The position numbers and the translations under genes are program-made. From contig MGTD01000026.1 of the NCBI GenBank assembly GCA_001799285.1, forward strand, positions 1-36,273: a DNA stretch of 36,273 bases, read 5' to 3'. The notes beneath the pieces were generated by a model that saw nothing but the letters and a program-made list of their open reading frames with translations, did no database searches and had not been told where the DNA came from. This document shows, in pieces, positions 1 through 36,273 of this stretch (its first letter is position 1; every line of letters starts with the position of its first letter). The stretch is from Deltaproteobacteria bacterium RIFOXYD12_FULL_56_24. Its GTDB lineage: Bacteria > Desulfobacterota > Desulfobulbia > Desulfobulbales > Desulfurivibrionaceae.

Positions 1-110
1 TGATTCCAAAGAGTAAGAAGGATGAGCTGAGGTGGGTCAATTTTGAACGCCGATTATCCCCCCAGGTGGGTCATTATTGCATGCCGATTCACAGAAGACC
101 CCAGGTGGCA
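1..110. mobile_element. Terminal repeats of an IS21-family element (partial)
   Basis: Two imperfect direct repeats lie in tandem: AGGTGGGTCAATTTTGAACG followed by CCGATT (from 31), and AGGTGGGTCATTATTGCATG followed by CCGATT (from 64). A degenerate third copy, AGGTGGCACG, starts at 103. Subterminal repeats of the form GGTGGGTCA-N-TTTTG-N-GCCGATT are characteristic of the ends of IS21-family (istA/istB) elements. That match is from memory of the family. Only the end is in the window; the transposase genes would lie to the left. Bases 2-30 could be the last codons of such an element's gene, but this cannot be shown here. Confidence 0.6.
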
Positions 111-1086
111 CGAAAAGATCGGCGATATTCACGCCCTGCTTGAGCGCGTCAAGATCAGCGAGGAACAGTCAGGCGATGTGTTGCATTTGCGTAAGCTTAA
201 TCGCATCCTCTCGATTCACGCATCCACCGCCATCGAAGGGAACCAGCTCACCCTGGGCCAGGTTACCGATGTCATCAACGGCAAAGCGGTCTGGGGGCCG
301 CCCAAGGACATCAAAGAGGTGCAGAACGCTTGGCATGCCTATAACGAAATGACCGGCTATGAGCCCTGGTCGGTGGCCGACTTGTTGAAGGCCCACGCGC
401 ACCTGACCGAAGCACTCATCGGGGAGTCGGGCCGGTTCCGCACGGTCGGCGTTGCCGTCGTGCGCGGCGACGGCTCGGTGATGCACCGTGGCTCCCCGGC
501 GGAACAGGTCCCCGCCCTCGTTGAGCAGCTCCTGCACTGGGGAAAGAGCAGCGAAGCGCATCCGCTCATCAAGAGTTCCGCCGTCCACTACATGCTGGAA
601 TACATCCATCCCTTCCGTGACGGCAACGGCAGAATCGGGCGGCTGTGGCAGACGCTGATTCTTTCCGGATGGAATCCGTTGTTCGCCTGGATGCCGGTTG
701 AAACCCTGGTTCACCACAATCAGGCGCTCTATTACAAGGCGCTGCAAGATTCGCATACTGCCGCGGTGGATTGCCGTCCGTTCATCGGCTTCATGCTCGA
801 TGCCATAGCAAATTCGCTGTACAAGTACATTGACGTGGCGACGGAGACGTTAGCCGATGTCCCTGTAAATGTCCCTGTAAATGTCCCTGTAAGCGAAGTC
901 TCAGGCAAGATTCTGATGGTGGTGCGGGCCAATCCCAAAACGACGGCGCAGAAGATGGCGCTCGTGCTGGGCGTGTCCGACAAGACCGTCAAGCGCTATC
1001 TCAAAACACTCCGTGAGCAGGGGCGGCTCATGCGTGTCGGCTCCGACAGGGCCGGCCATTGGGAAGTCATCGAGAGGCCGTCATAA
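43..1086 (+). CDS. Fic family protein (putative AMP transferase) with C-terminal winged helix
   Basis: Fic proteins transfer AMP or another nucleotide moiety to hydroxyl groups of target proteins. The core motif HPFRDGNGR begins at residue 189. An N-terminal inhibitory motif, S-T-A-I-E-G, is at residues 61-66 and fits (S/T)xxxE(G/N), so activity is probably autoinhibited in cis. Residues about 285-347 look like a winged-helix DNA-binding domain and are joined to the Fic domain by a VPVN tandem repeat. The only upstream start in frame is TTG at 43, and residues 1-20 are encoded by IS21-type terminal repeat sequence. The first in-frame ATG lies about 100 codons in, after the inhibitory motif. 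The native 5' end has therefore probably been replaced, and the true start (for example GTG at 178) is uncertain. Family assignment is firm; the targets are unknown. Confidence 0.85.
   Translation: MNADYPPRWVIIACRFTEDPRWHEKIGDIHALLERVKISEEQSGDVLHLRKLNRILSIHASTAIEGNQLTLGQVTDVINGKAVWGPPKDIKEVQNAWHAYNEMTGYEPWSVADLLKAHAHLTEALIGESGRFRTVGVAVVRGDGSVMHRGSPAEQVPALVEQLLHWGKSSEAHPLIKSSAVHYMLEYIHPFRDGNGRIGRLWQTLILSGWNPLFAWMPVETLVHHNQALYYKALQDSHTAAVDCRPFIGFMLDAIANSLYKYIDVATETLADVPVNVPVNVPVSEVSGKILMVVRANPKTTAQKMALVLGVSDKTVKRYLKTLREQGRLMRVGSDRAGHWEVIERPS
859..892 (+). repeat. 12-bp tandem repeat inside the Fic gene
   Basis: The unit GTCCCTGTAAAT occurs at 859-870 and 871-882 and is followed by ten bases of a third copy (883-892). 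It encodes a V-P-V-N linker between the Fic domain and the winged helix. The period is a multiple of three, so copy-number change would alter linker length without shifting the frame. Confidence 0.9.
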
Positions 1087-1272
1087 GAGCACCATTCGGG
1101 ACAGAGCATGTTTGTTCGGATAAGCAATGAGCCGGTGTTGTTTGCAAACGTGGTCTGACCCCGATTGACCCCCGAATAAAGTTTCCTGCGGAGTTTGAGG
1201 GAAAATATTAGCTTCCCACCGAATGACAATGTACAATACAAATTACATCAATCTGTACTGAGAGGTATTCGT

Positions 1273-1500
1273 ATGCAACAGGCAACTTTTTCCGAATTGC
1301 GCAATCACGCCAAGCGGTATTTCGACATGGTCGAGGCAGGGGAGCCAGTGCGAATAATGCGCAACGGCAAACCGATCGCGGATATTGTTCCGCTCACTCC
1401 CGACCTCCCGTCCTGGAAACGCAGAACCGCGCAGCCACTGGTCATAGAAGGCTGCGCCTTGAGCAAAATAATCCTTGAAGAGCGCGGGACAACGGTCTGA
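1273..1500 (+). CDS. Phd/YefM-family antitoxin
   Basis: This 75-residue protein has the typical Phd/YefM start, MQQATFSELRNHAKRYFDMV, followed by GEPVRIMRNGKPIADIVPL. The N-terminal half is the DNA-binding and dimerisation fold of this antitoxin family; the C-terminal tail would wrap the toxin. I chose ATG 1273 because the family profile begins there and GAGAGGT lies just upstream. The frame stays open 26 codons further upstream, but that part does not resemble the family. Its stop codon overlaps the start of the PIN-domain gene (TGATG), the usual coupling of a toxin-antitoxin operon. Such antitoxins normally repress their own promoter, and two TGTAC motifs at about 1231 and 1254 are possible operator elements. 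No operator was demonstrated. Confidence 0.85.
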   Translation: MQQATFSELRNHAKRYFDMVEAGEPVRIMRNGKPIADIVPLTPDLPSWKRRTAQPLVIEGCALSKIILEERGTTV

Positions 1501-1913
1501 TGCTGGTCTTTTTCGACTCTTCCGCCTTTGTCAAACGCTATGTCCGCGAAGAAGGCACGGACCTTGTCATCTTCTGGTGCGAACAGGCCACGGAGCTATG
1601 CGTTTCCGGTATCGCCCTTCCGGAAATTGTCTCCGCCTTTTGTCGTCTGCTCCGGGAAAATCGTATTACTTCTGAGCAATACACTCATCTCAAGGGTTCT
1701 CTCATGGCTGATATAAGCGATGCCGCGATCTGTGATCTTACCCCCGAGGTTATCCGCCTCTCCCTTATTGCCCTCGAAAAGAATGTGCTGCGCGGAATGG
1801 ATGCGATCCATCTTGGCAGCGCGCTTGCGCTCAAGGCGGACATATTCGTTTCGGCCGACACCAGGCAGTGTGCCGCCGCCGCGCAAGCCGGGTTAAAGGT
1901 CATTCAGGTATAA
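1500..1913 (+). CDS. PIN-domain toxin, VapC-like ribonuclease
   Basis: This 137-residue protein has the PIN-domain pattern of a metal-dependent ribonuclease. The first acidic residue is in FFDSSAFVKRY (D6), a Glu follows in LPEIVSAF, then an Asp in RGMDAIHLGSAL and a last acidic site in VSADTRQ. These four positions form the Mg-binding pocket in VapC toxins. The ATG overlaps the antitoxin stop by one base, so the two are translationally coupled. The pairing of a Phd-type antitoxin with a PIN toxin is common. The likely role is growth arrest or stabilisation of the accessory segment, since the pair sits between an IS-end-associated fic gene and an ATPase. The RNA target cannot be read from the sequence. 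Confidence 0.87.
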   Translation: MLVFFDSSAFVKRYVREEGTDLVIFWCEQATELCVSGIALPEIVSAFCRLLRENRITSEQYTHLKGSLMADISDAAICDLTPEVIRLSLIALEKNVLRGMDAIHLGSALALKADIFVSADTRQCAAAAQAGLKVIQV

Positions 1914-2040
1914 ATATGTTGGGCGGGACGCTCTTAAGAAATTAACCTCATAAATTCGGGACATCTCCCATATCTCGTAATATTTTATGTAAACTGTAAA
2001 AAGCTTTGACAAATTGCATATAATATAGGTAAGTCATGGT

Positions 2041-3207
2041 ATGATTCCACGGGATAGTGAGCAGACCATCCGTACCCTGTTGCGCGGCTTTCCGGTCATC
2101 ACCTTGACCGGGCCGCGTCAATCCGGCAAAACGACCCTTGCCAAGGCTATTTTTGCCGACCGCCCTTATGCCTCGCTGGAAGATCCCGATATTCGCCGGG
2201 CTGCCCAGGATGATCCCCGTTCGTTTCTGGAACGTTTTCCCGATGGCGGGATACTCGACGAGGTTCAGCGCTGCCCGGAACTTCTCTCCTACCTGCAAAC
2301 CATCGTTGATGCCGATGGCAGGATGGGTCTCTTTATCCTGACCGGCTCCCAGCAATTCGGGCTGATGTCCGGCATAACCCAATCTCTGGCGGGCCGGAGC
2401 GCCTTTGTTGAACTGCTGCCGTTTTCGCTTCCCGAGTTGAGCCGGACCGGTAAACTGGTTCCGAATGCCGATGTCATGCTTCTCACCGGCTGCTATCCCC
2501 CGCTTTACGACCGCGAGGTGGCGCCGACTGCCTGGTTTGCCGCCTACATGACCGCCTATGTTGAACGGGACGTGCGGCAACAACTCAAAATTCAGGATCT
2601 TGACTCATTCCAACGCTTCGTTCGTCTCTGCGCCGGCAGGACCGGGCAACTTCTTAATCTCTCCTCCCTTGCCACGGAATGCGGCATTACCCACAACACC
2701 GCCAAGGCCTGGATCTCGGTACTTGAGGCAAGTTTCCTGGTTTTTCTGCTTCGTCCGCACCACGCCAGCTTCAACAAACGGCTGGTAAAAATGCCTAAAC
2801 TATACTTCTACGACACGGGGCTCGTTTCATGGCTGCTTGGCATCAGAACGCTGGAGCAGATGGAAACTCACCCGCTGCGGGGGAATATCTTCGAGAACTT
2901 CGTTATTGCCGAGCTGGTAAAATCGCAAAGCAACCGGGCTGAACCGCGCAATCTATATTTCTGGCGGGACAGCAATGGAAACGAAGTGGATGTCATCGTC
3001 GAGCACGGCGCTAAGCTGATGCCCATAGAGATCAAGTCCGGGAAAACCGTGAACCGGGATTTTTTCAGCGGCTTGGAAAGATGGTTGTCCCTTGCGGGCG
3101 ACAGCGCTTTTTCCCCGCTTCTGATCCACGGTGGAACCGACGCCCTCTATCATCACAAAGGAATACAGGTGAGGGGCTGGCAGGAAAGTGGCGCAATCCT
3201 CTCGTAA
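2041..3207 (+). CDS. AAA-type ATPase with DUF4143 C-terminal domain
   Basis: This 388-residue protein has an N-terminal P-loop domain with Walker A GPRQSGKTT (residues 24-32) and Walker B GGILDEVQR (about 69-77). A sensor-like LTGSQQ follows at about 100. The C-terminal half matches the DUF4143 family. It ends with a PD-(D/E)xK-like pattern, EVDVIVEHGAKLMPIEIKSG, of the type seen in nuclease folds. Members of this family are widespread, often sit in accessory regions near toxin-antitoxin genes, and have no settled function. A 127-bp AT-rich spacer precedes it, with a possible -10 (TATAAT, 2019-2024) and a weak Shine-Dalgarno (AGGTAAG). The gene ends about 85 bp before hypD. It may be part of an inserted accessory segment; base composition was judged only by eye. 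Confidence 0.85.
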   Translation: MIPRDSEQTIRTLLRGFPVITLTGPRQSGKTTLAKAIFADRPYASLEDPDIRRAAQDDPRSFLERFPDGGILDEVQRCPELLSYLQTIVDADGRMGLFILTGSQQFGLMSGITQSLAGRSAFVELLPFSLPELSRTGKLVPNADVMLLTGCYPPLYDREVAPTAWFAAYMTAYVERDVRQQLKIQDLDSFQRFVRLCAGRTGQLLNLSSLATECGITHNTAKAWISVLEASFLVFLLRPHHASFNKRLVKMPKLYFYDTGLVSWLLGIRTLEQMETHPLRGNIFENFVIAELVKSQSNRAEPRNLYFWRDSNGNEVDVIVEHGAKLMPIEIKSGKTVNRDFFSGLERWLSLAGDSAFSPLLIHGGTDALYHHKGIQVRGWQESGAILS

Positions 3208-3292
3208 CCAAGCCTGGGAGGGGACCGCCTGCGGCGGGGATGTATCATAACAGTTACATTAAAGTTACTTGGAAGAACACTCGGAACAATCC

Positions 3293-4387
3293 ATGAAATT
3301 TGTTGACGAATACCGCGATCCGGCGCTGGCCGGAGGTCTGCTTGAAGAGATCCGCCAGACCGTGACCCGCCCCTGGGTGATCATGGAGATCTGCGGGGGG
3401 CATACCCATGCCATCATGAAAAACGGGCTTGATCAACTGCTGCCCGCCCAGGTGGAGCTGGTGCACGGGCCGGGTTGCCCGGTTTGCGTGACTCCGGTGG
3501 AGACCATTGATCGGGCCGTGGCTATCGCTGCCCGGCCTGAGGTGATTTTTGCCAGCTTCGGCGACATGCTCCGGGTGCCGGGCAGCGTCTCCAGCCTCTT
3601 TATGGCAAAATCCGCCGGGGCTGATGTGCGCATGGTTTATTCGCCGCTCGAAGCCGTGGCCCTGGCCCGGCAGAACCCGGAGCGGGAGGTGGTTTTTCTG
3701 GCGGTTGGTTTTGAGACAACGGCGCCGGGCAATGGTATGGCCCTGCTTGCGGCCCGGCGCGAGGGGCTGACTAATTTCAGCCTGCTGGCCAGTCATGTCC
3801 TGGTGCCGCCCGCCATTCGGGCCTTGCTCTCCTCGCCCGGCAACCGGGTGCAGGGCTATCTGGCGCCGGGGCATGTCTGCACGGTCATGGGTTGGCGGGA
3901 ATACGAGCCGCTGGCCGAGCAATTTCGGGTGCCCATCGTTGTTACCGGTTTCGAGCCGGTTGATATTCTCGCCGGTCTGCTAATGGTACTCCGTCAGCTT
4001 GAGGCGGGTCGCTATGTCGTAGAAAATCAGTATGGCCGCTCGGTGAGTCGGGAAGGCAACCTGGCAGCGCAACGGGTTTTGGCCGAGGTATTCGAGGTGC
4101 GTGACCGCCCCTGGCGGGGGATCGGGGTTTTGCCCGCCAGCGGTCTGGTGATCCGGGAGCATCTCGCTGCCTATGACGCCGAGCGGAAGTTTGCCGTTAC
4201 CACCATCAAGGTGCAGGAATCGACGAAGTGCAAGAGCGGCAGCGTGTTGCAGGGCATGCTCAAGCCCGATGGCTGTCCTGCCTTTGGCCGGGAATGCACC
4301 CCGGAACATCCCCTGGGGGCGACCATGGTCTCGGGCGAGGGTGCTTGCGCCGCTTACTATACTTACCAAAGGATATCTCATGCATAA
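3293..4387 (+). CDS. hypD: Hydrogenase maturation protein HypD
   Basis: HypD is the iron-sulfur scaffold on which, with HypC, the Fe(CN)2CO unit of [NiFe]-hydrogenase is assembled in the cytoplasm. The conserved signatures are all present: ICGGHTHA with C34, GPGCPVC with C62 and C65, and a C-terminal cysteine-rich region ([29 protein letters not shown]) that binds a [4Fe-4S] cluster. At 364 residues it has normal length. I chose ATG 3293 because [10 protein letters not shown] matches the usual N-terminus; a TTG eight codons upstream is less likely. Its end overlaps hypE by 8 bp. No hypA, hypB, hypC, hypF or hydrogenase structural gene is visible; the accessory genes lie immediately upstream instead. 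Confidence 0.97.
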
Positions 4388-5435
4388 TGTGAATCCGGAA
4401 GATTTCAGCTGCCCCCTGCCCATCATGGAATATGAGACCATTCAACTGGCGCACGGCAGCGGCGGGCGTCTCTCCGCCGAGCTGGTCAGCCGGTTTTTTC
4501 TCCCCCGCTTCGGCAATGAAACCCTGAACCGGCTGGAGGATCAGGCGGTGGTCGATTTTTCTTCGGGCCGTTTGGCCCTGACCACCGACTCCTTTGTGGT
4601 TGATCCCCTGTTCTTCCCCGGCGGCGACATCGGCGATCTGGCGATCAACGGGACGGTGAACGATGTCTGCATGAGCGGCGCCACCCCGCTTTATCTGGCC
4701 GCCGCCTTCATTCTCGAAGAGGGACTGCCCCTGGCCACTCTGCACCGGGTGCTGCTCTCCATGGAAAAGGCGGCAAGAGCCGCCGGGGTGCAAATCGTGA
4801 CCGGGGACACCAAGGTGGTAAACCGGGGCTGTTGCGACAAACTCTTCATCACCACCACCGGGGTGGGTCGAGTACCGGAGGGGGTTAACATCTCCGCCGC
4901 CAACCTAAGGCCGGGAGACAGGCTCATTGTTTCGGGAACCATTGCTGATCATGGCATGGCGATCCTGACCAGCCGGGAGGGGCTTTCCTTTCATTCCCGA
5001 GTGACCAGCGACACCGCCTCCCTTAACGGTCTGGTCGAGGCGATGCTGCTGGCGACCAGCGATGTTCACGCCATGCGCGACCCAACCAGGGGCGGGCTTG
5101 CCACCACGCTCAACGAGTTTGCCGCAGCCTCCCGGATCGGCATCCTGCTTGACGAGGCGGCCATTCCGGTCAGGCCCGAGGTGCGCGGGGCCTGCAGCGT
5201 GCTGGGGATCGATCCGCTGTATGTCGCCAACGAGGGCAAGCTGGTGGCCGCTGTCCCGGCGGCGGTTGCGGCCAAGGTTCTGGCCGGGATGCGGCGCCAT
5301 CCTCTGGGGCGAGAGGCGGCGATCATCGGCGAGGTTGTTGCGGAAAACCCTGGGATGGTGGCCATGCGCACCGCGTTTGGCGCCACCCGCATCGTGGACA
5401 TGCCGGTGGGTGAGCAGCTGCCGAGAATCTGCTGA
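4380..5435 (+). CDS. hypE: Hydrogenase maturation protein HypE
   Basis: HypE dehydrates the thiocarbamate formed on its own C-terminal cysteine to thiocyanate, supplying cyanide ligands for the [NiFe] site through HypCD. The protein is 351 residues, has the PurM/AIRS-like ATP-binding fold, starts its core with AHGSGGR, and contains [20 protein letters not shown] and [14 protein letters not shown]. It ends in PRIC, so the essential terminal cysteine is intact. ATG 4380 overlaps the hypD stop, consistent with translational coupling. A strong rho-independent terminator about 45 bp downstream shows hypE is the last gene of its transcript. Longer upstream extensions of the frame lie inside hypD and were rejected. 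Confidence 0.97.
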
Positions 5436-5478
5436 ACCTGGATCTCCGGGGAGAGGAAGACCTTGTCGTGCTGCGAGC

Positions 5479-5510
5479 AATTATCACTTGTTTTGCAAGT
5501 GATAATTTTT
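5479..5510 (+). terminator. Rho-independent terminator after hypE
   Basis: A perfect 12-bp stem (AATTATCACTTG, 5479-5490, with CAAGTGATAATT, 5496-5507) closes a five-base loop TTTTG and runs into a short T tract. It sits 44 bp after the hypE stop. The T-rich flank favours the plus strand, but the symmetric stem could also slow antisense transcription. Confidence 0.85.
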
Positions 5511-5607
5511 CCTGAAAATAATATATTTGTGGTATTCTGGCCGCTGACTGGAGTCGAACAGCGATTCCGGTTTATTGCCTTTCTGTTGCAAACCCCGGGG
5601 AATTGTT

Positions 5608-8600
5608 GTGGCTTTTCCTTTTTTCTCCATAAAGAGACTTCCTGTCTTGCCGCAGTCCTTGGCGGCCTTGACACTTTTTTTTCTTTTAGGCCTGCCTTTT
5701 TTTGTCGGGACCGGGCTGCTGGCTGTCCCGGACATTCCCCCTTTTAGTTTTTACTCAGCTCTTCACAGCGCGGTTGAAATTTTCACGGTGGCGGTGGCCA
5801 TCCTTGTTTTTGCCATGGGTTTTCATCTCCTGGAAAAAAAACGGCCTACCGCCCTGTTTGTTTTGGCCAGCGCCTTTCTCGGCGTGGCCCTGCTTGATTT
5901 TCTCCATTTGATCTCCCACTCCGGCCTGCCGGATTTTTTTACCACCAATACGCCGCACAAGGCCACTATCCTCTGGCTGGCCGCCCGCCTGCTCGCCGCC
6001 GGAGCTCTGCTTGCCTGGGCGTTGCTGCAGGTTATCCAGCCGGTGAAGGCGGTGTCGCGTTATCTGCTCTTGAGCGCCAGCCTTGCCTACACGTTTTTTT
6101 GTGGTTATGTGGGTGTTTTTTATCCTGAGTGGGTTCCGGCCACCTTTGTGCCGGGTCAGGGCCTGACTCCGTTCAAAATCGGCATGGAGTGGCTGGTCAT
6201 TTTGCTGCATGCCGCGACTCTGGTTGTGCTGGCAGGGTGCCGCCATCGTTATTCCCGGGGCTGGTTATCCTTTCTTGCCCCGGCCCTGTTGCTGCTCATT
6301 GCCAGTGAACTGTTTTTCACCCTGTATGTGCAGGTGAACGACACCATTAACCTTTTGGGACATGTCTACAGGCTTTTTGCCTATCTGCTGATCTATCGGG
6401 CCATATTTATCGAAGGCGTGCGTCAGCCGTATATTCGCCGGGAAGAAGCCTTGCGGTTAATCGAATATGGCAGGCAGGAGTGGCGGCAAACCTTTGACGC
6501 TATTTCCGATCCCATCTTCATGCACGATACGGACTTTCGGATCACCCTGTGCAACCAGGCATATGCCGGAGCAGTCGGCCTGCCTTTACACCGGATCATC
6601 GGTCGTCCGTATTATGAAGTGTTGCCCCGGAGCGACGGCCCGCACCTCGAATGCCGGGAGGCACTGGCTCTGGGTGAGGAAAGAGAAGCGGATCTGCTGC
6701 CGGCCGACGAAGGAGTTATTTATAATATTCGTTTCATCCCGGTCAGGTATGAGGCAACAGGCAATTTTCATTTCCTGCTTATCATGCGCGACATCACGGA
6801 GCGGAAGCGGGCCGAGGAAGCCCTGCGCTTTCAGCTCAGTTTTCAGAAACTGGTGGCCGATCTTTCCGCCGATTTTGTCACCACCTCCCGGGAAAGAACC
6901 GATCTCGCCGTTAACCATGCCCTTGCCCTCTGCGCCGATTTTTTTCAGGCGGACCGCAGCTATGTTTTTCTCTTTGCCGATTACCGCCACACCATGAGCA
7001 ACACCTACGAATACTGCGCCGAAGGCATTGCCTCGCATATTGAGGCGATTCAGGAGGTGCCCCTCGCCGCCTTTCCCTGGTTTTCCAGAAAGATTCTCAT
7101 GCAGGATGTGGTGCATGTGCCGACGTTGGCTATCCTGCCGCCGGAGGCTGTGGCGGAAAAGACGGAATTTGCCCGGCAGGACATCCAGTCTCTGATCTGT
7201 CTTCCCCTGGTGGGAGATGGCCACCTGCTCGGCTTTTTCGGCCTGGACGCGGTCAGAAAAAGCACGACCTGGAGCAACGACCAGATCGCCTTGCTTGCGG
7301 TGGTGGCCGACATTATCGCCGTAGCTTTGGCAAGGGCTAAGACCGAACTGCAGCTCGAACAAAATACGGCCAGGCTGGAAAACGCCCAGCGTATAGCCCA
7401 TATCGGCAATTGGGATTGGGATATCCTTAACAGGACCCTTGTCTGGTCGGACGAGATTTATCGGATTTTCGGCGTTGCCCCGCAGGAATTTGCCGCCAGC
7501 TATGAGGCATTTCTGGGTTACGTGCTTCCCTCTGACCGGCCAATGGTGGAGCAGGCGGTGCAGGAAGCCCTGGACGAGAATCAGCCTTACGACATCGAGC
7601 ATCGGGTCCAGCGGCCCGACGGTGGGCTGCGCTGGGTGCGTGAACATGCCGAGATTATCAGGGATGAAACAGGCCGGCCTCTGCGCATGTCCGGCACTGT
7701 TCAGGATATCACCGAACGCAAATCTTTGGAGGAGCAGATTCTCCAGGCCCGGAAGATGGAGGCAGTCGGGGTGCTGGCCGGCGGGATCGCCCATGATTTC
7801 AACAATATTCTTACTCCCATCATGATGCATACCCAGATGGTGCTGATGGATACTCCCGCCGGCACTTCCGCCCATCACAGCCTGGAACAGGTGCAGAAAG
7901 CGGCGGAGCGCGCCAGGGATCTGGTCCGCCAGATTCTCGATTTCAGCCGCAAGGGGAAGTACGAGCCGCAGCCCATGAAAATAGGGCCGGTCATCAAGGA
8001 GGGGCTGAAATTTCTGCGTTCCACCATTCCTATGCACATTGAGCTCGCGAGCAAAATATTTACCGGCCGTGATCTGGTGCGGGCCGACCCCACCCAGATC
8101 CTGCAGGTGGTCATGAACCTGACCATCAACGCAGCCCAGGCCATGCATGAAAAAGGCGGCAGAATCGAAATTACTCTGAGCGAGCAGGATGAAGAAGGCT
8201 GGCTTCCCCCTCCCGGCTTGCCTTTGGGGGAGAAATATCTGAAGATGGTGGTCAGCGACACGGGCGTCGGCATCCCCTCGGAGATACTGCCCAGAATATT
8301 CGAACCCTATTTTACCACCAAGGGCAAAGGGGAGGGCACGGGGATGGGGCTTGCCGTGGTGCATGGGATGGTGGAAAAACACGGCGGTGCTATTACGGTT
8401 AAAAGCGAACCAGGCAAGGGTACGGATTTCGAGATATTTTTACCGTTGGTTGCCGGGGAAGCCGCCACTATTTCTGATTTCAACCAGCCTTTGCCCGGCG
8501 GTCGGGAACGGATTCTCCTCGTAGACGATGACCAGGCGGTGTTGGCGGCTGTGGCGCCGGCTCTTGCCCGGCTCGGCTACCGGCTGACCACGAAAACAGA

Positions 8601-8913
8601 CAGCCTTGAGGCCTTGGCTGCCTTTCGGGCCGATCCTTCCTGTTTTGATCTGGTTATTACCGATCAGACCATGCCGGGGATTAACGGTTCGGCCATGGCG
8701 TCGGAAATGCTGCGGCTGCGGCCGGAGTTGCCAGTCATCCTCTGCACCGGTTTCAGTGGAAAAATCAACGAGGAAATGGTAAGAACCCTGGGAATCGCAG
8801 CCTTGGTCGCCAAACCTTTCGGGATGGAGGATATTGTCCAGGTCATCCGCAAGGTGCTTGGTAAAGAAAGAGTAAGAGATCCGGAGAGCATGAAATGGCC
8901 AGAATCCTGGTAA
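5608..8913 (+). CDS. MASE3-PAS-GAF-PAS hybrid sensor histidine kinase with receiver
   Basis: This membrane sensor kinase has about 1,100 residues. The N-terminal 270 residues form a multi-pass MASE3 sensory domain ([34 protein letters not shown]). A PAS domain (about 285-400) begins [17 protein letters not shown] domain follows (about 410-590), then a PAS_3 domain (GNWDWDI to DITERK, about 595-710). The kinase core has the phospho-acceptor in [11 protein letters not shown] (H729), followed by an HATPase with DTGVGIP and [11 protein letters not shown]. The C-terminal receiver has VITDQTMPG (D1019) and a KPF lysine. GTG 5608 is preferred because GGGGAA lies five bases upstream; TTG 5575 lacks a ribosome site. 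The 3' end overlaps the next gene, an NtrC-type regulator, by 19 bp, so they are probably cognate partners. The ligand is unknown. Confidence 0.93.
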
Positions 8914-10298
8914 TCGATGACGACACCATGATCTGCGAAACCATGGCAACCCTGTTTCGTTCCCGGGGTTATGAAACGGACTATGCCTTAAGGATACGGG
9001 ACGGTAAGAAGCTGCTGGCCGAGAAATCTTATGATCTTGTCTTTCTCGATGTGAACCTGCCTGATGGCGACGGTCTTCAGGAGGTGGCAGCCATCCGGCA
9101 GTCAGCCTCATCTCCGGAGGTGGTGATCATCACCGGCGAGGGAAGCGCCGATGGCGCGGAACTGGCCATCCGCAGCGGCGCCTGGGACTATGTTCCCAAG
9201 CCTCTTTCGGTGCAGCAGGTATTGTTGCCGTTGGCCCGCGCTCTTCAGTTTCGGGAGGAAAAAGAGTCAGCCCGCGTGGTATCCGTGCCTGTCAGCCGGG
9301 AAGAGATTATCGGCAACAGCCCGGCAATCAACCGCTGTCTGGCCCTGATGGGCAGGGCCGCCGAAACCGAGGCCGGGGTGTTGATCACCGGTGAGACCGG
9401 CACCGGCAAGGAACTTTTTGCCCGGGCCATCCACGAAAACAGCGCCAGGGTCGGCGGTAATTTTGTGGTGGTCGATTGCGCCGCCCTGCCGCCGACTCTG
9501 GTGGAGAGCGTTCTCTTCGGCTACGAAAAGGGAGCCTTCACCGGGGCGGAGCAGGCACGGGAAGGTTTGATTCGCCAGGCGCATGGCGGCACCCTGTTCC
9601 TCGATGAGGTGGGAGAATTACCCCTGGACATCCAAAAGGCCTTTCTCCGGGTTCTTCAGGAACACCGTTTCCGTCCTGTGGGCAGCAGTCGCGAGCAGGA
9701 AAGCGATTTTCGGCTGGTGGTCGCCACCAACCGGGATCTTGACAAGATGGCGGCAAAAGGAGAATTCAGGAAAGATCTGCTTTTTCGTCTCCGGGTTTTT
9801 ACTCTGGATTTGCCGCCTCTCAGGGAAAGACGCGAGGATGTTCCGGATCTGGCCATTTTCCGGTTGTTCAGGTTGTGCAAGCGGCAGAGGCTGCCCATGA
9901 AAGGGTTATGTCCGAGCTTTTTGAAGGTGCTTAAGCAACACGACTGGCCGGGCAACGTGCGGGAACTTTTCAATGCCGTGGACACGGCCTTTGCCCACGG
10001 ACGGGATGGTTCGACTCTTTTTGCCATGCACCTGCCCGCCGATCTCCGGGTTGCGGCAAAACTTAAAGAATCCGGGCTCCTGGAGAATCCGCGACAAAAC
10101 CAGCCAGCCGGCATCAATGTCACTCCGCTGGCCCAAATAAGGCAGGTAAGGGATGAGGCGGTCAGTTCTGCAGAACAGGACTATCTCGCCACCTTGCTCC
10201 GGCTTTCGGCCGGGGATATGAAAAAAGCCGCCGAAACCGCAGGGCTTTCCCGTTCTCAGCTTTATCGATTGCTCCAAAAACACGGCATTAATTCCTGA
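8895..10298 (+). CDS. NtrC-family sigma-54-dependent response regulator
   Basis: This 467-residue activator has three domains. The receiver has the acidic triad IDDD and phospho-acceptor D52 in FLDVNLPDGDG. The AAA+ domain has Walker A GETGTGKE (166-173), the sigma-54 contact loop GAFTGA (213-218), Walker B FLDEVGEL (about 235-242), and arginine-finger-type motifs (FRKDLLFRLRVF). The Fis-type helix-turn-helix at the C-terminus reads GDMKKAAETAGLSRSQLYRLL. The intact GAFTGA loop indicates genuine sigma-54 remodelling activity. It overlaps the MASE3 kinase gene by 19 bp, and GGAGAG precedes its ATG. A consensus sigma-54 promoter lies about 190 bp downstream of its stop, before the receiver-like and GGDEF-EAL genes. 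The inference is that the kinase phosphorylates this protein and that it activates the next operon. Confidence 0.95.
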   Translation: MARILVIDDDTMICETMATLFRSRGYETDYALRIRDGKKLLAEKSYDLVFLDVNLPDGDGLQEVAAIRQSASSPEVVIITGEGSADGAELAIRSGAWDYVPKPLSVQQVLLPLARALQFREEKESARVVSVPVSREEIIGNSPAINRCLALMGRAAETEAGVLITGETGTGKELFARAIHENSARVGGNFVVVDCAALPPTLVESVLFGYEKGAFTGAEQAREGLIRQAHGGTLFLDEVGELPLDIQKAFLRVLQEHRFRPVGSSREQESDFRLVVATNRDLDKMAAKGEFRKDLLFRLRVFTLDLPPLRERREDVPDLAIFRLFRLCKRQRLPMKGLCPSFLKVLKQHDWPGNVRELFNAVDTAFAHGRDGSTLFAMHLPADLRVAAKLKESGLLENPRQNQPAGINVTPLAQIRQVRDEAVSSAEQDYLATLLRLSAGDMKKAAETAGLSRSQLYRLLQKHGINS

Positions 10299-10323
10299 AA
10301 CTCTTTGAGGTGCCGGCCGCGAT

Positions 10324-10373
10324 AAAAATGTCGCGTGTAATGCGAAAATTTTGAGCATCAGGCGCGACTTTTT
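10324..10373. promoter_or_regulatory. Inverted repeat: terminator or upstream activator site
   Basis: AAAAATGTCGCG (10324-10335) is opposed by CGCGACTTTTT (10363-10373), an 11-bp match with one bulged base and a spacer of about 27 bp. It follows the stop of the sigma-54 activator gene by 25 bp. It could act as a weak terminator for that gene. Alternatively, at roughly 160 bp upstream of the predicted sigma-54 start site, it is at the right distance and symmetry for an enhancer bound by the activator dimer. The sequence does not decide between the two. Confidence 0.45.
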
Positions 10374-10485
10374 CACCTCCTTTTCTGGTTTATTCCTCAA
10401 GTCGACTTTTTGCCATCTTCATTATTCATTGTTTTATCGATCATTTTCATTGTTTCTAGTTTTTGCCTTCTTTGTAACCTTCTGC

Positions 10486-10501
10486 TGGCACATCCTTTGC
10501 T
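10486..10501 (+). promoter_or_regulatory. Sigma-54 (-24/-12) promoter
   Basis: The sequence TGGCAC-ATCCT-TTGCT matches the sigma-54 consensus TGGCAC-N5-TTGCW exactly, with the GG and GC doublets ten bases apart as required. Transcription would begin near 10512, leaving a leader of about 64 nt before the ATG at 10576. It lies in a 277-bp gap between the gene for a GAFTGA-bearing activator and the receiver-like/GGDEF-EAL gene pair. No other equally good match was noticed in the window. Confidence 0.8.
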
Positions 10502-10575
10502 GTATCGCAAGGGTCAGCATGCCGTTGCATGTTCACGGCATACTGTGCCCATACAGTTAAACGGGAGAGGCCGCT

Positions 10576-10965
10576 ATGCGAGTTATTGTCTACAGCAGGG
10601 AGAAAAAGGCGGCACTGGATCTGGTGGAGGCCATCCACTCGCTGGTTCCGGCCACAAAGGTGGAAAGCTGCGCCAGTTTTCCCCTTTGCGAGGCGATGCT
10701 GGTCGAGACCGGAACAGGTGGGGTTGTGATGGTTGCCCTGGTCGCCGACCGGGAGGAGCTTGCCAGCCTTTTTCTTTTTCGGGAGCGGTTTATGGACATC
10801 CAGTTGATTCTGATTCTTCCCGAGGACAGCGCGGCAACCATCTGTCTGGGCCATCGACTTCAGCCGCGTTTTGTCGGATTTCGCGACAATGGTTTTCGTG
10901 ACGTGGCGGCGGTGGCGATGCGGCTGCTGGGCCGGATGGATTATCCATGCCAATTGTGCAATTGA
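10576..10965 (+). CDS. Small receiver-like protein of unknown function
   Basis: This 129-residue protein is not assigned to a named family. Its alternation of hydrophobic strands and helices resembles a CheY-like fold: RVIVYS as strand 1, VVMVALVA as a central strand, IQLILILPED, then RFVGFRD. It lacks the usual DD pair after strand 1, and no clear phospho-acceptor Asp in a D-x-x-M/L-P context is seen, so it could be a pseudo-receiver. A strong ribosome site (GGGAGAGG) precedes the ATG. It is the first gene after the sigma-54 promoter and ends 20 bp before the GGDEF-EAL gene, so the two are probably co-transcribed. A partner or regulatory role for that cyclic-di-GMP enzyme is a guess from position only. 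Confidence 0.7.
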   Translation: MRVIVYSREKKAALDLVEAIHSLVPATKVESCASFPLCEAMLVETGTGGVVMVALVADREELASLFLFRERFMDIQLILILPEDSAATICLGHRLQPRFVGFRDNGFRDVAAVAMRLLGRMDYPCQLCN

Positions 10966-10985
10966 CCGGGAGAAAGGCATCTGTT

Positions 10986-13508
10986 ATGCGCCAAAACATA
11001 GACCTGAAAGCCGGCAGCCTTTCTTATGCAACACTGGGGCTGGGCTTTGTTGCCTCCCTGCTGCCTTTTCTTGCCCTGATCGGGGTGGTGGACCTGCACG
11101 CTTTACTGCCGGCCAGCCTTGTCGTTTTTTTCCCTCCCTTTCATGTAGCGGTGGAGATGTTCACCGTGCTGGTGGCCATCCTGATTTTTTCCACCGGCTT
11201 TCACCTCCCCAGCGAACAGCGCCCCCTCTCCACCTTGCTGATGGCTGCGGCCTTCCTCTCTGTAGGATTGCTGGATTTTTTTCATCTGCTTTCCTATCCT
11301 GGCATGGCCGACTTTCTGAGCATCAACACCATGCGCAAGACCATCATCCTTTGGCTGGCGGCCAGATTTTTATGCGCAGTGTCCCTGTTGACCTATGTTC
11401 TGCTTCCCGCCTTTTCCGGCAGGGGCCGGTGGAACAGGCCGCTGCTTCTGTCCGGCAGTCTGGCTTACGCCCTGTTTTTCGGTTACGTTGCCATCTGGCA
11501 TGCCGAGTGGTTTCCGGCCACCTTTAGCGAGAGCGCGGAGTCTGCGCTCTTTAAGCTTAAGGCGGAATGGTTGTTGATCGGCCTTTATTTCAGCACCCTT
11601 GGGGTTATTGCCGTCCGGCATTCCGACCGGGATCTGACCATGGTCAGGATGCTGGCCCCGGCTTTGTTGCTGCTGATCGCCGGAGAGCTATGCTCCACCA
11701 TCTATGCCACCCCAACTGATACGGTCAGCATGCTGGCGCATGTTTACAAGGCGCTGGCCTACCTGCTGCTCTACCGGGAGATGTTTGTCGAAAGCGTCCG
11801 CCTGCCCCTTCTTCGGCTTGATCTGACCCGCCGTGCCGTGGCCCAGGCCAAGAAGGAATGGGAGAATACCTTCGATTCCATCTCCGATCTGGTCTTTCTC
11901 CATGATGCCCAATTCCTGGTCATCCGCTGCAACCAAGCTTATGTCGAGGCCTCCGGCCTGCCTTTGGAAGAAATCATCGGTCGACCTTACTTTGAGGTCT
12001 TCCCTAAAGGAGACGGGCCGCAGGAGGCCTGCCTCGACGCGATCAGCAGCAACCAGGAGCGCGCCCAGGAAATATTCTTGCCGGAGCTGGGCCGTTACTA
12101 CCAGATCCATTTTATCCTGGTACACAGTGATGATGGCAACTATCTCCACTCCCTGCACATCATGGCGGACATCACCGAGCGCAAGCGGCAGGAGGAGCGG
12201 ATACTCCATCAGGCCAACCATGACGCCCTCACCAACCTTCCCAACCGGACCCTGTTGCAGGATCGCCTGTCCCAAGCCGTTGCCGCAGCAGAGCGAAATG
12301 GCCTGGGTGTTGCGGTCATGCTTCTGGATCTGGATAACTTCAAGGTAATTAATAACAGTTTCGGACACGCGGTTGGGGACGAACTCCTGGTGGAAGCGGT
12401 CCGCCGCCTCTCCAGCGCGCTTCGGGGCGACGATACAGTGGCCAGGCTGGGGGGGGACGAATTTGTCATTGTTCTTCGCGATGTCAAACGTCCTGAAAAG
12501 GTGGCCCGGGTGGTGGAAAAGGTGCTTGGCATCTTTGTCGCGCCCTTTATGGTGGGAGACGGCCACGAGGTTTTTTCCGGCGGCAGCCTGGGGGTGGCCA
12601 TGTATCCCGAGGATGGCCGGGACGAGCAGACCCTGCTCCGCCATGCTGATTTGGCCATGTACCAGGCCAAACAGGCAGGGCGGGGAACCTATGTTTTTTT
12701 TACCGATCAGCTCGATCAGCGCCTCCACGAGGATTTTCGCCTGCACGGCAAACTTAAGCATGCCCTGGCTGATAATGCCCTGGCCCTCCATTACCAGCCC
12801 CAGATCGAGTTGGCGAGCGGGAAAATGAGCGGGGTCGAGGCATTGCTCCGCTGGCATGATCCGGAACTGGGCAATGTCTCTCCGGATCGTTTCATCCCGA
12901 TCGCCGAGGCCACCGGCCTGATTCTTCCCCTGGGCGACTGGGTGCTTGCCACCGCCTGCCGTCAGATTGCGGCCTGGGAAATGGCCGGCACCCCGACCGT
13001 GGTGGCGGTCAATCTCTCGGCCCAGCAGTTCCGCCAACACAATCTGGTGGAAAAAATCGCGGCCGCCCTGGCTGAAACCGGCGCTTCCGCCCGGCTTCTC
13101 GAGCTGGAAATCACCGAGACCGCGGCCATGGAAAACGTCGAGCTTGCCGTCCGCCAGCTTGTCGGCCTTACCTCTCTGGGCTTGAAGGTGGCCCTTGATG
13201 ATTTCGGCACCGGCTATTCCTCCCTGGCCTACCTCAAGGCAATGCCCATTGCCAAGCTAAAGATCGACCGCAGCTTCATTAAGGATATAGGCAAGGACGG
13301 GGATGACGAGGTGATTGTCCAAGCGGTGATCGGCCTGGCCAGAAATCTGAATCTTGGTCTGGTGGCCGAGGGGGTCGAGACCGATATCCAGCTGGATTTT
13401 CTCCGGGAACACGGCTGCGGGGTGGTGCAGGGGTGGATTTACGCCAAAGCCATGCCAGCGGCGGAGCTGGAAAACGGTTTTTTGCGGATGGACAATCCCA
13501 AAAACTAA
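10986..13508 (+). CDS. MASE3-PAS-GGDEF-EAL cyclic-di-GMP enzyme
   Basis: This 840-residue bifunctional-type protein has an N-terminal MASE3 membrane sensor (about 15-270). A PAS domain (about 285-395) contains TFDSISDLVFLHD. The diguanylate cyclase domain has an intact GGDEF at 489-493 and an upstream RGDD that fits the RxxD product-inhibition site. The EAL phosphodiesterase domain has EAL at 618-620. It also has the catalytic elements NLSAQQF, LEITETA, DDFGTGYSSLAYL, KIDRSF, AEGVE and VQGW. Both enzyme sites look intact. ATG 10986 is preceded by GGGAGAAAGG with eight-base spacing; an earlier ATG at 10947 overlaps the previous gene. The MASE3-PAS half closely resembles that of the kinase at 5608. 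Expression is probably sigma-54-driven from 10486. Confidence 0.94.
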   Translation: MRQNIDLKAGSLSYATLGLGFVASLLPFLALIGVVDLHALLPASLVVFFPPFHVAVEMFTVLVAILIFSTGFHLPSEQRPLSTLLMAAAFLSVGLLDFFHLLSYPGMADFLSINTMRKTIILWLAARFLCAVSLLTYVLLPAFSGRGRWNRPLLLSGSLAYALFFGYVAIWHAEWFPATFSESAESALFKLKAEWLLIGLYFSTLGVIAVRHSDRDLTMVRMLAPALLLLIAGELCSTIYATPTDTVSMLAHVYKALAYLLLYREMFVESVRLPLLRLDLTRRAVAQAKKEWENTFDSISDLVFLHDAQFLVIRCNQAYVEASGLPLEEIIGRPYFEVFPKGDGPQEACLDAISSNQERAQEIFLPELGRYYQIHFILVHSDDGNYLHSLHIMADITERKRQEERILHQANHDALTNLPNRTLLQDRLSQAVAAAERNGLGVAVMLLDLDNFKVINNSFGHAVGDELLVEAVRRLSSALRGDDTVARLGGDEFVIVLRDVKRPEKVARVVEKVLGIFVAPFMVGDGHEVFSGGSLGVAMYPEDGRDEQTLLRHADLAMYQAKQAGRGTYVFFTDQLDQRLHEDFRLHGKLKHALADNALALHYQPQIELASGKMSGVEALLRWHDPELGNVSPDRFIPIAEATGLILPLGDWVLATACRQIAAWEMAGTPTVVAVNLSAQQFRQHNLVEKIAAALAETGASARLLELEITETAAMENVELAVRQLVGLTSLGLKVALDDFGTGYSSLAYLKAMPIAKLKIDRSFIKDIGKDGDDEVIVQAVIGLARNLNLGLVAEGVETDIQLDFLREHGCGVVQGWIYAKAMPAAELENGFLRMDNPKN

Positions 13509-13622
13509 TCAGAGAAATTCAGCAAAAATGTTATGATATACATTATGACAAACTCCAGCCGCAGGCGAGATGAGGTGCGAAAAATCGTTTTTCCCGTCTC
13601 TCTCGTCTAATCAGAGGAGTGA

Positions 13623-16595
13623 ATGAATATCCTTGCTGGCAAGCGGGATCGGTCCGGCGATCCCCTTAAACTTAAAAACTGGATCATCCTGCCGGTGGCC
13701 GTGGTCTTGCTAAGCAGCATGGCCCTGGGGATGTTTTTCAAATACCGTCAGAGCCTGGAACAACCGCGCCGGGAAATGGGACAGCTCATGGTCAGGGGGC
13801 ATTCCGCCTGGCAGCGTCTGGTGACCGCCGAGACCAGGGTGCTGCGAACCCACCTGGCTTATCTGGCGGCTGATTCCGCCCTGATTGCGGCCTGGAAAAA
13901 TCGCGACCTGGCCCGGCTCACCGACCTGGCCGTTCCCCTGGCGGACCGCCTGCGGCAGCAACAAAAAATCACTCATTTCTATTTCGTCGCCCCGGACCGG
14001 AAGGTAGTACTTCGGGCCCATCTGCCCTCACGGCGGGGTGACCGGATCGACCGGCACACCATGCTGACCGCGGAACGAACCGGCGAAGAGTCCTGGGGCT
14101 TGGAACTCGGCCCTCTGGGCACTTTTACTCTCCGGGTCGTGCGGCCCTGGCGGGTGGAAGGGGAACTGCTCGGCTATCTGGAACTGGGCATGGAGGTAGA
14201 GTACTTTACCCGGGAACTGGCCACCGCCCTCGGGGTGGAACTGCTGGCTGTGGTGCGCAAGGAGTTCATCACCAGAGACCAGTTCGAAGCTGGTCGGGCA
14301 TTGTTCGGGTTTATCGGGAAATGGAGCGATTATCCGGAATTCGTGGTGCTCCACCAGACCATGCCCGAGTTGCCTTCGGAGCTGATGGCCAGCCTCAGCC
14401 GGGGCCATGATCCCCTGGCCGCCATGGCCGCGAAACCGGTGCGCCGGGGAGAGCGCTGGTGGTGGTGCGGTGTGCTGCATCAGCCCGATGCGGCCGGGTG
14501 TGATGTGGCGGACCTGATTCTGCTTCTGGACGCGAGCGGGGAAGTATGGGTGGCCCGGCGTGAACTTTTTCTGGAAATCGGCCTGGGCCTGCTTCTTTCA
14601 GCCGGACTGCTCACCCTGCTCTGGGTTGTGACCGATCGGATCGAAGGGCAGTTGCGGGCAAGCTTCGCCGCGCTGCGGGAACGGGAGGAGCATCTGGCCA
14701 CCACCCTCAATTCCATCGGTGATGCGGTGATCGTTACCGATGCCGGCAGTCTGGTGACCCGGATGAACCCGGTGGCCGAACGGCTCACCGGCTGGTCATG
14801 GCATGAAGCCATGGGCCGGCCCTTGACCGAGATCTTCCGGATCGTCAATGCCATTACCCGCCATTCGGTCGATGATCCGGTGGCCCGGGTGCTGGCCACC
14901 GGCGAATTGATGGGGTTGGCCAATCACACCACTCTCTTGGGCCGGGCCGGGGCTGAATACCAGATCGCCGACAGCGCCGCCCCAATTCGAGACTCGCATG
15001 GCCGTATCGGAGGGGTGATCCTGGTTTTTCGAGATGTGAGCGAGGAATACCGATCGCGGGCGGAAACCGAACGCATCCGGGCCAGCCTGGAAAATGCTCA
15101 GCGGATTGGGCAAATGGGCAATTGGGAATGGGAGATCGTCGACAACAAACTTTTCTGGTCCGATGAAATCTACCGGATTTTCGGCGTCGAACCCCGGCAG
15201 TTCGGAGCCAGTTACGAGGCCTTTCTGGGCTATGTTTATCCTGACGACCGGGCTGCAGTGCAAAAGGCGGTGGCCGAGTCCATGGCGGATGATAAGCCTT
15301 ACAGTATTGAGCATCGCCTGATCAGGCCCAACGGCGAAGTGCGCTGGGTTCATGAACAGGCGGAACTCATCCGGGACGAAAACGGCTGTCCGCTGCGGAT
15401 GAACGGCACCGTGCAGGATATCAGTGAACACAAGACCTTGGAGGAACAACTGCTCCAGGCCCGCAAGATGGAATCCATCGGGGTGCTGGCCGGCGGCATT
15501 GCCCACGACTTCAACAATATCCTCACTCCTATCATGATGCGCAGCCAGATGACGATGCTGGAGGCCCCGCCCGACAGTGTCATCCATCAGAACATGGCCG
15601 AAGTTTGCCGGGCAGCGGAGCGGGCCAAGGATCTGATCCGTCAGATCCTCGATTTCAGTCGCCGGGACCGCCATGAGTTGATGCCCATGCAGTTGGGGCC
15701 GGTGTTGAAAGAGGCGGTTAAATTGCTTCGCTCTACGATCCCACCCATGATCAGCCTGGAAACCAGGCTGGATGCCAGGGAAGATACGGTGCTGGCCGAT
15801 CCGACCCAGATCCTGCAGATTATCCTTAATCTGGTGGTGAATGCGACCCATGCCATCCCGGAAAGCGGCCAAATCACAATAGCTTTGAGCGATGCGGGTC
15901 CGGCAGAGCTGCCGCCGGAGTTCAGCCGAAAAATGTCGCCGAACCATTGCTATCTTAAACTTGCGGTGAGTGATACCGGTGAAGGAATCGCCCCAGAGAA
16001 TCTACCCAGGATTTTTGAGCCGTTTTTCACCACCAAGGCCAGGGGCCAAGGCACCGGGATGGGGCTGGCGGTGGTCCACGGGCTCGTGGAAAACCACGGC
16101 GGAACGATTACGGTACAGAGCGAACCGGGCCGGGGCACCACCTTTACCGTATTTTTGCCCAAGGCTACCGCCGAGGCCGTTACCGAAGCGGCGGCTTTCT
16201 GCCTCTCTCTTCCCGGCGGCAGTGAGCGGATCATGCTGGTGGAGGATGATCCGGCTATTCTGGCCGCCGGCGTATTAATCCTGACGCAGCTCGGCTATCG
16301 GGTCACCGGCCTGACTGGCGGCGCCGAGGCCTTGGCCTCCTTCACAGATTCGCCGGCGGACTTTGATCTTATGATCACCGATTATGAAATTCCGGAGATG
16401 ACCGGAGTTGTCCTGGCCAAGGAGGTCAGAAAAATCAGGCAGGAATTACCGGTTATTCTCTGTACTGGCTTCAGTGAAAAAATGAACGAGGAAAAAGCCG
16501 AAGAAATGGGGTTTAGCGCTTTTCTGACAAAACCCTTTGCCCTTGCCGAGTTCACCGCCACCATTCGCCGAGTGCTTGATCCAGGCAGGAAATAG
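13623..16595 (+). CDS. dCache-PAS-PAS hybrid sensor histidine kinase with receiver
   Basis: This 990-residue kinase has one transmembrane helix near residues 20-40, a periplasmic sensor region to about 305, and a second helix at about 312-335. The sensor contains HFYFVAPDRKVVLRAHLPSR and TLRVVRPW followed by GYLELGMEVEYF, which fits the dCache_3-type double Cache fold for extracellular ligands. Two PAS domains follow: TLNSIGDAVIVTDA (about 360-480) and GNWEWEI (about 495-605). The kinase core has [11 protein letters not shown] with H628 and an HATPase with [11 protein letters not shown]. The receiver has LMITDYEIPEMTG (D920). From the second PAS onward it is very similar to the kinase at 5608, implying duplication with a swapped sensor. 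It starts 114 bp after the GGDEF-EAL gene, with GAGGAG just before the ATG. Confidence 0.93.
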   Translation: MNILAGKRDRSGDPLKLKNWIILPVAVVLLSSMALGMFFKYRQSLEQPRREMGQLMVRGHSAWQRLVTAETRVLRTHLAYLAADSALIAAWKNRDLARLTDLAVPLADRLRQQQKITHFYFVAPDRKVVLRAHLPSRRGDRIDRHTMLTAERTGEESWGLELGPLGTFTLRVVRPWRVEGELLGYLELGMEVEYFTRELATALGVELLAVVRKEFITRDQFEAGRALFGFIGKWSDYPEFVVLHQTMPELPSELMASLSRGHDPLAAMAAKPVRRGERWWWCGVLHQPDAAGCDVADLILLLDASGEVWVARRELFLEIGLGLLLSAGLLTLLWVVTDRIEGQLRASFAALREREEHLATTLNSIGDAVIVTDAGSLVTRMNPVAERLTGWSWHEAMGRPLTEIFRIVNAITRHSVDDPVARVLATGELMGLANHTTLLGRAGAEYQIADSAAPIRDSHGRIGGVILVFRDVSEEYRSRAETERIRASLENAQRIGQMGNWEWEIVDNKLFWSDEIYRIFGVEPRQFGASYEAFLGYVYPDDRAAVQKAVAESMADDKPYSIEHRLIRPNGEVRWVHEQAELIRDENGCPLRMNGTVQDISEHKTLEEQLLQARKMESIGVLAGGIAHDFNNILTPIMMRSQMTMLEAPPDSVIHQNMAEVCRAAERAKDLIRQILDFSRRDRHELMPMQLGPVLKEAVKLLRSTIPPMISLETRLDAREDTVLADPTQILQIILNLVVNATHAIPESGQITIALSDAGPAELPPEFSRKMSPNHCYLKLAVSDTGEGIAPENLPRIFEPFFTTKARGQGTGMGLAVVHGLVENHGGTITVQSEPGRGTTFTVFLPKATAEAVTEAAAFCLSLPGGSERIMLVEDDPAILAAGVLILTQLGYRVTGLTGGAEALASFTDSPADFDLMITDYEIPEMTGVVLAKEVRKIRQELPVILCTGFSEKMNEEKAEEMGFSAFLTKPFALAEFTATIRRVLDPGRK

Positions 16596-16670
16596 TGGAG
16601 ACAAAACCGTTCAGCCCGAGTCCGCCATGTTTGCACTCGCCGCCGCCGATGTTCGTCCGCGCCCCAGGTT

Positions 16671-16699
16671 TTGACATTTGCTTCGCCACTCGGTACACT
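16671..16699 (+). promoter_or_regulatory. Sigma-70 promoter for the HD-GYP gene
   Basis: TTGACA (16671-16676) and TACACT (16694-16699) are separated by 17 bp, close to the ideal spacing. The expected start near 16706 gives a leader of about 148 nt that contains the repeat modules at 16775-16845. Confidence 0.7.
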
Positions 16700-16774
16700 G
16701 ATGGCAAATCCGGGGTTAAGTGCCTGCGAAGAACATACTTCCCGGAATAACTCCCTGTCCTGGCGGAAAATTGG

Positions 16775-16800
16775 TAAGCGGTTACAGGGTGCCGCAGGTT
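16775..16800 (+). repeat. Partial repeat module B
   Basis: The 25 bases from AAGCGGTTACAGGGTGCCGC to the following AGGTT are identical to the left arm of the inverted-repeat element at 23385. Only this arm is present here, fused directly to module A. It may be a remnant of a fuller element. Confidence 0.75.
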
Positions 16801-16845
16801 CCGTGGTTATTTGACCTTTGTGGGCTTACCCCGTGATTGGTTACG
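16801..16845 (+). repeat. Dispersed repeat module A, copy 1
   Basis: This 45-bp segment starts CCGTGGTTATTTGACCTTTG and ends GGTTACG. It matches 25404-25448 at nearly every position, and 23338-23382 in reverse orientation. A small C/G-rich hairpin lies in its middle. It ends only eight bases before the HD-GYP ATG and so occupies the place of a normal ribosome binding site. Confidence 0.85.
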
Positions 16846-16853
16846 AAAATTTT

Positions 16854-18338
16854 ATGACGCCTAGTCAACTGCTGTCCACCATCCTGGTAATTCCGGGGAT
16901 CATTTTTCTGCTTGCCGCGGTGCGTCTCTGCGTGCGGACCAGGCGCCAGGTTCCTCTTTTTTTGGCCGGTAAATGGCAGTTTTTAACCAGCCTGATCGTC
17001 TTTTTTATAGCCGGTTATCTCGTTTTTCTCGTCATTCAGATCAGGCAGCTTCTTTTCCCCGTGGAAATCGTCACCGGACTGGTTTTTCTCGGGGGCTCCT
17101 TGTTTGTTTTGCTGGTCATCGGCCTGTCCGGACTCACCATTGCCAAGGTTAAGGAGGCAGATAGGGAGACCGTCCGGGCCAACGCCTCCCTAATGCGGAA
17201 AAACACGGAGCTGGAAAAGGAGATTGTCGCTCGGCTTGAGGCGGAAGGGAGGGCCAAGGCCAGGCTCCAGCATCTGGCTACCCTGCACGCCATTGATCTG
17301 GTGATCACCGCGAGCCTTGACCTTCGGCTGACCATGAAGCTTTTTCTGGAACAGACCGTCTCGCAACTGGGCATGGATGCAGGGGCCATTCTTCTGCTCA
17401 ATTCCCATGCCCAGATCCTGGAGCATGGGGCGGACTGGGGGTTTGCGGGGCAGGGCATCCGCAAGTCCAGAGTGCGGCTGGGCGAGGGCGCGGCCGGGCT
17501 TGCCGCCTATGAGCGGCGGGTTTTTCATATTGTCGATCTTGCCGAGCCTGCTAATCAGTTTCTCCGGCAGGAGCTGCTCGAAAACGAGAAATTTATCAGT
17601 TACTACGCTGTTCCTCTCATTGCCAAAGGGCAGGTGAAGGGGGTTTTTGAGATTTTTTGCCGGCAGCGGTTTGAGGCCGAGTCGGAATGGCTCGATTTTT
17701 TTGATGCCCTGGCCATCCAGGCGGCAATTGCCATTGATAATGCCTCGCTTTTTCGCAAGCTCCAGGAATCGAACGTCGAATTGACCATGGCTTACGACAC
17801 CACCATCGAGGGTTGGGCAAAGGCTCTGGAATTGCGCGATTCGGAAACAGAGGGCCATACCCAGCGGGTGGTTGAACTCACCATGAAGGTAGCCCGAGCC
17901 ATGGGTATCCGGGAGGATGAGTTTGATCATCTCCGCCGCGGCGCCTTGCTTCACGATATCGGCAAAATGGCGGTGCCCGATGCTGTTTTGCTGAATACCG
18001 GGCCGCTCAGCGCAGAAGAGCAGCAGATCATGCGGCGACATCCGGCCTTTGCTTTTGAGCTGCTGTCTCCCATTCATTATCTGCGTCCGGCCCTGGATAT
18101 CCCCTATTGCCATCATGAATGGTGGGACGGCAGCGGCTATCCGCGCGGCTTGAAAGGTGAACAGATTCCTCTGGCGGCGAGGGTCTTTTCCATCGCCGAC
18201 ACCTGGGATGCCCTGGTCTCGGACCGCAGGTACCGGGAGGCTTGGCCAGAGGCCAAGGTTGCCGAGCACCTCCGCTCTCTGGCCGGAACCCAGTTTGATC
18301 CTGGCCTGGTGGATCTTTTTCTGGCGCAGGTGCTTTGA
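16854..18338 (+). CDS. GAF and HD-GYP domain cyclic-di-GMP phosphodiesterase
   Basis: This 494-residue membrane protein has about three N-terminal transmembrane segments (residues 5-25, 45-65, 72-97). A coiled-coil linker follows, then a GAF domain (about 135-300) and an HD-GYP domain (about 310-490). The catalytic signatures are intact: HDIGKMAVPD (H367, D368), later histidines in RRHP and CHHEWW, and the GYP motif in GSGYPRGLKGEQIPL (428-430). HD-GYP enzymes hydrolyse cyclic-di-GMP to pGpG or GMP. I chose ATG 16854; a TTG at 16818 in the same frame lies inside a dispersed repeat. No clear Shine-Dalgarno precedes the ATG, because repeat module A ends eight bases upstream. It has its own sigma-70 promoter, so it may oppose the GGDEF-EAL enzyme under different control. 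Confidence 0.93.
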   Translation: MTPSQLLSTILVIPGIIFLLAAVRLCVRTRRQVPLFLAGKWQFLTSLIVFFIAGYLVFLVIQIRQLLFPVEIVTGLVFLGGSLFVLLVIGLSGLTIAKVKEADRETVRANASLMRKNTELEKEIVARLEAEGRAKARLQHLATLHAIDLVITASLDLRLTMKLFLEQTVSQLGMDAGAILLLNSHAQILEHGADWGFAGQGIRKSRVRLGEGAAGLAAYERRVFHIVDLAEPANQFLRQELLENEKFISYYAVPLIAKGQVKGVFEIFCRQRFEAESEWLDFFDALAIQAAIAIDNASLFRKLQESNVELTMAYDTTIEGWAKALELRDSETEGHTQRVVELTMKVARAMGIREDEFDHLRRGALLHDIGKMAVPDAVLLNTGPLSAEEQQIMRRHPAFAFELLSPIHYLRPALDIPYCHHEWWDGSGYPRGLKGEQIPLAARVFSIADTWDALVSDRRYREAWPEAKVAEHLRSLAGTQFDPGLVDLFLAQVL

Positions 18339-18402
18339 CAAACCCGGCACGAACCGGATATATATGTTGTAATCCTCCACTTTGGCGGAAAGGAGAGCAA
18401 CC

Positions 18403-19287
18403 ATGACCGGCCACATCGTTTCTAAAGCACCGCTGCCTGTATCCATCTCTGGCCTTGCCCGGAACAACCCGGCCGGTTTGACTGCCCAGACTCCGGAAAC
18501 GCCCGGCAGTTTTCAGGAAATGCTGGCCAGGGCAGCCGCCCCTTTGAGCGCCCTGGTGGCGGAGTGGCCCGGAAACAAGGGTGATGCCCAGGTGGGCAAG
18601 CAGGGTACGGAAACGGCGGAATACACGATCCGCCGGGGCGATACCCTCTCGGAGGTGGTGGCGGCGGCCATGCGGCAACAAGGGATCAGTTTTTCCCGCA
18701 GCGAGTTATACAATGCAGTCGACCGGGTCGCCGCCGCCAACGGCCTGGCCAACCCGGATTATCTTCTTCCCGGCCAAAAAATCCGTCTTGCAGGCCTGGC
18801 CTCGGCTCCTGGCCGGAGCCAAGACTTGGCACCCTTGTCCCCGGCAGGAGCGCAAGATGAGAGTCAGAACCTGCAAGTGCCGGCCCACGGACGGCTTTCC
18901 TCGAGTTTCGGCATGCGGATCCATCCGGTGTTCGGCAGGGAACAGCACCATGCCGGGATCGACATTAGCCTGCCGATCGGCACCCCGATCAAGCCGGTCG
19001 ATGCCGGCACGGTCACTTTTGCCGGAGAGAGGGGGGGCTACGGTCTGCTGGTGGAAATAGACCACGGCAACGGCCTCACCTCTCGTTACGCCCACCTGAG
19101 CGAAATGTTGGTCAGCGCAGGCGAGAAGATCCTCCCGGACCATCCCCTCGGCCTGGCCGGCCAGACTGGGCTGGCCACCGGCCCCCACCTGCATCTGGAA
19201 ATACGGCGCGACAACCAGCCGATCAATCCGCTATTGATGCTCAGTCGCGAAGGGATCGAAACCGAGGGACGCAGGAAGATTGGTTAA
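18403..19287 (+). CDS. LysM and M23 peptidase domain protein
   Basis: This 294-residue protein combines a LysM peptidoglycan-binding domain (about 73-128; YTIRRGDTLSEVV to LLPGQKIRL) with a C-terminal M23 zinc endopeptidase (about 160-285). Zinc and catalytic residues are visible: H183 and D187 in HAGIDIS, and H262/H264 in GPHLHLE. Such enzymes cut peptide cross-links in the cell wall. The N-terminal 70 residues show no hydrophobic signal peptide. They are Pro/Ala-rich with a FQEML motif, a style seen in some flagellar proteins that leave through the flagellar export machine; that is inference only. A strong ribosome site, GGAAAGGAGAG, supports ATG 18403. It lies 64 bp after the HD-GYP gene with no obvious terminator between. 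Confidence 0.9.
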   Translation: MTGHIVSKAPLPVSISGLARNNPAGLTAQTPETPGSFQEMLARAAAPLSALVAEWPGNKGDAQVGKQGTETAEYTIRRGDTLSEVVAAAMRQQGISFSRSELYNAVDRVAAANGLANPDYLLPGQKIRLAGLASAPGRSQDLAPLSPAGAQDESQNLQVPAHGRLSSSFGMRIHPVFGREQHHAGIDISLPIGTPIKPVDAGTVTFAGERGGYGLLVEIDHGNGLTSRYAHLSEMLVSAGEKILPDHPLGLAGQTGLATGPHLHLEIRRDNQPINPLLMLSREGIETEGRRKIG

Positions 19288-19333
19288 CCGCTGCCTGCGC
19301 TTGCCGTAAACATCCCTATCCGAAGGAGGTAGC

Positions 19334-19738
19334 ATGAGGATCATCAAGGAATTTAAGGAATTTGCCGTAAAAGGTAATGTCGTCGATATGGCTGTTGGGA
19401 TCATTATCGGCGCCGCCTTTGGGAAGATCGTCTCATCCTTTGTCGGGGACGTGATCATGCCTCCCATCGGAGTACTTCTGGGTGGAGTTGATTTTTCCAA
19501 CCTGGCGGTTATCGTTAAGGAAGCTTCCGCGGAAACACCAGCGGTTATCATCGGTTATGGTAAATTTATGCAGACGCTCATAGACTTCACGATTATCGCC
19601 TTCGCCATTTTTATCGTGGTTAAGGCGATCAACTCACTGAAGAGAAAAGAGGAAGAAGCACCGGCTGCTCCCCCGGCGCCATCTGCGGAAGAGGCCTTGC
19701 TCACGGAAATACGCGATTTGCTGAAAGAGCGGAAATAA
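19334..19738 (+). CDS. mscL: Large-conductance mechanosensitive channel MscL
   Basis: This 134-residue inner-membrane channel opens under membrane tension and releases solutes during hypo-osmotic shock. The family hallmarks are present: an amphipathic N-terminus ([20 protein letters not shown]), TM1 with [21 protein letters not shown], a periplasmic loop, TM2 ([19 protein letters not shown]), and a charged C-terminal helix ([12 protein letters not shown]) after a Pro/Ala-rich linker. Length is typical. GAAGGAGG lies just before ATG 19334. The gene is followed by a perfect 46-bp palindrome that could act as its terminator. Assignment is firm. Confidence 0.97.
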
Positions 19739-19759
19739 GCCGTTCTCGTCACAACATCC

Positions 19760-19805
19760 AAATCCCCCTTAATCCTCCTTTGCAAAGGAGGATTAAGGGG
19801 GATTT
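19760..19805. repeat. Perfect 46-bp palindrome, possible bidirectional terminator
   Basis: Every base from 19760 to 19805 pairs with its mirror position around a centre between 19782 and 19783. The arms contain AATCCCCCTTAATCCTCCTT and its complement. A T run follows on the plus strand (19803-19808) and an A run precedes the left arm. It separates mscL from the PLD gene. Palindromes of this AATCCCCCTTAATC type are familiar as dispersed sequences in many environmental bacterial genomes (recalled, not searched). Confidence 0.9.
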
Positions 19806-19865
19806 TTTAGGCGCGGGATACATCTTTTCTCCGGATATTGCTGAATCGACAGAGAGGATAAATTT

Positions 19866-21266
19866 TTGAAAATCACGGTGATTGTAGCGGTGGTTGTCTG
19901 GTTGGCCCTTATAGCGTATGGCCGGGGAATGCCTCTGCCCAAGGGCCTTTCCCTGGAAGGGGAGCCACGAGCTGTCTCGGAGATTGAGTTTCTGGCTGAT
20001 TTTACCTATCAGCGGGATGGGCAGCCGGTGCGCGAGCAGGCCATTTTCAAGCGGATGTGTCGGATTATCGATGAGGCCGAGCGTTTCGTCCTGCTCGACC
20101 TTTTTCTCTTCAACAGCGTCCGCGGCCAAGGGGAAAAATTCCCCGCTCTGGCCGACGAGCTGGCCCGCAGGCTTATGGAAAAAAGGCAGCGTTCGCCCCA
20201 GGTGGATCTTGTGCTCATCACCGATGCAATCAACCGGAGTTACGGAGATGAGGAGCCGGAAAGGTTTCGGCGGCTGCGGGCCGGCGGGGTGCGGATCATT
20301 TACACCGATACCAGCCGGCTGCGTGATTCTAATTTTATTTATTCCGCTTGGTGGCGGCTTTTCTGCCAGTGGCTCGGCACGAAAGGGGAGGGCTGGCTGC
20401 CGTCGCCCTTTGCGCCGGACGGCCCGGCCATGACCATGCGGGGGTATCTTAGCCTGTTTAACTTCAAGGCCAATCATCGCAAGGTAGTGGCCAGCGAAAA
20501 GGAAGCGCTCATCACCTCCGCCAATCCCCATGATGCAAGCGCCCATCATTCGAACATCGCCTTTGTCGCCCGGGGCGCGGTGGTGCAGGATGTTGTCGCC
20601 ACGGAAGCGGCGGTGGCGGAACTTTCCGGGGAGGCGCTCCCCAGGTGGGAGATTCCGGTGCGGCCCGAATCCGGCGGGATTCAGTTGCGCCTGCTCAGCG
20701 AAGGGAAGATCAAGTCGCGGCTGCTGGCGGCTCTTGCCCGTTGCGAGACCGGCTGTTCGGTGCGGATGGCCATGTTTTATCTCTCCGATCGCGAGGTCAT
20801 TGATGCGCTTCTTGCCGCAGCGGCCAGGGGAGCCGAGATACGGCTTCTCCTTGATCCAAACAAGGATGCCTTTGGCCGCAAGAAAAACGGGATTCCCAAC
20901 CGGCCGGTGGCTCATGAGCTTGATGAAAAATCACAGGGCAGAATCTCAGTGCGCTGGTATGGGACGCATGGAGAACAGTTTCACAGCAAGCTGACTATTA
21001 TTTCCCTGCCTGGACAAACAACGATTATCGGCGGCTCGGCAAATTTGACTCGGCGCAATCTTGACGATCTGAATCTGGAAACCTGTCTTGAGGTGACGGC
21101 TCAGGCGGATTCGCAGGTGGCGCAGGAGTCAGAATGGTATTTCGAGCGGCTCTGGCAGAATCGGGGTGGCAGTTATTCCCTTGATTTTCAAGAGTTTGCC
21201 GAGGAATCGCCGTTTAAATACGGCTTGTATCGTTTTCAGGAGTGGAGCGGGATGGGTACATTTTAG
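19866..21266 (+). CDS. Phospholipase D / cardiolipin synthase family protein
   Basis: This 466-residue protein has two HKD-type catalytic motifs: NHRKVVASEKEALITSAN (about residues 205-222) and FHSKLTIISLPGQTTIIGGS (about 377-396). Each supplies the His and Lys of the PLD active site. An N-terminal hydrophobic helix (residues 2-18) would anchor it in the membrane. Family members make cardiolipin or cleave phosphodiesters; the substrate here is not determinable. The start is TTG 19866, supported by GAGAGGA eight bases upstream and because it includes the membrane helix; the next in-frame Met is at residue 22. Adjacency to mscL suggests a membrane-homeostasis theme, but the palindrome between them argues for separate transcripts. 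Confidence 0.88.
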   Translation: MKITVIVAVVVWLALIAYGRGMPLPKGLSLEGEPRAVSEIEFLADFTYQRDGQPVREQAIFKRMCRIIDEAERFVLLDLFLFNSVRGQGEKFPALADELARRLMEKRQRSPQVDLVLITDAINRSYGDEEPERFRRLRAGGVRIIYTDTSRLRDSNFIYSAWWRLFCQWLGTKGEGWLPSPFAPDGPAMTMRGYLSLFNFKANHRKVVASEKEALITSANPHDASAHHSNIAFVARGAVVQDVVATEAAVAELSGEALPRWEIPVRPESGGIQLRLLSEGKIKSRLLAALARCETGCSVRMAMFYLSDREVIDALLAAAARGAEIRLLLDPNKDAFGRKKNGIPNRPVAHELDEKSQGRISVRWYGTHGEQFHSKLTIISLPGQTTIIGGSANLTRRNLDDLNLETCLEVTAQADSQVAQESEWYFERLWQNRGGSYSLDFQEFAEESPFKYGLYRFQEWSGMGTF

Positions 21267-21302
21267 AAACAGTCAGGAAAAGATGGACTCGTTACAACTA
21301 AA

Positions 21303-21388
21303 AAACGTAACGCCAAGACGCAGAGGCGCAAAGGTAACATGTTTAAATTGAAAGATTAAACCTTTGCGACTTTGCGCCTCTGCGTTAA
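21303..21388. repeat. Inverted repeat of the CGCAGAGGCGCAAAG type
   Basis: The left arm GACGCAGAGGCGCAAAGGT (about 21316-21334) is complementary to ACCTTTGCGACTTTGCGCCTCTGCG with a short interruption (21359-21384). The loop of about 25 bases is AT-rich. Closely similar arms (CGCAGAGGCGCAAAG) are recalled from intergenic regions of many unrelated bacteria. It lies after the PLD gene and could fold as a strong hairpin in either transcript. Confidence 0.8.
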
Positions 21389-21432
21389 AAAATTAGTTAT
21401 TGATGAGTTCATCAAGAAATAATTTGTTCGCC

Positions 21433-21459
21433 TTGCGGTGAAGCAGGATGTGCTACAAT
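21433..21459 (+). promoter_or_regulatory. Possible sigma-70 promoter for the GAF-PAS kinase
   Basis: A TTGCGG element (21433-21438) and an extended -10, TGC-TACAAT (21451-21459), are spaced 15 bp apart. The start would be near 21466, leaving about 85 nt before the kinase ATG. The spacing is short, so confidence is moderate at best. Confidence 0.45.
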
Positions 21460-21550
21460 GAAAAAAAGCTGGTCGGAATGGAGGCTGCTTGAGGCAGAGG
21501 GATTCGGTGCCGCCGGATAGTTACAACGACAGAGGATCTTATCCTGACAG

Positions 21551-23326
21551 ATGCGCAAAGGTATCCTGAATATCCTGACTTTCCTGGCAGGCGCGCTGCT
21601 GTTGCCCTATCTCTTTCTGTGGCAGGGGGGTCGTCCCGGCCACGAGTTTTCTTTGCGCACAGTCTTGTTGCTGTTGCTGGGCGGCCTTGGCGGGATATCG
21701 GTGCGGTTTTGGTTGTTGCAGCGGTGGCGGAGCAAGGAGCGGGAGGCCAATCTTGCCCTGGTTGTGCGGATCATGCGCCGACTCCATCTCCTGCTGGCCG
21801 AGAGAATGAGCCGTGACGAGCTGCTTGATAGTATCTGCCGGATCCTGGTGGGTGAAGGACATTATTTTAGCGCCTGGCTTGCCGTGATAAACAGGGATGG
21901 AGCGCTGATCGGCTGCGCTGAAGCCGGCCTGGGAGAAAAATTTTTTCCGATGCGGCAGGGCATGGAGAATGGGGTTTTTCCTGTCTGTGCAAAAAAGGCC
22001 ATGTCAGGGCATGGGCTGGTGTTTAGCGATCAGACAAGCCGCTGTTCGGGTTGTATTTTTGCGAGGGACGAAACGGACAGGATTTGCCTTACCGTCAGGC
22101 TGAGCTATCACGACCAGGTCCACGGTCTGTTAAGCGTCTCCACCCCGGCGCTCCGCGAGCACGATTTTGAAGAACAGAGGTTGTTGGGGGAAATAGCCAG
22201 GGATGTGGGCCAGGCCCTCTACCTGCTGGAGCTTGAGGCGCAACGGGCTACTACCGAAAGCAGGTTCCAGGAGCTGGTGGAGAACTCTCTGGCCGGAATT
22301 CTCTTGATTCAGGACAATGCGATCATCTATCGCAATCCCGAGCAAAAAAGGATTTTCGGGCCTCTTCCCGCTCATTTTCGGCCGGATGTCTTTACCGGGG
22401 TTCATGCCGATGATCTGGAAAAGGTTAAGGATGCCTATGGCAGGGTCAGCCGCGGCGAGACGGCCTCGGTGGATCTTGACTTTCGTTTTTATCCCCAGCC
22501 GGAGATCGACGGCGTCCTGGTTATGAAATGGGTCTTCTGCCGAGCCAGCCGGATTGACTATCAGGGCCGGGAAACTCTGCTGGTCAACATGATCGACATC
22601 ACCAGGAACAAGGAGCTGGAACAGATTCTCCAGGTTCAGGACAAGATGTCTTCCCTGGGTCGGGTGGCTGCGGGCATTGCCCATGAGATCCGAAACCCCT
22701 TGTCCGGCATCAATATTTATCTTGATACCCTGGCCATGATTTATAAACGGGGGGGGGATCTTGAAGAGGTGAGTGAGATTATCACCCAGGCGCAGGCAGC
22801 CTCGGGAAAAATAGAATCGGTGATTCGGCGGGTCATCGATTTTTCCAAGCCGGGTCAGCCGCGGCTGATGCTGGCTGATGTCAATCAACCGGTGGAAAAC
22901 GCGCTTTCTCTGTGCGCCATCGCTTTGGCCAGGGAAGGGGTGGGTCTGGAGAGAGAGCTGGCCACCGTTCTACCCCGCTGCCGTATCGATGCCAACCTGA
23001 TTGAGCAGGTCATGCTCAACCTCTTGACCAATGCGTTGGAGGCGTCGCGTCACGCGGAGGTGAAAAGAATCTCGGTGCGGACCGCCCTTGCCCAGGAGGC
23101 GGTGGTGATCCGGGTGGGCGATTCGGGGCCGGGAATTTCGAAAGGTTTGCGGGACAAGGTTTTTGAGCCGTTTTACACCACCAAGAGTGACGGGACCGGC
23201 ATCGGGTTGAGCCTGTGCCGGCGGATCATCAATGATCATCATGGTACACTGACCGTGGCGGAAAGCGTCTGGGGCGGCGCGGAGTTTGTTATTGCACTTA
23301 AGATTGAATCAGAGCAGAAGGAATGA
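21551..23326 (+). CDS. GAF-PAS sensor histidine kinase with cysteine-rich GAF
   Basis: This 591-residue kinase has two N-terminal membrane helices (about 5-24 and 36-55). A GAF domain follows (about 75-230), then a PAS domain (about 235-360) containing LVENSLAGILLIQDN. The kinase core has GIAHEIRNPLSG with phospho-acceptor H378. The ATPase has N-box NLLTNALEASRH, DSGPGIS and GTGIGLSLCRRI. The GAF domain holds a cysteine cluster, C146 in FPVCAKKA and C165/C168 in SRCSGCIF, which might bind a metal or iron-sulfur cluster or act as a redox switch. There is no receiver in the protein; a stand-alone receiver is encoded 181 bp downstream and is the likely partner. The ribosome site is weak. The signal sensed is unknown. 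Confidence 0.92.
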   Translation: MRKGILNILTFLAGALLLPYLFLWQGGRPGHEFSLRTVLLLLLGGLGGISVRFWLLQRWRSKEREANLALVVRIMRRLHLLLAERMSRDELLDSICRILVGEGHYFSAWLAVINRDGALIGCAEAGLGEKFFPMRQGMENGVFPVCAKKAMSGHGLVFSDQTSRCSGCIFARDETDRICLTVRLSYHDQVHGLLSVSTPALREHDFEEQRLLGEIARDVGQALYLLELEAQRATTESRFQELVENSLAGILLIQDNAIIYRNPEQKRIFGPLPAHFRPDVFTGVHADDLEKVKDAYGRVSRGETASVDLDFRFYPQPEIDGVLVMKWVFCRASRIDYQGRETLLVNMIDITRNKELEQILQVQDKMSSLGRVAAGIAHEIRNPLSGINIYLDTLAMIYKRGGDLEEVSEIITQAQAASGKIESVIRRVIDFSKPGQPRLMLADVNQPVENALSLCAIALAREGVGLERELATVLPRCRIDANLIEQVMLNLLTNALEASRHAEVKRISVRTALAQEAVVIRVGDSGPGISKGLRDKVFEPFYTTKSDGTGIGLSLCRRIINDHHGTLTVAESVWGGAEFVIALKIESEQKE

Positions 23327-23337
23327 AATCCTGAAGG

Positions 23338-23382
23338 GTAACGGATCACGGGGTATGCCCCAAGAGGTTAAATAACCACGAG
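23338..23382 (-). repeat. Dispersed repeat module A, copy 3 (inverted)
   Basis: Read on the minus strand, this 45-bp stretch starts CTCGTGGTTATTTAACCT and runs to GTTAC. It follows the two plus-strand copies (16801 and 25404) with several substitutions. The most divergent positions fall in the central hairpin, where GGGGTATGCCCC keeps the pairing by compensating changes. It starts 11 bp after the kinase stop. Confidence 0.75.
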
Positions 23383-23384
23383 AC

Positions 23385-23490
23385 AAGCGGTTACAGGGTG
23401 CCGCAGGTTGCGGCAAGCGGGACGGCGATGCGTAGTTTTGTACGTGAGCCCGACCGATCGCAGCAAGATGTGGTGCCCTGTGACCGCTTA
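23385..23490. repeat. MITE-like element with inverted ends (module B)
   Basis: The left end AAGCGGTTACAGGGTGCC (23385) and right end GGTGCCCTGTGACCGCTT (to 23490) are imperfect inverted repeats, about 16 of 18 bases. They enclose a GC-rich interior with a smaller hairpin (CGTA-GTTTTG-TACG near 23431). No coding frame is apparent. The left arm recurs at 16775. The element ends two bases before the first ATG of the receiver gene region. Confidence 0.75.
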
Positions 23491-23507
23491 CCATGAAGGA
23501 GGGCGGT

Positions 23508-23933
23508 ATGGACCTGTTTGCACAATTGCAGGGGATGAAGGTGCTGCTTGTTGAAGATGATCAGTGGGTTCGGGATTCGCTGCGGCGTTTTTTTGCCAAT
23601 GAAAATTGCGTCCTCATGGTGGTTGAAACGGGAGAAGACGGCCTGGAGATCGTCAAGAACCATGACTGCGATATCATCATCACCGATTATCGGCTGCCCG
23701 GTATGGATGGCCTGGAATTTTTAAAAAGGGCGCAGGAACTCAACCCCCGGTTCAAAAAAATCCTGCTCACCGCCTATATGAGCGAAGCCGTAATTTCCGA
23801 GGCCTTCCGTCTCGGGGTGCATGAATTTATCGAAAAACCGTTTTCCATGGAGGATATGGAGGAAGCCCTTTGCCGGGTTCTTGAAAAAAAGGTGCTGGTA
23901 AATGGAGATTGCCACAAAGGGCAGGGGGGGTAA
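23508..23933 (+). CDS. Stand-alone response regulator receiver
   Basis: This protein of 141 residues is a single CheY-like domain without an output domain. It has the acidic pair in VLLVEDDQW, phospho-acceptor D60 in IIITDYRLPGMDG, the conserved Thr in LLTAYMS, and the Lys in FIEKPFS. It may relay phosphate to another protein or act by protein-protein contact. I chose ATG 23508 because AGGAGGG lies just upstream; ATG 23493, five codons earlier, has none and abuts a repeat element. The GAF-PAS kinase immediately upstream lacks a receiver and is the probable donor. The Hsp20 gene follows after 21 bp, so the two may be co-transcribed. Confidence 0.92.
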   Translation: MDLFAQLQGMKVLLVEDDQWVRDSLRRFFANENCVLMVVETGEDGLEIVKNHDCDIIITDYRLPGMDGLEFLKRAQELNPRFKKILLTAYMSEAVISEAFRLGVHEFIEKPFSMEDMEEALCRVLEKKVLVNGDCHKGQGG

Positions 23934-23954
23934 TTATTTCTTAGGAGGTGCACC

Positions 23955-24403
23955 ATGATGGATCTTATCCCAAGGAAGTCATTTTCAGAGCTTGGCGCTG
24001 TGCGCAACGAAATGGACCGGCTGTGGACAGGTTTCTGGATGATTGGCCATTGCCGGCCGTGTTCAGCAAAGGGTGGGCGCCGATGGCCGACCTCTCGGAA
24101 ACCAAGGACAAGCTGATTGTCAAGGCCGAGCTTCCCGGTCTTGACCCGGAAGACATCAAGCTGAGTCTTTCCGGCAACCTGTTGACCATTGCGGGTGAGA
24201 AGAAAAAAGAAAAAGAGGAAAAGGACGAACAGCATTATTCCCTGGAGCGGTACTGCGGGGCGTTTCAGAGATCCTTTCGGCTGCCGGTGGAGGTGCTTGA
24301 AGACGAGATCGACGCCAAGTTCGACAAAGGCGTGCTTACCATCACCATGCCAAAGACCGCCAAGAGTCAGAAAAAGGAAATCAAGATCAACAAGGCGAAG
24401 TGA
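23955..24403 (+). CDS. Hsp20 / alpha-crystallin small heat shock protein, apparent frameshift
   Basis: Small heat shock proteins hold unfolding proteins in a refoldable state. The alpha-crystallin domain is complete in one frame: MADLSETKDKLIVKAELPGL through FDKGVLTITMPKT. The best start is ATG 23955 with TAGGAGGTG upstream. It opens a different frame, giving MMDLIPRKSFSELGAVRNEM and then DRLW, a typical Hsp20 N-terminus. The two frames join if one G is restored in CTGTGG at about 24025: the reading becomes LWDRFLDDWPLP, exactly the family pattern. As written, the first frame stops after about 53 codons. Translation of the intact domain could start at ATG 24083 or another internal site. This may be a recent mutation or a sequencing error. 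Two bases before 23948 the long frame has no better start. Confidence 0.85.
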
Positions 24404-24404
24404 A

Positions 24405-24427
24405 AAAGCCTGCCCCCCCTGGGCTTT
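24405..24427 (+). terminator. Possible terminator after the Hsp20 gene
   Basis: AAAGCC and GGCTTT flank a C-rich loop just after the Hsp20 stop. A TC microsatellite follows rather than a clean T run. It lies between convergent genes. Confidence 0.4.
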
Positions 24428-24475
24428 GTCTCTCTCTCTCTCCTGTTGGGTGCTCCCCGGCCTTGTTCAGCAGAG

Positions 24476-25117
24476 TTATGGTGTCTGAGGCCGCTCTTTT
24501 TTCAGAGAATTATTTCCCTTCTGGTTTGCCGGTTCTGTTTTGCTCCGGTACTGGGCCAGGAAATCATCAATATCTTCCTTCCTGCCTATCTGGCTCTCTT
24601 TTTCCAGGATCGTGCCGATCAGGTATGCCCCTTCAAGGTCAGTCCCGGACAGAATTGCCCCGGTAAGGTCTGCCTTGAAAAGATCAGCCCCGGCGAGATT
24701 GGCTCCGGTGAGATTGGCCTGGCTGAGGTTTACCCCTGCCAGGTCTGCCGCCGCCAGGCTGGTTCCTGCAAGGTTGGCCCCGCTCAGGTTTGCCCCGCTC
24801 AGGTTTGCCCGATTCAGGTTCAGGCCGGCAAGATCGGCCCCTGCCAGATTGCAACCGGGGCAACCGTTTTGGGCGATCAGCCGCTCAATTTCCGCCGTGG
24901 TTTTCGAGGGCAGGGGTGTGTCTGGTGTTGTCGAAACCGGAGCGGGTCCCATGGGTTCAAGGTCTTTCGCGGTGGAGGCGGCTGCTTTAAGAGAGGAGAA
25001 CGCCAGGTACAGAGAGCAGAGTAGTAGGGCGATCGCAGGGGTTTTTTTGGTTGAATGGGTCAAGGTTGCTGATCTCCCTGCCATCTTTCCCGATGGCGCA
25101 ATGTTTTCATTATTCAT
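24476..25117 (-). CDS. Exported pentapeptide-repeat protein
   Basis: This 213-residue protein has a hydrophobic export segment (about residues 27-46, TPAIALLLCSLYLAFSSLKA), a Pro/Thr-rich spacer, and about 13 tandem pentapeptide repeats (about 88-165). The repeats read as A(N/D)LxG, for example ANLSGANLSG and ANLAGADLFK. Pentapeptide repeats fold into a right-handed quadrilateral beta-helix; functions range from DNA mimicry to scaffolding and none can be assigned. NGCPGCNL just before the repeats contains a CxxC pair. It is on the minus strand, convergent with the Hsp20 gene. Long open frames on the opposite strand are shadows of this periodic sequence. The start could also be Met12. Confidence 0.88.
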   Translation of the reverse strand: MNNENIAPSGKMAGRSATLTHSTKKTPAIALLLCSLYLAFSSLKAAASTAKDLEPMGPAPVSTTPDTPLPSKTTAEIERLIAQNGCPGCNLAGADLAGLNLNRANLSGANLSGANLAGTSLAAADLAGVNLSQANLTGANLAGADLFKADLTGAILSGTDLEGAYLIGTILEKESQIGRKEDIDDFLAQYRSKTEPANQKGNNSLKKERPQTP

Positions 25118-25352
25118 CAGAATCTGATTACCTTCCCGGTATGGACTCTGTCAAGTCAAGATGAACACCTGTGCTGCCCCCATGGATATATCTCCTTGTA
25201 TTTTCGATAACCTCCTGTTTTTTCTCCAGTCATGAATTTTCGGAGCAGCCACGGGGTAAGTTTGTTTAAATCGCAAAAAAAGACGCGATTACAACAGTTA
25301 TTGCTTGGGAACTCTTTGATTTTATGTTACGGACATTTGGCCTCTTTTAGCT

Positions 25353-25401
25353 GAGTTGAGCAGCTTGTCTGCTCAAAACGAAACTTATACCCGAAGGGTG
25401 A
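25353..25401 (+). repeat. Dispersed repeat module C, copy 1
   Basis: The 49-bp segment starts GAGTTGAGCAGCTTGTCTGC and contains CTCAAAACGAAACTTATACC followed by CGAAGGGTGA. It has two hairpins: TTGAGCAG/CTGCTCAA and ACCC/GGGT. A near-identical copy lies at 26800-26848. Confidence 0.85.
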
Positions 25402-25403
25402 TT

Positions 25404-25448
25404 CCGTGGTTATTTGACCTTTGCGGGGTTGCCCCGTGATCGGTTACG
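25404..25448 (+). repeat. Dispersed repeat module A, copy 2
   Basis: This 45-bp copy begins CCGTGGTTATTTGACCTTTG and ends CGGTTACG, with a central GCGGGG-TTG-CCCCG(T) hairpin. It closely matches 16801-16845 and lies 70 bp before the metF start, directly after module C. Confidence 0.85.
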
Positions 25449-25518
25449 TCAAATGGGGTGAAAGGGCCTTTATCAGACCTCGGCGATTTTTCCTCAAAAC
25501 AATGGGCTAGAGAACACT

Positions 25519-26409
25519 ATGCTGGTTAAAGATATTCTCGACAACAACCGGTTTTCTTTCAGTTTTGAATTTTTCCCCCCCAAGGATGAACCTGGCTGGG
25601 AATCTCTTTTTGCCAACATTTCCGACTTGATGCCCCTGAAGCCCGCCTATGTCAGCGTGACTTACGGGGCGGGCGGCTCGACCAGGGACCGGACCCATAA
25701 GCTCATTGTCAGGATTCAGCAGGAGACCAGCCTTACCGTGGTCTCCCATCTTACCTGCGTCGGCGCAAACCGGGAGGAAACCGCGGAGATCCTCAGCAGC
25801 TATGCCGCCAGCGGGGTGGAGAATATCCTGGCCCTGCGCGGCGATCCTCCCAAGGGCCAGACGGATTTCGTCCAGCCCAGGGACGGTTTCGCCTATGCCG
25901 CTGATCTGGTCGCCTTTATCAAGAAGAATTTCCCGCAGATGGGCGTAGGGGTGGCCGGTTTCCCGGAGGGTCATCCCGGTACCCCCAACCGGCTGCTGGA
26001 GATGGATTATCTCAAGGCCAAGGTTGACGCCGGGGCGGACTATATCGTGACCCAGCTCTTTTTCGATAACCGCGATTTCTACGATTTCCGGGACCGCTGC
26101 GCTTTGGCCGGCATCACCGTGCCCATCATTGCCGGGCTGATGCCTATCGCCAGCAGGAGCGGGATGGTGCGGATGGCTGAGCTTGCCGCCGGGGCCCGGA
26201 TCCCGGCCCCGTTGTTGCGGGCCCTGGAGCGGACCAGAAACGATGAGCAGGTGGAAAAGGTCGGGGTACACTGGGCCACCGAGCAGGTCCGCGATCTGCT
26301 CGACAACGAGGTGCTGGGCATCCATTTTTACACCCTGAATAACTCCCGGCAGGCCCTGGATATTTATCAGACTCTTGGCGTGGATGATTCCCTGCAGCTG
26401 GGCGCTTGA
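25519..26409 (+). CDS. metF: Methylenetetrahydrofolate reductase
   Basis: This 296-residue flavoprotein family reduces 5,10-methylene-THF to 5-methyl-THF. It serves methionine synthesis and, in acetogens and many sulfate reducers, the methyl branch of the Wood-Ljungdahl pathway. Diagnostic stretches are SFEFFPPKDE, with the catalytic Glu of FEFFPP, then VSVTYGAGGSTRDRT, THLTCVG-like SHLTCVGA, LALRGDPP, AGFPEGHP and TQLFFDN. Length is typical of the single-domain form without MetV or a regulatory extension. ATG 25519 follows a weak AGAGAA ribosome site. Neither methionine synthase nor carbon-fixation genes are in view, so the pathway context cannot be settled. Two dispersed repeats lie in its upstream region. 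Confidence 0.96.
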   Translation: MLVKDILDNNRFSFSFEFFPPKDEPGWESLFANISDLMPLKPAYVSVTYGAGGSTRDRTHKLIVRIQQETSLTVVSHLTCVGANREETAEILSSYAASGVENILALRGDPPKGQTDFVQPRDGFAYAADLVAFIKKNFPQMGVGVAGFPEGHPGTPNRLLEMDYLKAKVDAGADYIVTQLFFDNRDFYDFRDRCALAGITVPIIAGLMPIASRSGMVRMAELAAGARIPAPLLRALERTRNDEQVEKVGVHWATEQVRDLLDNEVLGIHFYTLNNSRQALDIYQTLGVDDSLQLGA

Positions 26410-26419
26410 GCCTGGGTGG

Positions 26420-26644
26420 TCAGCTTTTTTCCTGGGGCCGACGGGGCCACCATTTGAAGATGCCGTAAATGGAGAGCAGCAGGTAAACCGAGAAAAGGAA
26501 GGCCTCGGCCATCATCCCCTTTTGGGAAAAGCTGACAATCCAGCCAAGATTGGCGATGGTCCAGATAACCCAGCCGGCGACATGTTTCTGCAGGTTGAAG
26601 ATGGTGCCCAGGATGCTGAGCCCGGTGAGAATCCATTCGTACAT
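26420..26644 (-). CDS. Small three-helix membrane protein, PnuC-like half
   Basis: This 74-residue protein has three predicted membrane helices. It resembles the C-terminal half of PnuC nicotinamide-riboside transporters (GWVIWTIANLGWIVSFSQKG, then LLLSIYGIFKWW). Full PnuC proteins have seven helices and a SWEET-like fold built from two three-helix bundles. A three-helix version could assemble as a dimer, as semiSWEETs do; this is inference. It ends 10 bp from the metF stop in convergent orientation. The Met start is followed at once by YEWILTGL, with no strong ribosome site noted. The transported substrate is unknown. Confidence 0.75.
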   Translation of the reverse strand: MYEWILTGLSILGTIFNLQKHVAGWVIWTIANLGWIVSFSQKGMMAEAFLFSVYLLLSIYGIFKWWPRRPQEKS

Positions 26645-26799
26645 GTAAAGTCCTTTGCCGCTTAGCTGCTATTTGGAAAGAGGAAGCACTCTGCCAACTT
26701 AAAGGCAAAGAAGGTGCTTAGGCAAGCATCATTCTTGAAAAATATCCAGCCCAGGATTGTGTTTTTCGATAAATATCGTAGTTTCATGAAGATATAGAC

Positions 26800-26848
26800 G
26801 AGTTTAGCAGCTTGTCTGCTCAAACGAAACTTATGCCCTTTGGGCGAA
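26800..26848 (+). repeat. Dispersed repeat module C, copy 2
   Basis: This segment matches 25353-25401 over most of its length (AGCAGCTTGTCTGCTCAAAC then GAAACTTATGCCC). The second hairpin has changed to GCCC-TTT-GGGC, keeping its pairing. It ends about 37 bp before the FKBP ATG and lies in its leader or promoter region. Confidence 0.85.
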
Positions 26849-26885
26849 AAATCCCGTTCAGGGAAAAGGCAATAAGGAGAAGAAT

Positions 26886-27314
26886 ATGTCACAGGCCAAA
26901 AAGGGAGATAGCGTCAAGATCCATTATACCGGCACGCTGGAGGATGGGACGGTCTTCGATTCCTCTGCCGGGCGTGACCCCCTGGCGTTTACTCTCGGAG
27001 GTGGTCAGGTAATCGTCGGTTTTGATGAGGCTGTCCTGGGCATGAGCATCGGCGACAAGAAAAAGGTCACCATTCCCGCGCATAAAGCCTATGGCGAAAA
27101 AAATGAGGAGATGATTATTGAAGTGCCGTTGGCGCAGGTTCCCCCGGATCTCGAACCGGAGGTCGGCCAGAAGCTGCAGATGGGCGGTCCCAACGGGGAA
27201 CTGGTTGTGGTCACGGTGGTGGAGGTCAACGAGGCGGTAGTCGTCCTGGATGCCAATCCGCCCCTGGCAGGCAAGGATCTCACCTTTGCCCTGGAACTGG
27301 TGGCCATTTCCTGA
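26886..27314 (+). CDS. FKBP-type peptidyl-prolyl isomerase, SlyD-like
   Basis: This 142-residue cytoplasmic isomerase and chaperone catalyses cis-trans rotation of prolyl bonds. The FKBP fold starts with [20 protein letters not shown]. An insert-in-flap segment, as in SlyD, runs from [20 protein letters not shown] to about residue 115, followed by [18 protein letters not shown], which closes the FKBP domain. The histidine-rich metal-binding tail of E. coli SlyD is absent. A GGAGAAGA ribosome site precedes ATG 26886. The gene appears monocistronic: repeat module C lies upstream and a terminator downstream. Confidence 0.94.
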
Positions 27315-27340
27315 GCCTGGGGAGAAATTGATCTGTCTAG

Positions 27341-27376
27341 ATGCCCTGGTAATTTTTTTGCCGGGGCATTTTTTTG
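27341..27376 (+). terminator. Rho-independent terminator after the FKBP gene
   Basis: ATGCCCTGG (27341-27349) pairs with CCGGGGCAT (27361-27369), with one G-T pair, and is followed by a run of seven or more T residues. It begins 26 bp after the FKBP stop. Confidence 0.8.
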
Positions 27377-27410
27377 GGGCTGGTTGTCGGTATTCGGGGT
27401 ACTGTTTTGA

Positions 27411-27440
27411 GTGCTGAGTGCTGAGTGCTGAGTGCTGAGT
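27411..27440 (+). repeat. Heptanucleotide tandem repeat
   Basis: GTGCTGA occurs four times in a row (27411-27438) with two further bases. It lies upstream of the TRAP-associated lipoprotein gene, about 50 bp before its ATG, where copy-number change could alter promoter spacing. Confidence 0.9.
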
Positions 27441-27487
27441 ACTCGAACTGTTCTTGTGTTTATGGATAATGAGGATCAGGTTTGGCC

Positions 27488-28378
27488 ATGCGGAAAGATA
27501 TTGACCACGGACGGTGGGGGGGCGTGAAACAGGGGGGCTTAGCCGTCTTGCTGTTAGTGGCCGCTTTTTTCTCGCCGGGGTGCGCTTCGCTGGTGATCCA
27601 GCCGATGGTTGGTCCGGTGGTGAAAAACCTTAACCGCCAGGCGGATCTGGAACTGGTCTGTGACGGGGCACCCTCTTACTTGCTGCTTCTTGACAGCTTG
27701 CTGGTTTCCGAGCCCGACAACGCCCGGTTGCTGCTGCATGGCACCCAGGCCTATACGGCCTACGCAAGTATTATGCCGGAGTGTGGCCGTCCGGAACGGG
27801 CTGTGGTGCTTGGGGAAAGGGCCAGAGCCTACGGCCTGCGCCTGCTTGGGACGTACAAAAGCCTTGCCGGCGCAGCCAGTCTTCCGTTGGCCGTATTCAG
27901 CGAGGCACTGCAATCAGCCGGACCTGGGGAGGTGGAAAAATTGTTCTGGGGCGGCTACAGCTGGGCCACCTGGATCGGTTTCAGCCAGGGGGCGCCTGCG
28001 GCGGTCGCTGATCTGCCCAAGGTCGAACAGCTGATGCTGCGGGTGCTGGCTCTGGATGAGACTTTTTACCATGGCGGCGCCCATCTCTTTCTTGGGGTCT
28101 ACTATGGCTCCCTCCCGGTGATGTTGGGCGGCAGACCGGAAGTGAGCCGGACCCATTTTGAAAGAGCCCTGGCTATTGGGGAGCGGCGTTTTCTCCCGAC
28201 TCTGGTGGCCTATGCCGAATATTACGCCCGGCAGACACTTGACCGGGAGCTCTATGTCCGTCTCCTTGAGGAAACGATGGCTTTTGACCTTGCGTTAGCC
28301 CCGGATTTGACCATGGCCAATGTCCTGGCCAAGCGTCGGGCCCAGAGGTTGCTGGCCCAGGTTGAGGATGTTTTTTAA
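27488..28378 (+). CDS. TRAP transporter-associated TatT lipoprotein
   Basis: This 296-residue protein has a lipoprotein signal with lipobox FSPGC (C32) after a hydrophobic stretch (LAVLLLVAAFF). The mature part matches the TatT/Tp0956 family of all-helical TPR-like proteins, with landmarks such as FWGGYSWATWIG, GAHLFLGVYYGS and RTHFERALAIG. In the family, TatT forms a trimer that associates with the DctP-type binding protein, and hydrophobic ligands are suspected. The DctP gene follows, which supports the call. I chose ATG 27488 over the TTG two codons upstream. Its TAA stop lies within the terminal inverted repeat of the element at 28373, so the element may have altered the original 3' end. 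Confidence 0.85.
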   Translation: MRKDIDHGRWGGVKQGGLAVLLLVAAFFSPGCASLVIQPMVGPVVKNLNRQADLELVCDGAPSYLLLLDSLLVSEPDNARLLLHGTQAYTAYASIMPECGRPERAVVLGERARAYGLRLLGTYKSLAGAASLPLAVFSEALQSAGPGEVEKLFWGGYSWATWIGFSQGAPAAVADLPKVEQLMLRVLALDETFYHGGAHLFLGVYYGSLPVMLGGRPEVSRTHFERALAIGERRFLPTLVAYAEYYARQTLDRELYVRLLEETMAFDLALAPDLTMANVLAKRRAQRLLAQVEDVF

Positions 28379-28535
28379 CTCTTCAGCAGCACCACCTCTG
28401 CTTTATCGGCACTGCTGCCGATGATTGACAGTCATCGGTCTGCTCATGCGCAATAGCACACTTCGCAGACCTCTTGGTCGGACACTTCTGCCGACAATTG
28501 ACACGCGCATCTGTGGCACTGCTGAAGAGTTAAAA
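28373..28535. mobile_element. MITE-like element, module D copy 1
   Basis: A 163-bp segment has perfect 17-bp terminal inverted repeats (TTTTAACTCTTCAGCAG and its complement). The interior shares long stretches with the element at 30161, such as CAGCACACTTCGCAG-like, GTCGGACACTTCTGCCGAC and CACGCGCAT. It encodes no protein. Inner palindromes (CTGCCGATGA/TCATCGG) suggest a folded RNA or cruciform. It lies between the TatT and DctP genes and provides the TatT stop codon. Confidence 0.8.
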
Positions 28536-28598
28536 TTTGAGGTTTTTGTCCATTATTGACATCATGTGAGATGATCACGATTTTTTGGGGAGGAATAC

Positions 28599-29636
28599 AT
28601 GAATCGCCTGCTACACCAGATCTTCTTTGCCATCACCTTTCTGATGCTCATGGCCCCTCCGGGCGCCCAGGCCGCGCCCCGTTATCTTTTCAAGATCGCC
28701 ACCCTTGCCCCGGACGGCAGCGTCTGGGCCAGACACTTTCAGGAGTTTCAGAAAGAGGTGATCGCCAAGAGCAATGGCGAGATCGGTTTCAAGCTCTACC
28801 TCGGCGGGGTGATGGGCGACGACCGGGCCATGTCCCGCAAGATGCGGATCGGCCAGCTCCAGGGCGGGGGCTTCACCATGACCGGGATCAGCGAGACCGT
28901 GCCGGATTTCCGGGTCATGGCCATCCCCTTTCTCTTTCGGTCCTATGCCGAGGTGGATCGGGTTACGGAGGGGTTGTTCCCCCTTTTCCAGAAGGCCTTT
29001 CTGGAAAAGGACCTGGTACTGTTGGCCATGACCGAAGTCGGTTTTGTCTACACCATGTCCGGCGCGCCTGTGACCACGGTACCCCAGTTGCGGGCGAGCA
29101 AATGCTGGGCGCCGGAAAATGACCCGCTGAGCCGCGGGTTTCTGGAGGATATGGGGATCACCCCCATTCCTCTTTCCATTCCCGACGTACTCTCCTCTCT
29201 GCAAACCGGCATGATCAATACGGTGTTCAACGGTTTTTACGGTTCCATTGTTCTCCAGTGGTTTACCAAAACCAAATATATCACCGATACACCCTTTGGC
29301 TACGCCTATGGCGGTCTGGTTTTTTCCAAAAGCGCCTTTGCCAGGTTGCCGCCTCAGCATGCCGCCCTGATGGAGGCTGCCGCGAAAAAACATTTCGCCG
29401 GCCTGTTGCTCGACACCCGGCGCAGCAATGAAGAAGCGCTTGTCACTTTAAAAAATAACGGCATCCGGCTGGTGGCTGCGGACAAGGAAACCCTGCGGCA
29501 GCTGCTGGCGGTGCGCGACCAGAAAACCGTGCCGCGGATGGTGGGCACCGCTTTTTCCAGGGAGATTTACGAGGCAGCGACCAGACTGCTTGCCGATTTT
29601 CGGGCAAAGTCGGCCAGCGCGGCGGGCGCGAAATGA
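28599..29636 (+). CDS. dctP: TRAP transporter substrate-binding protein DctP
   Basis: This 345-residue periplasmic binding protein has a signal peptide (residues 1-25, cut after AQA). The TRAP DctP family fold is shown by KIATLAPDGSVWARHFQEF, YLGGVMGDDRAMSRKMRIGQ, IPFLFRSYAEVDR and GYAYGGLVFSK. It captures solute and delivers it to the DctQM membrane complex, which uses an ion gradient. The usual ligand-binding Arg region near residues 140-175 reads ASKCWAPENDP, unlike the typical organic-acid R-x-P pattern, so the ligand may not be a dicarboxylate. GGGGAGG precedes the ATG. Its stop overlaps dctQ (ATGA). The upstream TatT gene suggests a TatT-partnered (TatP) role. Confidence 0.93.
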   Translation: MNRLLHQIFFAITFLMLMAPPGAQAAPRYLFKIATLAPDGSVWARHFQEFQKEVIAKSNGEIGFKLYLGGVMGDDRAMSRKMRIGQLQGGGFTMTGISETVPDFRVMAIPFLFRSYAEVDRVTEGLFPLFQKAFLEKDLVLLAMTEVGFVYTMSGAPVTTVPQLRASKCWAPENDPLSRGFLEDMGITPIPLSIPDVLSSLQTGMINTVFNGFYGSIVLQWFTKTKYITDTPFGYAYGGLVFSKSAFARLPPQHAALMEAAAKKHFAGLLLDTRRSNEEALVTLKNNGIRLVAADKETLRQLLAVRDQKTVPRMVGTAFSREIYEAATRLLADFRAKSASAAGAK

Positions 29637-30154
29637 ACGGCCTTGTTTCCCGGTTTTCCGGGAGCAGTCGGCAGCTGAGCCGATTGCTGGAGCACCTGGA
29701 GGAGGCGGTTCTCCTGCTGCTGATTGCGGCGATGATCGTCCTGTCCTGCCTGCAGATCGCGCTGCGCGATGTGTGGGGCGGGGGTCTGTCCTGGGCTGAT
29801 CCGCTTCTGCGGGTCATGGTTTTATGGGCCGGCCTCCTCGGGGCCGTGGTGGCCACCAGAATGGACAAGCATATCGCCATTGATCTTGCCTCCCATCTCC
29901 TGCCCCGACCGATGCTTCGCTGGCTGCAGGTGTTGCGCCACGCCTTTGCCACGGTCGTCTGTGTGGTGCTTACCTGGATGGCGGTTTCTTTTGTTCGCCA
30001 AGAGGCGCTTCAGGGTGTGGGGCAGGAGATGGCCGGGCTCGCCTCCTGGCAGCTTAACCTGATTTTCCCTTTGGCTTTTGCCGGGATCACTTTCCGTTTT
30101 CTGCTCGGCGGGGTGCGTAGTCTGCGCGCCGCCCTGGCCGGGGAGGAGGGTTGA
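29633..30154 (+). CDS. dctQ: TRAP transporter small membrane subunit DctQ
   Basis: This 173-residue protein has four predicted membrane helices: about 22-43 (VLLLLIAAMIVLSCLQIAL), 55-77, 96-117 and 135-158. It matches the DctQ family (WADPLLRVMVLWAGLLGAVVATRMDKHIAID). DctQ joins DctM to form the membrane transporter. The start overlaps the dctP stop by 4 bp. A 216-bp gap holding a MITE-like element separates it from dctM, which is unusual because dctQ and dctM normally abut or are fused. Confidence 0.93.
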   Translation: MNGLVSRFSGSSRQLSRLLEHLEEAVLLLLIAAMIVLSCLQIALRDVWGGGLSWADPLLRVMVLWAGLLGAVVATRMDKHIAIDLASHLLPRPMLRWLQVLRHAFATVVCVVLTWMAVSFVRQEALQGVGQEMAGLASWQLNLIFPLAFAGITFRFLLGGVRSLRAALAGEEG

Positions 30155-30160
30155 TCTTTC

Positions 30161-30294
30161 GTAACTGCTCAGCAGCACCACATCTGCTTTGTCATCGGCC
30201 TGCTCATGTGCGAACAGCACACTTCGCAGGCCTCTTTGTCGGACACTTCTGCCGACGACTGGCACGCGCATATGCGGCACTTCTGAGCAGTTAC
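30161..30294. mobile_element. MITE-like element, module D copy 2
   Basis: This 134-bp element has 12-bp perfect terminal inverted repeats (GTAACTGCTCAG, 30161-30172, and its complement, 30283-30294). It aligns along its whole length with the copy at 28373, apart from about 24 bases missing near the left side. Terminal sequences differ between copies (CTCTTC versus CTGCTC) but each stays self-complementary, a sign that pairing is conserved. It sits between dctQ and dctM. Confidence 0.8.
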
Positions 30295-30370
30295 ATTCCG
30301 TGGCTTTTGTTCAATTCCGGCATCAAGCTGAGTAGTTACGATCTTTCGATGAAAGGGTCAGGCTCCTGAT

Positions 30371-31636
30371 ATGCAGCTTCTGCAACTGATAACCCTCGGC
30401 CTGGCCGTCCTTGGCAGCCCGCTGTTTGTGGTGATGGCCGCCATGGCCATCCTCGCTTTTCACGGCGCGGGTATTGATCCCTCGGTGGTGATCATCGAGA
30501 TGTCCCGCTTGGCCGAAACCCCCATGCTGCTCTCCCTGCCGTTGTTTATCCTTGCCGGGACAATTCTTTCTGAAAGCAAGGCGCCGGTGCGGCTGCTGGA
30601 CCTGTCCAATGCCCTGCTGGGCTGGCTGCCCGGCGGGCTGGCGGTGATCGCCCTGGTGGTCTGTTCGGTGTTCACCGCCTTTACCGGCGCCTCCGGGGTG
30701 ACCATTTTTGCCTTGGGGGGCTTGCTTTTTCCGGCCATGCTCAAGGATCGTTACCCGGAGCAGTTTTCCCTGGGCCTGATTACCACCTCTGGCAGTCTGG
30801 GGCTGCTGTTTCCACCCAGCCTCCCCCTTATCCTTTACGGGGTCATCGCCGAAACCCGAATCGACCATCTCTTTCTGGCCGGGATTTTGCCGTGCCTGTT
30901 GATGCTGGTTCTGCTGGCTGCCTACAGCATCAGAAAGGGCGCGATAACCCGCGGCCCCCGGCAGCCGTTGCCGGCAGGAGAAACGCGGCGGGCCCTGCGC
31001 GCCGCCGCCTGGGAGTTGCCTTTGCCGGTTATTGTGCTGGGGGGGATTTACGGCGGTTTTTTTGTCGTGGGCGAGGCGGCGGCGGTGACCGCCCTTTATG
31101 TGCTGATTGTGGAACTGGTGGTGCATCGGGATATAACCCCGGCGCGACTCTCCGGCATTGTGGTGCGGAGCATGGCCTTGTTCGGGGGGATCTTCGTGGT
31201 GCTGGCCGCTTCCATGGCTTCCACCAGCTTTTTGATCGATCAGGAGATTCCGGCCCGGATCTTTGAATTTATCCGGGGGCATATCTCAAGCAAGTATACT
31301 TTTCTCCTGCTGCTGAATATCTTCCTTCTCATTGTCGGCGCCTTGCTTGATATCTTTTCCGCTCTGGTTCTGGTGGTGCCGCTCATCGTGCCCATTGCCC
31401 TGGGATATGGGGTTGATCCCACCCATCTGGGCATCATCTTTCTGGCCAATCTACAGATCGGCTACTGCACTCCGCCGGTGGGACTCGGTCTTTTTCTGGC
31501 CAGCTATCGTTTTGAACGGCCCATTGCCGAAATCTACACCGCTACTCTGCCGTTTTTGGCGATCTTGTTTGTTGCCCTGGGCATCATCACTTATTTCCCG
31601 CTGCTGAGCCTTTTTCTGATCGGGCTGTTCGGGTAA
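30371..31636 (+). CDS. dctM: TRAP transporter large membrane subunit DctM
   Basis: This 421-residue protein has about eleven hydrophobic helices with the DctM pattern: SLPLFILAGTILS, GGLAVIALVVCSVFTAFTGASG, TTSGSLGLLFPPSLPLILYG, and ANLQIGYCTPPVGLGLFLAS. It is the ion-coupled transport subunit working with DctQ and the periplasmic DctP. No strong Shine-Dalgarno is visible before ATG 30371, which follows the module D element by 76 bp. Whether it is still co-transcribed with dctPQ is uncertain because of that element. It converges on pcm, with only 25 bp between the two stops. Confidence 0.94.
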   Translation: MQLLQLITLGLAVLGSPLFVVMAAMAILAFHGAGIDPSVVIIEMSRLAETPMLLSLPLFILAGTILSESKAPVRLLDLSNALLGWLPGGLAVIALVVCSVFTAFTGASGVTIFALGGLLFPAMLKDRYPEQFSLGLITTSGSLGLLFPPSLPLILYGVIAETRIDHLFLAGILPCLLMLVLLAAYSIRKGAITRGPRQPLPAGETRRALRAAAWELPLPVIVLGGIYGGFFVVGEAAAVTALYVLIVELVVHRDITPARLSGIVVRSMALFGGIFVVLAASMASTSFLIDQEIPARIFEFIRGHISSKYTFLLLLNIFLLIVGALLDIFSALVLVVPLIVPIALGYGVDPTHLGIIFLANLQIGYCTPPVGLGLFLASYRFERPIAEIYTATLPFLAILFVALGIITYFPLLSLFLIGLFG

Positions 31637-31661
31637 ATCTTCCCCGGTTGCGGCTGGGCGA

Positions 31662-32324
31662 TCAGGCTTGCCCTTTTCCGGTGAAGGGGACAAAGGCCAC
31701 GGAGAGAATGCGCCGGCTGTTGACTCGGTGGCCTGATTTTTCCACCAGCAGCAGTTCTTGTGGCAGATGGGGCTTCCCCACCGGAATCACCATCCGGCCG
31801 AAAGGCGCCAGCTGCTGGATCAGGGCTTCCGGGATCCTCGGCGCCGCAGCAGTGACGATGATTCCGTCATAAGGGGCATGCTCATGCAGGCCGGAAGAGC
31901 CGTCGGAGGCAATGATCTCCACCTTGTCATAGCCAAGCCGCTGCAACCGATCGGCCGCTTGTTCGGCCAGGGCGGGAATGACCTCCAGGCTGTACACCTG
32001 CCTGACCAGCTGGGACAGAACGGCGGCCTGATACCCGGAGCCGGTGCCGATTTCTAAAATGATATCGTCTGGTTCCGGCTCAAGCAAATCGGTCATCAGC
32101 GCGACGATGAAGGGCTGGGAGATGGTCTGGCCGTTGCCGATGGGCAGGGGGGTGTTGTCGTAGGCATAGGGTTTGAGTTCGTCCGGGACGAATTCCTCGC
32201 GCCGCACCGCGGCCATGGCGTTAAGGACCTCCTGGCGAAGGGCGTAGCGCCCGGTGAGGCCGCCGGTAAAGCGGCATTCGTCCTCAATGGTGCGGAGCAT
32301 GGTCTGGATTTTTTCCGCACTCAT
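31662..32324 (-). CDS. pcm: Protein-L-isoaspartate O-methyltransferase
   Basis: This 220-residue enzyme uses S-adenosylmethionine to methylate isoaspartyl residues and start repair of damaged proteins. Family features include RREEFVP, YAYDNTPLPIGNGQTISQPF, the SAM-binding ILEIGTGSGYQAAVL, VYSLEVIP, and the C-terminal VAFVPF. I chose the ATG at 32324 (minus strand) because GGAGGTGA lies immediately upstream; the frame continues 13 codons further but without support. It is transcribed divergently from the membrane-protein gene at 32472 across a 147-bp gap. Confidence 0.96.
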   Translation of the reverse strand: MSAEKIQTMLRTIEDECRFTGGLTGRYALRQEVLNAMAAVRREEFVPDELKPYAYDNTPLPIGNGQTISQPFIVALMTDLLEPEPDDIILEIGTGSGYQAAVLSQLVRQVYSLEVIPALAEQAADRLQRLGYDKVEIIASDGSSGLHEHAPYDGIIVTAAAPRIPEALIQQLAPFGRMVIPVGKPHLPQELLLVEKSGHRVNSRRILSVAFVPFTGKGQA

Positions 32325-32471
32325 AATCACCTCCGGGTAAAGAGGATGGGATTGACTGCCCAAGAATATCTCCTGTTACCATGATCGCTCATTTTGTCGA
32401 CGTAAGTCAAAGAGTTTGGTAAATATCCAGTAGCGGCATTATTCCACTCCTATGAGGAGGTGACGGACAGA

Positions 32472-33338
32472 ATGGATTTTTTCATGATACGGGTCGGATT
32501 TCTTTTCGACTGGGTCGAGCTGCATCTGGAAAGCAAGCAGGGTTTGAAATTTTTTGCCACGGCGTTGGTGAGTTTCTTCGTCGTTTCCGTCATGGTGATT
32601 GAGCTCAACCGGCGACAGTTTCTGCCCGAACCGCTTGCCTCGCTTTTTTCCCGTTCCCATCTTGCCGCCATCGAGCATGCCTTCAACCTGCTGCTGGCTC
32701 TTGAAGTAGTAACGCTTATTCTCAGCCTGTCTCATTCGGTGACCAAGTCGGTGGGCAAACAGTTTGAGATCCTTTCCCTTATTTTTCTGCGGGATACTTT
32801 CAAGGAGTTTTCTCATTTCAGCGAACCGCTGGTCTGGACTGAAATTTTGCCATCCCTGGGGAGTATTGTCGCCTCCGCGGTCGGAGCCTTGCTGATCTTT
32901 ATTATTCTGGGATTTTTTTACCGGGCGCAGTGCTCTCATCCCATCACTGCTGACGAGAAAATCCGCAGTCACTTTATTCTGGCCAAAAAAATGATCGCCT
33001 TGCTGTTGCTTGCTTCTTTTGCGGGCATCTGTCTTGTTGATCTCTGGGGCTATTTAACCCTTGGTTTACCGGAAAATGCTTTCGCTTCCTTTTATACCCT
33101 GCTTATCTTCAGCGATGTGCTGCTGGTGCTTATTTCGCTTCGTTACAGCACCCAATATCAGATATCCTTTCGCAACTCCGGCTATGCAGTAGCCACGGTG
33201 TTGATCAGGCTTGCCCTGCTTGCCCCGGTTATCATCGGCGCGGTAATCGGGGTGGGCACCACTCTTTTCGCCCTGGGGATCAGTCTGGCTTATAATGCCT
33301 TCGCGCCCACGCTGGAAGAGTCTGGCTGTAAAATCTGA
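32472..33338 (+). CDS. Multi-pass membrane protein of unknown function
   Basis: This 288-residue protein has about six predicted membrane helices (roughly 25-45, 68-88, 130-152, 173-195, 205-225, 236-275). A conserved-looking cytoplasmic segment reads HSVTKSVGKQFEILSLIFLR between helices 2 and 3. I do not recognise the family. I chose ATG 32472, 10 bp after GAGGAGG; a GTG inside that ribosome site and a Met four codons later are alternatives. It lies 52 bp before a NarL-type regulator gene, and the two may be expressed together, but no kinase is present. A sensory or transport role cannot be claimed from the sequence. Confidence 0.8.
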   Translation: MDFFMIRVGFLFDWVELHLESKQGLKFFATALVSFFVVSVMVIELNRRQFLPEPLASLFSRSHLAAIEHAFNLLLALEVVTLILSLSHSVTKSVGKQFEILSLIFLRDTFKEFSHFSEPLVWTEILPSLGSIVASAVGALLIFIILGFFYRAQCSHPITADEKIRSHFILAKKMIALLLLASFAGICLVDLWGYLTLGLPENAFASFYTLLIFSDVLLVLISLRYSTQYQISFRNSGYAVATVLIRLALLAPVIIGAVIGVGTTLFALGISLAYNAFAPTLEESGCKI

Positions 33339-33390
33339 ATGTAATCTTAAGCGTTTTTTTGCTTGTCTGGCTGCATAAAAGGGGGGTGTT

Positions 33391-34050
33391 ATGGGGATAT
33401 GTCGCATAGTGCTGGCGGATGATCATGCCCTGATCCGGCATGGGGTCAAGAAAATGATCGAAGAAGACCCCTCTCTCAAGGTGGTCGGCGAGGCGGCCGA
33501 TGGCCTGGAACTCATTGAGTTGCTGAAAACCACCCCGGCTGATCTGGTCATTCTTGATATTTCCATGCCGAACCTGCGCGGGATTGAAGCAATCCGGGAG
33601 GCGCGCAAGATCTGTCCGAAGATCAAGGTATTGATGCTGTCCATGCACAAGGGCGAACAGTACCTCTGCTCTTCCTTTGGCTCAGGAGCGGACGGGTATC
33701 TGCTCAAGGAAGATTCCGACACCGAGCTGCTGCCGGCCATCGCCAAAATAAGGCAGGGCGAGTTTTATATCTCGCCCAATCTCTCCAGTGAATTCCCGGA
33801 AGACGTCATTGCCTCCTGCCACCGCTGGCGGGAAGAGGCCGGAGACATTCTGACCCCGCGGGAAAGGCAGATATTGCAACTGGTGGCCGAGGGGGTCATC
33901 AGCAGGGATATTGCCGACAAGCTCGAAATCAGCAAACGGACCGTTGAACACCACCGGGCCAATATGATGAAAAAGCTCAACATCAAACGCGTCGCCGACC
34001 TCATCAAGTATGCCATCGGCAGAGGTCTTTCGGACACGCCGCCAGAGTGA
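33391..34050 (+). CDS. NarL/FixJ-family response regulator
   Basis: This 219-residue regulator has a receiver domain (acidic pair in VLADDHALIRHG, phospho-acceptor D56 in ILDISMPNLRG, Lys in LLKEDSD). Its C-terminal LuxR-type helix-turn-helix reads LTPRERQILQLVAEG and SKRTVEHHRANMMKKL. It would bind DNA when phosphorylated. No histidine kinase is encoded beside it, so its partner is elsewhere. It precedes a DUF47/PiT phosphate transport pair by about 75 bp, and regulation of phosphate uptake is possible but unproven. GGGGGTGTT lies upstream of the ATG. Confidence 0.94.
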   Translation: MGICRIVLADDHALIRHGVKKMIEEDPSLKVVGEAADGLELIELLKTTPADLVILDISMPNLRGIEAIREARKICPKIKVLMLSMHKGEQYLCSSFGSGADGYLLKEDSDTELLPAIAKIRQGEFYISPNLSSEFPEDVIASCHRWREEAGDILTPRERQILQLVAEGVISRDIADKLEISKRTVEHHRANMMKKLNIKRVADLIKYAIGRGLSDTPPE

Positions 34051-34124
34051 ATTTGCTGACTGCCCCATTTGGCCCTCAGTGCTTGATAGCCCGGTTTTGT
34101 TCTTTTTTCCAAGGAGGTATGATT

Positions 34125-34754
34125 GTGCGTTTCCCAGGAATAAGCAAGAAACAGATTTTTTACGAGTTGCTCGAAAAGCAGGCCCGGGCCGCGGTGGATG
34201 CGGCCAATGAATTTCAGACTCTGGTCAACGACTTCGCCAATCTTGCCGCACACGCGGTCAGGATCAAGGAGATAGAGAGCGAGGCCGATCACATCACCCA
34301 TGAGCTTGCCAACCTGATCGACGCCACCTTTGTCACCCCGCTCGATAAGGAAGACCTGCATGGTCTGTCCAGCGCCCTTGATGATATAACCGACTGCATC
34401 GAGGCCTGCACCGGCAGGATGGCGCTCTACGAGCTTAAGCAGCTGCGCGCCGATCTGGCCGGGCTGGTAATGCTGCTGGTGCAGATCACCGAAGCCACGC
34501 TGAAGGCGGTCAAGACCCTGCGTGACAAGCCATGCCGGGACAAGGTGCAGGATCTTTTCATCCGCATCCACCAGATCGAGAACGAACACGACGCGGCCTT
34601 CCGCAAGGCCCTGGCCAGCCTGCTCAACGCCCCGGATGCGGACCCGATCAACGTCATCAAGTGGAAGGCGGTGTACGACCGGATCGAAGTGGCGGTGGAC
34701 AAATGCGAGGCTGTTGCTCATATCATCGAAAGCGTGGTTGTGAAATATGCTTAG
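34125..34754 (+). CDS. DUF47 (PhoU-like) phosphate transport accessory protein
   Basis: This protein of 209 residues belongs to the DUF47 family, all-helical and related to PhoU, found as a companion of PiT transporters. Landmarks are IKEIESEADHITHELANLID, FVTPLDKEDLHGLSSALDDI, and IENEHDAAFRKAL. The ribosome site AAGGAGG ends at 34117. ATG 34119 would directly abut it, so GTG 34125 (encoding MRFPGISKK) with seven-base spacing is the better start. The stop overlaps the PiT start by 8 bp, indicating translational coupling. It probably modulates the transporter. Confidence 0.92.
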   Translation: MRFPGISKKQIFYELLEKQARAAVDAANEFQTLVNDFANLAAHAVRIKEIESEADHITHELANLIDATFVTPLDKEDLHGLSSALDDITDCIEACTGRMALYELKQLRADLAGLVMLLVQITEATLKAVKTLRDKPCRDKVQDLFIRIHQIENEHDAAFRKALASLLNAPDADPINVIKWKAVYDRIEVAVDKCEAVAHIIESVVVKYA

Positions 34755-36111
34755 TATTTCGCTGCTGCTCGTGCTGGTTGTGGTCTTTGCCCTGGCCTTC
34801 GACTACATCAACGGCTTTCACGATACGGCCAATGCCATCGCCACGGTGGTCTCCACCCGGGTGCTTTCGCCGCGCAAGGCGATCATCATGGCGGCCTGCC
34901 TGAATTTTGTCGGCGCCCTGGCTTCCACGCAGGTGGCGATCACGGTGGCCAGCGGGCTGGTTGATACGGCGCGTTTCCAGGCGATTGATCTCCATCAGCC
35001 GGCAGCCCTGGCCGGTAAGCTAAAAAATCCCGCGGAACCGCTATCCCAATTTCTGGCAACGCAGCTTTCCCCGGCAACCCAGGGGCTGCTCGGACAATAC
35101 CCGGCGGGGTCTGCCGCCTCCCCGGAGTTGCAGGGCGCCCTGGTGGCTGATTTGAACCGGATCATTACCCAAACCGATCTCTACTCCCCTGAACGGTTCG
35201 CCGGGATCGAACTCAAGGCGAAGACGGCGGCAAAGGCCGAAAACTCCGGCAAGCTGAAGCCGGAAGAGCTGGCCAACATCAACCGGGCCCTGCTGGAAAA
35301 GGGATATCCCCAGGAGCTTGATTCAAACCAGCAACCCTTCCAGGTGGTTATCTTGGCCGCCATTCTCGGGGCCATCGTCTGGAACCTGATCACCTGGAAA
35401 TACGGCATCCCCAGCAGCTCTTCCCACGCCCTGATCGGCGGCCTGTGCGGGGCGGCCATCATCCACGGCGGGCTACCCACGGTTCTCTGGGGAGGGATTG
35501 TGAAGAAGGTGCTGATTCCGCTGGTCGGTTCTCCGGCCATGGGCTTTATCCTCGGTTTTATTCTGATGGGTTTTATCTTCAGAACTCTTGCCCATGTGCA
35601 TCCCGGCCGGGTGAGCGCCAGCTTTCGCTACCTGCAGATTGGTTCCGCTGCGGCCATGGCCTTTACCCACGGCCTTAACGACGCCCAGAAGAGCATGGGC
35701 ATCATCACCATGGCCCTGGTGAGCGCCCGGATAATTCCCGAGCCCGTGGTTCCCACCTGGGTGGTGTTGTCCTGCGCCGTCGCCATGGCCCTGGGCACCT
35801 CGGTGGGCGGCTGGCGGATCATCAAGACCATGGGGCACAAGATTATCCGCCTGGAGCCGGTGCACGGCTTTGCCGCCGAGACCTCCTCCGCCATCGTCCT
35901 CTTCGTGACCAGCCACTTCGGCATGCCGGTAAGCACCACCCACGTCATCTCCGGCAGCATCTTCGGGGTCGGCTCCAGCAAGCGGTTGTCCGCCGTTCGC
36001 TGGGGTGTGGCCCAGAACATGGTCATGGCCTGGATCTTGACCCTGCCTGCCGCCGGGCTGGTGGCCGCGCTTTCTTATGAGTTGTTGATGCTTTTGGGGC
36101 TTGGCAGGTAA
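34747..36111 (+). CDS. PiT-family inorganic phosphate transporter
   Basis: This 454-residue ion-coupled transporter has both PiT signature repeats: FDYINGFHDTANAIATVVST near the N-terminus and FTHGLNDAQKSMGIITMAL in the C-terminal half. The helices include GIPSSSSHALIGGLCGAAI. Residues about 80-195 form an extended hydrophilic loop containing AETAAKAE-like Ala/Lys/Glu segments (KAKTAAKAENSGKLKPEEL) that short bacterial PiT proteins lack; similar extensions occur in some members. It starts within the DUF47 gene. Phosphate is the expected substrate, possibly with a cation such as sodium. Confidence 0.94.
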   Translation: MLSISLLLVLVVVFALAFDYINGFHDTANAIATVVSTRVLSPRKAIIMAACLNFVGALASTQVAITVASGLVDTARFQAIDLHQPAALAGKLKNPAEPLSQFLATQLSPATQGLLGQYPAGSAASPELQGALVADLNRIITQTDLYSPERFAGIELKAKTAAKAENSGKLKPEELANINRALLEKGYPQELDSNQQPFQVVILAAILGAIVWNLITWKYGIPSSSSHALIGGLCGAAIIHGGLPTVLWGGIVKKVLIPLVGSPAMGFILGFILMGFIFRTLAHVHPGRVSASFRYLQIGSAAAMAFTHGLNDAQKSMGIITMALVSARIIPEPVVPTWVVLSCAVAMALGTSVGGWRIIKTMGHKIIRLEPVHGFAAETSSAIVLFVTSHFGMPVSTTHVISGSIFGVGSSKRLSAVRWGVAQNMVMAWILTLPAAGLVAALSYELLMLLGLGR

Positions 36112-36204
36112 GGAAGGGGGGGAAGGGGAGGGTTCATTTGCAGGGAGCGGGACGATCACTGGAGCGGATTGCTCTGTCTTTTTTTGTTTATTGTCCCCGC
36201 TTGG

Positions 36205-36260
36205 GAGGGTTAAAACCCCCACCTTTAGGTGGCAGCTTTAGCGTATAATTGCTAAATTTC
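36205..36260. repeat. Clustered hairpins at the right edge
   Basis: Three small inverted repeats follow each other: GGGTT-AA-AACCC near 36207, CCACC-TTTA-GGTGG (36219-36232), and TTTAGC/GCTAAA around GTATAATT (36237-36256). Closely spaced hairpins of this kind can mark an IS200/IS605-type element end or a terminator. The window stops here, so neither can be confirmed. Confidence 0.35.
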
Positions 36261-36273
36261 GAGTCATGACATA

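Follow-up and report, generated by a model that had tools for sequence, protein, structure and literature searches.

The locus and its counterpart in the genus

The window, by which we mean the whole stretch of DNA that was analysed (36,273 nucleotides), carries on its forward strand a MASE3 kinase, an activator, a promoter, a small protein and a MASE3-GGDEF-EAL enzyme in this order. The features are as follows.

5575 to 8913, + strand: MASE3-PAS-GAF-PAS hybrid histidine kinase with a C-terminal receiver (Pfam MASE3 E 4e-59, GAF, PAS, HisKA, HATPase_c, Response_reg)
8895 to 10298, + strand: NtrC-type sigma-54 activator (Pfam Response_reg, Sigma54_activat E 5e-66, HTH_8 E 3e-5)
10328 to 10347, + strand: dyad 1, TGTCGC-N7-GCGA, candidate activator-binding site (palindrome in G016 and conserved spacing to the -24 box)
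10352 to 10368, + strand: second candidate activator site with half-site GCGAC, TGAGCATCAGGCGCGAC (18 of 20 columns at 10349-10368 equal to G016)
10486 to 10501, + strand: sigma-54 promoter, -24/-12 TGGCAC-N5-TTGCT (motif match, genome count, conservation in G016, family-wide controls)
10576 to 10965, + strand: small protein P0001 with a predicted receiver fold (AlphaFold, structure matches, column counts; no Pfam match)
10986 to 13508, + strand: MASE3-PAS-GGDEF-EAL protein (Pfam MASE3, PAS_4, GGDEF, EAL)

The stop of the kinase gene (8913) overlaps the start of the activator gene (8895), and the kinase is likely the partner of this activator. For the last gene the longest open reading frame starts at 10947, and the ATG at 10986, which has a better ribosome site (GGGAGAAAGG), is more likely the start. 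The MASE3-GGDEF-EAL enzyme that the earlier note had placed downstream is borne out both by its Pfam domains and by its motifs, namely GGDEF, RGDD (the RxxD site) five residues before GGDEF, EAL, NLS and DDFGTG, these being the catalytic or site motifs of such enzymes. MASE3-linked GGDEF-EAL proteins are a known kind, and the present one shares their domains and catalytic motifs; what differs here is that a kinase of the same locus has a related MASE3 domain, the two MASE3 regions being 47.5% identical over 242 residues. Named relatives of the enzyme in a collection of genome contigs, at 14 loci, match it at most from residue 306 onward and were set aside.

Among 17 genomes in the genus, one other genome, G016, has the locus. 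There the order is kinase, regulator, dyad and promoter, small protein (69% identity), an MCP and a MASE3-PAS-GGDEF-EAL protein, and the MCP inserted between the small gene and the GGDEF-EAL gene carries a CZB domain. Besides G000, a close ortholog of the activator within the genus is found in G016 only, where it is 79% identical.

Several neighbouring genes were seen in passing. In the window a second hybrid kinase (dCache_3, PAS, HK, REC) lies at 13623-16595, about 115 bp after the GGDEF-EAL gene; it is similar to the first kinase in its kinase half, and it is absent at that place in G016. The frames that come directly behind the GGDEF-EAL gene of G016 (L058, reverse complement, 10943-12387) resemble, by eye, a disrupted group II intron reverse transcriptase. 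On the other side, 140 bp separate the kinase frame from the end of a gene at 4173-5435 in the window, which by eye is hypE-like and would serve in hydrogenase maturation.

The sigma-54 promoter and the sites upstream of it

Sigma-54 promoters have the consensus TGGCAC-N5-TTGCW, and the GG and GC elements at 10486-10501 stand at exactly its spacing. In fact TGGCACATCCTTTGCT is the sole match in the window at up to one mismatch, lies on the + strand and is exact, as the earlier note had claimed; the chance figure for the window (mean 1.57) is for up to one mismatch and says nothing on an exact match. In the genome of 3.04 Mb the exact pattern has 10 matches versus 1 for the reversed control. 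Four of the other nine exact sites precede genes for FlgI, a flagellar rod/hook-type protein, a nitrogenase-component-1-type protein and an ammonium transporter, all of which we take to be classic sigma-54 targets, and a fair share of the exact matches in this genome would accordingly seem to be genuine promoters. The remaining five precede Dus, polysaccharide-synthesis/MerR, TauE and rhodanese proteins and one protein without a match, where the gene behind each of the nine sites is the longest frame beginning within 400 bp after it. RpoN, on which such promoters depend, is encoded in this genome (E 5e-61). Moreover, the promoter is retained in G016 as TGGTAC-N5-TTGCT (TGGTACAGCCCTTGCT), with one change from the window, and a transcript start is predicted near 10512.

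It might be argued that the -24/-12 sequence is accidental and that the operon is read from another promoter, as the reversed control also has one exact match in a genome of 3 Mb. We regard this as highly improbable. A chance promoter was rejected on the genome-wide reversed control together with the conservation in G016, the pattern of sigma-54 sites extends to the whole small-protein family as described below, and the stretch from 10200 to 11050 holds but one weak sigma-70-like match, on the other strand. An RNA element in the 5' leader was also considered and rejected, for the inverted repeat at 10517-10543 is not kept in G016; the leader folds no better than its shuffles (z 0.63), and Rfam lists nothing for the whole window at the gathering score. 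As a side observation, two of the other exact sigma-54 sites of this genome, at the loci L010 and L007, precede a rhodanese-repeat protein and a TauE-type exporter, perhaps a sulfur-related target set.

The gene just upstream of the promoter encodes a receiver, a sigma-54 AAA domain and a Fis-type HTH with the GAFTGA motif intact, so that the adjoining activator announced by the earlier note is confirmed by Pfam and by the motif. The dyad claimed about 160 bp upstream of the start is real as well and is kept in G016, although it is imperfect in the window and better taken as two sites. Specifically, TGTCGC-N7-GCGA occupies 10329-10345 with its centre at about -174 from the start predicted near 10512, and a further half-site GCGAC at 10364-10368 follows the first GCGA by 22 bp, a distance of roughly two helical turns such as tandem activator sites would show. 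The block at 10324-10373 therefore reads better as two putative tandem activator sites than as one long dyad. In G016 the dyad has perfect 9-bp arms, ATTGTCGCA-N5-TGCGACAAT, and it stands 158 bp from the -24 box versus 157 bp in the window. Between the window and G016 conservation is among the highest in the steps from 10319 to 10369, with 14-18 of 20 columns identical per step; the other steps have 2-13 of 20, save 14 at 10378 and 15 at 10428.

The bare dyad pattern does not stand out genome-wide, having 4 matches versus 2 for the reversed pattern, and a wider regulon for the window's dyad was set aside. Inside the small gene (10871-10889, TTGTCGGATTTCGCGACAA) there is also a stretch resembling the activator dyad, its spacer being shorter by two bases, and G016 has a similar stretch at the same place. 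This may be a coincidence, since it covers codons of the conserved PRF...D motif of the protein.

Compared with NtrC-family sigma-54 systems in general, the window has the same REC-AAA(GAFTGA)-Fis HTH activator, upstream dyads, -24/-12 promoter and RpoN. No structural difference was seen, the target operon and the dyad sequence being what is particular to this locus, and neither promoter nor regulator departs from its known kind. What is new is the small-protein family together with its recurrent genetic address.

The small-protein family, its genetic address and its predicted fold

With a single-sequence search (E up to 1e-6) the small protein is found in 26 of 257 genomes of the order, and with a profile search (E up to 1e-5) the family is found in 71 of the 257. 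In an even sample of the phylum it occurs in 54 of 395 genomes, three of these 54 being from the order, and within the genus in 2 of 17 genomes only. The family profiles from inside and outside the order match each other with 100% probability over 129 columns. Against Pfam and NCBIfam, 25 members gave scattered weak matches (best E 0.012 and 0.0039), and the best family match of 39 other members had E 0.0072, none being convincing. The predicted product of 10576-10965 thereby founds a family without a convincing Pfam or NCBIfam match. A phage family was rejected, as PHROGs gave no match for the two members tried, and so was a solved relative by sequence, the best hit (E 0.1) being a designed protein.

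The genes of the family often stand behind a switch of this kind. Taking start codons picked by alignment and scoring weights in the style of Barrios 1999, a sigma-54-like site with a score of at least 9 lies within 300 bp of the start in 71 of 86 members of the order, versus 3 for the reversed and 5 for the reverse-complement control, and at a score of at least 11 the count is 55 of 86 versus 0 and 0. In the phylum set outside the order the corresponding counts are 30 of 40 versus 2 and 0, and 18 of 40 versus 1 and 0. Altogether 101 of 126 members have such a site at score 9, versus 26 of 272 control genes, which are other labelled genes of the same loci (12/272 at score 11); within these controls the NtrC-type genes reach score 9 in 15 of 87. 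In addition, 81 of the 101 sites are located 40-100 nt before the start codon.

In 59 of 86 cases in the order and 21 of 40 in the phylum set (80/126 in total), the 1.5 kb upstream contain the end of an NtrC-type gene on the same strand. The coupling of small gene, sigma-54 site and NtrC-type gene is not universal, since a score of 9 is not reached in 15 of 86 and 10 of 40 members, and in 27 of 86 and 19 of 40, some of them at contig ends, no NtrC-type gene was found within 1.5 kb upstream. The 84 NtrC-type genes with a receiver, which are all those in the loci examined including the ones away from the family gene, comprise 60 with GAFTGA, 6 with GSFTGA and 18 with other variants or none. At L169 (G144), two copies of the small gene lie on one 19 kb stretch, with an NtrC-type gene downstream of one copy and upstream of the other.

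Upstream palindromes also accompany part of the family. In 19 of 124 members the pattern TGTnnAC-N3..5-GTnnACA is present within 500 bp upstream, whereas none of the 124 reversed sequences and none of the 265 control genes contains it; relative to the start, a copy lies at -179 to -254 in 18 of these members and at -453 in the remaining one. Inverted repeats with perfect arms of at least 7 are seen between regulator and promoter in 23 of 62 loci versus 5.6% of shuffles, which keep the base content in 30-base blocks and not the dinucleotides. One dyad common to the whole family was sought and not found, as the above pattern covers 19 of 124 members and the dyad of the window and G016 differs from it.

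These counts bear on whether the adjacent regulator is the one in use. The promoter may be real and yet be driven by another NtrC-type activator of the genome, the adjacency being incidental: the genome has five genes with E up to 1e-80 to the activator, itself counted, and adjacency is no proof of regulation. In Desulfovibrio vulgaris, according to the available part of PMC3333781, there are 22 NtrC-family regulators, and among the 21 with targets 8 and 7 bound their own or adjacent operons, while for 6 of the 21 mapped regulators the targets needed other routes. For the present locus we consider another activator quite unlikely, because the order of activator, promoter and small gene recurs with the frequencies given above (59/86 and 21/40), and because the dyad directly follows the activator gene, G016 retaining both the dyad and its spacing to the promoter.

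As to the fold, AlphaFold gave a pLDDT of 91.6 with the alignment from the order and 92.4 with that of phylum members outside the order, the two alignments sharing no member, and both models show beta-alpha five times. Foldseek alone, at E up to 0.001, gave three matches, namely CENP-M and two mycobacterial complex I entries, with pilus-assembly CheY-like and receiver domains ranked behind those. In a second look by VIA-align, where many rows are tied, the best solved matches are receiver domains with Z 13.9 for the first model and Z 13.7 for the second, in both cases at 2.4 A over 115 residues. The small protein is thus predicted to have a receiver fold, and "receiver-like", as the earlier note called it, holds for the predicted fold and fails for the sequence and the phosphorylation residues. 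A true receiver was rejected by sequence: PF00072 is not among the families listed for the 25 members (E up to 1) or the 39 members (E up to 0.1), the hhalign probability of the family against the neighbouring NtrC receivers is 0.7%, and the residues of phosphorylation are missing. At the putative phosphoacceptor, residue 55, none of 122 members is acidic, residues 7 and 8 are acidic in 2% and 6%, Thr at 82 occurs in 3%, and Lys at 102 and 103 in 0% and 1%, with the active-site positions matched by the strand ends of the model, so that a shifted match would weaken this reading of absence. Just behind the putative phosphoacceptor, 14% of members have an acidic residue at 57 and 37% have one at 58. 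Because there is neither a Pfam receiver match by sequence nor a set of phosphorylation residues, the small protein is probably not a partner in a phospho-relay.

Conservation instead falls on Leu95 (92%), Pro97 (98%), Arg98 (91%), His93 (73%) and Lys/Arg116 (87%), columns that would map in the model to the alpha4-beta5-alpha5 part, through which receivers bind their partners. The loops might alternatively make the protein a ligand sensor, with beta4-alpha4 and beta5-alpha5 binding a metal or a small molecule instead of being phosphorylated, as acidic residues stand at columns 83, 104, 106 and 109 in 67%, 69%, 56% and 70% of members. Ligand-binding pseudo-receivers often use regions structurally unlike receivers, as described in the available part of PMC12632262. 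However, none of these four columns is invariant and no solved relative was found by sequence, and a ligand sensor is rather unlikely.

Pseudo-receivers are defined in that review, so far as its available part goes, as computationally recognised receivers without one or more of five residues; it names PF00072 and six minor families and raises the question of how such proteins are regulated (PMC12632262). The small protein shares the (beta-alpha)5 fold without the conserved active-site residues, as predicted here, and with regard to the definition it is recognised by the predicted fold only and not by a sequence family. It is unlike the pseudo-receivers treated there in having no match to PF00072 or the six families, and in being a stand-alone protein that heads sigma-54-type operons; PF06490, PF21155, PF21194, PF21695, PF21714 and PF22368 were unlisted for the 25 members at E up to 1 and for the 39 at E up to 0.1. 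In the parts available to us of the literature on pseudo-receivers, sigma-54 regulators and chemosensory operons, no description of the family was found.

Operon outputs and the proposed circuit

The genes behind the small gene vary from locus to locus while the small gene itself stays. The first downstream frame (at least 150 residues, within 1.3 kb) has in the order a CheW domain in 29 of 79 cases, an MCP signalling domain in 29 of 79 and a GGDEF domain in 2 of 79; in the phylum set it has MCP in 9 of 36, CheW in 5 of 36 and CheR in 1 of 36. Genes for CheW, MCP, CheA or CheR are present within 6 kb downstream at 59 of 79 loci of the order and 18 of 37 of the phylum set, hence at less than half of the loci outside the order, and this association is a count and not an enrichment over an unbiased background. 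At these loci 37 of 76 histidine-kinase genes are likewise followed by che genes within 6 kb, and many of those kinases sit directly before the family gene. A GGDEF gene within 6 kb downstream is seen at 5 of 79 and 0 of 37 loci, respectively.

The window belongs to the minority. No CheW, MCP or CheA gene is found within 6 kb downstream on its strand, the genome having 12 MCP and 5 CheW matches elsewhere, and the locus of G016, which is among the 59 of 79 with che genes, carries both outputs, MCP and GGDEF-EAL. The window thus seems to represent a rare cyclic-di-GMP form of a sensory operon that usually carries chemosensory genes. The "cyclic-di-GMP gene pair" of the earlier note accordingly describes this locus well, but it is atypical of the family, and in G016 an MCP intervenes. 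Its self-contained circuit fares similarly: the promoter, the adjacent activator, the upstream site and the gene order in G016 (apart from the inserted MCP) are supported by sequence, and the whole would more aptly be called a sensory operon under putative sigma-54 control, its output in this case being cyclic-di-GMP turnover.

From this anatomy, very probably the membrane sensor and the regulator switch on a small operon through the sigma-54 promoter. More specifically, a signal, presumably a ligand in the case of MASE3, would be sensed by the MASE3/PAS/GAF membrane kinase (5575-8913), leading to phosphorylation of the activator (8895-10298); the activator would occupy the tandem sites at 10328-10368, loop over about 120 bp to the sigma-54 RNA polymerase at 10486-10501, and spend ATP to open the promoter. 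The first product would be the small receiver-fold protein, probably not phosphorylatable on aspartate, and the second the MASE3-PAS-GGDEF-EAL enzyme, which would make or degrade cyclic-di-GMP. Given the related MASE3 domains of kinase and enzyme, the type of signal that induces the enzyme may also tune it. The chain of kinase, regulator, dyads, promoter and operon seems the best reading of the anatomy, with its steps inferred from established families. The small protein would act as an adaptor independent of phosphorylation, contacting receptors, kinases or enzymes made from its operon by its conserved alpha4-beta5-alpha5 side with the PRF motif, a role suggested by context and conservation. 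To the explanation as a whole, from kinase and activator through the sigma-54 operon to a small receiver-fold adaptor and a cyclic-di-GMP enzyme, we assign a probability of roughly 0.7.

The main rival to the adaptor concerns the same protein. It may be a feedback regulator that occupies the kinase or the activator, damping or sharpening the switch, and does not serve the downstream receptors or enzymes. Such a role would suit the first product of a switched operon, constant while the downstream genes vary, and receiver-fold proteins bind histidine kinases, which is established for true receivers. Against this, the small gene is also found in the above 27 of 86 and 19 of 40 cases without an NtrC-type gene within 1.5 kb upstream, some of these loci being cut by contig ends. 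A feedback role is possible yet doubtful in our judgement, and we retain the adaptor as the preferred reading.

Judged by its genetic surroundings, the small protein recurs across the phylum as a part of sensory operons of this sigma-54-switched kind. Links between NtrC-type regulators and chemosensory genes are known from Myxococcus Che3/CrdA, where the chemosensory system acts on the regulator; the loci of the present family resemble it in linking such a regulator with chemosensory genes, and differ in that here the regulator appears to switch the sensory operon on. In Geobacter sigma-54 promoters are predicted before some che clusters, so that some chemosensory operons are likewise predicted to be sigma-54-read, and the available part of that report mentions no receiver-fold leader gene or adjacent NtrC regulator (PMC2577667).

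Tentatively, and with more doubt than belief, we suggest that across the phylum these proteins form a new family of phosphorylation-blind adaptors, produced once a two-component system sets off a sigma-54 promoter, which couple this transcriptional switch to varied outputs, usually chemosensory and here the turnover of cyclic-di-GMP. If this is true, an adaptor kept while the output gene is swapped would be an interchangeable coupling part, one that links two-component transcription to chemosensory or second-messenger signalling. The window shows one operon of the kind in which cyclic-di-GMP takes the place of the usual chemosensory output. The family is large, compact and stand-alone, with a recurrent address behind an NtrC regulator and a sigma-54 promoter and before receptors, and thus makes a tractable set for guessing and testing the partner; the small gene can also serve as a marker for finding sigma-54-controlled sensory operons in the phylum.

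A further arrangement was observed at L095 (8384-13035), at L090 and in relatives, where the small gene is followed by a protein that has three CheW stretches in about 500 residues; at L095 this triple-CheW protein is followed in turn by a receptor that combines many PAS domains with an MCP domain.
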